From NCBI RefSeq assembly GCF_022458985.1, contig NC_061771.1, forward strand, positions 29,810,322-29,874,321: a DNA stretch of 64,000 nt, written 5' to 3'. The stretch is from Mugil cephalus. Lineage: Eukaryota > Chordata > Actinopteri > Mugiliformes > Mugilidae. Below the pieces are notes generated by a model. It saw only the letters and a list, made by a program, of their open reading frames with translations, did no database searches and was not told the origin of the DNA. This document shows positions 1 to 64,000 of this stretch, piece after piece. Position 1 is the first letter of the stretch, and every line of letters starts with the position of its first letter. The translations under genes were made by a program, and so were the position numbers.

Positions 1-355
1 TGGACCCACACTTGACTGAAGGGCAAATATTTCATCAATAAGAGAACTTTAAACTAGTTAGAAATGGACAATAACTGCAACACACAAGATAACAGTTATA
101 GTATAAAAGATGAACGACTAAAGATGGACATCTGCCTCAGCCACCCAACCTTTATAAACAAAAAACTTGTTGATTTATCCTGTTAATGTCCCTCTCTCAT
201 TTTGACAGAGAATAAGTGACTGATGTGAATACATGGCTCTAAGTTCATCAAATGAAAACCAATCAGGATGAAAAAAGAGTGGGGGGCAAGAACACAAGTT
301 TCCAACAAGTTTCTTCATTTGTTTTCAGACTAAAGTGAAAACTCTTTGTCCTTAC

Positions 356-586
356 CTCTGCTTTGTTGTTTGATCTTTGTCTGGACCTGAGGTTTGTTTC
401 CAGGATCTCTTTCTTCTGCAGAGAAGCAGAATGAACAAACAGAAGGATCCTACAAAATCACTAAACAAACTGAGTTTGAGATGCATTATTGATGAACCAG
501 TGAAAATGAACTGCTCACCTAATCAGCAGAAGACAGACAGGAAATGATGACCAGGACGAAGACTTGGATGAAGGACTATCAAACGT
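356..586 (-). pseudogene. Decayed transmembrane and cytoplasmic exons of a CD22-like Ig receptor
   Basis: Two exon-like blocks lie on the minus strand. The block at 519-586 has a TTGCAG acceptor and a GTGAGC donor. It reads as a hydrophobic stretch (FIQVFVLVIISC) followed by LLLIR, but only if the frame is changed inside the exon, so it is broken or mis-sequenced. The block at 356-415 is 60 nt, with a CTGCAG acceptor and a GTAAGG donor. In the phase matching LLLIR it gives a basic, polar tail beginning RKRSWKQTSG. TM exon, phase-2 junction and basic juxtamembrane exon match the layout of the better preserved CD22-like 3' end at 62318-63035. No Ig-domain exon is visible at this end, and any signalling-motif exons would lie before base 1. 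The family assignment is inference from exon architecture. Confidence 0.4.
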
Positions 587-833
587 CTGCAACACACTAA
601 ATACAAAACTAAGTGTATTAACATTTCTGACCTGGCCTCCTCTGGCGTTAACGAATTTCAAAGATGACAGTGTAATACGGTGTGTAATACCTGAGAGGAC
701 GACAACCAGTCCAGAGGAAAGAAGCTAAATGAGCTAAACATGTTAACACACATGAAATCAAACACATGACATCACTTCAGTGAAGATCCATGATGATACA
801 TCTCAGGATGCAGATTTGACATCACTCGCTGAC

Positions 834-951
834 CTTTAACCCCATCAGTTCACAGAAGTATCCCATCGGCCAATCAGGAGCCAGCTGAATGGACATGTCA
901 GCATCTGTGAGGGCAGACGAGTCCTGGTCCAGAAACAAGTTTCCATAGAAC
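834..951 (-). pseudogene. TPR-repeat exon fragment (TTC31-like), copy with truncated second helix
   Basis: A 118-nt open block on the minus strand follows a CTGACAG acceptor. It encodes 39 residues with a TPR-like core: ALTDADMSIQLAPDWPMGYF, then LMGLK. In TPR proteins of this kind the D/W/P turn is followed by a short helix. Here about three residues seem to be missing between GYF and LMGLK. The donor after LMGLK is GTCAGC, a weak site. The exon that should come next (QYSEAGKALEQVLKLD) is not downstream on this strand but lies at 16251-16356, so the ancestral gene is broken up. TTC31-like is my best family guess; a general TPR protein is certain only at motif level. Confidence 0.5.
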
Positions 952-1229
952 CTGTCAGACACAAACACAAACAGAGAGGGAAGAAATGAATGTGATGAGA
1001 GAACAAGGACACAGTTCAACTGTGTTTGTGTCACAGATCACAGATCAGCTCTACTGTGGTCGTTGTGATCACAGGAGATGTCTTCTGTAAATATGTCACT
1101 GTCTGGCTGTACTGGCCTCCATTAAACAGCCCTGCACTGGAGAACACACACAGGTACGTCTCAAAAAATTAGAATATCATACAAAAGTGCAATATTCAAA
1201 ACACCTGGAAAGGTTTCCTGAGCCTTTAA

Positions 1230-2223
1230 ATGTTCTCTCAGTCTGCGTCAGTAGGCCACACAATCACAGGGAAGACTAATGACTGGACAGATGTCCAGAA
1301 GGCAGAAGTCACTGACACCCTCCACAAGGAGAGAAAGCCACAAACAGTCATCGCTAAAGATGCCGGTAGAGCTGTATCCAAGCTGTATCCAAGCATATTC
1401 ATAGAAGGTTAAGTGGAAGGAAAAGGTGTCGTAGGAAAAGGTGGACCAGCAACAGGGACAACCACAGCCTTGAGAGGACTGTCAAGCAAAATCCATTCAA
1501 GAATTAGGGGGAGATGACGTAGACGAATCCTATGGGCCACAAATGCCACGTTCCTCAAGTCAAACCACTCCTGAACCAGAGACAACGTCAGGAGCATCTT
1601 ACCTGGGCTGAGGAGAAAAAGAACTGGACTGTTGCTCAGTGGTCCAAAGTCCTCTTTTCAGATGAAAGTAAAATGTTCACGTCATTGGGAAATCAAGGTC
1701 CCAGAGTCTGGGGGGAGAGTGGAGAGGCGCAGAATCTCCTTTGCTTGAGGTCCAGTGTGAAGTTTCCACAGTCAGTGATGATTTGTGGCACCGTGTCATC
1801 TGCTGGTGTTGGTCCACTGTGTTTTCTGAAGTCCACAGTCAACGCAGCCACCGACCAGGAACATTTAGAGCACATCATGCTTCCTTCTGCTGACAAGCTT
1901 TACTTTTTATGCTGATTTCATTTTCCAGCAGGACCTTGGAACCTGCCCACGTTGCCAAAGGTACCAACAGCTGGTTCAGTGACCATGGTGTTACTGTGCT
2001 TGACTGGCCAGTGAACTCACCTGACCTGAACCCCATAGAGAATCTATGGGCTGTTGTCAAGAGGAAGGTTAGAGACACCAGACCCTACAAGGCAGATGAC
2101 CTGAAGGCTGCTATTAAAGCAATCTGGGCTTCCATTACACCTCAGCAGAGCCACAGGATGATCACCTCCATGCCACGTCACACTGATGCAGGAATTCATG
2201 CAAAAGGAGGCCCAACCAACTAG
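1230..2223 (+). pseudogene. Tc1-like transposase, multiply frameshifted
   Basis: Three reading-frame segments together cover most of a DD(34)E transposase. Residues from 1230 give the N-terminal paired/HTH part (DWTDVQKAEVTDTLHKE, then IAKDAG and AVSKLYPS), with a short duplication of the AVSK/LYPS codons. From 1532 the catalytic core begins: HLTWAEEKKNWTVAQWSKV, then LFSDESKM with the first Asp, and GNQGPRVWG. From 1909 the C-terminal part carries HGVTVLDWPVNSPDLNPIEN, with the second Asp in SPDLNPIEN and the Glu in PIEN. The frame breaks near 1412 and 1915, so no functional enzyme is encoded. This is a dead copy of a family that is common in fish genomes. Confidence 0.8.
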
Positions 2224-2350
2224 TGCATGAAAATGAACATACTTTTCAGAAGCCTGACATTTGTGTTTAATCTATATATATATTATTTGATGAATCTTAT
2301 GTAATATTGTAATTTTCTGAGACACTGTGTTTTGGGTTTTCATTATCTGT

Positions 2351-2760
2351 ATGTCATCATTATGTCCTGTATCATGTTTTGAGTTTCCTGTTTTATTTTG
2401 TTAAGTTTCAGATTTCCTGTCTGTGTTTCCTCGTGTGTGTCCCTTGATTGTTAATCGGTTTCTCCTGGTGTCATTGCCCTGATCTGTCTCACCTGTGTCT
2501 TGTCGTCCCTGAGCCCTCTTGTGTATTTATGGCCCTACTTTCCCTTTGTTCCTCGTCTCATGGTTGATGTTACTTTCTGATGTTGTCTCCGCACCACGTC
2601 CATGATTCTTTCTTTGATTTTTACATGTTGGATTACCTGCCGCACGCAGCGCTTTTTGTTCCTGTTTGTTTTCATTAAAAACCTCTTTATCTCGGATTCA
2701 GTGCCTCCTCCTCAACTGTCCTGCATTTGGGTCCTACCTCACCCTCTACAACCCTGACAC
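2351..2760. mobile_element. Nested interspersed repeat inside the Tc1 3' region
   Basis: Tc1-type sequence stops after the CATTATCTGT motif and resumes at TGTGAGCCATGATCATG near 2761. The roughly 410 bp between has a different composition (pyrimidine-rich, with CACCTGTGTCTTG and CCTGCATTTGGGTCC) and ends CCCTGACAC. CTGT appears at both junctions and may be a short target duplication. It resembles a widespread fish non-autonomous repeat; I cannot name its class. Confidence 0.5.
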
Positions 2761-2934
2761 TGTGAGCCATGATCATGAAGATTACAAGACACAAAGGCTT
2801 GAAATATTTCACTCATGTGTAATGAATCTAGATAATATGTGAGTTTCACTTTCTGAAGTGACAAAATACTGAACTTTTTCACGATATTGTAATTTTTTGA
2901 GATGTAGCTGTTGCCACTTGTTGAAACACTGCAT

Positions 2935-3345
2935 GACTATACACTCACTTGCTGCTTTCGATTGCTTGTTAACACAAATAGATAATCAGCCAATCACGTG
3001 GCTGCAATTCACTGCATTTTGGCATGTAGAGGTTAATCATGACAACTTGTTGAAGTTCAAACTGAGCATCAGAATGAGGAAGAAAGAGGATCTAAGTGAC
3101 TTTGAACGTGGTCTGGTTGTTGGTGCCAGACGGGCTGGTCTGAGTGTTTCAGAAACTGATCTACTGGGATTTTCACACACAACCATCTCTAGGGTTTACA
3201 GAGAATGGTCCGAAAAAGATAAAATGTCCAGTGAGCGGCTGTTGTGTGGATGAAAATGCCTTGTTGATGTGAGGGGTCAGAGGAGAATGGGCAGACTGGA
3301 TGGAGATGATAGAAAGGCAACAGTGACTCAAATAACCACTGGTTC
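2935..3345 (+). mobile_element. 5' fragment of a second Tc1-like family (DNA-binding domain)
   Basis: An open frame ending at 3253 encodes an N-terminal HTH region: EDLSDFERGLVVGARRAGL, then FSHTTISRVYREWSEK. This is the first DNA-binding helix bundle of a Tc1-type transposase, from a different family than the element at 1151-2910. Sequence continues recognisably in another frame (GQRRMG, ATVTQIT) to about 3345, then stops abruptly. The catalytic domain is absent. Confidence 0.65.
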
Positions 3346-4010
3346 TTGTTGCGTTTTCTTCTTTGCATGAAAAGTGTTATGTAAATAAAGTGTGATTTGA
3401 TTTGATTGGAGCAATGTTTCCTGCGTTTTACTGGTCCTTTGTTGGCTTGGGGTGAACTTTTGGCTGGAAATGTAGCTCGTCACCACGTGGTTTGTGTGTA
3501 CTGTGATGTCCTGTCCTCCTGTGATGTGAGCTGTCCCTTTTAACGCTATAGCACATAGTGCTCTGGTGCAGCTAGGACGGCCTTTCTCCACTGGAGACCT
3601 AGTCTTGTTTGTGTTCCTTCCACAGACAAAACAAGCTCTACAAGGTCAGCTGGACAGACCGACGGCCGCCACAGATGGTGGTAGCCAGTGGTTGACCTCC
3701 CACCCACATTCTCATCTTATATTCCTCCTGGCATGAGGGTAGTAGTACTTCAAATACCACAACAGGACTAAGGCCTCATGAGGTATTAATGGGTCGGCCT
3801 ATGTCCACAGGAGCAAGTCCACCTTTGACCCCACACAAAGTGGCTCTGATGTGGACCGATGATTATATGACTGAGTGTGTGAAATGTTTGACTGAGGTCT
3901 CACCAAAGTTTCCTTCACAGGTTTCTGACAGGCTCCCGAAACCCTCTGAGGAACCAGTTCATCCATTTCAGTGTGGTGATCTTGTCCCTGAGATGATTTC
4001 ACCGTTACAG
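3346..4010. other. Intergenic stretch, no gene seen
   Basis: I see no convincing coding exon or RNA gene. The first 60 bp (AATAAAGTGTGATTTGATTTG) look like the polyadenylated tail of an unidentified repeat. Short open frames here lack family motifs. Confidence 0.5.
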
Positions 4011-4453
4011 GTATAGTGATGGGTAGATGAGGCCTCGTGAAGCGTTGCGGCACATTACTCAAACTGTGTTTGATACTGTATCGGTGCTGTGTCACTGTGT
4101 TGCTCAATACTGACACCTGCTGGATTTTAATCATCATTACAGAGACTCAACTGGTTTACTGATTCAATGACCGAGTATATACAATAACATTGTTTAAGTT
4201 ACTGTATTATATTTTGTGTACTATATTATTTTATATCTTAATCTAAGCTTAAAATATTTATGATATTTTTTAAATGTACAGGGAATATTGCTTTATCTGG
4301 CAGCCAGGTATCTGGACCTCAATAATCGAATCGGCTGTGGCGTTGGTTATTTAAAAAACAACAAATTGGCATTTTGGTTGAAGTCATCAATTACAAATCA
4401 GTACAAGATTTGTAAGAATGTAAATGCACAAATAAGCTGATGAAACTGAATAA
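4011..4453. repeat. Shared edge block of the duplication units (copy A)
   Basis: This block is repeated at about 33004-33450 and 54711-55158 with high identity: GATGAGGCCTCGTGAAGCG, then a tract with GACACCTGCTGGATTTTAA and a run ending GCTGATGAAACTGAATA. It marks the left part of duplication units A, C and D. The first part resembles the end of a non-autonomous hAT-like repeat, which is inference. Confidence 0.7.
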
Positions 4454-6170
4454 TTAGGAGGGCGAAGAGCGGTACATAAAATAGGAGCAGGGGAATAAGA
4501 TAACAAAAAGAATAACAATTGCAAAAGTGAGTAAAAAAACTGCATATTATCTACAATGGCAGGTCTGCTGCCAGTAACAGGAGAGAGATGGATTGTGGAA
4601 AATAATATCAAGACCAATATGTAAAAAAAACTGTAAAACAGCAGATAAAGTATGACAAATAAATGAATAAAGTGAGACGTGGTTAAAAAAATTAAAATTA
4701 AAAGTGACATTGAAGTTAAAGTGACATAGTAGTATTGCACAAGAGGTCATGTGATGTTGCACTTGAGTGTAACACAGGAGGCTTAAGTTATTGTAACCGT
4801 CGTACAGTTCTTAGAGTTCAGGAGGAGAATAACATTGGGAACAAAGGTTGCTCTCCTCCTCTGGGTCTTACAGGCCGGACATCGGAACCTGCGACCAGAC
4901 GGCAGCAGCTCAAATGCCGGAAACAGAGCATGGGTTGAGTCCTTGAGAATTCGACGAGCCAGGCCACTCGCCTGCTGCTCGTACACAGTGCTCAGGTGGT
5001 GAGCAGGGAGTCCAATAGTCTTACAACACACCTTGACAATGTTATGCAGGCGGTTCCTATCCTGAACAGTTACGGAGTGATACCAGCAGCACATGGAGAA
5101 AGTTAAAACACTTTCAATGAATGTGTAATAGAATGTCAGCAAGATGTTCTTACTGACAGAAAAAGAGCTCAGTTTCCTTCGTAGGTTCATCCTCTGGTGG
5201 CACTTCCTCAGGATCCCTTCGGTGTTGGAAGAGAACCTCAGTTGGCAGTGCAGGATGGTTCCCAGGTATCTGTATTCCCCAACTGTCTCGACCGGAGAAC
5301 CGTGGACCATAGTGGTGACAGCTGCCGCCAGTTCCCTTTGGCTGCTGGAGAAGGTCACCACCATCTCCCTCGTTTTGCTGACATTCAGCTCCAGGCAGGA
5401 AGAGTCACACCACTCTGTGAACTGCTGCAGAGCGGGTCCATGGTGGAGGGAGGGACCGGACAGGAGGGACAGGAGAACTGTGTCGTCAGCAAACTTCACC
5501 AGGTCACAGTTGGGGTGCGTTGATCTGCACTTCGTCGGTGTACAGGATGAAGAGCAGCGGAGAAAGCACACAGCCTTGTGGGGAGCCAGTGGAGGTGGTC
5601 AGGAGATCAGACAGGTTATTGTTAATACGGACTCCCTGGGTTCGGTTGGTGAGAAAGTCCAGGATCCAGAGGATGAGCTGGCTGCTCAAGTTGAAATACG
5701 CTGGAGTCTCTCTGCCAGGATGTGCGGTTGCAGGGTGTTGAAGGCCGAGGAGAAGTCAGCAAACAGGAGTCTGGTGGAGGTGTTGGGAAGCTCCAGGTGT
5801 CTGTGGATGGTGTCGATGATGAAGGCTTTGGCATCGTCCACACCTTTGCGGCTTTGATGTGCAAATCGGAGCGGGTCGAGTTGTGAGTTGGTCAGAATGA
5901 GAATGTGTTGCCTGAATAGCCTCTCCATAGCCTTCATCACCTGGGAGCAGAGGGCCACTGGGCGCAGGTCGTTCAGGGCCCTGGGGGGGCTTCTCTTGGG
6001 AATGGGGACGATGGTTGAGTGTTTCCAACATTTGAGGACAGTTTCTGTGCTGATGGAGGTCTGGAACAGTTTCTGGAAGACACTCACTAACTGGTCCGCA
6101 CAGTGACTGAGGACCCGACCACTGATGTTATCGGCTCCAGGTGCATTGTTAGCTTTGGATCTCTGACCAA
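4454..6170 (-). mobile_element. 5'-truncated L2/Rex-like non-LTR retrotransposon
   Basis: Reading the minus strand, reverse-transcriptase segments appear in order: APGADNISGRVLSHCADQLV near the 5' end, IVPIPKRSPPRALNDLRPVA, LLFADFSSAFNTLQPHILAE, then GSPQGCVLSPLLFILYTDE and VKFADDTVLLSLL with the catalytic YxDD-type box (FADD). The C-terminal part includes ELNVSKTREMVVTF and EYRYLGTIL and ends CPACKTQRRRATFVPNV, after which about 330 bp of AT-rich 3' UTR follow. Frame changes separate the segments, and the endonuclease domain is missing, as in typical 5'-truncated insertions. A degraded second copy sits at 33481-35260. Clade within the L2/CR1/Rex group is uncertain. Confidence 0.8.
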
Positions 6171-6640
6171 AGTGTAAAGTTATAAGTTGTTCACACGGAG
6201 GCGAGACACGAGGAGGAGGAGGAGGAGAAGGGTTGAGTTGTTCATTGATGTGAAATAAACTGATTAATGCACTTTTTCAACATGTGGATTCAAGACACAA
6301 GATTCAAGTCCGAGTGATGTCACAGTCATTGGTGTTAAAGTTCAAGTCAAGATGTAAGTCTTTTTATGTGTTGTCGAGTCTAATGTCATCAAATTAACAA
6401 GTGTTAGTTGCTATGGAGACGATGGATTTGAATGACGTCACGATGGCGTAACGTCACGGCAGGAGCCGAGGTTTTAGATAGAGGCTCTCTGGTGATGGCC
6501 TTCAACATCCTCTCTCATCCAGAGGACAAAGGGCCCCAATGACCACGAGGAAGGAGGGAAGCCCGGATCTCTGCAGCCGCACCGTTGACATGGAAGCTCA
6601 AGGCTCGTCTCAACACCGCTGACCAGATGCCTCGGTTCAG
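6171..6640. other. Upstream segment of unit A
   Basis: This segment is repeated in unit C (about 35261-35760) and unit D (about 55376-55805). It contains a GGA-rich run, then a GC-richer block around GCTCTCTGGTGATGGCCTTC that stays similar between copies. No long reading frame is conserved between copies. Copy A stops matching after GATGCCTCGG near 6635, and about 380 bp present in unit D are missing. Confidence 0.5.
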
Positions 6641-6667
6641 CTTCAATCCTCAGATATTCAAATATAT

Positions 6668-8128
6668 ACATTTGAATAAATGAAAGAAGGAGGGTTGTTC
6701 AATTTAATAATTGATTTGTATTACTCTCCAAAACATGATTCAATCTTTAAAAAAGCATTTCAATATCGAGGAATTTAAAACCTACATGTCTCCATCATTT
6801 GAAGAAGAAAGGAAAAAGTTATGTTGTATCAGGCGGGAGTTGAAAAGCCTCGGGCGGCTCCTGGACAGAAAACGGCTGCTGAAGACCTTCAATCTCCACC
6901 ATTTTCTCCCTCGCTACGATATATGGATTTGGGCTGCTCAGGACACATAAAGGTAATAAAAAACTTGTCAAATATGAGCCGGTGTTAGAAGCAAAGTGTT
7001 TCTAACCAAGATTTGAAAAGGTTTGGCTTTTTATTTGCCGGTAATGTCGAGTAAATCCAAGTCAGTCTTCATGCTAACGTTTTCATTCATTCACCGCTGG
7101 TTGCTAATGCTAGCAGCCATGCCTGCCGTCCCTGAATATCTTTGCATTAGTTTTTATGTCTGGTAACTTAATGTGTGCACGGCAGAGTTTGTTTGGGGAA
7201 ATTCATACATCATAGGCCTAGGTTGTTTTCTCTTTTAAAATTGTCATGAAAAAACTTTTCTGTGACTTTTCACGGACCATACTTTTCATAAATGTGTGTC
7301 TTTGATTTGGGAAGCCGACAACTTAGTTAAACGAAACACACTCGGTTTTTGAGTATTTCTTCTTCTTCTTTTTTTTTTGGTAGGACATGTTTGTTCTTTC
7401 CATGGAGCTGCATCTCTCGCAGCAACATGCTACCCGACTCTCACTCTTCTTTCCGATGTTGGGACGTTGCCTCCGAGATGTAGAATGTGTGTTATAGATG
7501 AGAAACAAGACATTTTAGGATCACTGACTTGTATCAGAGCAGAGATGGCTTGTGATTTTATTTATTTTTTTATAAGGAAGGCAACACCAATAATACTGTC
7601 AGCTGTCGTTGTTGCTAGGCTTTCAGTGTTTTCCCATTAATGAACTCGTATGGGTCCGTCACAGTCTGTGACTAAAAATATATTATTGCGTGTGTTGTTT
7701 TTAAACAGCATGTCTGTAATGGTGATAAACGTAAAGTACACCGTACTCATTAAGGTTTTAATGATTGTTTTTTGTTGAAACTATTGTGTGTTTCTAATCA
7801 GTCTCTCAGGATAACACAAAATAATTTAAAGGCACCACAAACTACACCTTCTAAAATGGCTGTGATTATAATTTTTTGTCATTTTTTCAACAATAAGTTA
7901 AGCTAATAAGGTAAGTGTTACTTAGGTTTAGTATGTTGAGATGTTATCTTTCATATTTTGTATCAGCTTTAAAACATCTACCCATTGTCATTACTTTACA
8001 GTCAGCTAACATGTAAGATAATATGGTAGTGATCTTCATAAATGACTCAATACAGATGTGCAGTATTCCCTATATGGACGTTGCATGTAGTGTGATCACA
8101 CTTTGATTCTTTTTGTGCATTGTACAGG
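6668..8128. other. Unit-A-specific insertion, upstream part
   Basis: This sequence is absent from units B, C and D. It lies between two identical 30-bp copies of unit sequence (6638-6667 and 8981-9010). An open frame at 6711-6950 (79 codons, rich in Lys/Arg/Leu, with YDIWIWAAQDT at its end) matches no family I know. It may be an upstream exon of the gene whose last exon is at 8129-8433, but no strong donor fixes this. Confidence 0.4.
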
Positions 8129-8433
8129 CAGCAGATGAATCCCTCCTCCAGGAATCCATTGAGGATACCACTATGGGTATATATGTCTGCAAACACAGAG
8201 ATGCCAATGAAAAACCAGAGGACGTTGGCATTGTCCTCGAGTCCCACATTGTGATGCAGGATTTGGACAGTGTTCCCCGAGCTGCTGCCATGTTGTTTGG
8301 CCTGATATATTCTTTGAACTTAAACTACCCTGCTGAACTGAAGTATACCTTTGAAGTGCTGCAGAAGGTGGTCATGGAACTTGAAGGCAATGCACTGTCC
8401 AAACAAAACCCAAGTCCTGAAGAACAGACTTGA
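8129..8433 (+). CDS. C-terminal exon of a multi-copy fish protein family (SAMD3-like group)
   Basis: The block follows a pyrimidine-rich acceptor (TTTTTGTGCATTGTACAG) and stays open for 101 codons to a TGA at 8431-8433. Key segments are MGIYVCKHRDANEKPEDVGI, VMQDLDSVPRAAAMLFGLIY and YPAELKYTFEVLQKVVMELE. From memory, this hydrophobic helix pair ending in ELKYTFEVLQK closes many uncharacterised fish proteins annotated as SAMD3-like. Function is unknown and no catalytic residues are apparent. The exon is not frameshifted, unlike neighbouring TRIM A. It lies in the 2.3-kb insertion found only in unit A, so it may have moved as part of a mobile or duplicated segment. Upstream exons are not identified. 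Confidence 0.5.
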
Positions 8434-8952
8434 TGAATGAACTGGCTATCCAGGCTCTCCAGCTTCATTTCCTGTTAATTCCAGTTGTTGGACTTTTCTT
8501 TTGAGCGGGTGGGAGCCTTTTTTTTTGTGCTGTGAACCTCTTTAATCACTTGCATTGTAAGTTGAAGCAGTACACCAAAAAGTGTCACATAGAAGCTTAA
8601 AGAGATGCCTCACATTTAGTTTGTTCTGTTTAATATTATGGACAGATTTTTCATTTCCTCAGACACAAACACTCTGGATGTGTGTCTATGCAAAACGTAA
8701 GTTAGGGATAAAGTGCTGTAGATTGTTTTTTCGCCAGTTCCTTTGGTGGTTTGGGCGCTTTAGATGTATTCCTTGGTTTTTCTTAGCACTGCAGCACATG
8801 TTATTCCTGCAATCCCTACAATGTTCCTCTATTGCAGTAGTTACACACGTCCTTCTATTATTTACTGTGGGTCATTTCAAGAGTTGTAGCTGTGTTCAGC
8901 TTTAGATTAAAAACATTTACATTTTTTTATTTATTTTTTTTAAATGGCATCA
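8434..8952. other. 3' flank of the SAMD3-like exon
   Basis: AT-rich sequence with T-runs and no clear coding exon. It probably includes the 3' UTR of the upstream exon. The insertion specific to unit A ends here, and sequence shared with units B, C and D begins near 8953. Confidence 0.4.
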
Positions 8953-9955
8953 TACTTTTAAGTACAACAAAGGTTGATTACAGCTTCAATCCTCAGATAT
9001 TCAAATATATCAGTAAGAAAACAAAGAAAATCATTCAGTTTTTTTTAAGTGTAAATAAATTTTTCAACTTTGGCCTGATTGATTTGATTTGTTTGCTGTG
9101 GCTCAGTTGTTCATTTAAAGCTTTGATTAAAATGTTAAACAATATAAATGAAATAAACATGGATAAGGAAAAAAATCACATTTCAACACACAAATCATTC
9201 ATAATTGTTGAATTAAACAAAATAAAAGACTTCCCTTCACTACTGCCGACCAGGAAATAAACACAGTCCCTCCTTCTTTGTCACGTGTTTTAGTTTTATG
9301 ATGCAACTTTTGATCCAGTTCAAACCTGCAGCTACTTCCTGCTCTGAAACATTTTTTTTTTTTTCCTGCTGTGAAGTGAAGCATTTTCCTCCGTGCAGCT
9401 ACAAACAAGTAAGTAGGCTCTGACCGTTTGTAATTCACTGTAATTAAATTTAACCTGACTGATGGTAGGTCTTTCATTCAGATCAGGAAATCAGATCAAA
9501 ATCAAGAGTTTTAACATTGGCTCCTTTAAACGTTCGACGTTAAACGTGGAAAATCTCTTCCAGGCCCTTTTGGTTGTTCACACTAGTTAATAAATGTCAG
9601 GATAATAAGAGCAACGTGGTGTAACTGTAACACGTCTGTGGCGTCTATGACCATGAATGATGTGGATTTTATTGTGATTAGTTTTGTCGTCTGCCCCCTC
9701 TTCCGGGAACAAGTCAGAGTCTGATAACTCCTCCCTCTTCCTGGAGCAGCTCCACTCATATTTCCTCATTCTCCTTGTTCCCCCCCCCTTTTTAGATCTC
9801 TACATTGAAGATGGGTGAAAGCAGCATGTGGTGAAGTGTGAGAGCTGACAGGCTCCATTCACTGTACAATCACATGTTTTCAAGACCCAGAGCTAAAGAC
9901 TAGTTTCACTTCTAGCAAACAGAAACTCACACAGTCGTCGACACTGAGAGGTGAA
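8953..9955 (+). promoter_or_regulatory. TRIM A leader: upstream region, noncoding exon and 5' intron
   Basis: This block is conserved upstream of every TRIM copy. It contains a CACGTG E-box near 9282, then a stretch ending in ACAAACAA followed by a good donor GTAAGTAGG at 9409. A pyrimidine-rich acceptor CCCCTTTTTAG ends at 9795. This predicts a noncoding first exon, a 387-bp intron, and a second exon with 160 nt of leader before the ATG at 9956. The transcription start is not visible from sequence alone. Confidence 0.5.
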
Positions 9956-11641
9956 ATGGAGCAGAAAGGAGTTCAGCTGGACAGAGAAACCTTCTCTTGT
10001 TCCATCTGTCTGGATCCACTGAAGGATCCTGTACTACTTCCCTGTGGACAACAGCTACTGCATGAACTGTATTAAAAGCCACTGGGATGAAGAAGACCAA
10101 AAGGGGAATCTACAGCTGCCCTCAGTGCAGAAACTTTAAATACCGAGGCCTGTCCTGGAGAAAAACACCATTTTAGCAGAGTTAGTGGAGCAGCTGAAGA
10201 AGACTGACTCCAACTGCTCCACTGATCACTGCTATGCTGGACCTGAAGATGTGGCCTGTGACTTCTGCACTGGGAGGAAGCTGAAAGCCTTCAAGTCCTG
10301 TCTGGTCTTTTGATTTCTTACTGTGAGAAACACCTTCCCAACCTCACTATGATTTAGCTCCATTAAAGAGACACAAGCTGGTGAGAGCCCTCCAAGAAGC
10401 TCCGGAAACATCTGCCCCTCGTCATGATGAAGGGGATGAAGAATGTTTCTGTCGTACCTGATCACAGATATCTGTTAATCTCTGCTCTGTGGATGAACTT
10501 TTAAAGGCCACGACACAGTCTCAAGCTGCAGCAGAAGGACTGAGAAGCAGAAGAGGTGGAGGTGATGCTAGAAAACTTCCAGCAGAACGATCCAGGAGAG
10601 ACGCAAAGACGTGGAGCTGCTTAAAACAGGAGCTGAAGGCCATGGCTCACTCTGCTGAATAAAACAGTGGAGGACAGTCGGGAGATCTTCACTGAGATGA
10701 TCCGTCTCCTCCAGAAAAGAAGCTCTGATGTGGAGCAGCTGGTCAGATCCAGCAGGAAAACTGAAGAGAGTCGAGTCAAAGATGTTGAGGAGAAGCGGGA
10801 CCCAGCAGATCACTGAGCTGGAAGGAAGGCCCGAGCTGAAGCAGCTCTTAAACACAAAGGATCAAAACCAGTTTCTACACAACTACCCCTCACTGCCACC
10901 ACCCAGTGAGTCAAACACACTCATCCAGCATCCAAGATTCGTCCTCTGAGGTACTTTGATGGCGTGAAAGCAGCTGTGACAGAGACCAGAGAGAAACTAC
11001 AGGACATTCTGAGAGAGACAGGACAAACAACTCAGTGACAGTGACTGAAGTGGATGTTTTACTGCCACAACCAGACCCAAAGACCAAGATGAATTCTGGA
11101 AATATTCATGTGAAATCACACTGGATCCAAACACAGCAAACACACGTCTGTTATTATCTGAGGGGAACAGAAAAGTAACATTAATGGATCAACATCAGTC
11201 TTATTCTCATCATCCAGACAGATTCACTGGTTGTTGTCATTATCAGGTCCTGAGTAGAGAGAGTCTGACTGGACGTTGTTACTGGGAGGTGGAGTGGAGA
11301 GGAGGAGTAGTTAATGTAGCAGTCGCATACAAGAATATCAGCAGAGCAGGGAGGTCAGATGAATGTGCATTTGGATTCAATGACAAATCTTGGTCATTAT
11401 TTTGTGAAACAAACAGATACACATTTCACCACAACAAAGTCCAAACTCCTGTCTCAGGTCCTGGTTCCTCCAGAGTAGGAGTGTACCTGGATCACAGAGC
11501 AGGTCTTCTGTCTTTCTACAGCGTCTCTGAAACCATGACTCTCCTCCACAGAGTCCAGACCACATTCACTCAAGCCTCTCTATGCTGGACTCTGGTTATT
11601 TTATGATGGAAAACACTGCTGAGTTGATTAAAGTGAAATAG
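9956..11641 (+). pseudogene. TRIM copy A (finTRIM/TRIM16-like), multiply frameshifted in this assembly
   Basis: The segment is homologous to the intact TRIM at 57151-58830 from ATG to stop. RING, B-box, coiled-coil and PRY/SPRY parts can all be followed, but single-base gains and losses break the frame repeatedly in the first two thirds. Examples are around 10033-10055 in the RING and 10130-10145 after it. From 11184 a 140-codon stretch is open and encodes most of the SPRY: RESLTGRCYWEVEWRGG, AVAYKNISRAGR and SRVGVYLDHRAGLLSFYS. A shift near 11570 replaces the normal C-terminal residues ending ELIKVK. Many changes are homopolymer-type indels, as in the neighbouring histone genes, so this may be an intact gene with sequencing errors. 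If functional, it would be a cytosolic E3 ligase-like immune protein, by family knowledge. Confidence 0.8.
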
Positions 11642-12989
11642 ACAGAAGTCTTTTTCCAGGGACAGTTGGTTAAAATGTGTCTTCTAGTCTCCAGGTGATT
11701 TGGTCTCCATGGTTGTAGCTGAGAGCTCATTGTTGTGTAAATGTCTTCACTGCTCAGAGATCAGCTGTCAGTCACACTTTGTGGGCGCTACTTTGTCGTC
11801 TCCTGGTTTTTTTGTTTGCTTGATGTTGGACTTTGTTTGGGTGGCGCTCCTTCCTGTGTCTGTTTAGCCACGGGGGCTCTCACTGCTCACCATGACTTTG
11901 ATTCACAAAAACAGACATTTGTCCACATAGAATCTGAACTTGTCTGTTTCTGAACGTCTAAATCAACATTTGTGTTGATGTTTTGTATGTTGTTGTTCCT
12001 CTTCCCGCTGCATGGGCCTCAACAGAGAAACCAGCAGACCTTCCTTTATCACAGAGATTTAGTTCTGACTTTGAAAAAAAAGAAATCTACAATTACATTT
12101 CCACTGAGTGTTTGGAGACCACATGTTGTTGTTGTTGTTGTTGTTGTTGTTGAAATGGATGAAGAGACGAGCTCATGTCAACTGTAGTGACCCATGATCA
12201 TCATCAATCAGACATCAGTCTTTAAATCTGATTGTACATAGCTGATATTCTGAGTCCAACTAACTGATTGTGTGGATGAAGTGAATCTGTGCATGAAATC
12301 ACTGAACAAGAGTCATTGTCAGACTTTACTGATTTAATGGAGAACAAACTGAAGCTTCACATGATAATAAAGCTGCTGTTTGTCACCATGAACAAATGAC
12401 CGTCTCCTGTCTTTTTTCCAGGATCTCAGCATTTGCATTTGGTTCTTTTTTTATTGAATTTGTTTTTTCTTTTTCTTTTCGATCAAATAGCCCCCTTAAT
12501 TGACAGCCTTGTTTTTTCTGTTCAACTTTCTGCCATCTCTGTCTGTCTGTGTTCTCTGAGCCCTGTTTACATGGAGGAAGATGAAGCTCTTGATGAGACA
12601 ATCCAGCAAAGAGTCTGACACAGGCCTTGTAGTGTTCAAACTTTAACGTACATTTTCTAGTCCTTTTAAATTGTGGTAATATTTTATTTGCATTCAACAA
12701 TGTTGCAACATTTTTCAGAATAATCCAGGTGATAATTTTACAGGTAATAAAAATTTTGTTGTGAACCCAAATTAGGAGCCATTTAATCTCACATTCAGTG
12801 TTTATTTTAGTTAATAAGTGATATAAGTATTTATGTTTTCACTATTTAGTTGAATTGGTATTTGTAGTGGTGGCCCCTAGATGGCGATAAATTTCTACCT
12901 GCACGGGAAATAAGAGGTCAGAGGTCACAGGTGAGGGGGGGTGGAGTTAAATGCCACAGGTGTGCATTGATTGAGGGAGAAGACACATG
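11642..12989. other. TRIM A 3' flank
   Basis: This region aligns with the 3' flanks of TRIM B, C, C2 and D. It holds a (GTT)n tract of about ten units near 12124-12153, an AATAAA near 12368, and a short tract encoding MEEDEALDETIQ that is intact in copy D. A CTAGATGGCGAT block near 12880 precedes the minisatellite. I see no independent gene. Confidence 0.6.
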
Positions 12990-14870
12990 GATGATGTTTT
13001 CAATCGACTGTTAGCATTAATCTGATAGCATTCGTGAATAAGCATCTGTGTTAGCATTCGTGTATTAGTGTCCGTGTTAGCATCCATTGTGAACATAATC
13101 CGTGTTACATCCGCCTGTTAGCATCTGTATTGGAATCCGACTGTTACACCGTGTTAGCATTCGTCTGTGAACAGTCTGTGTTAGTATTCGTCTTTCAGCA
13201 TTGCACTGTTAGCCTTCATCTGATAGCATTCGTGTATTAGCGTCCGTGTTAGCATCCGTATTAGCATTGATTTGTGATAGCATTCGTATTAGCATGGACC
13301 CATGTTAGCATCCGTATTTGCATTCATCTGTTAGCATCCGTATTAGCATTCGTCTGTTAGCAACGGGGTTGGAATCCCCTTTTAGCATCCCGTCTTAGCA
13401 TTCAACTGATTTGTATGTTCATTAAATTCATCTGTTAGCATTCGTCTGTTAGCCTTCATCTGATAGCATTCGTTTATTAGCGCCCATGTTAGCATCCGTT
13501 ATTAGCTTCGATCCGTGTTAGCATCCATATTGGCAGTCATCTGTTAGCATCCGAAATTAGCATTCTCTGTTAGCATCTGGGTTGGAATCCGCCTGTTAGC
13601 TTCTGTGTTAGCATTCAACGATTTGTATGTTCATTAATTCATCTGTTAGCATTTGTTTAGCATTCTTGTGTTAGCAACCGTGTTAGCATTTGTCTGTTAG
13701 CATTCATCTGTTAGCATCCGTGATAGCAACTGATCTGTTAGCATTCATCTCTGAGCATTAGTCTGTTAGCATCCGTCTTACCCATTCAACTGATTTGTAT
13801 GTTCAGTCATTCATGTGTTAGCATTGGTCTTTTAGCCTTCATCTGATAGCATTCTTCTGTTAGCATCCGTTTTGGCATTTGTCTGTTAGCATTCGACTGT
13901 TAGCTTTAATCTGATAGCATTCGGAATAAGCATCTGCGTTAGCATTCGTGTATTAGTGTCCGTGTTAGCATCCATATTAACATAAAATCCGTTTATCACC
14001 GCCTGGTTAGCATTCGTCTGTAAAACAGTCTGTGATAGTATTCGCCCTTTCAGCATTGCAGTGTTACCCCTTCATATGATAGCAATCGTGTATTAGCGTC
14101 CGTATTAGAAATTGATTTGTGTAAAGCATCCGTATGAGCATGGATCCATGTTAGCATTGGCCCTATTGGCATTCATCTGTTAGCACCTGGGTTGGAATCC
14201 GCCTGTTAGTATACGTTTTAGCATTCAACTGATTTGTATGTTCATTAATTCATGTGTTAGCATTGATAGCATTCTTGTGTTAGCAACCGTTTTAGCATTG
14301 TCTGTTAGCATTCATACTGATTTGTATGTTAGAAATCCGTTGTAAGCATGCATCTGTTACCTTTGCGCGTTAGCTTTTAACTGATTTATATTCGATACTC
14401 TGTTAGCATCTGTCTGTAGCATCCGTATGTCAGCATTCTTGTGTTAGCATTCATATGATTTAATGATAGCATCAGTGTGGTTAGCATTCTTCCGTTTAAA
14501 ATTAGTCTGTTAACATTCATCTGATTTATTGTTAGCATCTGTTTAGCATCTGTATGTTAGAAATTCATCTGATTTGTATGTTGGCATGTTGCAACCGTGT
14601 TAGCATCCGTCTGTTAGCATCCGTGTTAGCATGGGTATGTTAGCATTCATCTCATTTTAACGTTAGTTTCTTTTGGTTAGCATTAAATCTTTTTAGCATT
14701 CGTATGAGTTGAAATGCTAGCATGCGTCTGTCAGCATCCGGGTTAGCATCTGCCTCTTAGCACCCCATGTTAGCATCCGTAGGTTAACCTTCATCGTTAC
14801 ATTCATCTGTTAGCATCCATATGCTAGCGTCCTTCTGCTAGCATTAATCTATTTTGTATGTTAACACTAA
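12990..14870. repeat. TTAGCAT minisatellite array A
   Basis: About 1.9 kb of diverged short repeats are built on TTAGCATCCGTA (12 nt) and TTAGCATTCGTCTG (14 nt). Longer modules are marked by CAACTGATTTGTATGTTCAT. The array contains more irregular indels than array D. The open frames across it are by-products of the repeat. Confidence 0.9.
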
Positions 14871-15112
14871 AATGTAAATTTCAATGATTTATGGCTCCAA
14901 AGGAAGAATTTTAAAGCACGTTTAAAGCCGTGGATGGAAAAACACTGTTTTCCCAAAATTTAAATTATGCAAATTGTATTTAAGTGCCCATAACGATTAC
15001 ATGTTTTGTTTTTCAATAAAACTCATGGATGGTATTGTGTCGCATGGCTCTTTGGATCACTGAAATCAATCTCGACACCTGTGATAATTTAGTTTGCTGG
15101 ATGAGTCCAATT

Positions 15113-15844
15113 AATCCAATCAATAAAATTACTTAAAATTAATTAATTACAAAGTGGCTTAAATTAAAATGATCCAGGAAAATTCAAGTACTCAAATAAA
15201 AAATAAAATCAATAAAATAATAAAAAAAAAATTTAAGCCCCAAGTAACAAATTATTCCAAACCTTTGTACTTTCCACCAGGCTCTGCGTGTCTTTGAAAG
15301 CTGAAATGTCCGTTTTTTTTTTGGTGGACACAGAAGACACTGCATGATGTAGCTGCTCACTTTTGTAACAAAAGACATGCTTCCAACATGAGGCCAAGGA
15401 TGTTCCTCCTCTCTGTGTCTGCATTGCCAACATTTTTGATTTTGACATTTTTTTTTCCGTTTCCCCTGTTTCGTTTGCGAACACTGTGAACTGTAAAACT
15501 AACCCGTGACCCGTCCCCCCCGCTGAGGTTGACAATGGTCACGTGACGAACTGCACGCTTACAGTTTGATTGGTGAAACACAGTCACGTGGGTAGAGCCT
15601 TTTGGCGGAAGTCTTCGCTCTCGCCCAAAATAAAACTTTAAAAATGAGGCGTACGCGGGGGAACAGTAACGAGCTCATTGTAGCCTCATGAAAGCGGAGT
15701 AAGAGTAGTTTTCTTCTTCACAAATCACTCAAGTAAAGTAAAACGTATAGTGATTTAAAACTACTCCTAGAATTACAATGTTTTCACAAACATACTCAAG
15801 TAAATGTAAGGGAGTAAAATGTAACTCGTTACTACCCATCTCTG
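15113..15844. mobile_element. hAT-like non-autonomous element, 3' part
   Basis: The right end carries the motif GTAACTCGTTACTACCCAT followed by CTCTG, complementary in style to the left end at 50595 (CAGAGGTGGGTAGAGT). Both copies share an AT-rich block near AATTAATTACAAAGT. ACTCAAGTAAA repeats near the end are typical of this hAT group. No transposase frame is seen. Confidence 0.6.
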
Positions 15845-15854
15845 TGGTTTACTC

Positions 15855-16051
15855 CAGTGTTTCCCCCCACTGCCCTGCATGTTTTTCCATGTTTCCCTCC
15901 TCCAACACACCTGATTGAAATGAACGGCTCCTTATCAGGCCACTGCAGAGCTTGATGACGAGCTGATCATCTGAATCAGGTGTGTTGGAGGAGGGAAACA
16001 TCAAAAACATGCGGGGCAGTGGCCCCGAGGACCCGGGATTGAGAAACACTG
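15855..16051. mobile_element. 197-bp foldback hAT-type MITE with 8-bp target duplication
   Basis: The element begins CAGTGTTTC and ends GAAACACTG, a perfect 9-bp terminal inverted pair. Subterminal arms (GTTTCCCTCCTCCAACACAC and its complement) form a long imperfect palindrome. It is flanked on both sides by GTTTACTC (15847-15854 and 16052-16059), an exact 8-bp target duplication as expected of hAT transposition. It sits about 10 bp beyond the end of the preceding hAT-like element. Confidence 0.85.
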
Positions 16052-16250
16052 GTTTACTCTTCCTCAAAGCCCATGTGAAGGCAAAATAAAAAGTTTAAAA
16101 AACGCTCGAAATGAAGCACACAGGTATGAGTTCAGAATACCTAAAGGGGGACATTTAAAAAATGAACTATGCCTCAGCTCTGCCCAGCTGAAGACTGATG
16201 ACAGACTTTGAGAAATTTGAGCCGTCGAGTCACTTGTAAAAGCTCCTCAC

Positions 16251-16356
16251 CGTGAGTTGTGTGACACCGCAGGTTCGACAGTTTCCTGGATGCTTCCTTA
16301 CAGAGCTCATCCAATTTCAACACCTGCTCCAGGGCCTTCCCCGCCTCACTGTACTG
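16251..16356 (-). pseudogene. TPR-repeat exon fragment (TTC31-like), downstream exon
   Basis: This 106-nt block on the minus strand runs from acceptor AATCACAG to donor GTGAGG and encodes QYSEAGKALEQVLKLDELC followed by KEASRKLSNLRCHTTHG. It is open throughout and would join in phase 0 to the exon at 834-951 (ending LMGLK), completing a TPR helix pair. The upstream intron here (ACATGTTAACACACATGACG...CACTT) is similar to sequence downstream of the 834-951 exon, so the two exons once stood about 100-150 bp apart. They are now 15 kb apart and in the wrong order for one minus-strand transcript. Confidence 0.55.
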
Positions 16357-16440
16357 CTGTGATTAACACACAGATGACACCAGCTGCAACATGTTAACAC
16401 ACATGACGTCACTTAAGTGAAGATCAATAGAGAATAAAAA

Positions 16441-17989
16441 AAAATCCACTTGCTCTCACAGAATCTGACGTTATTGTTCAGTCACAGTAATTGTTGAATC
16501 CAAACCACGTGGTAGTATTTTAACTCAAAGACTTTTGCTGTTCGTGTGCTCAGATCTCTTAAATCAAGTTAAATAAATACCAGGAGGTGTGGGGGGGTTT
16601 CTGCAATAAGAAAATCAGACAAAGAAACCACCAAAGGCAGAATTTTTATTTCTTTTTTTCTACCACATTCAGCCCTTTTAGATGGTTTCAACGTAGCTTT
16701 TCACACAAAAACTGTCTTGGCTGGGACAGCTAGCGATGGGAAGTAGTCATTTAACCTGCCTGATTTCACATGGACATGTAACCAGTGGTTTGTTAAACCC
16801 CAGTTAATTGTAGTTGCTTTGGAAATGTATTTTTATATAAATCTATTTATGTTCTAAATGTTTCCCTCAAAATTAAATGCATGACTATTTTTCACAAGAG
16901 TGGAGCAGTAAAAAACATTTTCTCCTATAAAAAAAAAAAAAAACTGTTTATGTGTTACTGCCCCCTTTTAACAGAGGTGGCAGTTGTTTGAGCGCTGTTT
17001 CTAGTGAGCCAAAAGCTGACAGGTGTGTGCATCGAAACTTTAGCGCAAATCTTTGCAAGTCCACTGACCGATGCCATGGTGCGTGTAAGATAGTTAGAAG
17101 AGAAAAAAGAGGGAAAGTTAGAATTGAAATGAAAAAAAACTCAGAAGTCTGAAACTAAACGAGAAGAGACTATCAGCGAGCTGCGAGTTCGAGTAGGACG
17201 ACGTAAAACTGTGTAAACAATTGATTTCCCGGCTGTTTTTTTTTGGAGTCCTTCCCCTGGGTCCCCCAGTCCTTGGTCCTACCCTGTCATCCATCCCCAT
17301 CTCCATCCCAGCGGCTACTTTCCCTTTGGGGCGGAGGTCATCCATATCCCCATCCAAAATCTTCATCTTCACCGTGACACTTACCTTTTGGACGTTCACT
17401 GTTAAAGAGGGCGGTAGGAACTTTGGGGTGCACTCTTTTTAAATTTTATTTATTTGGGCCCATTTTTCCATTTTTTCCTAGTTTTTTATTCATTTGAACT
17501 TTGGGACATTTTTGCTTTTCAGTACCGAGATCTCAGAGGTTTTTGTTACTTGTATTTTATATATATTTTTTTTGTATTTTGGGTTCAATTGTGGTTGAAA
17601 GATCTTTGTATAATATACCTCCTTTAAACTTTCAGTCTGTTGTGTGTTATTTGGGGTAGACATTACAGATCTAAATCAAAATTGAGTTGAGTAGATACCA
17701 GTAGTCTCCTCATCGAGTCTAGAGTTAGAGTTGGTCCTCTTTTCCCTTTTGATATTAACCCTGTCTTAGAGTGACAGGTGCAGGGAGGGGTTACACTGAA
17801 ATACATCTCACTTCACAGCGAAAATAATTGATATCTAAATCAATTTTTCAAGTAATTAGTCACATTTCAGAAACGTTGACACACCCTTGCTTGTCCTGAA
17901 AATTACTGGAAAATGGAGGCAGTTACTTACAAGTTACAATAACTTAAGTCTTCTTGTTAAAATGCTCTAGTGCAATTTTACATGTCCTG
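16441..17989. other. Unassigned stretch
   Basis: No confident gene. Open frames at 16952-17152 and 17118-17442 show no known motif. A block around 17160-17450 with CCATCCCCATCTCCATCCC may belong to an unidentified retroelement. T-rich sequence follows. Confidence 0.4.
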
Positions 17990-18250
17990 ATGTGCAATAT
18001 TACATATTACTTTGTCACTTCAATTACAATGTCACTTTAATCACATTGTCACATTTTATCCACGCCTCACTTTTTTTATCTGCCATACTTTATCTGCTGT
18101 CATCTCACTCTTCTGTTACTGGCAGCCAGGCCTGTCATGTACATAATACTCTGTTTTTTTGCCCACCCCCTTTTGATTTTATTTCTCTTGCTTTTAAATT
18201 TTAATGTACCGCTCTTCCCCCTTCTAATTTCCCTTCGGGGATAAATCTTT
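17990..18250 (+). mobile_element. 3' UTR fragment of the L2/Rex-like LINE
   Basis: This matches the 3' UTR of the minus-strand LINE at 4454-6170, in the opposite orientation: CATACTTTATCTGCTGT, TGTTACTGGCAGC, AATGTACCGCTCTTC. It ends with CCCTTCGGGGATAAAT, which looks like the natural LINE 3' terminus. Coding sequence is absent. Confidence 0.7.
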
Positions 18251-18549
18251 TTTCCTGATTGTACCCAAAAAAGATTTGAAGCTTCCAGTGACATCTAGGG
18301 GCCCAAACTGCGTTATAGCAGCCACCAACTTCCAATTCACACATCAGTCAAGTCGCCTTAAGCAGCTGTGTCAACAGTTTGAAATGTGACTTATTACTTG
18401 AAACTTGATTTAAAATATGAATTATTTTTTAAGTATTTCAACATCAGTGTTTTGGAGTCATGACTGGAAATTTCTTTAAAGAAACCATTACGACGGTAAT
18501 GACAATACAGACATCCCTGGATTTTATTGATTTATTTATTTTTTGTCAT

Positions 18550-19260
18550 TCAAACTTTTATTTTAAAATTTAGAAAAATGTAAACAAGTACAGATTCGAA
18601 CAAGACATGTCACAAAAGACAACATCCAAACACATGTATTCTATAAAACGATCCAAAAAAGGTACGAGATGCCCTTTTAAGTCCAGGGTTCGCTTTGTGT
18701 AACTCCAAAAAGGTTCCCAAGCGCTCCTCCCATCTTCCTTTTCGCCTTTTAACTGTAAGCAAAGCCTCATATGACGCGTCTCCACCATGCATCCAACCAC
18801 TCCCTCGATTAGGAGGATACAGCTGCTTTCCACTGTCTTAGAATTACTCTGGAAGCTGAAATTTCAGCCCACCAATGACACAAAATGTCCTTTAGCTACA
18901 GACGTGTCCCCTAGTAGACACGTAACAGGAGTCAGGGGGACCATTGAGCCAGACCGTTCACTCAGAAGGTCAACAACTTTCATCCAGGATGGAGCCACTA
19001 ATGTACACTCCCACATACATGCAATAAAGTTCCCACTCTGTTTTACATTTCCAACACTTGTGCAATATTTGTTTTTCAGGTCCCTCTCCCACAACAACTT
19101 CACATCGGTGGACTCCCCACTTCCAGAGAAATTAGTTGGTTTGTAGTATTGTGAAGCTGTGCAGACTCCAGTTGGGATATTTATATAGTCCATTATACGA
19201 TTCTCTGAGAAGTTACCTATTCGAGATTTCACACAATCCCTGATTTGTAAATATTTCCAA
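18550..19260 (-). mobile_element. L1-like LINE, 3' coding fragment
   Basis: On the minus strand the frame reads KLLWERDLKNK, then SGNFIACMWECTLVAPSWMK, and VPLTPVTCLLGDTSVAKG. These match the region downstream of the reverse transcriptase in fish L1-type elements, a C/H-rich segment with the W-C-P style spacing. A second frame continues with SYEALLTVKRRKGRWEERLG. The reverse-transcriptase core is missing and frames are broken. A different L1-like fragment lies at 63405-63914. Confidence 0.6.
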
Positions 19261-20703
19261 AAATGTTGTTTCTCTTCAAGTTAGAATTAACAAATTAGTT
19301 CTTCATAGGATACAAATCTCCTAAAGTTACATACCTCCCGAGTGCCACCGCTTCTAGTACGCCGACACTTTTCCAACATGAATGGCAGGGTTAAACCATA
19401 ATGAAGCACATGGCTGTACATAGCGTGACACCTTGATGTATTTTGACCCTAGAGTGGACTATTTCTTGTGTCGCTCTGCTGAAAAATTTCTCCTTTGCAC
19501 TAAACGGTGAACACAGCTCATTCTCAATATGCATCCCGATCTAACTTGTTATCTGTTAGTTTTTCCAATATTTCGTAAGAATATCATACAGCCTTGGGGC
19601 TGGTAAACCCAATTCCCTTTTTTTCCCTAGGAAATGAAAATGGGATTAATTTAACACACAGGTGTTTAAAAGATTCAAATTAAATACTGAAAAGATACTT
19701 TTTAATTTATGTATTTATTTTTTTGATGATGATTCTGACATCCTTAGTGGAAACAAGGTGCTTCAATCCACCGCTCTGTGTCACTGACTTTTTTTTTTCC
19801 TGAAAGAAAAGTGTTGTATTCAGTTTTGTGGAACGTCTGACCATGGATGCACAGAGAGCAGCCACTAACTCTGAGACTTTCCCTGTGGTTACTGTGGCCT
19901 GGCGCTCAGCCGTCACTCTTTGCAGACCCTTGCAGAGGATTAACACTTTGGAGACTCAATCTGTTTTATTATACGGAAGGTGCAACACATTCAGATGTTA
20001 AAAGACAACCGATCAGAGGACTGTTTGTCTTTTCAGTCATGGTCATCTTCCTCCTGAGATCTGATGAAATATTGTTGAATACATTTTCACTGCTGATCAT
20101 TGACTGCTTCAAAGTTTCTACTTGGCAGGATTCATTGTTTCTGTGTAAAGAGATTGTTTTATTATAGAGACAAATACGGTAAACTCTTCTTCAGATTCTG
20201 TGGATTCATGAGAAATATTTACAGTTAAAAGGGATTCAGACATTACAACAACATTAAAAGCGTTGATGGGGAGAAACGTTGAGAGAGAGCAGCTCTGATC
20301 TAAGTCTGTCTGCTCCATCAGCCTCCACCACCATCACCTGTGTGTTTGCTGTCGAACACAACGTCTTCACTTTGTTTCAGACTGATGAAAAAGACACGGT
20401 GGACTTAACTCGGATTCTACAAACAAACACGTGTCGCAGCTGTGAAAACATCTTTGGACGGAGCTCTGATGGATGTGAAATCATTTTAGGAGAGAAAAAT
20501 GGGATAAAACCCGACGAGCAGCGCCGAGCTTTCCCCGGTGAGTCCCGGTGACGTTTGGAGGCTCCACAAAACCAAATAAAAACGCCACCAGAGCTCAGCA
20601 TGAGCTGGAACCACGAAGAGACACCAGTCAACTGTGTTTCTGCTTTAGTTTCAGCCTGTTTCTCGTTCCAACAAACTTTATTTTCCTTGAATGTGTCCAG
20701 AGA
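19261..20703. other. Intergenic stretch upstream of H1
   Basis: I see no recognisable gene. Several open frames of 60-110 codons on both strands have no family motif. The last few hundred bases become more GC-balanced and lead into the H1 promoter. Confidence 0.4.
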
Positions 20704-20710
20704 AAACACA
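20704..20710 (+). promoter_or_regulatory. H1 box (AAACACA)
   Basis: AAACACA lies 153 bp upstream of the H1 ATG. This heptamer is a known element of replication-dependent H1 promoters. No clear TATA box follows; TTTAAG near 20781 is the nearest candidate. Confidence 0.5.
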
Positions 20711-20862
20711 AGCAGCGACATTCAGCCCTGTACACAGGAGAGCCGGGGCTGGGCTGAGTCTCTACGGTTCTCATGGTGTGTTTAAGTGCCGCCTCCTGCT
20801 CCGAGTTTTTCATCACTGGCAGTCTGACTCTGGTTGACTAGCGACAACGACAGGAAGGAAAA

Positions 20863-21530
20863 ATGGCAGAAGTAGCTCCAGCTCCGGCTCCCGCTCCGGG
20901 CCAAAACCGCCAAAGAAGAAGGCGTCCAAACCGAAGAAAGCCGGTCCCCACCGTCAGCGAGCTGATCGTTAAATCTGTGGCCGCTTCCAAGGAGCGGAGC
21001 GGGGGTCTCTGCAGACCGCCCTCAAGAAGGCTCTGGCTGCCGGCGGCTACGACGTGGACAAGAACAAGGCCCGCGTCAAGACCGCCATCAAGACCTGGTG
21101 ACCAAGGGGAAATCTGGTTCAGATCAAAGGGGAACCGGGCCTCCGGATCCTTCAAGATCAACAAGAAGGCTGAAAGCAAGGTCAAGAAACCCGTCAAGAA
21201 AGTTGCCACTAAAGCCAAGAAGCCCGCAGCAGCCGCTAAAAAGTCTCCTAAGAAAGTCAAGAAGCCCGCAGCAGCCGCTAAAAAGTCTCCTAAGAAAGTC
21301 AAGAAGCCCGCAGCAGCTGCTAAGAAATCTCCCAAGAAAGTCAAGAAACCAGCAGCGGTAAAGAAAGCAGCCAAGAGCCCCAAGAAGGCCACAAAGAAGT
21401 CCTAAGAAGGCTGCCAAGAGCCCCCAAAAAGGTGGTCAAGAAGGCCCCTGCAGCCAAGAAAGCCCCCGCTAAGAAGGTAGCCAAGCCTAAAGTCAAGAAG
21501 GCAGCACCCAAGAAAAAAGTGAGCTCCTGA
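20863..21530 (+). CDS. Linker histone H1, frameshifted in this assembly
   Basis: Linker histone that binds nucleosome entry/exit DNA in the nucleus. The start MAEVAPAPAPAP is typical of fish H1. The winged-helix domain is visible in pieces: PTVSELIVKSVAASKERSG in one frame, then DVDKNKARVKTAIKT in another, then GSFKINKKAES. The tail is Lys/Ala/Pro-rich, with three near-identical repeats of about 16 codons (AKKPAAAAKKSPKKV) and a terminal KVSS before TGA at 21528-21530. At least five single-base gains or losses interrupt the frame. Several lie in G, C or A runs and two pairs nearly compensate, which points to sequence error rather than decay. It is intronless, and the histone 3' stem-loop follows 20 nt after the stop, so it is a replication-dependent gene. 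Confidence 0.85.
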
Positions 21531-21549
21531 AACATCACAACTCCTCAAA

Positions 21550-21565
21550 GGCTCTTTTCAGAGCC
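21550..21565 (+). terminator. Histone mRNA 3' stem-loop
   Basis: GGCTCTTTTCAGAGCC forms a perfect 6-bp stem with a TTTC loop, the canonical SLBP-binding element of replication-dependent histone mRNAs. It starts 20 nt after the H1 stop codon. A purine-rich AAGAGAAA downstream near 21581-21588 could be the U7 snRNA pairing site. Confidence 0.92.
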
Positions 21566-22120
21566 CCCACAACAAACTTAAGAGAAATCATTCCCACAAC
21601 AACAATACACTTCTATATTTATTTAAAGGAAAGTGTAGAATCAACTTTGTTTCTGATCGACCTTATTGCAATTCATTGTATCCTGTAAGGATATTATTTT
21701 AATGTCAAAAATAACCGCTAAAACTGAAAGGAAAAGTTTCAGTTGGTTATAGGATTATAACTAGCAGAGAATGTAAGAGATGCATTTTTATATTATGTTA
21801 AACAACAAATAGTAGAGTTAGATGGGATTTTTTAGGGATTTGCTACTTTATGTATTAATGAAAGTGATGTTAAATACATGATCATAAGTAATTCATATTA
21901 CATTTGTTTTTTAAGAGCTACCATATCCTTGAATAGTTGAATATTTTTATAAAATGTTTTAATGAATCACATGAATATTTTTATAAAATGTTTGAATGAA
22001 TCTACGAATGAATGGATCTCCTTCATACTCTAATTTGTATATAATTCTGCGTTATATTAAAACAAAAGCTACAAATTGTACAAGTGATGAACCTGAAGTT
22101 ACATCCATAACACAACTGTA
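21566..22120. other. AT-rich intergenic stretch
   Basis: No gene is seen. It contains two short direct repeats of ATGAATATTTTTATAAAATG near 21940-21990. Confidence 0.5.
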
Positions 22121-22904
22121 GGGGTGTAACGATTCATCCACTACATCGATGAATCGAATTATTTTCTTACGATCCAATTACGTCGATCTGTGCTGGGCAA
22201 GTTGGCCTTCCGCATATCATCTAAATATCGATTTAAAAGGCAATTAATCGATACTAGGAAATAACACATTGGATTAAACACGTCAGACCATCCGCTTAGA
22301 TTATTTAATTTGAGAACCCCTGTAAAACGTACAAATTAGTTTTATATACCAAAAACAACCGTTATACAATGCCCCTAGCTTCCAGCTAACATCAACGGCA
22401 AAATTAATGTATAAAGCTAAATGGTAACATTCAATTTCACGTCTCCTTGCCTCGTCCCACCAGAGACACACAGTGACCTGAGCAAAAAGAAAACAACTCG
22501 ATGAAACGTCAGATAATTAAACGTCGGTCACCACCATCATGTGATATTGTCAGACCAGCTTATGAGAACGTCAGCGCTCAAAAGAGATAAACAGAAACAT
22601 GTGGAGTTAAACTTCTGGGCCATAATAACCTCGTTCTTTATTGATAAACCGAGCACCGGCCAGCGGATCGAGACACTTGAGGAAGTCGATATAAAAAAAT
22701 AAATAAATAAAAAGAACCCCAAAGAGTAGATACTGAGCAAGATTATCTGTTGGCCGCCTGCAACTCCTAAATGAATGTAGAGGAAACACTGAGTAGGTTT
22801 TTCAGACAGAGTTTAATTATTGGCTAAAAAGTCACTGAATCGTTTCGGATCGTATCGTTCTAAATTAACGAAAATCGTATCGATGACACGAATCGTTACA
22901 CCCC
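22121..22904. mobile_element. 784-bp non-autonomous DNA transposon, hAT-like ends
   Basis: The ends are a perfect 15-bp inverted repeat: GGGGTGTAACGATTC at 22121-22135 and its complement at 22890-22904. Inside each end, ATCGAT-type palindromic motifs repeat. No transposase is encoded, and no clear target duplication is visible. The terminal sequence resembles fish hAT-Charlie-like non-autonomous elements. Confidence 0.75.
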
Positions 22905-23021
22905 ACGTATAAGACTCGTTTTATACAGAAGAAAGTTTCTCCTTGCAATTTCCCCCCCCATTTTCTTTTTTTTCCCCCCTTTTAAATAAACCAGGACACA
23001 GTCACTGTAAAAAACACCCTA

Positions 23022-23481
<460 letters not shown>

Positions 23482-23532
23482 AGATTCAACGTTTACGTTT
23501 CCCCGAACAATAACCCGACGCACGCAGAGCAG

Positions 23533-23592
23533 CCATTTAATATCCGCTCTCATGCAAATATCACTGAGCTTTGCTCCTAAACGATTGGTCGG
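23533..23592 (-). promoter_or_regulatory. H2B promoter: CCAAT box, octamer and TATA-like element
   Basis: Read on the minus strand, in order: GACCAATC (CCAAT box) around 23583-23590, ATTTGCAT (octamer, 23552-23559), then TATTAAAT (TATA-like) around 23534-23541. The TATA-like element is about 55 nt before the coding start. The octamer immediately upstream of TATA is the known hallmark of H2B promoters and binds Oct-1. Confidence 0.85.
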
Positions 23593-24049
23593 TTTCACAG
23601 AGTGGCTGAGCATGCCCCAGTATGAACGTGGGCGATGCCTCAGGTTTGAAGTGTGGAGCTCAGCCACAGAAAGTTATTAATATATTTATAAAACCCCGGG
23701 GTTAACCAACTGTGTCCAGCTGTATTAAATGTTGATTAATGTTCTTATCAATTATAGTAAAAGTGTCGAAATGATTCATAACTGGGGTGGGGGGTTAGCA
23801 CTGATGCCTCACTGAACTGAACTGTCTCTCTGAACTGTTTTTAAGTCTTTCATCTCTTCATCCTTTCATCCCAGTGAGGACAAAATTCAATCAGTCCAAT
23901 TTATGAAACTAGTCTAAACCTATAATGTCAATTTCACATTTAATATAACCTTTAACTTACACAAAGTTATTTTCTTAAAAAGACAAATAACTTAAAAAAA
24001 ATGCCTCTAATTCTCAATGAAATCGTCAGTATTACGTTGCCCAACAAAA
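23593..24049. other. Intergenic stretch
   Basis: No gene is seen. A TTTATAAATA motif near 23680 on the minus strand could be a second TATA element, but it is too far from the H2B start for the usual spacing. Confidence 0.4.
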
Positions 24050-24780
24050 TCATTTCACTGGTTTTAGCCTAGTATTCTGTAAAAATAAAACCACACATAA
24101 ATGTAAAAACAATGAGAAAATAAAATGTATCCCTATTAATGACCTTTTACTTTCAACCTGTGATATCAGCCAGTGCAGTGGAGTTTGTTTCTGTAAATAG
24201 ACTGAGAGCAGAACTGAACCACCCCAACCAAAGTCTACACAACAACAAAGTCCCGATTGATTACAGTCTCCTTTGATGAGGACAGGCTCGGGGTGCACCC
24301 TCGTTCTCCTAAAGTCCACCACCATCTCCTTGGTCTTGTGGGGGTTGAGGAGCAGGTGGTTGAGTCGCAAACCCTGTCACAAAGTCCTTGATCAGTTTCT
24401 CTGGACTCCTCCTCCCCGTTCCACCTTGATACAACTGATGATAGCCGTGTCGTCTGCAAACGTTTGTACATGGCAGAGCTCTGAGATGTACCTAAAGTCT
24501 GATGTTAACAAAGGGGGAACAAGGACCCAGGAGAAAGCACAGATTGTTGTGGTGCTCCTGTGCTGCCGACCATAGTGTCAGATCTGCGTCCCCCAGTCGC
24601 ACATACTGAGGTCTGTCTGTCATAGTCTGTGATCCAAGTCACCAGTGTGAAATTCCACTCCCATCTCTGTCAGTTTTTCCTTGAGGACCAGAGGCTGGAC
24701 GGTGTTGAAGGCACTGAAGGAAATCCAAAAATGGAATCACAGCCCCCAATTCCTCTGTTCCCCGGTGAGAGAGGACCGGG
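24050..24780 (-). mobile_element. Rex/CR1-like LINE reverse-transcriptase fragment
   Basis: On the minus strand the frame gives LLLNPHKTKEMVVDFRRTR, a region downstream of the catalytic FADD box. A neighbouring frame covers the box and the stretch before it (SRWNGEEESRETDQGLCDR). Several frame breaks are present. It differs from the LINE at 4454-6170, where the matching segment is ELNVSKTREMVV. Confidence 0.6.
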
Positions 24781-25433
24781 GATTTTTTTTTGAAAGTTTT
24801 AGTCACTGAAATTTATTTTAAATAAATAGAAAAGTTCACATTTAATGCACAAACAAAAACAAATAAGACTCTTGAATAATTCAAAGAGTTGACAACTGAC
24901 ACCGTCGTCTTATAACAACAGAATGGCTGGATTTACGACTTCATCATGAATCGTTCTCGGCAATAAAATGGAATCAATAATTAACAGTGCGATCAAAAAC
25001 AAGTCCTGGTCAGTGTCAATCATTAATGTGTGTTTACCTCAGACAATCACAAATGTATTTATTTGCACACAGTGTCCACTTCATTAGGTACACCAAACCA
25101 TTTTTTTTCCATTCATGAACACCTCTGCATTAAACAGATTGGTGTGTCTTTATTAACAGGTTATGTACCTCAGTCCCTTTTAAAAATTGCTGTTATGAAA
25201 ATGAACTGAAGACCAATATCGGACCTTCCTTTTGTGACCATTTAAGCATAAATGGTTTGAAGAGTTTCAGGTTTTAGAGTTGACCTGGAACACAAACAGC
25301 TCCATTTAAATTACTAACAATCTCCTCATGGCTTTAGACAATGGACTTGTCTCTGTCCTCGTCCTGTTAGACGCTGGGATTTGACTCTGTCGATCACGAA
25401 TGTTTTACTAAAAGAGACTTGACCTTGGCAGGG
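24781..25433. other. Repeat debris including a Tc1-like terminal fragment
   Basis: AGTGTCCACTTCATTAGGTA near 25071 matches the terminal inverted repeat of a Tc1-like family. No other transposon part is identifiable. The rest is unassigned, AT-rich sequence. Confidence 0.45.
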
Positions 25434-25680
25434 TGGTTTGGCTCACCTTAGAGATAGGGCAAGGCCCCTCGGTCACACGGGAGGAGCTCAGAGTAGAACC
25501 ACTGCTCCTCCACGTCGACAGGAGTCAGTTGAGGTGGTTGGGCATCTGGTGAGGATGCCTCCCCGACGCCTCCCATTAGAGGGGTTCTGGGCAGTCCCCC
25601 CTGGAAGGAGGCCCAGGACATGATAGAAGGATTATATCTCCTGTCTGACCTGGAGTTCCTCCAGAGGTTCATTTATGGTT
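25434..25680 (+). mobile_element. LINE C-terminal fragment (RTE/Rex3-like)
   Basis: The frame contains GHLVRMPPRRLP and a Pro/Arg-rich stretch PPGRRPRT, with CCTGTCTGACCTGGAGTTCC following. This is the conserved extreme C-terminus of a fish LINE family (pattern GHLxRMPPGRLP). It is short and degraded. Confidence 0.55.
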
Positions 25681-26270
25681 TCTAGATTTAGAGTTATGAA
25701 GGTAGGGTTGGGGTTTAGGTTCAAAGTTTACAACGGCTGCTTTTAAAACTATGATAACAAGTCATAAAACTGGTTTAATGATCCAGATTGGTTACATTAC
25801 TTTATTATTCGACCACCAAAACCAAAATAAACTGTCTTTAGAAGAAAATAAATGCAACCTATGGTTTTAGTTCCATAGTTTACAGCCTCATATAGGTGGA
25901 ATTTTAAAAATACCCTTTATTTACACCCAAACAATCAAAAAGGGTGTTGAGCAAAAAAGGAGAAAAGAATAATGGATGATGTACAGTTCAATTCAATGGT
26001 TTACGAAACCACAACTGCATTATTAGAAAACATTTATTTTGTTTATTTTTTATTTTTGTGTATTTTGTGAGTCTGGGCATGAGAAAGACCCCAAAGTGTT
26101 TCATAAACTGTTGCGGGCCAGGCCAGGTAAGCATGAAGCCCAAAAAGAGACGGGGGAGCTGGATTTAAATGAGAAGGGGTTGGAAAAGGAGAAGAACTGA
26201 GGTGAAAACTGGACGTCCAAGCTGAGGCATCTGGTATTAACTCCAACCTGCACTAAAGACTTTTATCTAA
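25681..26270. other. Left edge of unit B
   Basis: No gene. CAGCCTCATATAGGTGGA near 25883 matches the start of unit C2 near 45029, so units B and C2 share this edge, whereas A, C and D share the 4011-type edge. Confidence 0.5.
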
Positions 26271-27561
26271 AGTGTCATAATGTCGACTTTGGTCTGAGTT
26301 GATTTGATTTTTTGCTGTGGCTCAGTTGTTCATTTCAAGCTTGATTAAAATGTTAAACAATAGAAATAAAAAAAACATTTAAGATAAAATCACATTTCAA
26401 CACACGAGTCATTCATAATTGTTGAATTAGAACAAAATAAAAGACTTTCCCCTTTACTACTGCCGACCAGGAAATAAACACAGTCCCTCCTTCTTTGTCA
26501 CGTGTTTAGTTTTATGATGCAACTGTTTTATCCAGGTTCAAACCTGCAGCTACTTTCCTGCTCTGAAACATTTTTTTTCTGTTCCTGCTGTGAAGTGAAG
26601 CAGCTCCTCCGTACAGCAAAAAACAAGTAAGTAGGCTCGACCGTTTGTATTCACTCAGTGCGTTTACATGCACATAAAAAAAAACGAATTATTGTCTTAA
26701 AGAGGAAACCTAAGTGCATGTAAACACATTAAATCCGATTAAAATCGGAGTTCTTATTATCCCAAATTGAAGAACCCAGATAATACGATTGGAATTCGAT
26801 TGTCTCCCCGGCATGTATACAGTGAATTGCATTTTTCAATTGGATAAATGTTTTTATGTAACGTAATAGCTCAACTGGAAATCAGGCCGTATTAACGTGG
26901 TATTAACCTGCTGAAAAGACACGTATCGCCACCTAGTGTGGACGAAGAGAACAGTTATTTGATTTTCTTGCGCTGCATGTAAACTGGGACAAGGACTGTA
27001 GTGAGAAAGTCGAATTTGGAGCATAGCTGGATTAAGTTCTGCATGTAAATGCACTGACTGTAGATTATTTACCTGACTGATGGTAGGTCATTCATTCAGA
27101 TCAGGAAATCAGATCAAATCAAGAGTTTTAACAATTGGCTCCTTTTAAAAGTTCGACGTTAACCGTGGAAAATCTCTTCCAGGACTCTTGGTTGTTCACA
27201 CTAGTTAATAAATGTCAGGATAAAAAGAGCAATGTGTGTTAACTGTAACACGTCTGTGGCGTCTATGACCATGAATGATGTGGATTTTATTGTGACTTTT
27301 TTTGTCGTCTGCTCCTCTTCCTGGAACAAGTCAGAGCTGATAACTCCTCCCTCTTCCTGGAGCAGCTCCACTCCTATTTCCTCATGTCTCCTTGTTCCCT
27401 CCCCTTTAGATCTCTACATTGAAGATGGGTGTAACAGCATGTGGTGAAGTGTGAGAGCTGACAGGCTCCATTCACTGTACAATCCATGTTGTTCAATCAG
27501 AGCTCAGACTAGTTTCACTTCTAGCAAACAAAACTCACACAGTCGTCACACGAGAGGTGAA
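26271..27561 (+). promoter_or_regulatory. TRIM B leader with noncoding exon and 5' intron
   Basis: Homologous to the leaders of the other TRIM copies. The donor GTAAGTAGG is at about 26627 and the acceptor CCCCTTTAG ends near 27410. The intron is enlarged by the MITE at 26656-27056. The ATG is at 27562 in the same context as in copy D. Confidence 0.5.
26656..27056. mobile_element. 401-bp MITE in the TRIM B 5' intron
   Basis: The ends are an imperfect inverted repeat: CAGTGCGTTTACATGCA and, from the other end, CAGTGCATTTACATGCA. The element is flanked by ACT on both sides (26653-26655 and 27057-27059). The matching position in unit D (TATTCACTGTAGATT near 56634) is the empty site. The 3-bp duplication suggests a PIF/Harbinger-type element. 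Insertion followed the duplication of the units. Confidence 0.82.
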
Positions 27562-29256
27562 ATGGAGCAGAAAGGAGTTCAGCTGGACAGAGAAACCTTC
27601 TCTTGTTCCATCTGTCTGGATCTACTGAAGGATCCTGTGGCTACTTCCGGGGGACACAGCTACTGCATGAACTGTATTAAAAAACCACTGGGATGAAGAA
27701 GACCAGAAAAGGGAATCTACAGCTGCCCCCAGTGCAGGAAGACTTTCATACCGAGGCCTGTCCTGGAGAAAACACCAGTTAGCAGAGTTAGTGGAGCAGC
27801 TGAAGAAGACTGGACTCCAAGCTGCTCCACTGATCACTGGCTATGCTGGACCAGAAGATGTTGCCTGTGATTTTTGCACTGGGAGGGAAACTGAAAGCCT
27901 TCAAGTCCTGTCTGGTCTGTTTGGGTTTTTTACTGTGAGAAACACCTCCAACCTCACTAGATGTAGCTCATTAAAGAAACACAAGCTGGTGGAGCCCCCC
28001 CAAGAAGCTCCAGGGAAAAATCTTTCTTTTCGTCATGATGAGGTGATGAAGATTTTCTGTCGTACTGATCAGCAGAGTATCTGTTTCTCTGCACACTGAT
28101 GAACATAAAGGCCACGACAAAAGTCTCAGCTGCAGCAGAAAGGACTGAGAAGCAGAAGGAGGTGGAGGTGAGCTAGAAAACATCGAGCAACGATCCAGAG
28201 AGACCAAACGACGTGGAGCTGCTTAGACAGGAGCTGAAGGCCATGGCTCACTCTGCTGATAAAACAGTGGAGGACAGTCGGGAGATCTTCACTGAGATGA
28301 TCCGTCTCCTCCAGAAAAGAAGCTCTGATGTGGAGCAGCTGGTCAGATCCCAGCAGGAAACTGAAGAGAGTGGAGTCAGAGATGTTGAGGAGAAGCTGGA
28401 GCAGCAGATCACTGAGCTGGAGAGGAAAGGCTCCGAGCTGAAGCAGCTCTTAAACACAGAGGATCACAACCAGTTTCTACACAACTACCCCTCACTGCCA
28501 CCACCCAGTGAGTCTACACACTCATCCAGCATCAAGATTCGTCCTCTGAGGAACTTTGATGGCGTGAAAGCAGCTGTGACAGAGACCAGAGAGAAACTAC
28601 AGGACATTCTGAGAGAGACATGGACAAACATCTCAGTGACAGTGACTGAAGTGGATGTTTTACTGCCACAACCAGAGCCAAAGACCAGAGATGAATTCTG
28701 GAAATATTCATGTGAAATCACACTGGATCCAAACACAGCAAACACAAATCTGTTATTATCTGAGGGGAACAGAAAAGTAACAAGAATGAATCAACCTCAG
28801 TCTTATTCTGATCATCCAGACAGATTCACTGATTATTGGCAGGTCCTGAGTAGAGAGAGTCTGACTGGACGTTGTTACTGGGAGGTGGAGTGGAGAGGAG
28901 GAGGAGTTGGTGTAGCAGTCGCATACAAGAATATCAGCAGAGCAGGGTGGTCAGATGAATGTGGATTTGGATTCAATGACAAATCTTGGTCATTACGTTG
29001 TGACACAAACAGTTACACATTTTTCCACAACAAAGTCCAAACTCCCGTCTCAGGTCCTGGTTCCTCCAGAGTAGGAGTGTACCTGGATCACAGAGCAGGT
29101 CTTCTGTCTTTCTACAGCGTCTCTGAAACCATGACTCTCCTCCACAGAGTCCAGACCACATTCACTCAGCCTCTCTATGCTGGACTTCGATTCTGGTTAT
29201 TTGATGTTGGATTCTATGATGTTGGAGACACTGCTGAGTTGATTAAAGTGAAATAG
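27562..29256 (+). pseudogene. TRIM copy B (finTRIM/TRIM16-like), 5' half frameshifted, 3' half open
   Basis: From 28213 to the stop at 29256 the frame is open for 347 codons: coiled coil (IFTEMIRLLQKRSSDVEQLV), linker, and a complete PRY/SPRY ending TAELIKVK. The 5' part has several indels. The RING frame stops at codon 45, after an extra base in an A-run. The RING Cys that is TSCGHSYC in copy D is Gly here (TSGGHSYC). B-box segments recur in shifted frames. The SPRY is as conserved as that of the intact copy, and the damage consists mostly of homopolymer length changes. I therefore consider sequencing error likely for part of the damage; a truncated TRIM lacking RING function is the alternative. 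Confidence 0.82.
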
Positions 29257-30384
29257 ATAGAAGTCTCTTCAGGGACAGTTGGTTAAAATGTGTCTTCTAG
29301 TCTCCAGGTGATTTGGTCTCCATGGTTGTAGCTGAGAGCTCATTGTTGTGTCATGTCTTCACTGCTCAGAGATCAGCTGTCAGTCACACTTTGTGGGCGG
29401 TACTTTGTCGTCTCCTGGTTTGTTGTTTGCTTGATGTTGGACTTTGTTTGGGTGGCGCTCCTTCCTGTGTCTGTTTAGCCACGGAGGCTCTCACTGCTCA
29501 CCATGACTTTGATTCACATAAACTGACATTTGTCCACATGAGAATCTGAACTTGTCTGTGCTCTGAACGTCTCATCAACATTTGAGTTGATGTGTTTGTA
29601 TGTTGTTGTTGTTGTTGTTGCTGAAATGGATGAAGAGACGAGCTCATGTCAACTGTAGTGATCATGATCATCATCAATCAGGACATCAGTCATTATCTGA
29701 TTGTACATAGCTGATATTCTGAGTCCAACTAACTGATTGTGTGGATGAAGTGAATCTGTGCATGAAATGACTGAACAAGAGTCATTGATCAGACTTTACT
29801 GATTTAATGGGAGAACAAACTGAAGCTTCACATGATGAATAAAGCTGCTGTTTGTCACACATGAACAAATGACCGTCTCCTGTCTTTATTCCAGGATCTC
29901 AGCATTTTGCATTTGGTTCTTTTTTATTGCATCTTTTTTTTTTCTTTTTCTTTTTGAATCAAATAGTCCCTTAAGTTGACAGCCTTGTGTTTTCTGTTCA
30001 ATTTTCTGCCATCTCTGTCTGTCTGTGTTCTCTGAGCCCTGTTTACATGGAGGAAGATGAAGCTCTTGATGAGACAATCCAGCAGAAGAGTCTGACACAG
30101 GCCTTGTAGTGTTCAAACTTTAACGTCACATTTTCTAGTCCTTTTAAATTGTGGTAATATTATATTTGCATACAACAATTTTGCAATGTTTATTTTATGT
30201 TAATAAGTGATATAAGTATTTATGTTTTCACTATTTAGTTGAATGGTATTTGTAGTGGTGGCCCCTAGATGGCGATAACATTTCTACCTGCACAGGAAAT
30301 AAGAGGTCAGAGGTCACAGGTGAGGGGGGGTGGAGTTAAATGCCACAGGTGTGCATTGATTGAGGGAGAAGACACATGGATGAT
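29257..30384. other. TRIM B 3' flank
   Basis: Aligned to the flank of copy D, but about 130 bp are missing between two GTT-rich tracts near 29594. AATAAA is present near 29838. The short MEEDEALDETIQ-encoding tract lies near 30047. Confidence 0.6.
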
Positions 30385-30665
30385 GTTAGCAATCGACTGT
30401 TAGCTTTAATCTGATAGCATTCGTGAATAAGCATCTGTGTTAGCATCCATATTAACATAGATCCGTGTTAGCATCCGCCTGTTAGCATTCAACTGATTTC
30501 TATGTTCATTAATTCATCTGTTAGCATTCGTTTGTTAGCCTTCATCTGATAGCATTCGTGTATTAGCATGGATCCGTGTTAGCATCCCTATTGGCATTCA
30601 TCTGTTGGCACCTGGGTTGGAATCCATCTGTTAGCATACGTGTTAGCATTTAACTGATTTGTATG
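30385..30665. repeat. TTAGCAT minisatellite array B (short)
   Basis: About 280 bp of the same 12/14-nt TTAGCAT repeat as at 12990-14870 and 60170-62275, ending at AACTGATTTGTATGTTTATT. It is the shortest array in the window. Confidence 0.9.
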
Positions 30666-31138
30666 TTTATTAAAATGTAACTCGACATGTTGAGATGTTT
30701 TTGATTGAAATAGCTTTTGCTTTCAGTAAATATGACCCTAATGCTGCAGATTCAAAAGATGAGCATTTTCAGTTCTTAACAACCTGTAAAATGTGATAAA
30801 ACTCTGCTGTGCGTGATAATTTGGAACAGTGCATTTTAAGTTTTTCATGTTTAAAAAAAATACTGTTGTCATTGGGAGGTTTGTTCAGTAACATTAGAAT
30901 TCATTAAACTAACGGTTGATGACGTGAAAATTATCATTATCATTATTATTATCATTTGCATTGACTATTTAGGAAAATCTGAGACAAATATCATTTGCAA
31001 AATAATTTGGAACACAGTGTATTTATGAAGCACACTGCACCTTGTGCAAAAATAAAAGTTTGAATGTTGGAACATTGGGCGTCAAGGCGCTGGAATCCCA
31101 CGGCTAATCAGAAAAACATGAAGATGCCATAAAATGCC
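30666..31138. other. Spacer between array B and the hAT-like gene
   Basis: AT-rich, no gene. The same spacer follows array C (about 41110-41590), so it belongs to the unit shared by B and C. Confidence 0.5.
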
Positions 31139-32090
31139 AGCAGCAGACGCTTTCAATCAGCCCGTATTATTCCACATCAGGATCTGGAGCATCGAGGTCC
31201 AGCGCGACCCAGTCTGCTACAACTCCAGTTGACCTGTGGACAGCGTTTGGGTCTACGCCCACACTAAAAGAGGAGGTGCTCTGGACTCTTCACACGGTGG
31301 TTAAGCACCAGTCATATACTGGCAATGAGAACATTGATGAGCTGTTCTAGACCATGTTCCCGGATTCTGACATGGAGAAAAAAAGTGCGGAAAAGACGAG
31401 ACGAGACGTTGAAGATGAAGCGATTTGGATCAGCCCATTTCACCAAGAGAGACCTCATCTCCAAAGTTAAGGGCCCGTTCGTGCTGACGTTCGACCAAAG
31501 TCTGAGTCAAAGGAACAAGACCAAGCAGTTGGACCTGCACGTACGTTTTTGGGAAGGCGAGTGGGTCCAGTCAAGGTACCTGGGGTCCCAGTTTATGGGA
31601 CATGTGACAGCTCAGGACGTACTGAAACATGTCAAAGTAAGTAAAGTGTTTTAGTAGCGAGCGTTGCATGAGTCTTCTTCTTATCAGCAGCACAGTACTA
31701 GATATGATACCAGAAGTAACAGAATAAGACTCAGGACAGTAACTTGAAGTATAAAACTGCAAAGATTTATTTTCATCTCAGGAGTGTGTGGACCAACTTA
31801 ACCTCAGGAGCCTAGTGTCTGTCTCAATGGATGGGCCCAATGAACTTCAAACAGTTTGAACTTTTCCAACAAGAGGATGCAGAACTGTATGGAGGTGCTC
31901 AGCTTGTTTCTGTGCGTAGCTGTGGACTTCACACGTTGCATAGTTCTTTGAAAAGTGGCTTCACCATGTGGCAGCTGGACAAACTTGTGAGAGCCGTGAA
32001 ACTACAAGAGGATTTATTCTGCAACACTACAGAGGAGGTGGTGGTGTTAGACCATACATGTCCTGAAACTTGCTTGACCAGAAACTGGGG
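31139..32090 (+). pseudogene. hAT-transposase-like multi-copy gene, copy B
   Basis: Two exons are visible. Exon 1 reads TAFGSTPTLKEEVLWTLHTV, then (after frame breaks near 31350 and 31450) DLISKVKGPFVLTFDQSL, KQLDLHVRFW, SRYLGSQFMGHVTAQDVLKH. The intron is 31637-31781 (GTAAGTAAAG to TTTTCATCTCAG). Exon 2 reads ECVDQLNLRSLVSVSMDGPN, then NFKQFELFQQEDAELYGG, CGLHTLHSSLKSGFT. Spacing of FDxSL, MDGPN and the C-H-H segment resembles the hAT transposase core (DEST, TDGAP, CxxH), so a transposon-derived origin is inferred. After about 31995 the sequence diverges from copy C and the gene is truncated. Role is unknown. Confidence 0.55.
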
Positions 32091-32184
32091 TCACTAATTA
32101 CCATAATGGCTGATACTTACCTGTTCTTGAATGGGGGAACTGTGTGTCTGGGCTATTTACCCTATGAATAGAGCTCTAATGAGG

Positions 32185-32930
32185 CTATTGTCCATGGGAA
32201 CCTAGAGGCTCAATGTGTGAATGTTGTTGAAACTTCTTGGGGACAGAAGTCAAAACTGAATTATAAATAGTTGGTAAATTAAATCTCAGTCCACCTCCTC
32301 TGTTTAGAGAAGGTTTCTCCACTTCGACATAGATGGCTTCCTTTACTCCTCTCTCAAACCATCTGTCCTCTCTGGCCAGGACTTTGACGTTGGTATCTTC
32401 TAAGGAGTGTCCTTTGTCCTTCAGGTGGAGGTGGACTGCTGAGTCGTTCCCTGATGAACTGGCTTTCCTGTGTTGGACCATGCATTTGTGGATGGGTTGT
32501 TTTGTTTCCCCAGTGTACAAGTGTGTACATTCCTCACTACACTGAACAGCATACACTACATTACTCTGTTTCTGTCTAGGTGTTTTGTCTTTGGGGGGGA
32601 CCAGTTTTTGCCTTAGTATGTTGCCAGGTTTGAAATAAACTGGGATGCGGTGTTTTCCAAAAATTCTCCTCAGTTTCTCTGATACACCAGCTACGTAGGG
32701 GATGGTGATGTTCTTCCTTCTGCTGTGCTCCTCTTCCCTGTCCTTCCTGTGATATCTTTTTGAGTCTTTGACAAAGGCCCAGTTGGGATGTCCACATGTT
32801 TTGAGGGTTTGTTTGATGTGTTGTCCCTCCTTGTCCTTGCCCTCCTGTCTTCTGGGTACAGTTTGTGCTCGGTGCTGGAGGTTTCTGATGACTCCTAGTT
32901 TGTGTTCCAGAGGGTGGTGTGAACAAATAA
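32185..32930 (-). mobile_element. Penelope-like retroelement, GIY-YIG endonuclease end
   Basis: Minus-strand frames encode the C-terminal part of a Penelope-like element. First comes a segment with a Lys/Arg-rich linker (CGHPNWAFVKD, IPYVAGVSEKLRRIFGKH). Then comes the GIY-YIG domain at 32185-32556: MYAVQCSEECTHLYTGETKQ, HKCMVQHR, SAVHLHLKDKGHSLEDTNVK and REDRWFERGVKEAIYVEVEK. The Y...Y/TG pair, the Arg in the helix and the distal Glu of the nuclease are present. One frame change separates the two segments. The reverse transcriptase upstream is missing. Confidence 0.82.
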
Positions 32931-33003
32931 CAAGTGTTGATCTGTGTGCGTGGGTTTTCTATATACTTCTATGTTGAGGCTTCGGTCTTCTTCAACATGC
33001 ACC

Positions 33004-33480
33004 ATGAGGCCTCGTGAAGCGTTGTGGCACATTACTCAAACTGTGTTTGATAGTGTATCGGTGCTGTGTCACTGTGTTGCTCAATACTGACACCTGCTGG
33101 ATTTTAATCATCATTACAGAGACTCAACTGGTTTACTGATTCCATGACCAAGTATATACAATTTTTTAAGTTATTGTATTTTATTTCGTGTACTATATTA
33201 TTTTATATCTTAATCTAAGCTTAAAATGTTGATGACATTTTTTTTTTTTTTTTTTTAAATGTGGGGGAAATTTTTGGCCTTTCTCTGAAAACCCGGGGAT
33301 CTGGCCTCAAAATTGAATCGACTTTTGGGCTTTGGTTTTTTTAAAAACAAAAAATTTTTGCTTTTTGGTTTTAGTCATCAATTAAAAATTTCAGTACAAG
33401 TTTTTGAAAAGACGTAAATGCACAAATAAGTGTTGAAACTGAATAATTAGGGGCGAAAGGGGGGTAATAAAATAAGAGAG
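33004..33480. repeat. Shared edge block of the duplication units (copy C)
   Basis: Nearly identical to 4027-4453 and 54734-55158 up to about 33233. It is then recognisable but heavily altered where the noisy sequence begins. Confidence 0.75.
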
Positions 33481-35260
33481 GGAATAAGAAAACCCAAAAA
33501 GAAAAAAAAAATTTTGCAAAAGTGAGTAAAAAACTGCATATTTTCTTAGGGGCGGGGTTCTGCTCAGTAACGGAGGAGTGGATGTGGAAAATAATTTTTC
33601 AAGACCAATATGAAAAAAAAACTTTTAAAAACAGCAGATAAAGTATGACAAATAAATAAAAAAAGTGGGGCCCATGGTTAAAAAATTAAAAATTAAAAGT
33701 GACTTTGGGAAGTTAAAGGGGAAATTTTTAGTATTGCAAAATGGGGGTTTTGTGATGTTGCGGTTGAGTTTTAACACGGGAAAGGCTTTAAGTTTTGTAT
33801 CCGTCGTACAGTTCTTAGGGTTCGGAGGGAAAACCCTTTGGGGAAAACAAAGGTTGCTCTCCTTTTCCCCTCTGGGTCACAGGCTGGACATGGGGAACCC
33901 TGCGCCCCAGACGGCAGCAGTCAAATGGGGGAAAACAGAGCTTGAGTTGGGCCCTTGAAAATTTTCGACGAGCCAGGCCGCTCGCCTGTGCTCGAACACA
34001 TTTGCTAAAGGGGGGTGGAGGGGCCCAAATTAGTCTTACAAACCCTTGCCCAATGTTATGCAGGCGGGTTCTTCCTAAACAGTTAGGGGAGTGATACCAG
34101 CAGCACATGGAGAAATTTTTAAAACATTTCAAGGGAATGTTTTTTTTAGAATGTCGCAAGATGTTCTTACTGCCCAGAAAAAGACCCTCATTTTCCCTTA
34201 GTGGGGTTCTTTCCTTTGGTTTTGGCATTCCTCAGGATCCCTTCGGTTTTGGGAAGAAAACCTCATTTTGGCATTTCGGGGAGGGTTTTTCCCAGGTATT
34301 GTATTCCCCAACTGTCTCGCCCGGGGAAAAAAAACCGTGGGACTTTAGTGGTGACCCCTGCCGCCAGTTCCCTTTTGGGGGCTGCGGGAAGGTCCCCCCT
34401 TCTCCTTCGTTTTGTGACATTCAGTCCAGGCGGGGAAGAGTCCACCACTCTGTAAAATTTGTTTGCGAGGGGGCCCAGGGGGGTTGGAGGGGGGGGACCG
34501 GACGGAGGGACAGGGAAACTGTTTTTTCGTCAGCAAACTTAAACCGGGTTTGAGAGTTGGGGTGCGTTGATTTTTTGCCTTTCCTTTTCGGGGTTTTTTA
34601 CAGGAATGGTAGAAGCGGCGAGGGAAAAAGGGCAAAAACGGGGCCTTGTAGGGGGAAAAAGCCCGGGGGTGGAAGGAAAGGTTGAAGGGGAAAAAATTTC
34701 CATAAACAGGGTATTGTTGGTTGGTAAAAAAAGGGTCCAGGTTCCAGGGGATGAGCTGGCTGCCTAAGTTAAATTTACGGGGGATTTCTCTCTCCCGGGA
34801 TGGGGCGGTTGCAGGGTGTTGAAGGGGGGGAAAAGCAGGCAAACAGGGTTGGTGGGGTTTTGGGAAGCTCCAGGTGTCTGTGGTTGGGGGGTCGATGTTT
34901 AAGGTTTTGGGGAAATTCGTCCACCTTGCGGGGCTTTGAATGCAAATTGGGAGCGGGTCGGTTGTGAGTTGGTCGGGAATGAGAATGTGTTCCCTGATTT
35001 CCCTCTCCATGGGCCTTATCCCCTGGGAGCAGAGGGCCATTTGGGGGCAGGTCTTTCCCGGGGCCCGGGGGGGGCTTCTCTTTGGGAAAGGGGGGACGTT
35101 GGTTGAGTTTTTCCCAAAACTTTTTGAGGCAGTTTCTTTTGTTTGATGGGGGGGTTGGAAAACATTTTTGGGAAGACACCAATAATGGTCCGCCAGTGCG
35201 GAGGCCCCGCCCCTTGTTTTTTTCGGCTCCGGGCTTGTTAGCTTTGGATCTCTGAACAAA
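33481..35260 (-). mobile_element. L2/Rex-like LINE, degraded copy in unit C
   Basis: Follows the same order as 4454-6170 on the minus strand. Recognisable scraps include FSMCCWYHS, ASGLARRKFSRAQLK, FPKRSPPRAPGK and LNIDPPTTDTWSFPK. All frames are broken by the local sequence noise. It shows that the LINE was present before unit duplication, since it sits at the same place in A and C. Confidence 0.7.
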
Positions 35261-37203
35261 GTTTAAAGTTGCAAGTTGTTCACACGCAGGAAAGACACGA
35301 ACAGACTGAATGAGAAAAAAAGAGTGAGAGGAGGAGGAGGAGGAGGGTTGAGTTGTTCATTGATGTGAAATAAATTGATTAATGAATTTTTTTCAAACAT
35401 GTCGTTTAAAGGTCACAAGATTAAAGGTCCGAGTAAAGGGTTCCAAGTCATTGGTATTTTTTTTAAATTTTCAATAATGTAAGTCTTTTTATTGTTTTTC
35501 GAGTCTAATGCCTTTAAAGTTTTTAAAGTTGCTAGGGAAAAGGGCGTCCGATGGCGAAAACGTAACGGCGGGGAGCCGGGTTTAAAAATTAGAGGCTCTC
35601 GGGGTGAGGGCCTTCAAATCCTTTCACCCAGAGGAAAAAGGGGCCCCCTTTGAAAACGAGGAAGGGGGGGAAAAGCCCGGTTCTTGCAGCCGAACCTTGG
35701 GACAGGGAAAGCTCGGGCCCCTTTCTCAACCCGTGACCTAAAGGGCCTCGGAAAAGGGGCCGAAAGAAACCCCATGTCAGTGTTCCCGGCCAAGAGCCCC
35801 AAATAGGCTCCCTCTGGAGTTTTTCGGCTTTTCCCTGTTGTTTTTTTAAAAGGGTTTTCGGAGGTTTTTGGCCCCCGGGGCCCTTTTGTTTTTCCGGGGG
35901 TAATTTTTTCCTTTTTTTAATCAGTTCTCCTCCAAAACACAAAAATATCAAGGGTTTGGGCCCCGCGCCCCCCCCAGGTTCCCCCCCCCCCCGGGGCCCC
36001 CCCAGGAAAAATTATTTAAATTTGTTCCCCCTTTTTTTCCCCCCCCCATGAAAAAAAATTAATTGGTTTTGAAAGGAAAAGGGGCCCAAGAAAAAGCCCC
36101 GGCTATTCCCTCCCTACAAGTTTAAACACCAAGGGAAAACAAAAAAAATCAGTTCGGGATTAATTTTTTCTTTTAAGTTCAAAAAAAGGGTTGATTCCAG
36201 TTAAAATCCTAGTTATTCAAATATTTTCAGTAGAAAAAAAGAAAATTTTAAATTTTCAGTTTTTTTTTTTTTTTTTATTTTAAAGGTCATGATGTTCAGA
36301 TTTTGGGCCCCTGAGTTGATTTGATTTGTTTGCTGGGGTTTCAGTTCTTCTTTTAAAGCTTGATTAAAAATTTTTAAACAACGAAATTAAAAATTTTGAA
36401 TTTTAAAATTCTTTTTTTCAACACACAAAATCATTTTAAATTGTTAAATTTTAGAACAAAAAAAAGTTTTCCCCTTCACTATGCCGCCCAAAAAATTTAA
36501 ACACATTTCCCTCTTTTTTTGTCCGTTTTTTGTTTTTTTGTTGCAACTTTTGGTTCGGATTCAAAACCTGCAGTTAATTTGTTTCCTGAAACATTTTTTC
36601 TTTCTGCTGTGAAGTAAAAGCATTTTCTCCGTGCAGCTAAAAAACAAGTAAGTAGGCTCTGACCGTTTGTTTTCACTGTAGATTATTTACCGGGACTTTT
36701 TGGAAAGGGTCATTCTTTAGATCGGGGGAAAACAGATAAAAATCAAGAGTTTTAACATTGGCTCCTTTAAACGTTCAACTTTAAAACGGGGAAAACCCTT
36801 TTCCCGGGGCTCTTGTTGTTCAGCACTAGTTAAAAAAAGTAGGTTAAAAAGAGAAATTGTGTGTGAAAACTGTAAACCGTTTTGGGGGGGTCTATGCCCA
36901 TGAATGATGTGGTTTTTATTGGGATTGTTTTGTCGTTGTCCTCTTCAAAAAACAAGTCAGAGTTGATAACTCCCCCCTCTTTTGGGGGAAAGCTCCACTC
37001 ATATTTCCCATTCCCCTTGTTCCTCCCCTTTAGTCTCAAACATTAAAGGGAATGGGTGAAAGGGCCCCAGAATGTGGTGAAGTGTGGGGAGCGGACAGGC
37101 TTCCTTTCACGGTACAATAAATTGGGTTGTTCAGATAGAGTAAGATAGTTTCACTTCTACCCCCAAACAAAAAACTACACAGTCGTCGACCTGAGAGGGG
37201 GAA
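35261..37203 (+). promoter_or_regulatory. TRIM C leader region
   Basis: Aligned with 55376-57150 of unit D, including the block that is missing from unit A. The donor GTAAGTAGG near 36649 and an acceptor-like CCCCTTTAG near 37033 are both kept despite the noise. Confidence 0.45.
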
Positions 37204-38928
37204 ATGGAGCAAAAAAAGGAGTTCAGTTGGACAGGGGAAAACCCTTTCTTGTTCCTCTTTTTGGGATCTACTGAAGGATCCTGTGATTTTTCCCCTGTAG
37301 ACCAATACTGCATGAACTGTTTTTAAAAAAGCCAGGGGGTGGAAGAAGCCCAAAAGGGGAAAATCTACAGTCCCCCTCAGTGCGGGGAAGGGACTTTCAT
37401 ACCGGGGCCCTTCCTGGAAAAAAAACAATGTTAGCAGATTTTGTGGAGCAGCTAAAGAAAAAGGGGCTCCTTAAGCTCCCTCCAGTGATCATGAAATGCG
37501 GGGCCCTGAAGATGGGGGCCTGTGATTCTGCACTGGGGGGTTGCTAAAAGCCTTCAATTTCCTGTAAAAAAACTGTCTAGCCTCTTACTGTAGGAAAACC
37601 CCTCCAACCTCACTATGTGCGGCCCCATTAAAGAAACACAAGGGGGGGAGCCCCCCAAACCCTCCGGGAGAACATCTGCTCTCGTCATGATGAGGTGATG
37701 AAGATTTTCGGGTGGTTTTGATCAGCGAGTATTTTTTTCCCTTGAAAAAGGGGATGAACAAAAAGGGCCCACGACACGGGTTCCCGTTTTGCACGGGAAA
37801 AGGATGGAACCCAGAAGGGGGTTTGGAGGGGGATGCTAGAAAACATCGAGCAGACGATCCAGGGGGAGACGAAAAGGGGGGGGTGGAGTGCTTAGACGGA
37901 GCTGAAGGCCTTGGCTCCCTTTTGCTGTTTAAAAGTGGGGACGTCGGGGTCTTCCTGGGGATGATCCTTTCTCCTCCAGAAAAGAAGCTCTGATGTGGGC
38001 GGCTGGTCAAAACCCCACGGGGAAACTGAAGGAGCCCGAGGTCAAAGATGTTGAGGAGAAGCTGGGGGCAGCGATCACTAAAGCTGGAGGGGAAAAAGGC
38101 CCGGTTAAAAAGCAGCTTTTAAAACACAGAGGATCAAAACATTTTTACACAAAACCCTACCCCTCCCCCAACCCCCAGTGGTTTCACACTATAAGCTTCA
38201 AGATTGGCCTTTCTGGGGAATTTTTGGTTGGCGTGAAAGCGCTGTGCCCAGAGGACCAGAGAGAAACTACGGGGACATTCGGGAGAGAGCCCAGGGGACA
38301 AACTTTCCTCAGTGACAGTGACTGAAGGGGATGTTTTATGCACAACCAGAGCCAAAGACCGGGAGATAAATTTTGGGAAATATTATGTGAAATCACCTGG
38401 ATCCAAACACAGAAAAACACAGGGTTGTTTTTTATATGAGGGGAAAAAGAAAATTTCAAAAAAGAAAAAAACCTCAGCCCTTTTTTTCCATCATCCGGGC
38501 TTTTTCCCTGTTTTTTTGCCCGGGTCCTGAGTAGGAGAGTCTGACTGGAGGTTGTTACTGGGAGGTGGAGTGGAGGGGAGGAGGGGGTAGTTTTTTTGCA
38601 GTGCATAAAAGGGAATTTCAGCAGAGCAGGGAGGTCACATAAAATTTTGCATTTGGATTCAAGGGAAAAATTTGGCCCTTACGTTTTTTTACGCAACCAA
38701 ATATAAAATTTTACCACAACAAAGTCAAACCCCCTTTCTAGGTTGGTTCCCAGGGGTAGGAGTTTTCCCGGGATACAGAGCAGGTTTTCTGTCTTTTACA
38801 CCCGTCCTAAAAAAACCTTTGACTCCCCTTTCCAAAAGGTCCACCCCCAATTAAATCGCCCCCTCTTTTGTTGGGAATCTTGTTCCCTTTAATGTTGGAG
38901 ACACTGCTGGTTGATTAAAGTAAAATAG
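37204..38928 (+). pseudogene. TRIM copy C, unreadable frame in noisy sequence
   Basis: Alignment by eye to the intact copy runs from ATG (37204) to TAG (38926-38928). RING, B-box, coiled-coil and SPRY stretches are recognisable at DNA level, for example CTGGAGGTTGTTACTGGGAG in the SPRY, but no frame stays open beyond about 110 codons. The noise is at the local background rate, so this may be a normal gene in reality. Confidence 0.75.
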
Positions 38929-40334
38929 AAGAATTTCTCTTCGGGACGTTTTTTAAAAATTTTGTTTCTATTTCCAGGTGGTTTGGTCCCCATGGTTGTA
39001 GCTGAGAGCTCTTTGTTTGTGTCATGTCTTAAATGCTCAGGGATCGCTGTCGTCACCTTTGTGGGGGGGAAACCTTTTGTGGTCCCCCTGGTTTGTTTTT
39101 TGTTGATGTTGGACTTTGTTTGGGTGGCGTTTCCTTCCTGTGTCTGTTTACCCACGGGGGCTTCCTGTTTCACCATGACTTTGTTCACTTAAAAAAAACT
39201 GACTTTTTGCCCAATGAGAATCTGAACTGTCTGTGTTCTGAACGCCTCATCAACTTTTTTTTTTTGAGGGTTTTTGGTATGTTGTTTTTCCCTCTTCCGC
39301 CCCGGGGGGGCCCCCAACAGAAAAACCCAGCAGACCTTCCTTTATCACAGAGATTTAGTTCTGATTTTGGAAAAGAAAAAAAATCTACAATTACTTTTCC
39401 CACTGAGGGGTTTGGGGAAAAAAACCCAATGTTGTTTTTGTTGTTGTTGTTGTTGTTGTTAAAAATGGATGAAGGGACGAGCTCATGTAAAACGGTAGTG
39501 TTCATGTCTTCATAAATTCAGGACTTAAGTCTTTATCTGATTGTACATAGCTGATTTTTGAGCCCAATTTAATGTTTTGTGTGGATGAATTTAAATTGTG
39601 CAGAAATCATGAAAAAGAGTCATTGATAACTTTACTGTTTAAATTGGGAGAAAAAAATAAAGTTTCCCACATGTTGAATAAAGCTGCTTTTTGGGGTCAC
39701 ACATGAAAAAAATGACCGCCCCTGTCTTTATTCCGGATTCAGCATTTTGCTTTTTGGTTCTTTTTTTTATTGTTTTTTTCTTTCTTTTTCTTTTTGAATA
39801 AATAGCCCCTTTAAAGTTGCCCGCCTTGTTTTTTTCCTTTTTAACTTTTTTGCCATCTTGTCTGTCTGTGTTCTCTGAGCCCTTTTTTAATTTGGAGAAA
39901 GATGAAGCTCTTGATGAAAACAATCCAGCGAAGAGTCTGACCGGGCCCTTGTAGTGTTCAAATTTTTAACTTTTACTTTTTTCTAGCCCTTTTTAATTTT
40001 TTGGAAATTATTATATTTAAATTTCAACAATTTTGGGAAAATTTTTTCAAAATTTAAACCTTAAAAATTTTTTACAGGAAATAAGTTTTTGTTGTGAACC
40101 CAATGTAGGAGTTTTTTAAATTCTCACATTCAGTTTTTTTTTTATTTTAAATAAGTGATAATAGTTTTTATGTTTTATTTATTTAGTTGAATGGTATTTT
40201 TTGTGGGGGCCCCCCTAGATGGCGAAAACCTTTTCTCCCTGCACAGGAAATACATGGTCAGAGGTCACAGGTGAGGGGGGGGGGGTTTTAAATCCACGGG
40301 GTGTGCATTGTTTGAGGGAGAAAGGCACAGGTGA
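38929..40334. other. TRIM C 3' flank
   Basis: Aligned with the flank of copy D, including a (GTT)n tract near 39430-39460, AATAAA near 39677 and the CTAGATGGCGA block near 40216. No gene. Confidence 0.55.
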
Positions 40335-41110
40335 TGTTTGCAATCGACCTGTTAGTTTAAATTTGGGATAGAAATTCGTGAATAAGCATCTTTTGTTTGC
40401 GCCCATTTTTGCATTGATTTGGGTTGCTTTTAAAACTGATTTCTTATGTTTTTTAATTCTTCTTTTAAAGCATTCGTTTGTTGCCTTTATCGGGATAAAA
40501 ATTCGTGTTTTAAAGCATGGACCCGTGTTAGAAATCCCATTGGCTTTTCATCTTTTTCCTTCCTTTTCGCTTTTCCTTTCGGGTTACCCCCCCGGGGTTT
40601 GGGAAATTTGCCTGTTAGCATAGTGTTGCATTTTTACTGTTTTGGTAGGTTTTTAAAATTATTTTTTAACATTGTGCTTTTTCTTGTTTTTTTAGCACCG
40701 GGGTAAGCGTTGTCTTTTTAAACATTAAATTTGTTTTGGGTTAATGTTAGCATCTTGTAGAAAGCATCGGGTTCCATGCGGGGTTAGCTTTTAAACTGAT
40801 TTGTGTGTTTTTTAATTTTTTGGGGGGTTTGCTTTCGTCTGTTAGTCCCCTTGATAGAATACTTTGTTAGCACCCGGGTTAGATTCTTTGGGTGAACAGT
40901 CTGTGTTAGCTTTTCAACGGGTTTGTATGTTCTTTAAATTCATCTGTTAGCTTTCGTTTGAAACCCTTTTTTCTGATAGCTTTCGTGTTTTAGCGCCCAT
41001 GTTAGCTTCTGTATTGCATGGACCCGGGTTAGCATTTTCGCATTCGTCTGTTTGCCCCTGGGTTGGAAAAAAATTTTTAGCATACGTGTTAGCTTTTAAA
41101 CGTTTGTTTT
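40335..41110. repeat. TTAGCAT minisatellite array C (noisy)
   Basis: TTAGCAT units and TTTGTATGTT modules can still be seen over about 780 bp, strongly altered by the local noise. Longer than array B, shorter than A and D. Confidence 0.75.
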
Positions 41111-41589
41111 GGTTTTTTAAAATTTTGTAACCCCAAAGGTTGAGGTTTTTGATTGAAATAGCTTTTGTTTTCAGTAAATAGGGGAATTTAATGCTGCGTT
41201 TTAAAAAGATGAGCATTTTCAGTTTTTTAAAAAAAACTGAAAATTGTAAATAAAAATCTGCTGGTTGGTGTTTATTTGGCCCAGTGCTTTTTAATTTTTC
41301 CCATGGGGGAAAAAAATACTGGGTCTTTGGGGGGGGTTTGTTCAGTAAATTAAAAAATTCTTTAAAAAACTAACCGGTTGATGACTTTGAAAATTATGCC
41401 ATGTCATTTGCAGGGACTTTTTTGGAAAAATTCGGGAGAAAAATTTTCATTTGCAAAATAATTTAAAAACCCACAGGGTTTTTATGAAGCCCCACTGCAC
41501 CTTGTGCAAAAAAAGTTTGAATTGGGGCTTTTGGGATAAAGGGCGGGGAAATCCCGGCTAATCGAAAAACATGAAGATGCCAAAAAAAT

Positions 41590-42720
41590 CCCAGAGCAGA
41601 GCTTTCAATCAGCCAGTATTATTCACACCCGGATCTGGGCTTCGGGTTTCCAGCGCGAACCCCCGTCTGTTAAAATCCAGTTGACCCGTGGACAGCGTTT
41701 GGGTCTTCGCCAAAACTAAAGGGAGGTTTCTCTGGACTTTCACACGGTGGTTAAGCAACCAAATCATATTTCTGGGTGAGGGAAAATTGGGTGAGTGTTC
41801 TAGACATGTTCCCCGGGTTCTGCGTGGAGAAAAAAAAAGGGGGGAGACGAGACGGGGCGAAAACGTTGGGAAAATGAAGGTTTTTGGGTCGGGCCCCTTT
41901 CACCAAGAGAGACCTCTCTCCAAAGTTAAGGGCCCCCCTTGTGTGACGTTTTCGACCAAAATTGAAAATCAAAGGGAAAAAGGGCCAAGGGAGGTTGGGC
42001 CCGCACGTACGTTTTTGGGAAGGCCCCAGGGGGGTCCAGTCAAGGTTTCCCGGGGGGCCCAGTTTAAAGGGACGGTGACAGGGTCAGGACGTACTGAAAA
42101 AATTTTCAAAGTAAGTTAAAAATGTTTTAGTAGCGACGTTTGCATGAGTTTCTTTTTTTCAGCAGCACAGTACTAGATTGGGTACCAGAATAAAAAGAAT
42201 AAGATCAGGACAGTAACTTGAACTATAAAAATGCAAGAATTTTTTTTCTTAGGGGGTGTGGCCAAAAAAAACCCAGGAGGGTAGTGTCCGTCTTTAATGG
42301 GTGGGCCAATTTAACTTCAAAAAAGTTTGAACTTTTCCAAAGAGGATGCAGAAATGTTAATTTTGGGGTGCTCCGCTTTTTTCTGTGGTTGCTGTGGGGC
42401 TGCCAAGTCATTGTTCTTTGAAAAGTGGCTTCACCATTGGCAGCTGGACAAACTTTTTTGAGAGCCGTGCACCCACTGTTCCACAAGTACCAGCAAGGAG
42501 AGAAGACACAGCGCAAAAGACTACAGCGCCGTCACAAAATCCCCTTTTTGCCCTCACCCTGTTGTGGTCATCGGGTGGATTGAGAACTGCCTGTTTGGTT
42601 TTGGGGGAGTTGCAGTCTGGCAACACTTTTTGCGTATATGAAAGCAGGTGGAAGGAAAAGAAAGTCCCCAACCCCGGGACAGCGGGCCTTTTACCCCTGT
42701 CCCAAAATGCCCTGAAAAAT
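41590..42720 (+). pseudogene. hAT-transposase-like gene, copy C
   Basis: Same gene as 31139-32090 and at the same place in the unit. It extends further at the 3' end: after the KSGFT segment the frame reaches VPARREDTAQK, then a tract with SRWKEKKVPNPGTAG. That segment is replaced in copy B. Frames are broken by the sequence noise. It supports copy C as the more complete version of the family in this window. Confidence 0.5.
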
Positions 42721-45000
42721 TTTTAAAGTTTTACTGCTCGGCGTTCTTTCACATAGAGACTTCATTTCTGTTTGGAAAATTGTGTATTGGGGGTATTAAT
42801 CCCACATTTTTTAAAAGGTCATTTATTTTTTGATCCAAACATGGGCCACTTAGCCAAAGTGGAGAAATTGTCTGAAATTGTCTTTAAATTTTTTTCTTTC
42901 AAAGGTTCCCCCCCGGGCCACAGTTTACCCGTTCACACGGTTGTTCTACGTTGTAGACAAACTTGTTGTTTTTGCTCACAAAAGTGTCTCAATAGCCCGT
43001 GAGAGTACAGAATTTTTAAAATTTTGAGCCTTTGAGTGCGGGGCACATCTCTCTTGCACCCTAAGCAGAAGCCCGTTTTTAAAAAATTGCATGTGTCTCC
43101 AAAATGGGTTTAGTGTAGAAAGGGGAAAAAATGTCAAAAATTCCAGGAAAAATTTTAAAGACGCCCGGTCTGTGTGTTTTTTTTGATAAGAGCTACCGTT
43201 TTGGGCACAGTGAGCCCAAAAATTGGGGGACCGGCAGAGAAAATCACCTTTTTTTACGATGTTTTTGGTTTTCTCTTCACAATTCATTAATCGGGGTCCT
43301 CTGGGTATCTTGGTGTTAAAACTGCTGAACCCCCGTTTTCCCCTACCTTTATTTTACAACAACACAAAAAGCACACATCCTCTACCACCACCCCAACAAC
43401 AAACCCAAAAAAGGTAACTTTTATTAAATTCCGCAAAAGTTTAACCCCTAGGGTTGAGCGACTACTGTATTATCTGTATTGTTAACCCTAAGAATTATTG
43501 TTCTGTATGGGGTTGGGGGGTTTTAACCCGGGGAAATGGAAACTGGTTTTGTTGGGCGGGGGGTTTAACGGTATGTTTTTTTTAAGCATGCAATTGATAT
43601 GGGTTTATCAGAAATTTTGGTTTTTGGGTAAAGGATAGCAAACCCAATATTTGCAGAACAAGTTTTGCAAATGAATAAACACATGCTGTTGCAAATTTCA
43701 AGTAAAATGTAATTTTACAAGTTTTCCCTACTCATGCTTTCTTTATTATTATTATTTTTTTTAAAATTTAACTTATTTTTATCAGTTTTTGATTTTTTAT
43801 TTTTTGTTATCCACATGGGGCCCGTTTTTCACAAAAGTAGGATTCAGATATCCAGGATTAGTGACTAAGGGGGTAGGTATCGAGTCCAAAAAAAGTAGGG
43901 CCAGACTTATTGTTTGGCCCAAAACCAAGGGCCCGGATGGCGGGGGGAAGGATTTTTTTAAGCCGGTTTAACCCCTCTTGGAAACCGGCGGTCACCGGTC
44001 CTCAAGTAGACCCCCCGATCGATAAAAGATTCACTGATTCACCTTTGGGACCGCGGCAGCGTTCGTCTCCCCGGCGGACAAAGGGAAAAACAAATTTTAG
44101 AGGTTTAAAAAATCAAATTAAGAGAAAGGAAAAAACCCCCCCTGCCTAAAACCAAAAGAGAAAGCGAGGAATTTTCTCTCAAATGTAAGTCCCTCCCCAA
44201 AAAGGGTGCCCCCTTCCTTTTATAGGGGACTTCTTTATCAAAACCCCATCAGTGGGGAGTGTTTTAGCTTAAAATTTTTAAAATTTATACCACTGCTACC
44301 TTTATTTTTTAAAAAAATATTTCAAGATGTGTCCCGACATCTGCATGAAGAAAAAAAGAAAAGAAAAAAAAACTTGAAACAGAGAGGGAAATAAACCCAT
44401 TAATCTGGGACCAAGTCCGAACGAAAACCCCCGTTTACCCGAACTCCGTTTGGGTTTATAAGTACAAAACCCGAGTAAAAACAAAAAACCCTAAAATGAA
44501 GAAATTTCAAATTTTTGACGGAAAAAACCGGAACTAAGAGACAGAAGCTGTTGTGTGTTTTGATGTGACCAGAGCGAAACAGCAACCACGTGTCGTTGTG
44601 TAGGGGGGGGCGGGCCCGGCGCCCATAAGGAAAAGCAACAAAAAGTTTAGATAACCAAAGGGATTTTCATTCAATCCGAGCACAGGGATTGAACCCCGTA
44701 TTTCTTGTATAAAAACTCCATACTCGTTTCAGCTCCAGATTTTTTTTGAAAACCCTCTTTCGAAACGGGCCCCCGGTTCAAAAAGTTGGGATTGAGGTTT
44801 TGCTTTGAAAAAAAAGTGTAAAAAAGGCTTGGGTTAAAAAACTTTTCTTTATTATTCAACCCCAAAAAAAATACAATAAATGTCTTTAGAAGAAAAACAA
44901 AAAATGCAACACGTTTTGGAAAAGTTCCAAAAATTATTCCCTTTTAAAGCAATAAAACCCCTAACAAAACAATGCAGTCCACCCGTTTTACAAAAAACAG
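42721..45000. other. Unassigned stretch inside the noisy patch
   Basis: About 2.3 kb without an identifiable gene. The first 250 bp may continue the hAT-like gene. Accuracy is too low to judge the open frames. Confidence 0.4.
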
Positions 45001-45844
45001 AACAGCGCCACTATTTTTTCGTTTCAGCCTCATTTCAGGTGGATTCTTTTTAAATACCCTTTATTTAGACTTTTAATTTAAAATGTATGATGTTCGGCTT
45101 GAAATTTTTTGATTTGTTTTTGGGGCTCAGTTGTTTATTTGGAAACTTTTTATTGAAATGTTTTTTAAAAAAAGAATGAAAATTTTAAATATATAAAAAA
45201 TTTGACTTTTAAAGAAACAGTAAAAGATTAAAATTAACTTTTAAAAACCCCAAAACCCTTCATAATTGATAAATTTTGGATTTTAAATTTGAAGATTCCC
45301 TTCCTAATGCCGACCAAGGGGAAAAAAACCAGCCCCCCCTTCTCTGTCACGGGGTTTAGTTTTTTTTTGCAACTGCAACCATTTTTTCTTTTCCCGCTGT
45401 TTAAGGGGAAGGGAGTTCCCCTGTGAGCTTCAAAAAGTAAAATGACTTGACCGTTTGTATTCATGTTGACTGAATTTTAAACAGCATTTTAAAAGCTATC
45501 CAATAGAAACACTGTGTAACTGTAAAATTTATGGCTCTATGACCATGAATGATGTGGATTTTATTGTGGGTTAGTTTTGTCCCTCTGTCCTCTTCCTGGA
45601 AAAAAGTCAGAGTCTGATTTTCCTCCCTTTCCCGGAGCAGCTCCCCTATATTTCCTCATGTCTCCCCTTTTTCCCCCCCCTTTAGATCTTACATTGAAGT
45701 GGGTGGGAAGCGATTTTGGGGGGGAAATGTGAGAGGCTGCGGCTCCAAATTTACTGTACAATCACCCGTTTTTTCAGAAAGAGCTCAGCTAGTTTCACTT
45801 CTAGGGAAACACAAATCCCACAGCGTCGACATGAGAGGTTTAAA
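45001..45844 (+). promoter_or_regulatory. TRIM C2 leader (shortened)
   Basis: Begins like unit B (CAGCCTCATTTCAGGTGG). About 150 bp around the donor are rearranged or missing. The acceptor block CCCCCCCTTTAG near 45685 and the ATG context are retained. Confidence 0.4.
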
Positions 45845-47530
45845 ATGGAGCCGAAAGGAGTTAGCTGGACAGAGAAAACCTTTTTTTTTTCCATCTGTCT
45901 GGTTTCCCCTGAAGGATCCTGGTTTATTCACTTTTGGAACAATTTTTTTCATGAAAATGTATAAAAGCCACTGGGTTTTAAAAAGACCAGAAGGGAATCT
46001 ACAGCTGCCCCCAGTGCAGGAAGACTTTCATACCGAGGCCCGTCCCGGAGAAAAAAAACCCTGTTAGCAGGTTAGTGGGAGCAGCTGAAGAAGACTGGGG
46101 CTCCAAGCTGCTCCAGTGATCACTGCTTTGCTGGACCTGAAGATTTTTGGGCCCGTGAAATTTTTGCAGGGGGGAAGTGAAAGCCTTCAAGTCCCGGGTT
46201 GGGGGCTGTTTGGTTTCTTACTGTGAGAAAAACCCCCCAACCTCATGTGATGTAGCTCCCTTAAGAAACACAAGTGGTGGGGGCCCTCCCAAAAAGCTTC
46301 CCGGGAACATCGCTTCGTATGGGTAAGTTTATGGAGATTTTTTTTTCGTATGATCAGCGGGAAAAATTTTTATCTTGCTCTGTTGGATGAAAATTAAAGG
46401 GCCCCGACACAGTCTCAGCTGCAGCGAAAGGAATGAGAAGCAAAAAGGAGGGGAGGGGATGTAGAAAAACCCCCCAGCAGACGATTCCCGGAGAGACAAA
46501 AACGTGGAGTGCTTAGACGGGCTGAAGGCCCTGGTCACTCTGCTGATAAAAAGTGGAGGGGCAGTCGGGAGATTTCAATGAGATGATCCCTCTCCTCCAG
46601 AAAGAAGCTTGGGTGTGGAGCAGGGGTGGGTCGATCCCCGCGGAAAATGTAAAAAGAGTCGAGTCCAAAAATGTTTAGGGAAGTGGGCTGCAGATCACTG
46701 AGGGGGAGAGGAAAGGTCTGAGCTGAAGCAGCTTTTAAAAAACAGGGATCCAACCAGTTTCTACACCTACCCCTCACTGCCCCCCCCCGTGAGTCTACAC
46801 ACTCATCCGCATTTAAGATTCGTCCCTTTTGAGGAAAATTTGATGGGTGGGGAAAACAGCTGTTTACAGAGGGCCAGAGAGAAACTACAGGGGCTTTTTG
46901 AGAGGGCCCTGGACAAACATTCAGTGACAGTGGCTTTAAGTGGATGTTTTACTGCCACAACCAGAGCCAAAGACCAGAGTTTTTCAGGAAAAATTTCATT
47001 TTGAAATCCACTGGATCCAAAAAAAAAGCAAAAACGGCTGTTATTTTTTGGGGGGGACAGAAAAAAAACGTAATGAATCAACATCAGCTTATTCGATCAT
47101 CCAGCAGATTTACTGATTTTTGGCGGGGCTGAGTAGAGAGAGTCTTTATGGACGTTGTTTTTGGGATGGGGAGTGGAGAGGAAGAAGAGGAGTTTGGGGT
47201 TTTAGCGTCGAACCCCGGGAAAATCGAAAAGGAGGGAAAGAATGGGTTTTTTTGGATTAAAGACAAAAACTTTTGGGAATTTTTGTTTTCACAAAAAAAG
47301 TTTTGAATTTTACCCCCAACAAAGTCCAAAATCCCCTCTCAGGGGCCGGGGTTCCCCCAGAGTAGGAGTGTACCTGGATACAGAGCAGGTCTTTTTTTTC
47401 TTTCTAAGCGTTTTGAAACCATGACCTCCTCCAAAAGGTCCAGGGCCACATTCACTCCGTCTCTATGCTGGATTCGATTCTGGTTTCCTGATTTTGGGGG
47501 CCACTGCTGAAATTGATGAAAGTGAAATAG
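45845..47530 (+). pseudogene. TRIM copy C2, unreadable frame in noisy sequence
   Basis: A fifth TRIM copy, from ATG at 45845 to TAG at 47528-47530. DNA segments of the RING (CCCCAGTGCAGGAAGACTTT), coiled coil and SPRY (AGAGTAGGAGTGTACCTGG) match copy D. It differs from copy C at many positions and has a GGAAGAAGAGGAG tract in the SPRY variable region, closer to D than to B, so it is a distinct paralogue rather than a re-read of C. Confidence 0.72.
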
Positions 47531-48355
47531 ACAGAAGTCTTTCGGGGAAGGGTTTGGTTTTTAAAAGTTTTCTTTAGTCTCCCCGGTGATTTGGGCTCCA
47601 TGGTTGTAGCTGGGGGCTCATTGTTGTGTCATGTCTTCTGCTCGAGATCAAACTGGGCAGTCCCACTTTGTGGGCGGTACTTTGTGGTCTCCTGGTTTGT
47701 TGGGTTTTCTTTATGTTGGGCTTTGTTTTTTTGGGGGGCGCTCCTTCCCGTGTCGGGTTTTGCCCCCGGAGGGGTTCATGCTCCCAAGACTTTGATTCAC
47801 ATAAAAAGACTTTTTTCCACTGAGGAAACTGAAATTTTTTGCTCTGAAAAAGTTTTATCAACAATTTTTGTTGGTGTTTGTTTGTTTGTTCCTTCTTCCC
47901 CGCATGGGCCTCAACAGAGGGGAAAATAGCGGGGCCTTTCCCTTTTTCACAGAGATTTAGTTTTTGACTTTGGAAAAAAGAAATCTACAATTTTCATTTT
48001 TCCCCTGAGTGGGTTTTGGAAATCCACAGGGTTTTTGTTGGGGTTTTTTGTGTTGTTGTTGTTGTTTTTGTTTTTGAAAAAGGTTTAAGAGACGAGCTTT
48101 TGTAAAATTGTAGGATCATGATTTTTCATCAATCAGGACATTTAGGGCATTATTGATTGTACAAGCTGATATTTTGGGGTCCAAAATAATTTTATTGTGT
48201 GGATGAAGTGAATCTGTGATGAAATCACTGAAAAAAGAGTATTGATAGAATTTACTGATTTAATGGGAGAAAAACTGAAATTCAAATGATGAATAAAACT
48301 GCTTTTTTTGTTTCACATGAACAAATGACCGTCTCCCGTTTTTTTTTTTCCAGGA
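47531..48355. other. TRIM C2 3' flank
   Basis: Aligned with the flank of copy D up to TTCCAGGATCTCA at 48350-48360, then homology ends. No minisatellite follows this copy. Confidence 0.5.
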
Positions 48356-49399
48356 TCTCAAACAAAGTCGGGGGAGAAATGTGGAGTGACAAAAAAGTGG
48401 TGACGTGCATTTTATGAAATGAAATTTTAATTTAAATGAGAAAATTGAAAATGGTTCTGTCAACAGGTAAAAAGTCTGAAAAAGAAATCCCCGGGCAGAA
48501 AGTGGGCTTTAGTGGATGTTTAAAAGTGGCCTTTTTATCCCCCAAAAGGGTTGAACGCACCCGAAACATTTGACAGCCCCTTTTTTGTGTTTTTAATTTT
48601 CCCTGATAAAATGTGATGAAGTCAGGAAGGGGGGGCAAAGTGAGGGTTTAGGAGCTTTAACCTCCCCCTACATCCCTGGTTTAGCAGGATGAAAGGGGCC
48701 TTTGTGGTCTTAATCCATTTCCTTGTTAACCTGTGTGACGTTTTAAATACAGGGAAAAATTAAAAAAAGTTTACTGGCCCTTTGGGGAGCCCTTTGCTCC
48801 TTTAGGAAAGAAAAGGGTTTTCCTCGAGACACCGGTGAACTTTTTCAGTCTCTGAGTGAGCTACAGTTTTTGGGTTAAAAAATTTTTTTTCCCGTTTGGG
48901 CTTTTGGAAAACCCCCCAGTTGAGGGAGACTGGTTGGTGGGAGGGGGGGCAGTTTTGGGGTTTTAGACTCCCCCCAGCAAAAAAATTTTTTCCGGGGATA
49001 CCAAATATACTTATTTTATACTGAAACCCGAGGCAAAATTCATGAAGTTTTTCTTTTTATATGTGCTATATTTTTTTTCTTAAAAATAGTAAAAGTGAAG
49101 TTACTTGAATTTTTACTGAAAGAAAAAAGTTAAGACTAAGTTTCCCCAAAACTAAGGAAATTTACTGATACTTTAATATAAAGCTTTTACTTTTTTTAGT
49201 ATTTCGTTTTCTTTTTCTGCCACAAAAAACTAATACTTTTGTTTATGTTGATCCCAAATACAGGGAAAAAGGTCAAGTCCGGCTGTGCTTCCATTGAATT
49301 AAAAACCCCTTTTATGCCTTTTGAAATGTGGGTTAATGTGGTTTTATTTATTTTAAAAAACAGCTCCATGACCCGGGAAAAAGGGGGGTAAGCAACAAA
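48356..49399. other. Unassigned stretch inside the noisy patch
   Basis: No gene recognised. AT-rich, with many homopolymer runs. Confidence 0.4.
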
Positions 49400-50440
49400 T
49401 TAAAAAGTTTCTTTTTTTTTTTGACCTTACTTTAACAGTTTAAAAAAAAGTTGATTTTCAGTAGCCCATACACCAAAAAACACAAATAAACCAAACAAAA
49501 AATAAAAAATAAACCCTACAATTTCAAAATTTTCAAGCTCCAAAAAAAATTCATTTATTAACATCCATTTTTTTTACATTCATACATTTTTTTAAATTTT
49601 TGTAGTTAATTTTATGTGTTTACTCCCAAAAACCAAGTTGCAATTTGTTTTTTTAAAATAGTCTGAGCAACTTGGTGTTAAAATTAAAAACTTCTTCTAT
49701 GATTTTTTTTTTTCTGAAAATGAAAAAAAAACCCGCTTTTTCGGGGTTTTTTGGTTTAAAATTTTGATTTTGGGTTTGAACTTTTTTGTAATTTGAAATT
49801 CTATCATCTCTGGAGTTTCAAAAACCCGGGTGTAATTAAAAAAACCCTTTTGGTGTCTCTAAATTTAATTTTTGGGGGACAAATTTGATGTTTTCAGCAA
49901 TAAGAACAAAGGATTATATTTTCATTTTTTATTTTTTCCCACTTCTTTCAAAAATAAATCAAGAGAGGGGAAAATAAATGAACAGTACAACATTCTAATT
50001 TTTTTTTAAAAAACTAAAAAAATTCTTGACTTTTTAAAAATATGATAAATGTGACTTCCTGTCAGGGTTTTTATCCCTTTTGATTTTACAAAAAACCTTA
50101 AAATTGATTCCTTTTTAATATTAAAATCCTCAATGTATTTAAAGGAAAAAAATTTTATCTTTACTTTCTTTTATAAAAAAAACCTAAAATTAGTTTTTTT
50201 TCAGATTTAACAATTAATTATTTTCTTTAGACCAAAATTTTTTTGGGTGTTTTATTTTCACTCTCAGTATTTTCAGATAATGTTTTTAAGTTGTTTCCTG
50301 AACAGAAGAAATTTGTGTCGTCTGTAAACAAAACGAACCGTAACAATTTAAAACTTCACAAATGTCATTGACATATAAAATAAAAAGTTTCGGCCCCAAA
50401 ACCGAACCTTGAGGGAAGCCACAGTAGTAATAGTAGTAGT
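49400..50440 (-). mobile_element. LINE reverse-transcriptase fragment (L2/CR1-like)
   Basis: Reading the minus strand from 50430, the frame gives FPQGSVLGPKLFILYVNDIC, the motif around the reverse-transcriptase palm. After a frame change comes the FADDTNFFCS-like catalytic region. Sequence further on is too noisy to follow. It is a different family from the LINE at 4454-6170. Confidence 0.6.
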
Positions 50441-50448
50441 AGTAGTAA
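50428..50448. repeat. Short (TAG)n simple repeat
   Basis: About six TAG units, at the right edge of the noisy patch. Confidence 0.8.
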
Positions 50449-50594
50449 TTTTCTGTATGTTCATGTGTTTAATAATGTCTGATGAATGAGTTATGTAGCC
50501 GCCTTATTCTCAGCATGTTTCTGCAGATGAACAGCGCCACACTGTGGACAGAAGTGATACTGCATTTAGCTCTTTGGCCTCGAGCAGTCGTTTA

Positions 50595-50880
50595 CAGAGG
50601 TGGGTAGAGTTGACAAAAATTGTACTCAAGTAAAAGTACTGTTACTAAGAGTAAAAAAAAGTACTTGGTGAAAAAACTACTCAAGTACCGAGTAACTGTT
50701 GAGTGACGTCTGATTTATTTGTTAACACAAGCGTTCAATCAGACAGACCAAAATACAAAATAATCATCTTTAGGTTAATTACAGTTAATCCAATCAATAA
50801 AATAAATTAAAATTAATTAATTACAAAGTAGCTTAAATTAAAATAATAAAACCTAACTATATGTATTACATCATGAATAG
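50595..50880. mobile_element. hAT-like non-autonomous element, 5' part
   Basis: Begins CAGAGGTGGGTAGAGT, followed by ACTCAAGTAAAAGTACTG repeats and the AATTAATTACAAAGTAGC block also present at 15140-15165. The opposite end is not found here, so the element is truncated. Confidence 0.6.
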
Positions 50881-50942
50881 CAGTGGCAGTGGTTTCAGGA
50901 GTGTGAAAATAACAATGTCTTGTCCAAGCAACAACATGTAAA

Positions 50943-51014
50943 CTCCCCGTCAGGGAATCAAACCCCGGTCTTCCGCGTGACAGGCGGAGATACTGTCCAC
51001 TATACTAACGAGGA
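50943..51014 (-). tRNA. tRNA-Asp (anticodon GTC)
   Basis: 72 nt on the minus strand, beginning TCCTCGTTAGTATAGTGG. The acceptor stem TCCTCGT pairs with ACGGGGA (one G-T pair), with discriminator G. The anticodon stem TCCGC/GCGGA closes the loop CTGTCAC with GTC. The T arm CGGGG/CCCTG has one G-T pair. Compared with the usual tRNA-Asp, the T loop reads TTTGATT where TTCGATT is expected, so the internal B box loses a conserved C. A TTTT terminator is about 33 nt downstream. It could be a weak gene or a recent pseudogene. Confidence 0.88.
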
Positions 51015-52129
51015 AGTGATGCCAACATCACCACAAGTTAAGGATCCGTGCGCAGTGATGAAATTATACACGATAATGTGTACATACGGTACCTATTTGC
51101 TCACCCAGCCAAATAACTGAACAGTTTTCTCAATAACAGTACGCAGAGAGCTTCATGGAACGGGTGGAGCCAAAACTTGCCTTCTCATCCAACATCAGTG
51201 TCTGATCTCACAAAAGTGCTTCTGGAAGAATGGTCAAAAATTCCCGTAAACACACTCCTAAGCCTTGTGAAAAGCCACACTGGACACTTCCCCTCACCCT
51301 GGAAGATCGCTCTTGTCACCATGATCAAACTGACTTTCCAAACAACATGACCTGGACCAAAAGCATCAACAGCCTGGAACATGCAAACAACAGACTCAAC
51401 CTTAAAGCCCTCTGTGGCAAACATGGTGCATCACCCTCAACAGTGATCAAAGTCCTTCTATCATACAACCAACCACGACCACTACATACAATCCAGAACA
51501 AAGCATCAAAACTGGCAGAGACTGATTGCACCCGATTCTATATTTTTGAACCTGAAAGGCCTCAGTGACACGTAGGAGGAAAACGGTCTGCGTTTACAGG
51601 GAGGAAGGCAGCCAGAGCCACCTGCAACCCCTCATTCAAAGCCAGTCAGCAATAATGACGAGCGGAAGCAGCAGTGGTAGCATTAGCAGTGGCGCTGATC
51701 ATGAATACATGGATCATGATTAACGTGAAAGATGATCAACGAGACCAGAGTTTATTCACAATAATGCCACAATTATGTCTCTGCTGGACCTCTGCGGGAC
51801 CACCTCCCAATTCAATGAAGTTTTTAAATTTGTGATGAAAAGTTTAGGATCACCTTCTCATTCAGTGTAAGAGAGGGGTCACAGGACACCATAGGGGGTG
51901 TGACTCAGGTCATCACAGACACTGGTGAATAATACACAAAAAACTGAAATATTTCCAAACATAAAAATAAAAAAGTGGATTTTTATTAGGGGGGTTAGTA
52001 GAGCCTTGGACATGTCAATTATTAGTAGCAACATTGATTTTGATGGGTTTTTATTTTTTTTGTAGTGCCCGATTAAAAAATAAAATCACTCCCATTAAGA
52101 CCCATTGAAAATCCATAGAAACAACTACT
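51015..52129. other. Unassigned stretch before the gap
   Basis: An open frame at 51230-51568 (112 codons, containing LNLKALCGKHGASPSTVIKV) matches nothing I know. It may be retroelement debris. No other feature is seen. Confidence 0.4.
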
Positions 52130-52629
52130 NNNNNNNNNNNNNNNNNNNNNNNNNNNNNNNNNNNNNNNNNNNNNNNNNNNNNNNNNNNNNNNNNNNNNNN
52201 NNNNNNNNNNNNNNNNNNNNNNNNNNNNNNNNNNNNNNNNNNNNNNNNNNNNNNNNNNNNNNNNNNNNNNNNNNNNNNNNNNNNNNNNNNNNNNNNNNNN
52301 NNNNNNNNNNNNNNNNNNNNNNNNNNNNNNNNNNNNNNNNNNNNNNNNNNNNNNNNNNNNNNNNNNNNNNNNNNNNNNNNNNNNNNNNNNNNNNNNNNNN
52401 NNNNNNNNNNNNNNNNNNNNNNNNNNNNNNNNNNNNNNNNNNNNNNNNNNNNNNNNNNNNNNNNNNNNNNNNNNNNNNNNNNNNNNNNNNNNNNNNNNNN
52501 NNNNNNNNNNNNNNNNNNNNNNNNNNNNNNNNNNNNNNNNNNNNNNNNNNNNNNNNNNNNNNNNNNNNNNNNNNNNNNNNNNNNNNNNNNNNNNNNNNNN
52601 NNNNNNNNNNNNNNNNNNNNNNNNNNNNN
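52130..52629. other. Assembly gap, 500 N
   Basis: Exactly 500 N, a conventional placeholder for unknown length. The frames that run through it are artefacts. Confidence 0.99.
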
Positions 52630-53167
52630 CTCTCCCTCAAACGTTCTTGTCTTTGAGGCTCAACATCTCCTTCATTATGTAACAACTGTGAAAAGGAAGT
52701 GAATATGACTAATGGCATCATAAGGACTACAGGGAAAACGCTGACTCAGTGTTTGATGTGAGACGTTTGTTGAAGGTTTGTGAATGGGATTCTAACCCAA
52801 TGACCCTCAATGGTTTTATACTTTGCTACTTACACATTGGCTCCAGTTCAGAGTCGGTGGCTACGTCCATCTTTTATTAAGCCTGTGTGAGAAACACTGA
52901 ATGTAAATATAGCTTCTGTTCTTTTTTTTAAATCTATGAAACTCAGCAGGGCGCCTTTAAGAAATGACTTCAGTGACAACTAAATGTCTATTTATGTGTG
53001 AACACACACAAAAAATAAAATGTGTTAGACTGAGTCTTAGTCTCAGACACATTCATGCAGTTTAGATTGAGTGTGGAGCATCTGATGATGCCAACGTCAG
53101 CTGACATGATTCAGATGAGATTTTCTAACTGAGGAACATTGTGTAATGTCTGTGTCTATGATCTTAG
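52630..53167. other. Region upstream of the SLC1A-like exons
   Basis: No exon recognised. If the SLC1A-like gene is complete, its preceding exon (hairpin 2 region) is either in the gap or missing. Confidence 0.4.
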
Positions 53168-53934
53168 TGTGTTTTGTGGCCTTTAAGTGACCGCTGCAAT
53201 ACTGTGGTCATCGTCCTGGGAGACTGCATGGGCCTGGCTCTCGTGTATCAGCTGTCGCGTGAAGAACTGATGAACCCACAGGGAGTGACAGGGTCAGTTT
53301 CTACATGACTCTTTTTAACCCTGGAGGGTCACTGTGGACATTCTGGGTTCCTCTAATTTAATCATCTCTGCATTTCCTACAGAGAAAGACTGACCCATGT
53401 TGTGATCTGTGTGTTGTTGTGTGTGTCCCTTCAGCAGTATAGATGTAGTTGATGGAGGTTGTTAACGCTGTGTCTCTGTGTTGTAAACCTTGGTAGATGT
53501 TAAGTTCATTGTAACCGGACTGAAGACTCCACCTGTTCCTGTGGAGCTCGGTGAACATTTAAAACAAAGCTAAAACAAGGACAACTGGACTTGTTAGAGT
53601 TTTCTCAAAGACTTAAATACAAGTAGCTTGTTAAGTTTTAAAAGACTGGTGGGGTGGTGGACATTTATCAGGAGCATCTCTGAGTGTCCACCTGAAACTC
53701 TCATGACTTGGGTCTGTTAACAACCAGATGATACCGAGCGTATATGAGCAGAGTGCACTAATAAAGTTAAATTAATCTAAATGAATCCTAATACCTAATG
53801 ACCACATTGTACCTGATGTCTGCTCCCCCAGCCAGATCCATGTGGACATCAGTAGCCTGGGCTCCAATGAGGACACCCTCCACACCCTTGAAGAGGTCCC
53901 CTCACACCGGGACAGTGATGACGACTATTTGTAA
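53168..53934 (+). pseudogene. Last two exons of an excitatory amino-acid transporter-like gene (SLC1A family)
   Basis: Exon 53168-53292 (acceptor TGATCTTAG, donor GTCAGT) encodes SDRCNTVVIVLGDCMGLALV, then YQLSREELMNPQGVTG. Exon 53832-53934 (acceptor CTCCCCCAG) joins in phase and encodes QIHVDISSLGSNEDTLHTLE, then an acidic end DSDDDYL before TAA. The pattern DRxxTxxxVLGD followed by a Y-HLS-EEL segment matches transmembrane helix 8 and the start of the C-terminus of glutamate transporters. In the family this helix reads DRxRTxxNVxGD. Here the substrate-binding Arg is Asn and the Asn is Ile, whereas the first Asp and the sodium-binding Asp are kept. The remaining gene is not seen in this window. 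It may be a decayed paralogue or a divergent fish member. Confidence 0.6.
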
Positions 53935-54690
53935 CACACACAACTCGTTTGACTCATTTGTGAGCACAGGAAACGCAGGAAGTAAATGTTAAATGGAGAA
54001 AGTATAGGATCAAATTAGCTCAACATTTCTTCCTGCTCATTTTCAAACATGTTCAGTAAAAATTGTTCAAGTTTTATTTTCTTTGTTGTGTTTTTTTGGC
54101 ATTACATGTTTGAAATAAAGCTTTCATTCATTCATTCGTGCAGCGTTTTCATGGATTTCCACTAAGATGCTTTAACGGATGTACGGCACTTACTGAACCT
54201 CATGTGTTGTAGTTACTGTAGTTGTTTCAGCCGTGTGTGTTCAAGCTGCACTCATCAATTTAAATAGAAATAAAGTGTAGAAGTCATGCGTGTCCTGTTA
54301 TATCTCTTTCTCATGCATTTAAATACTTACATGTAGAAGGAGGCTGATCCTGAACAGCAGGAACTCTGCAGACGTCCTGTCTATTTAAACGCAGGATAAA
54401 GAGCAGAAAGTGAGAAAGCAGCAAGACAACAGATATTAGTTGTAGAATCCCACACAGGCTTTACACTTTGTTTTAGTCCATCCTCTCAAGTTAATTTGCA
54501 CCTTTTTCCAGATCAGACACAAACTGTTCTCCTTTGGCTTAGCCTCAAACATGGTCTGGTATTTTCTAGATAAAAGCTTGATCTGAAATAAACCTAAAAT
54601 AAAAAAGAAACTTGCAGTTTCAGAAGATATGTGTCGTAGAGCGAAATATAAAGTTGAAAACCTTTCAGCAGCCTACCGGAATATAAAATG
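53935..54690. other. 3' flank of the SLC1A-like exons
   Basis: Contains the polyadenylation signal at 54114-54119. The rest is non-coding as far as I can see. Confidence 0.5.
54114..54119 (+). promoter_or_regulatory. Polyadenylation signal AATAAA of the SLC1A-like gene
   Basis: AATAAA lies 180 nt after the TAA stop, followed by a T/C-containing tract with repeated ATTC. Consistent with a once functional 3' end. Confidence 0.6.
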
Positions 54691-55160
54691 TCCCTGAGAT
54701 GATTTCACCGTTACAGGTATAGTGATGGGTAGATGAGGCCTCGTGAAGCGCTGCGGCACGTTACTCAAACTGTGTTTGATACTGTATCGGTGCTGTGTCA
54801 CTGTGTTGCTCAATACTGACACCTGCTGGATTTTAATCATCATTACAGAGACTCAACTGGTTTACTGATTCCATGACCGAGTATATACAATAACATTGTT
54901 TAAGTTATTGTATTATATTTCGTGTACTATATTATTTTATATCTTAATCTAAGCTTAAAATATCTATGATATTTTTTAAATGTACAGGGAATATTGCTTT
55001 CTCTGCCAGCCAGGTATCTGGACCTCAATAATTGAATCGGCTGTGGCGTTGGTTATTTAAAAAACAACAAATTGGCATTTTGGTTTTAGTCATCAATTAC
55101 AAATCAGTACAAGATTTGTAAGAACGTAAATGCACAAATAAGCTGATGAAACTGAATAAC
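54691..55160. repeat. Shared edge block of the duplication units (copy D)
   Basis: Matches 3984-4453 from CCTGAGATGATTTCACCG to GATGAAACTGAATA, then diverges: the LINE found in A and C is absent and about 215 bp of other sequence follow. It therefore marks the left edge of unit D. Confidence 0.78.
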
Positions 55161-55375
55161 ATGCCTGAATATGTTTTCATTATTAATAAAGCGACCAAAG
55201 ATGTAAAATGTATTACAGGTGTTTATTCTAGGTGAAGCTGAGAGTAACTATTGAGTATTGCAACTGGTTTTATGTTGACCAGTTCATAGTTTTTGTAGCC
55301 GAATGAAATTATCCTTGATATCATTTTCATAAAGCGATTTTTTTGTTTCTTTCTTTGCTGAAATCGTAGCTCACA

Positions 55376-56612
55376 CACAGGCGAGACACGAACAGAGAGA
55401 ATGAGAGAGAGGAGGAGGAGGAGGAGGAGGAGGAGGGTTGAGATGTTCACTGATGTGAAATAAATTGATTAATGCACTTTTTCAACATGTGGATTCAAGT
55501 CCGAGTCACAGTCATTGGTGTTAAAGTTCAAATCAAGATGTAAGTCTTTTTATATGTTGTCGAGTCTAATGTCATCAAATTAACGAGTATTAGTTGGTAT
55601 GGAAACGACGTCACGATGGCGTAACGTCACAGCAGGAGCCGAGGTTTTAAATAGAGGCTCTCTGGTGATGGCCTTCAACATCCTCTCTCATCCAGAGGAC
55701 AAAGGGCCCCAATAACCACAAGGAAGGAGGGAAGCCCGGATCTCTGCAGCCGCACCGTTAATGGAAGCTCAAGGCTCGTCTCAACACCGCTGACCAGATG
55801 CCTCGGACACAGGCCGAAGCAACGCCATGTCAGCTGTTCCCCGGCCAAGAGACCCGATAGGCTCCCTCTGGAGTGTCGGCTCTTCCTGTTGTGTCTTCTG
55901 AAGGAGTCGGAGGATGTTGGCCGACGGAGGCCCTGTGTTTTTACAGGGGGCTCATTGTTTCTTTTTTTAATCAGTTCTCCTCCAAACACACAAAATATCA
56001 ACGTTGGGCGCCAGACAGGATTCACACTGTCAGAAAATAATTTATAGTTTTATATTCATGAAGATAATTGGAGAGGCAAGAAAAAGACCCAGCTATTGCC
56101 TCCCTACAAAATTAACACCACAAGGAAAACAAAGAAAATCAGTTCAGGGATTAATGTTTCTTTTAAGTTCAACAAAGGTTGATTACAGCTTCAATCCTCA
56201 GATATTCAAATATATCAGTAAGAAAACAAAGAAAATCAGTTCAGTTTTTTCATCTAAAGTGTCATGATGTTCAGACTTTGGTCTGAGTTGATTTGATTTG
56301 TTTGCTGTGGCTCAGTTGTTCATTTAAAGCTTTGATTAAAATGTTAAACAATAGAAATGAAATAAACAGTGAAGGATAAAATCACATTTCAACACACAAA
56401 TCATTCATAATTGTTGAATTAGAACAAAATAAAAGACTTCCCTTCACTACTGCCGACCAGGAAATAAACACAGTCCCTCCTTCTTTGTCACGTGTTTAGT
56501 TTTATGATGCAACTGTTGATCGAGGTTCAAATCTGCAGCTACTTCCTGCTCTGAAACATTTTTTCTGTTCCTGCTGTGAAGTGAAGCAGTTCCTCCGTGC
56601 AGCTACAAACAA
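55376..56612 (+). promoter_or_regulatory. TRIM D leader: upstream region and noncoding exon
   Basis: Begins with a GGA-rich run near 55409-55437. Contains the block at 55806-56186 that is absent from unit A, including TGGCGCCCAACGT on the minus strand (56001-56013), and a CACGTG E-box at 56489-56494. The probable noncoding first exon ends at 56612 just before GTAAGTAGG. The same design is present in all five copies. Confidence 0.5.
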
Positions 56613-56992
56613 GTAAGTAGGCTCTGACCGTTTGTATTCACTGTAGATTATTTACCTGACTGATGGTAGGTCATTCATTCAGATCAGGAAATCAGATCAA
56701 ATCAAGAGTTTTAACATTGGCTCCTTTAAACGTTCAACGTTAACGTGGAAAATCTCTTCCTGGACTCTTGGTTGTTCAGCACTAGTTAATAAATGTCAGG
56801 ATAATAAGAGCAACGTGTGTGTAACTGTAACACGTCTGTGGCGTCTATGACCATGAATGATGTGGATTTTATTGTGACTTGTTTTGTCGTCTGCTCCTCT
56901 TCCTGGAACAAGTCAGAGTCTGATAACTCCTCCCTCTTCCTGGAGCAGCTCCACTCATATTTCCTCATGTCTCCTTGTTCCCTCCCCTTTAG
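56613..56992 (+). other. Predicted 5' UTR intron of TRIM D
   Basis: 380 bp between GTAAGTAGG and a pyrimidine-rich CCTCCCCTTTAG. Both sites are conserved in the other copies even though the sequence is noncoding. The ATG follows 158 nt after the acceptor. Confidence 0.5.
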
Positions 56993-57150
56993 ATCTCTAC
57001 ATTGAAGATGGGTGTAAGCAGCATGTGGTGAAGTGTGAGAGCTGACAGGCTCCATTCACTGTACAATCACATGTTGTTCAGATCAGAGCTCAGACTAGTT
57101 TCACTTCTAGCAAACAGAAACTCACACAGTCGTCGACACTGAGAGGTGAA

Positions 57151-58830
57151 ATGGAGCAGAAAGGAGTTCAGCTGGACAGAGAAACCTTCTCTTGTTCCAT
57201 CTGTCTGGATCTACTGAAGGATCCTGTGACTACTTCCTGTGGACACAGCTACTGCATGAACTGTATTAAAAGCCACTGGGATGAAGAAGACCAGAAGGGA
57301 ATCTACAGCTGCCCTCAGTGCAGGAAGACTTTCATACCAAGGCCTGTCCTGGAGAAAAACACCATGTTAGCAGAGTTAGTGGAGCAGCTGAAGAAGACTG
57401 GACTCCAAGCTGCTCCAGCTGATCACTGCTATGCTGGACCTGAAGATGTGGCCTGTGATGTCTGCACTGGGAGGAAGCTGAAAGCCTTCAAGTCCTGTCT
57501 GGTCTGTTTGGTTTCTTACTGTGAGAAACACCTCCAACCTCACTATGATTTAGCTCCATTAAAGAGACACAAGCTGGTGGAGCCCTCCAAGAAGCTCCAG
57601 GAGAACATCTGCTCTCGTCATGATGAGGTGATGAAGATGTTCTGTCGTACTGATCAGCAGAGTATCTGTTATCTCTGCTCTGTGGATGAACATAAAGGCC
57701 ACGACACAGTCTCAGCTGCAGCAGAAAGGACTGAGAAGCAGAAGGAGGTGGAGGTGATGCTAGAAAACATCGAGCAGACGATCCAGGAGAGACGCAAAGA
57801 CGTGGAGCTGCTTAGACAGGAGCTGAAGGCCATGGCTCACTCTGCTGATAAAACAGTGGAGGACAGTCGGGAGATCTTCACTGAGATGATCCGTCTCCTC
57901 CAGAAAAGAAGCTCTGATGTGGAGCAGCTGCTCAGATCCCAGCAGGAAACTGAAGAGAGTCGAGTCAAAGATGTTGAGGAGAAGCTGGAGCAGCAGATCA
58001 CTGAGCTGGAGAGGAAAGGCTCCGAGCTGAAGCAGCTCTTAAACACAGAGGATCACAACCAGTTTCTACACAACTACCCCTCACTGCCACCACCCAGTGA
58101 GTCTACACACTCATCCAGCATCAAGATTCGTCCTCTGAGGAACTTTGATGGCGTGAAAGCAGCTGTGACAGAGACCAGAGAGAAACTACAGGACATTCTG
58201 AGAGAGACATGGACAAACATCTCAGTGACAGTGACTGAAGTGGATGTTTTACTGCCACAACCAGAGCCAAAGACCAGAGATGAATTCTGGAAATATTCAT
58301 GTGAAATCACACTGGATCCAAACACAGCACACACACGTCTGTTATTATCTGAGGGGAACAGAAAAGTAACATTTATGAATCAACCTCAGTCTTATTCTCA
58401 TCATCCAGACAGATTCACTGGTTTCAATTGGCAGGTCCTGAGTAGAGAGAGTCTGACTGGACGTTGTTACTGGGAGGTGGAGAGGAGAGGAAGAGGAGTT
58501 GATGTAGCAGTCGCATACAAGAATATCAGCAGAGCAGGGGGGTCAGATGAATGTGTATTTGGATTCAATGACAAATCTTGGTCATTACGTTGTTTAACAA
58601 ACAGTTACACATTTTACCACAACAACGTCGAAACTCCCGTCTCAGGTCCTGGTTCCTCCAGAGTAGGAGTGTACCTGGATCACAGAGCAGGTCTTCTGTC
58701 TTTCTACAGCGTCTCTGAAACCATGACTCTCCTCCACAGAGTCCAGACCACATTCACTCAGCCTCTCTATGCTGGACTAAGGTTATTTTATGATTATGGA
58801 GCCACTGCTGAGTTGATTAAAGTGAAATAG
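57151..58830 (+). CDS. Intact finTRIM/TRIM16-like protein (TRIM D), 559 aa
   Basis: Predicted cytosolic RING E3 ubiquitin ligase of the expanded fish TRIM group; roles in antiviral signalling are known for finTRIM relatives, not shown here. RING at 15-57 has all eight ligands (C15, C18, C30, H32, C35, C38, C54, C57). A B-box1-like region spans 102-131 (CDVCTG to HLQPH). B-box2 spans 154-184 (C154, H157, C165, D168, C173, C176, H181, H184). A coiled coil covers about 190-310 (VEVMLENIEQTIQERRKDVE, EKLEQQITELERKGSELKQL). PRY/SPRY covers about 370-559, with LDPNTA, LLLSEGNRKV, GRCYWEVE and RVGVYLDHRAGLLSFY. It is encoded in a single coding exon. The ATG is in the same context as in copies A-C. 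It is the only copy of five without a frameshift and the template for reading the others. Confidence 0.95.
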   Translation: MEQKGVQLDRETFSCSICLDLLKDPVTTSCGHSYCMNCIKSHWDEEDQKGIYSCPQCRKTFIPRPVLEKNTMLAELVEQLKKTGLQAAPADHCYAGPEDVACDVCTGRKLKAFKSCLVCLVSYCEKHLQPHYDLAPLKRHKLVEPSKKLQENICSRHDEVMKMFCRTDQQSICYLCSVDEHKGHDTVSAAAERTEKQKEVEVMLENIEQTIQERRKDVELLRQELKAMAHSADKTVEDSREIFTEMIRLLQKRSSDVEQLLRSQQETEESRVKDVEEKLEQQITELERKGSELKQLLNTEDHNQFLHNYPSLPPPSESTHSSSIKIRPLRNFDGVKAAVTETREKLQDILRETWTNISVTVTEVDVLLPQPEPKTRDEFWKYSCEITLDPNTAHTRLLLSEGNRKVTFMNQPQSYSHHPDRFTGFNWQVLSRESLTGRCYWEVERRGRGVDVAVAYKNISRAGGSDECVFGFNDKSWSLRCLTNSYTFYHNNVETPVSGPGSSRVGVYLDHRAGLLSFYSVSETMTLLHRVQTTFTQPLYAGLRLFYDYGATAELIKVK

Positions 58831-59550
58831 ACAGAAGTCTCTTCAGGGACAGTTGGTTAAAATGTGTCTTCTAGTCTCCAGGTGGTTTGGTCTCCATGGT
58901 TGTAGCTGAGAGCTCATTGTTGTGTCATGTCTTCACTGCTCAGAGATCAGCTGTCAGTCACACTTTGTGGGCGGTACTTTGTGGTCTCCTGGTTTGTTGT
59001 TTGCTTGATGTTGGACTTTGTTTGGGTGGCGCTCCTTCCTGTGTCTGTTTAGCCACGGAGGCTCTCACTGCTCACCATGACTTTGATTCACATAAACTGA
59101 CATTTGTCCACATGAGAATCTGAACTTGTCTGTGCTCTGAACGTCTCATCAACATTTGTGTTGACGTGTTTGTATGTTGTTGTTCCTCTTCCGCTGCATG
59201 GGCCTCAACAGAGAAACCAGCAGACCTTCCTTTATCACAGAGATTTAGTTCTGACTTTGGAAAGAAAGAAATCTACAATTACATTTCCACTGAGTGGTTT
59301 GGAGACCACATGTTGTTGTTGTTGTTGTTGAAATGGATGAAGAGACGAGCTCATGTCAACTGTAGTGATCATGATCATCATCAATCAGGACATCAGTCAT
59401 TATCTGATTGTACATAGCTGATATTCTGAGTCCAACTAACTGATTGTGTGGATGAAGTGAATCTGTGCATGAAATCACTGAACAAGAGTCATTGATCAGA
59501 CTTTACTGATTTAATGGGAGAACAAACTGAAGCTTCACATGATGAATAAA
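58831..59550 (+). other. TRIM D 3' UTR with polyadenylation signal
   Basis: Noncoding region of about 720 nt with a (GTT)n tract at 59312-59331 and AATAAA at 59545-59550, followed 12-30 nt later by a TGT-containing tract. Copies A, B and C have the same signal. Confidence 0.65.
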
Positions 59551-60169
59551 GCTGCTGTTTGTCACACATGAACAAATGACCGTCTCCTGTCTTTATTCCA
59601 GGATCTCAGCATTTTGCATTTGGTTCTTTTTTGTTGCATATTTGTTTTTTCTTTTTCTTTTCAAATCAAATAGTCCCTTAAGTTGACAGCCTTGTGTTTT
59701 CTGTTCAACTTTCTGCCATCTCTGTCTGTCTGTGTTCTCTGAGCCCTGTTTACATGGAGGAAGATGAAGCTCTTGATGAGACAATCCAGCAGAAGAGTCT
59801 GACACAGGCCTTGTAGTGTTCAAAGTTTAACGTTACATTTTCTAGTCCTTTTAAATTGTGGTAATATTATATTTGCATACAACAATGTTGCAACATTTTT
59901 CAGAATAATCCAGGCAATAATTTTACAGGTAATAAGATTTTGGTGTGAACCCAAATGTAGGAGCCATTTAATCTCACATTCAGTGTTTATTTTATGTTAA
60001 TAAGTGATATAAGTGTTTATGTTTTCACTATTTAGTTGAATGGTATTTGTAGTGGTGGCCCCTAGATGGCGATAACATTTCTACCTGCACAGGAAATAAG
60101 AGGTCAGAGGTCACAGGTGAGGGGGGGTGGAGTTAAATGCCACAGGTGTGCATTGATTGAGGGAGAAGA
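59551..60169. other. Region between TRIM D and its minisatellite
   Basis: A TTTATTCCAG near 59594-59603 resembles a splice acceptor. Further on, 59755-59817 encodes MEEDEALDETIQQKSLTQAL followed by TAG. The same tract exists in the other units. It may be the last exon of an older neighbouring gene carried with the unit, or chance. The CTAGATGGCGAT block near 60062 precedes the repeat. Confidence 0.4.
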
Positions 60170-62275
60170 CACACATTCGTGTATTAGTGTCCGTGTTAGC
60201 ATCCGCCTGTTAGCATCTGTCTTGGAATCCGACTGTTAGCATCCGTGTTAGCATTCGTCTGTGAACAGTCTGTATTAGTATTCGTCTTTCAGCATTGCAC
60301 TGTTAGCCTTCATCTGATAGCATTCGTGTATTAACGTCCGTGTTAGCATCCGTATTAGCATTTATTTGTTATAGCATCTGTATTAGCATGGACCCATGTT
60401 CGCATCTGTATTTGCATTCATCTGTTAGCATCCGTATTAGCATTCAACTGGTATGTTCATTAATTCATCTGTTAGCATATGTTTGTTAGCCTTCATCTGA
60501 TAGCATTCGTGTATTAGCGCCCATGCTAGCATCCGTATTAGCATGGATCCATGTTAGCATCCATATTGGCAGTCATCTGTTAGCATCCGTATTAGCATTC
60601 TTCTGTTAGCATCTGGGTTGGAATCCGCCTGTTAGCTTCTGTGTTAGCATTCAACTGATTTGTATGTTTATTAATTCATCTGTTAGCATTGATAGCATTC
60701 TTGTGTTAGCAACCGTGTTAGCAACTGATCAGTTAGCATTCATCTCTGAGCATTAGTCTGTTAGCATCCGTCTTAGCATTCAACTGATTTGTATGTTCAG
60801 TCATTCATCTGTTAGCATTGGTCTGTTAGCCTTCATCTGATAGCATTCTTCTGTTAGCATCCGTGTTGGCCTTTTTTCTGTTAGCATTCGACTGTTAGCT
60901 TTAATCTGATAGCATTCGTGAATAAGCATCTGTGTTAGCATTCGTGTATTACTGTCCGTGTTAGCATCCATATTAACATACTTCCGTGTTAGCATCCACC
61001 TGTTAGCCTTCGTCTGTGAACAGTCTGTGTTAGTATTCGTCTGTCAGCATTGCACTGTTAGCCTTCATATGATAGCATTCGTGTATTAGCGTCCGTGTTA
61101 GCGTCCGTATTAGCATTCGTCTGTTAGCATCCGTATTAGCATTCGTCTGTTAGCAATCATGTTAGCATTCAACTGATTTGTATGTTCATTAATTCATCTG
61201 TTAGCATTCGTTTGTTAGCATTCTTCTGATAGCATTCGTGTATTATTGCCCATGTTAGCATCTGTATTAGCATGGATCCGTTTTAGCATTCATCTGTTAG
61301 CATCCTTATCAGCATTCGTCCGTTTGCACCTGGGTTGGAATCCACCTGTTAGCATACGTGTTAGCATTCAGCTGATTTGTATGTTCATTAATTCATCTGT
61401 TAGCATTCGTCTGTTAGCCTTCATCTGATAGCATTCGTGTATTAGCGCCCATGTTAGCATCCGTATTAGCATCGATTCGTGTTAGCATCCATATTGGCAG
61501 TCATCTGTTAGCATCCGTATTAGCATTCGTCTGTTAGCATCTGGGTTGGAATCCGCCTGTTAGCTTCTGTGTTAGCATTCAACTGATTTGTATGTTCATT
61601 AATTCATCTGTTAACATTGATAGCATTCTTGTGTTAGCAACCGTGTTAGCAGTTGTCTGTTAGCATTCATCTCTGAGCATTAGTCTGTTAGCATCCGTCT
61701 TAGCATTCAACTGATTTGTATGTTAAGTCATTCATCTGATAGCATTCTTCTGTTAGCATCCGTGTTGGCATTCGTCTGTTAGCATTCGACTGTTAGCTTT
61801 AATTTGATAGCATTCGTGAATAAGCATCTGTGTTAGCATTCGTGTATTAGTGTCCGTGTTAGCATCCATATTAACATACATCCGTGTTAGCATCCGTCTG
61901 TTAGCATCTGGATTGGAATGCGCCTGTTAGCATCCGTGTTAGCATTCAACTGATTTGTATGTTTATTAATTCATCTGTTAGCATCCGTCTGTTAGTCTTC
62001 ATCTGATAGAATTCTTCTGTTAGCATCCGTGTTAGCATTTTGTCTGTGAACAGTCTGTGTTAGTATTCGTCTTTCAGCATTGCACTGTTAGCCTTCATAT
62101 GATAGCATTCGTGTATTAGCGTCCGTGTTAGCGTCCGTATTAGCATTGACTTGTGTAAGCATCTGTATTAGCATGGATCCATGTTAGCATCCATATTAGC
62201 ATTCGTCTGTTAGCATCCGTGTTAGCATTCAACTGATTTGTATGTTCATTAATTCATCTGTTAGCATTATGGATT
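60170..62275. repeat. TTAGCAT minisatellite array D
   Basis: 2.1 kb of clean sequence made of TTAGCATCCGTA (12 nt) and TTAGCATTCGTCTG (14 nt) variants. A larger module is marked by AACTGATTTGTATGTTCATT, found at about 60652, 60781, 61170, 61369, 61580, 61708, 61948 and 62230, with repeated spacings near 128 and near 200-211 bp. The array ends 40 bp before the stop codon of the CD22-like gene on the other strand. Confidence 0.95.
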
Positions 62276-62317
62276 TGTTCTGTGGTTCACATCTACAGTT
62301 CAGCACATGGTTAATAA

Positions 62318-63035
62318 TCAGTTCTGGTCACATGCTCTGATCTCTTTCACCTCTACAGCCTCCACAGGTTCATTGGGTTCAGTCCCACAGCTGAAGAGTT
62401 TCTTCTTCCTGGATGGAATCCAAGAAATAAGACAACGGATGAAAACAAATTTAAAAGTAAATGAATGTAAAGTTAAAAAAATAAACACACTCACCTCATA
62501 CACAGAATCAAAAGAAGCAGAGGAACCAGCACCATCAAAGTTAACCTGATGACATTCAGTTTTACTGGTAATTTTCCTACAAATGAACAAACACTGATAT
62601 GAGGTCTTTGTGTCACTAACAGAGTTGATTGTTCAGATCAAGCAAAGAAACAATGAACCGTGTAAAAACATCCTGACAGTAGATGTTGTTGTTTTAGAAT
62701 CACTGGAGGTTTTCTCTGCAGTGACTTGTTGATAATCTCTGATGCAGTGAACTGATATTTGAATCTTTATTTACCTGTGACACCAACCAGGTGTAAGGTG
62801 GAGTTATGACGTCCTCTTCTGTTCTGGGCTTCACAGTAATAACTCCCTCTGTGTTCAGGTCTGAAGTCAGTGATGGTGAAGATCTGTCCTGAAGCTTTTG
62901 GTGAGTCTTCATTCTCCTTGTACCAGGTGTAGTTAGCTGCTGGGTTAGCATCACTGCTACAGGTCAGAGTCCCTGAACTACCCTCCACTATCTCACCAGA
63001 TGGACTCACTGACACAGAGGGAAGCTTTGGAGGAT
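62318..63035 (-). CDS. 3' end of a CD22-like Ig-superfamily receptor (three exons)
   Basis: Exon 62775-63035 (261 nt, phase 1-1) is one C2-type Ig domain: PPKLPSVSVSPSGEIVEGSS, GTLTCSSDANPAANYTWYKE, ITDFRPEHRGSYYCEAQNRR, with both core Cys, the Trp and the Y-x-C motif. Exon 62495-62576 (82 nt) encodes a transmembrane segment, LTLMVLVPLLLLILCM. Exon 62318-62408 encodes KKKLFSCGTEPNEPVEAVEV, then KEIRACDQN and a stop. All splice sites are GT-AG. A donor-like GTGAAAGAG inside the last exon would allow further exons, but minisatellite D begins 40 bp on. No ITIM is seen in what remains, so either the tail is short or the signalling exons were displaced. Further Ig domains should lie beyond 64000. 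Confidence 0.75.
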
Positions 63036-63404
63036 CTGGAGGAGAATTAAAACAAGTCTGTTTCTAGCTAAAATGAGATCAGTTCTTCAAGGAGCAGAAA
63101 CAACACAACTATAAACAGGATATGTTGCACAAAACCATCCCAGACAGATTCAGACGTTTCTTTTGATACGTATATTTTTTCTTAGTTTTCATGTCAGGAA
63201 TAGTCAAACATGACAACATCACAGTACTTTCAAAAGAGAAATAACACAGCCAGGCTACTGAATCACTTGAGGGGATCAGCAAATACAATCTTTGCTCTAC
63301 TCAGTTCAAACAGTTTGGTTCCTTGGAAAGCAACTGGTGGTTATATGCCCCATCAAACAGAGCATCAGCAAGACGATAAAGTCAAAGTAGAAAGGAGGGG
63401 GAGG

Positions 63405-63914
63405 TCATGAATGACCCTCCTCGATCGTCAACAACGCCATCCATTTTTCCCATCTTGCGTGATACAGATCCCTTTTCAGTCTGAGCAGGAACGTTAGTCT
63501 CTCCATCTGGTGAGTTTCTTCATTAACCTCTGACCAGTCAGAGTTTGTGGGTGGGTCTGACTGCAGCCACTTACAGGTGATAGCTTTTTTTTTTTTTTTT
63601 TTTGCTGCTACAGACATTATTTTTAAGAGGTATTTGTCATTTTCTGCCATCCCGTCAGGTAAATGACTTAGAAAAAGAGTTGTAAATGGTGGAGGACTCT
63701 GCTGTCCCAGTATCCGTTGTGTGGTTTTCACAGCATCGTCCCAAACGGGCCGTCGTCCTGGGCAACTCCAAAAGATGTGGTCGTGGTTTGCCTCATCACG
63801 TCCACATTTCCTCCAGCAGGTGTAAACCGCTGTTATTGAATATGTTTTCATTCTGGGTGTTAGAAAAAAAACAACAAGGTTCTTCCAACAGAATTCGCGC
63901 CACAAATAGAACAA
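63405..63914 (-). mobile_element. L1-like LINE C-terminal fragment in the receptor intron
   Basis: A 169-codon frame with TCWRKCGRDEANHDHIFWSC and PGRRPVWDDAVKTTQRILG, the Cys/His-rich segment that follows the reverse transcriptase in fish L1-type elements, then an A-run (KKKKKK) and SEVNEETHQMERLTFLLRLK. It lies in the intron upstream of the Ig exon and in the same orientation. It is open but truncated at its 5' end. Confidence 0.7.
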
Positions 63915-64000
63915 GAAGTGGAAAAAGCATCACCACACATATTATCCCAATGTTTACAAGTTTACAATTCTCTCTCCCATCTCTCTCTGATGTATGTTGT

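Follow-up and report, generated by a model that had tools for sequence, protein, structure and literature searches.

The locus analysed here, a 64-kb stretch of a Mugil cephalus assembly (contig C2:29810322-29874321; genome of 634.8 Mb in 24 contigs) that we refer to as the window, contains five copies of a TRIM gene, and it raises the question of why neighbouring copies that are near-identical over much of their length encode different residues at so many codons of the PRY-SPRY (B30.2) domain. The gene is best represented by copy D (Table 1), with Pfam matches to zf-C3HC4_4 (4.7e-14), B-box (1.9e-10), TRIM_CC (2e-37), PRY (6e-17), and SPRY (9.5e-8), and thus with the class-IV TRIM architecture of RING, B-box, coiled coil, and PRY-SPRY, in that order. 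The best solved-structure match of the copy D PRY-SPRY is the PRY-SPRY of TRIM16 (7qs3; E 1.4e-34), and the nearest TRIM chains with solved structures are those of TRIM16, TRIM14, and TRIM25. The copies are recently duplicated single-exon class-IV TRIM genes, and very probably ubiquitin ligases of innate immunity.

Table 1. TRIM copies in the window, domains of copy D, and variable codons of its PRY-SPRY; positions are those of the window and identities are to copy D.
Feature	Position	Strand	Description
Copy A	9956..11641	+	94.1% to D; indel-rich
Copy B	27562..29256	+	94.3% to D; many indels in 5' half, open frame in 3' half from 28177
Third copy	37204..38928	+	76.5% to D, 96 gap openings; inside noisy stretch
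Fourth copy	45845..47530	+	79.8% to D, 102 gap openings; inside noisy stretch
Copy D	57151..58830	+	Intact single-exon TRIM gene, 559 aa; open frame, Pfam domains
RING of copy D	57193..57321	+	Residues 15-57
B-box of copy D	57598..57714	+	Residues 150-188; Pfam
Coiled coil of copy D	57781..58203	+	Residues 211-351; B and D nearly invariant
PRY plus SPRY of copy D	58306..58773	+	Residues 386-541; Pfam
Codon 396	58336..58338	+	In all three cluster site lists; aligns with TRIM21 W299
Codon 408	58372..58374	+	L/R/F in A/B/D; in all three cluster site lists
Codons 424-427	58420..58431	+	Variable length; GCCHY / DYW / GFNW in A / B / D
Codon 451	58501..58503	+	N/G/D in A/B/D; aligns with TRIM21 D355
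Codons 463-469	58537..58557	+	Hypervariable; in-frame deletions in other copies
Codons 480 and 482	58588..58596	+	Align with TRIM21 W381 and W383
Codons 487-494	58609..58632	+	Hypervariable; family alignment, site test
Codons 544-551	58780..58803	+	Hypervariable C-terminal stretch; B and D differ in length

Elsewhere in the window, long degenerate minisatellite arrays (13041-13923 and 60174-62229) lie downstream of copies A and D, and a repeat upstream of copy D (54689-55159) is 97.5% identical, with no gaps, to 3983-4453; its 84.9% identity and 11 gaps to 33004-33446 fit the noisy stretch that is described below. An open frame on the forward strand (20842-21402), lysine-rich and with 42-bp tandem repeats, resembles histone H1 by eye and gave no match in a Pfam search at 0.001, and an open frame on the reverse strand (5686-6276) matches reverse transcriptase (PF00078, 5e-7) and is probably a LINE-type remnant.

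Copies A, B, and D were compared over the 159 PRY-SPRY codons common to all three, up to D 58758; codons past this point were omitted because copy A is frameshifted there, its PRY-SPRY being open, and used, from 11088 until a 1-bp insertion close to the end. Across this block 22 codons vary, 21 of them changing the residue and a single one silent-only. The sequence-only reading of this DNA had claimed that several codons encode a different residue in each copy; this is so at seven of the 21, and its examples are all present, namely R/W/G after SRAG (D 58540), A/G/V after DEC (D 58555), E/D/L after the SPRY Cys (D 58594), and H/F/Y before HN (D 58615). It had also described the coiled coil of copies B and D as nearly invariant, which agrees with the three substitutions and no indels counted over the 480 nt of coiled coil plus linker (57799-58278), versus 24 substitutions with indels of 3, 6, and 12 over the 549 nt of PRY-SPRY, and 18 substitutions with no indels over the 1130 nt of three 3' flank pieces.

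In 2000 simple no-selection simulations run at the observed total divergence of A, B, and D, the number of three-state codons averaged 1.2 and never exceeded 6 (observed, 7), and the number of silent-only codons averaged 6.6 (observed, 1; P of one or fewer = 0.0115). Residue-changing codons hold 33 of the 34 nucleotide changes. Third-position changes number only 6 of the 34, five of them within residue-changing codons, and frame-blind mutation was rejected as the cause. A three-sequence codon model gave an omega of approximately 10 (P = 0.001 versus omega = 1), and the comparison of M1a with M2a gave P = 1.7e-8. Because three sequences have a single unrooted tree shape, recombination cannot mislead this model through topology, although it could still do so through uneven divergence. 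For copies D and B alone, the excess of residue-changing over silent differences is not significant over the whole PRY-SPRY (P = 0.34), mostly because silent changes fall in the C-terminal tail. Residue-changing differences between these two copies (approximately 24/438 sites) exceed those of the flank (18/1130; P 6.9e-5), and silent differences are also above the flank, more weakly (approximately 6/126; P 0.027).

Sequencing error is real in the window. Homopolymer runs of at least 4 make up 23-29% of bases at 32-52 kb versus 5-14% in the other 4-kb bins, roughly a threefold share, and a 500-N gap (52130-52629) immediately follows the homopolymer-rich stretch (32000-52129), which is probably unpolished gap filling in which gene calls are unsafe; the third and fourth copies, which lie in it, were excluded from codon-level work. 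Copy A and the 5' half of copy B also carry many 1-bp indels, including in noncoding flank. These features would favour an explanation in which sequencing or assembly error creates the differences between copies, but errors would not spare silent positions, indels between B and D are absent from 57799-58278 and are limited in PRY-SPRY to lengths of 3, 6, and 12, and intact copies elsewhere in the genome, whose reading frame is preserved, vary at these very sites. Error does not explain the A/B/D block, and since positive selection is repeated in those intact copies, we regard read error as a negligible candidate for the cause.

A DNA search of the genome returned at least 40 matches of 86-100% identity on contigs C1, C2, C5, and C7 (344 candidates), which makes this a large, clustered multigene family. 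Among 30 fetched copies, 22 have an intact frame, including copy D and also L034, which was counted as intact although its frame ends a few codons early; the other eight (L013, L016-L020, L031, and L032) were left out. A search of viral contigs for relatives gave three stretches that matched a pattern, none of them a relative. The loss of frame in eight copies, some of it perhaps through assembly error, could be taken to mean that constraint is relaxed and that PRY-SPRY is drifting in decaying genes. This is very unlikely, given that 22 of the 30 copies are intact, that all eight ligands of the C3HC4 RING are invariant in every one of the 22, that silent changes lag behind residue changes in A, B, and D, and that residues 501-540 are nearly fixed although they adjoin variable sites. 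In the alignment of the intact copies, 18 of the 20 columns with at least six residues lie in PRY-SPRY, and in-frame length changes between residues 13 and 555 are confined to this domain, apart from gaps at 325 and 330 in a single copy.

Codon site models were fitted to six copies on contig C2, 11 on C1, and 12 on C7 (L040, of 13, left out), using our own implementation rather than PAML or HyPhy, with naive site posteriors and branch lengths scaled from M0; codons gapped in more than half of the copies or absent in copy D were left out. For PRY-SPRY, the M1a-M2a statistic (2dlnL) was 73.5 (C2), 157.2 (C1), and 88.6 (C7), and the selected class comprised 13%, 14%, and 19% of codons, respectively. 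Recombination inflates such models; with a separate tree for each of four segments, the values were 75.3, 115.7, and 92.4. The RING-B-box-coiled-coil region (RBCC) carries a signal too, whether real or recombination-borne, which is smaller than that of PRY-SPRY despite twice as many codons: 34.0 (C2), 47.8 (C1), and 78.0 (C7) unsegmented. Segment trees gave 18.0 versus 33.1 over the same codons (14-371) in C2, 20.6 versus 23.4 over the same codons in C1 (26.4 by summation when codons 1-13 are included), and 52.3 over all codons in C7; thus a clear lowering of the RBCC signal is limited to C2 and C7, and the signal is still significant in all three clusters. In some C2 RBCC segments omega ran away with no significant test, and the site lists of those segments are meaningless. 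We rejected the reading that the RBCC signal, unlike that of PRY-SPRY, fades under segment trees, as the C7 RBCC value stands at 52.3 and the C1 fall comes mostly from omitting codons 1-13.

When sites found in one cluster were tested in the other, pN exceeded pS at those codons in both C2 (0.388 versus 0.135) and C1 (0.443 versus 0.287). Whole-domain dN/dS of PRY-SPRY is modest (1.74 in C2, 0.85 in C1, and 0.97 across all 22 copies) because silent diversity is raised there as well. The codon site models nevertheless returned a selected codon class, rather than the dN/dS near or below 1 that the sequence-only reading had named as refuting. The codon pattern that it described in the window is real and well supported, and its suggestion of positive selection in B30.2 is supported by site models in three clusters of the same genome.

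A second intronless TRIM family (L049-L058) is located on contig C2 at 30.68-31.34 Mb, with open frames of 544-566 aa in the 10 copies fetched. It has a PRY-SPRY M2a signal of 66.5, with codon 396 in the site list, and an RBCC signal of 32.9; L056 and L057 are identical over the compared PRY-SPRY. This family may be more like the btr/trim35 group than the copies in the window are.

Silent diversity is raised in several of the stretches where residues vary, most clearly in C1, where PRY-SPRY pS is 12.0% versus 4.0% in coiled coil plus linker. PRY-SPRY in C2 has a pN of 6.6% and a pS of 3.9%, versus flank differences of 0.60% (3') and 1.09% (5'); flank pairs with <200 aligned bases were left out, which kept 13 of 55 contig-C1 pairs per flank. 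The proposal that flanking codons are almost without silent changes is thus accurate for A, B, and D, and fails across the family, where silent diversity rises near variable codons. A recombination test over the whole CDS was significant in both clusters tested (C1 and C2; P <=0.002), and over PRY-SPRY alone in C1 (P 0.001) and not in C2 (P 0.095). L022 and L030 have an identical C-terminal tail (codons 538-556) and differ elsewhere, and L011 and L015 contain tracts identical to contig-C1 copies and unlike the majority of their own cluster. Blocks of linked changes at codons 26-33 and 101-140 (parts of the RING and B-box), common to some of L009-L015 and contig-C1 copies, look like conversion tracts.

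The rise in silent diversity, the whole-CDS recombination, and the shared tracts, together with the positive RBCC site tests, would be in keeping with an origin mainly by gene conversion, whereby old divergent PRY-SPRY segments were kept or shuffled and only the remainder of the gene underwent recent homogenisation, with little or no need for selection on single codons. We consider such an origin unlikely, if worth weighing: imported old segments should have added more silent changes than the one silent-only codon set against 21 residue-changing codons in A, B, and D, and of the 48 PRY-SPRY codons that vary among the C2 copies, only five are silent-only. Against it stand also the excess of pN at cross-validated codons, the persistence of the PRY-SPRY M2a result under segment trees in three clusters, and the non-significant test within the C2 PRY-SPRY. 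Given raised silent diversity and detectable recombination, exchange or retained old variation therefore acts alongside selection, and the variation in these stretches seems to be older, or to have been exchanged, whereas the backbone around it is kept uniform by recent duplication or conversion.

A more far-reaching possibility is a germline repertoire, in which a constant effector frame bears a hypervariable pocket, and conversion or mutation directed at PRY-SPRY actively creates the diversity of that pocket, instead of selection simply preserving it; the elevated silent diversity near variable codons would then be the trace of this process. We think this quite improbable. With regard to frame-blind mutation, rejected above, transitions and transversions number 18/42 in the C2 PRY-SPRY, compared with 24/16 for RBCC (P 0.004) and 16/15 for the flanks (P 0.067), and the C1 counts (73/58) show no shortage of transitions. 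Hypermutation of the deaminase type is not suggested, as transitions do not dominate the C2 PRY-SPRY.

Selected sites recur between clusters, with 11 common to the C1 list (17 sites) and the C2 list (15 sites; P 8e-11). The putative ligand pocket was located by alignment to human TRIM21, because a single-sequence structure prediction of the copy D PRY-SPRY was unusable (mean pLDDT 38.6). The key contacts of TRIM21 with antibody Fc are D355, W381, W383, D452, F450, and W299 (PMC6722209, in excerpt). F450 and D452 are aligned to a gap next to the hypervariable tail (codons 544-551), and the comparison covers the other four, which align without a gap: W299, D355, W381, and W383 correspond to codons 396, 451, 480, and 482, and all four codons are in the set shared by C1 and C2 (P 6.7e-6). 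The residues diversified in these two clusters would thus occupy positions where PRY-SPRY domains bind ligands, as judged by alignment. The C7 list (16 sites) includes three of the 11 shared sites (396, 408, and 469; P 0.056) and has six in common with C1 (P 0.001), while 10 of its sites are in neither the C1 nor the C2 list, and 396 is the only one of the four TRIM21-aligned codons in it. The variable sites had been placed in surface loops; 'pocket' is the better description for the two clusters whose recurring sites include all four TRIM21-contact positions, and applies less well to the third, with one of the four. The alignment does not imply that these proteins bind antibody, because the residues at the contact positions vary between copies.

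Our preferred explanation, which we hold to be probable, is that duplication and exchange keep the frame of these genes uniform while positive selection diversifies the PRY-SPRY pocket, with the copies probably binding different targets. In the cluster at the window, duplication and exchange between copies would keep differences in the coiled coil and flanks to a minimum, and positive selection would diversify the residues around the ligand pocket, such that each copy probably binds its own target, whether a protein of a pathogen or an infection-related protein of the host, using a common effector frame; pathogens would then be the driver of selection. TRIM5alpha and TRIM21 cluster on their ligand and mark it with ubiquitin, and each copy would most likely be a RING ligase that acts in the same manner. 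The locus is an unusually clean case, in that near-identical neighbouring copies have their differences concentrated around a known binding pocket, and copy-specific recognition is therefore testable with natural variants.

Earlier publications describe B30.2 positive selection in the finTRIM, btr, trim35, and NLR-B30.2 genes of fish, and given these precedents the copies described here are a new example of a known phenomenon. A literature search on positively selected B30.2 binding pockets, TRIM21, and teleosts matched only PMC2657112 and PMC3137616. In the finTRIM (ftr) genes of teleosts, for which the sequence-only reading had correctly noted B30.2 positive selection, 15.6% of sites were assigned to the selected class under M2a (PMC2657112, in excerpt); the three clusters here gave 13%, 14%, and 19%. 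Further likenesses described in the excerpted source are a class-IV RBCC-B30.2 architecture, a large clustered family, recombination, and selected sites in regions that match TRIM21 loops (PMC2657112). The genes here share B30.2 positive selection with finTRIM, subject to the recombination and raised silent diversity reported above, and their single-exon structure fits the medaka form (47 of 55 finTRIM genes single-exon) and not the six-exon form of zebrafish ftr genes (PMC2657112, in excerpt). Unlike zebrafish ftr, the copies of the window cluster are only approximately 1% diverged in their flanks. We infer that the copies are likely to be members of finTRIM, a putative assignment.

Among other families, the btr (bloodthirsty/trim39) and trim35/hltr genes also combine B30.2 positive selection, at loop sites, with recombination, breakpoints being described for btr (PMC3137616, in excerpt). 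TRIM21 is comparable in the four recurring sites that align with its Fc contacts, and differs in that the residues at those sites vary between the copies here. TRIM16 supplies the best solved match to the domain; it is described as being without a RING (PMC3357404, in excerpt), whereas the copies here possess a RING with eight ligands, and orthology to TRIM16 was rejected accordingly. The zebrafish NLR-B30.2 genes offer a parallel in process, in that B30.2 is positively selected and gene conversion affects it differently from the effector part (PMC4852459, in excerpt), although there the frame is that of an NLR rather than RING, B-box, and coiled coil. The copies of this locus would thus be TRIM genes in which selection and between-copy exchange act together, as proposed for zebrafish NLR-B30.2.
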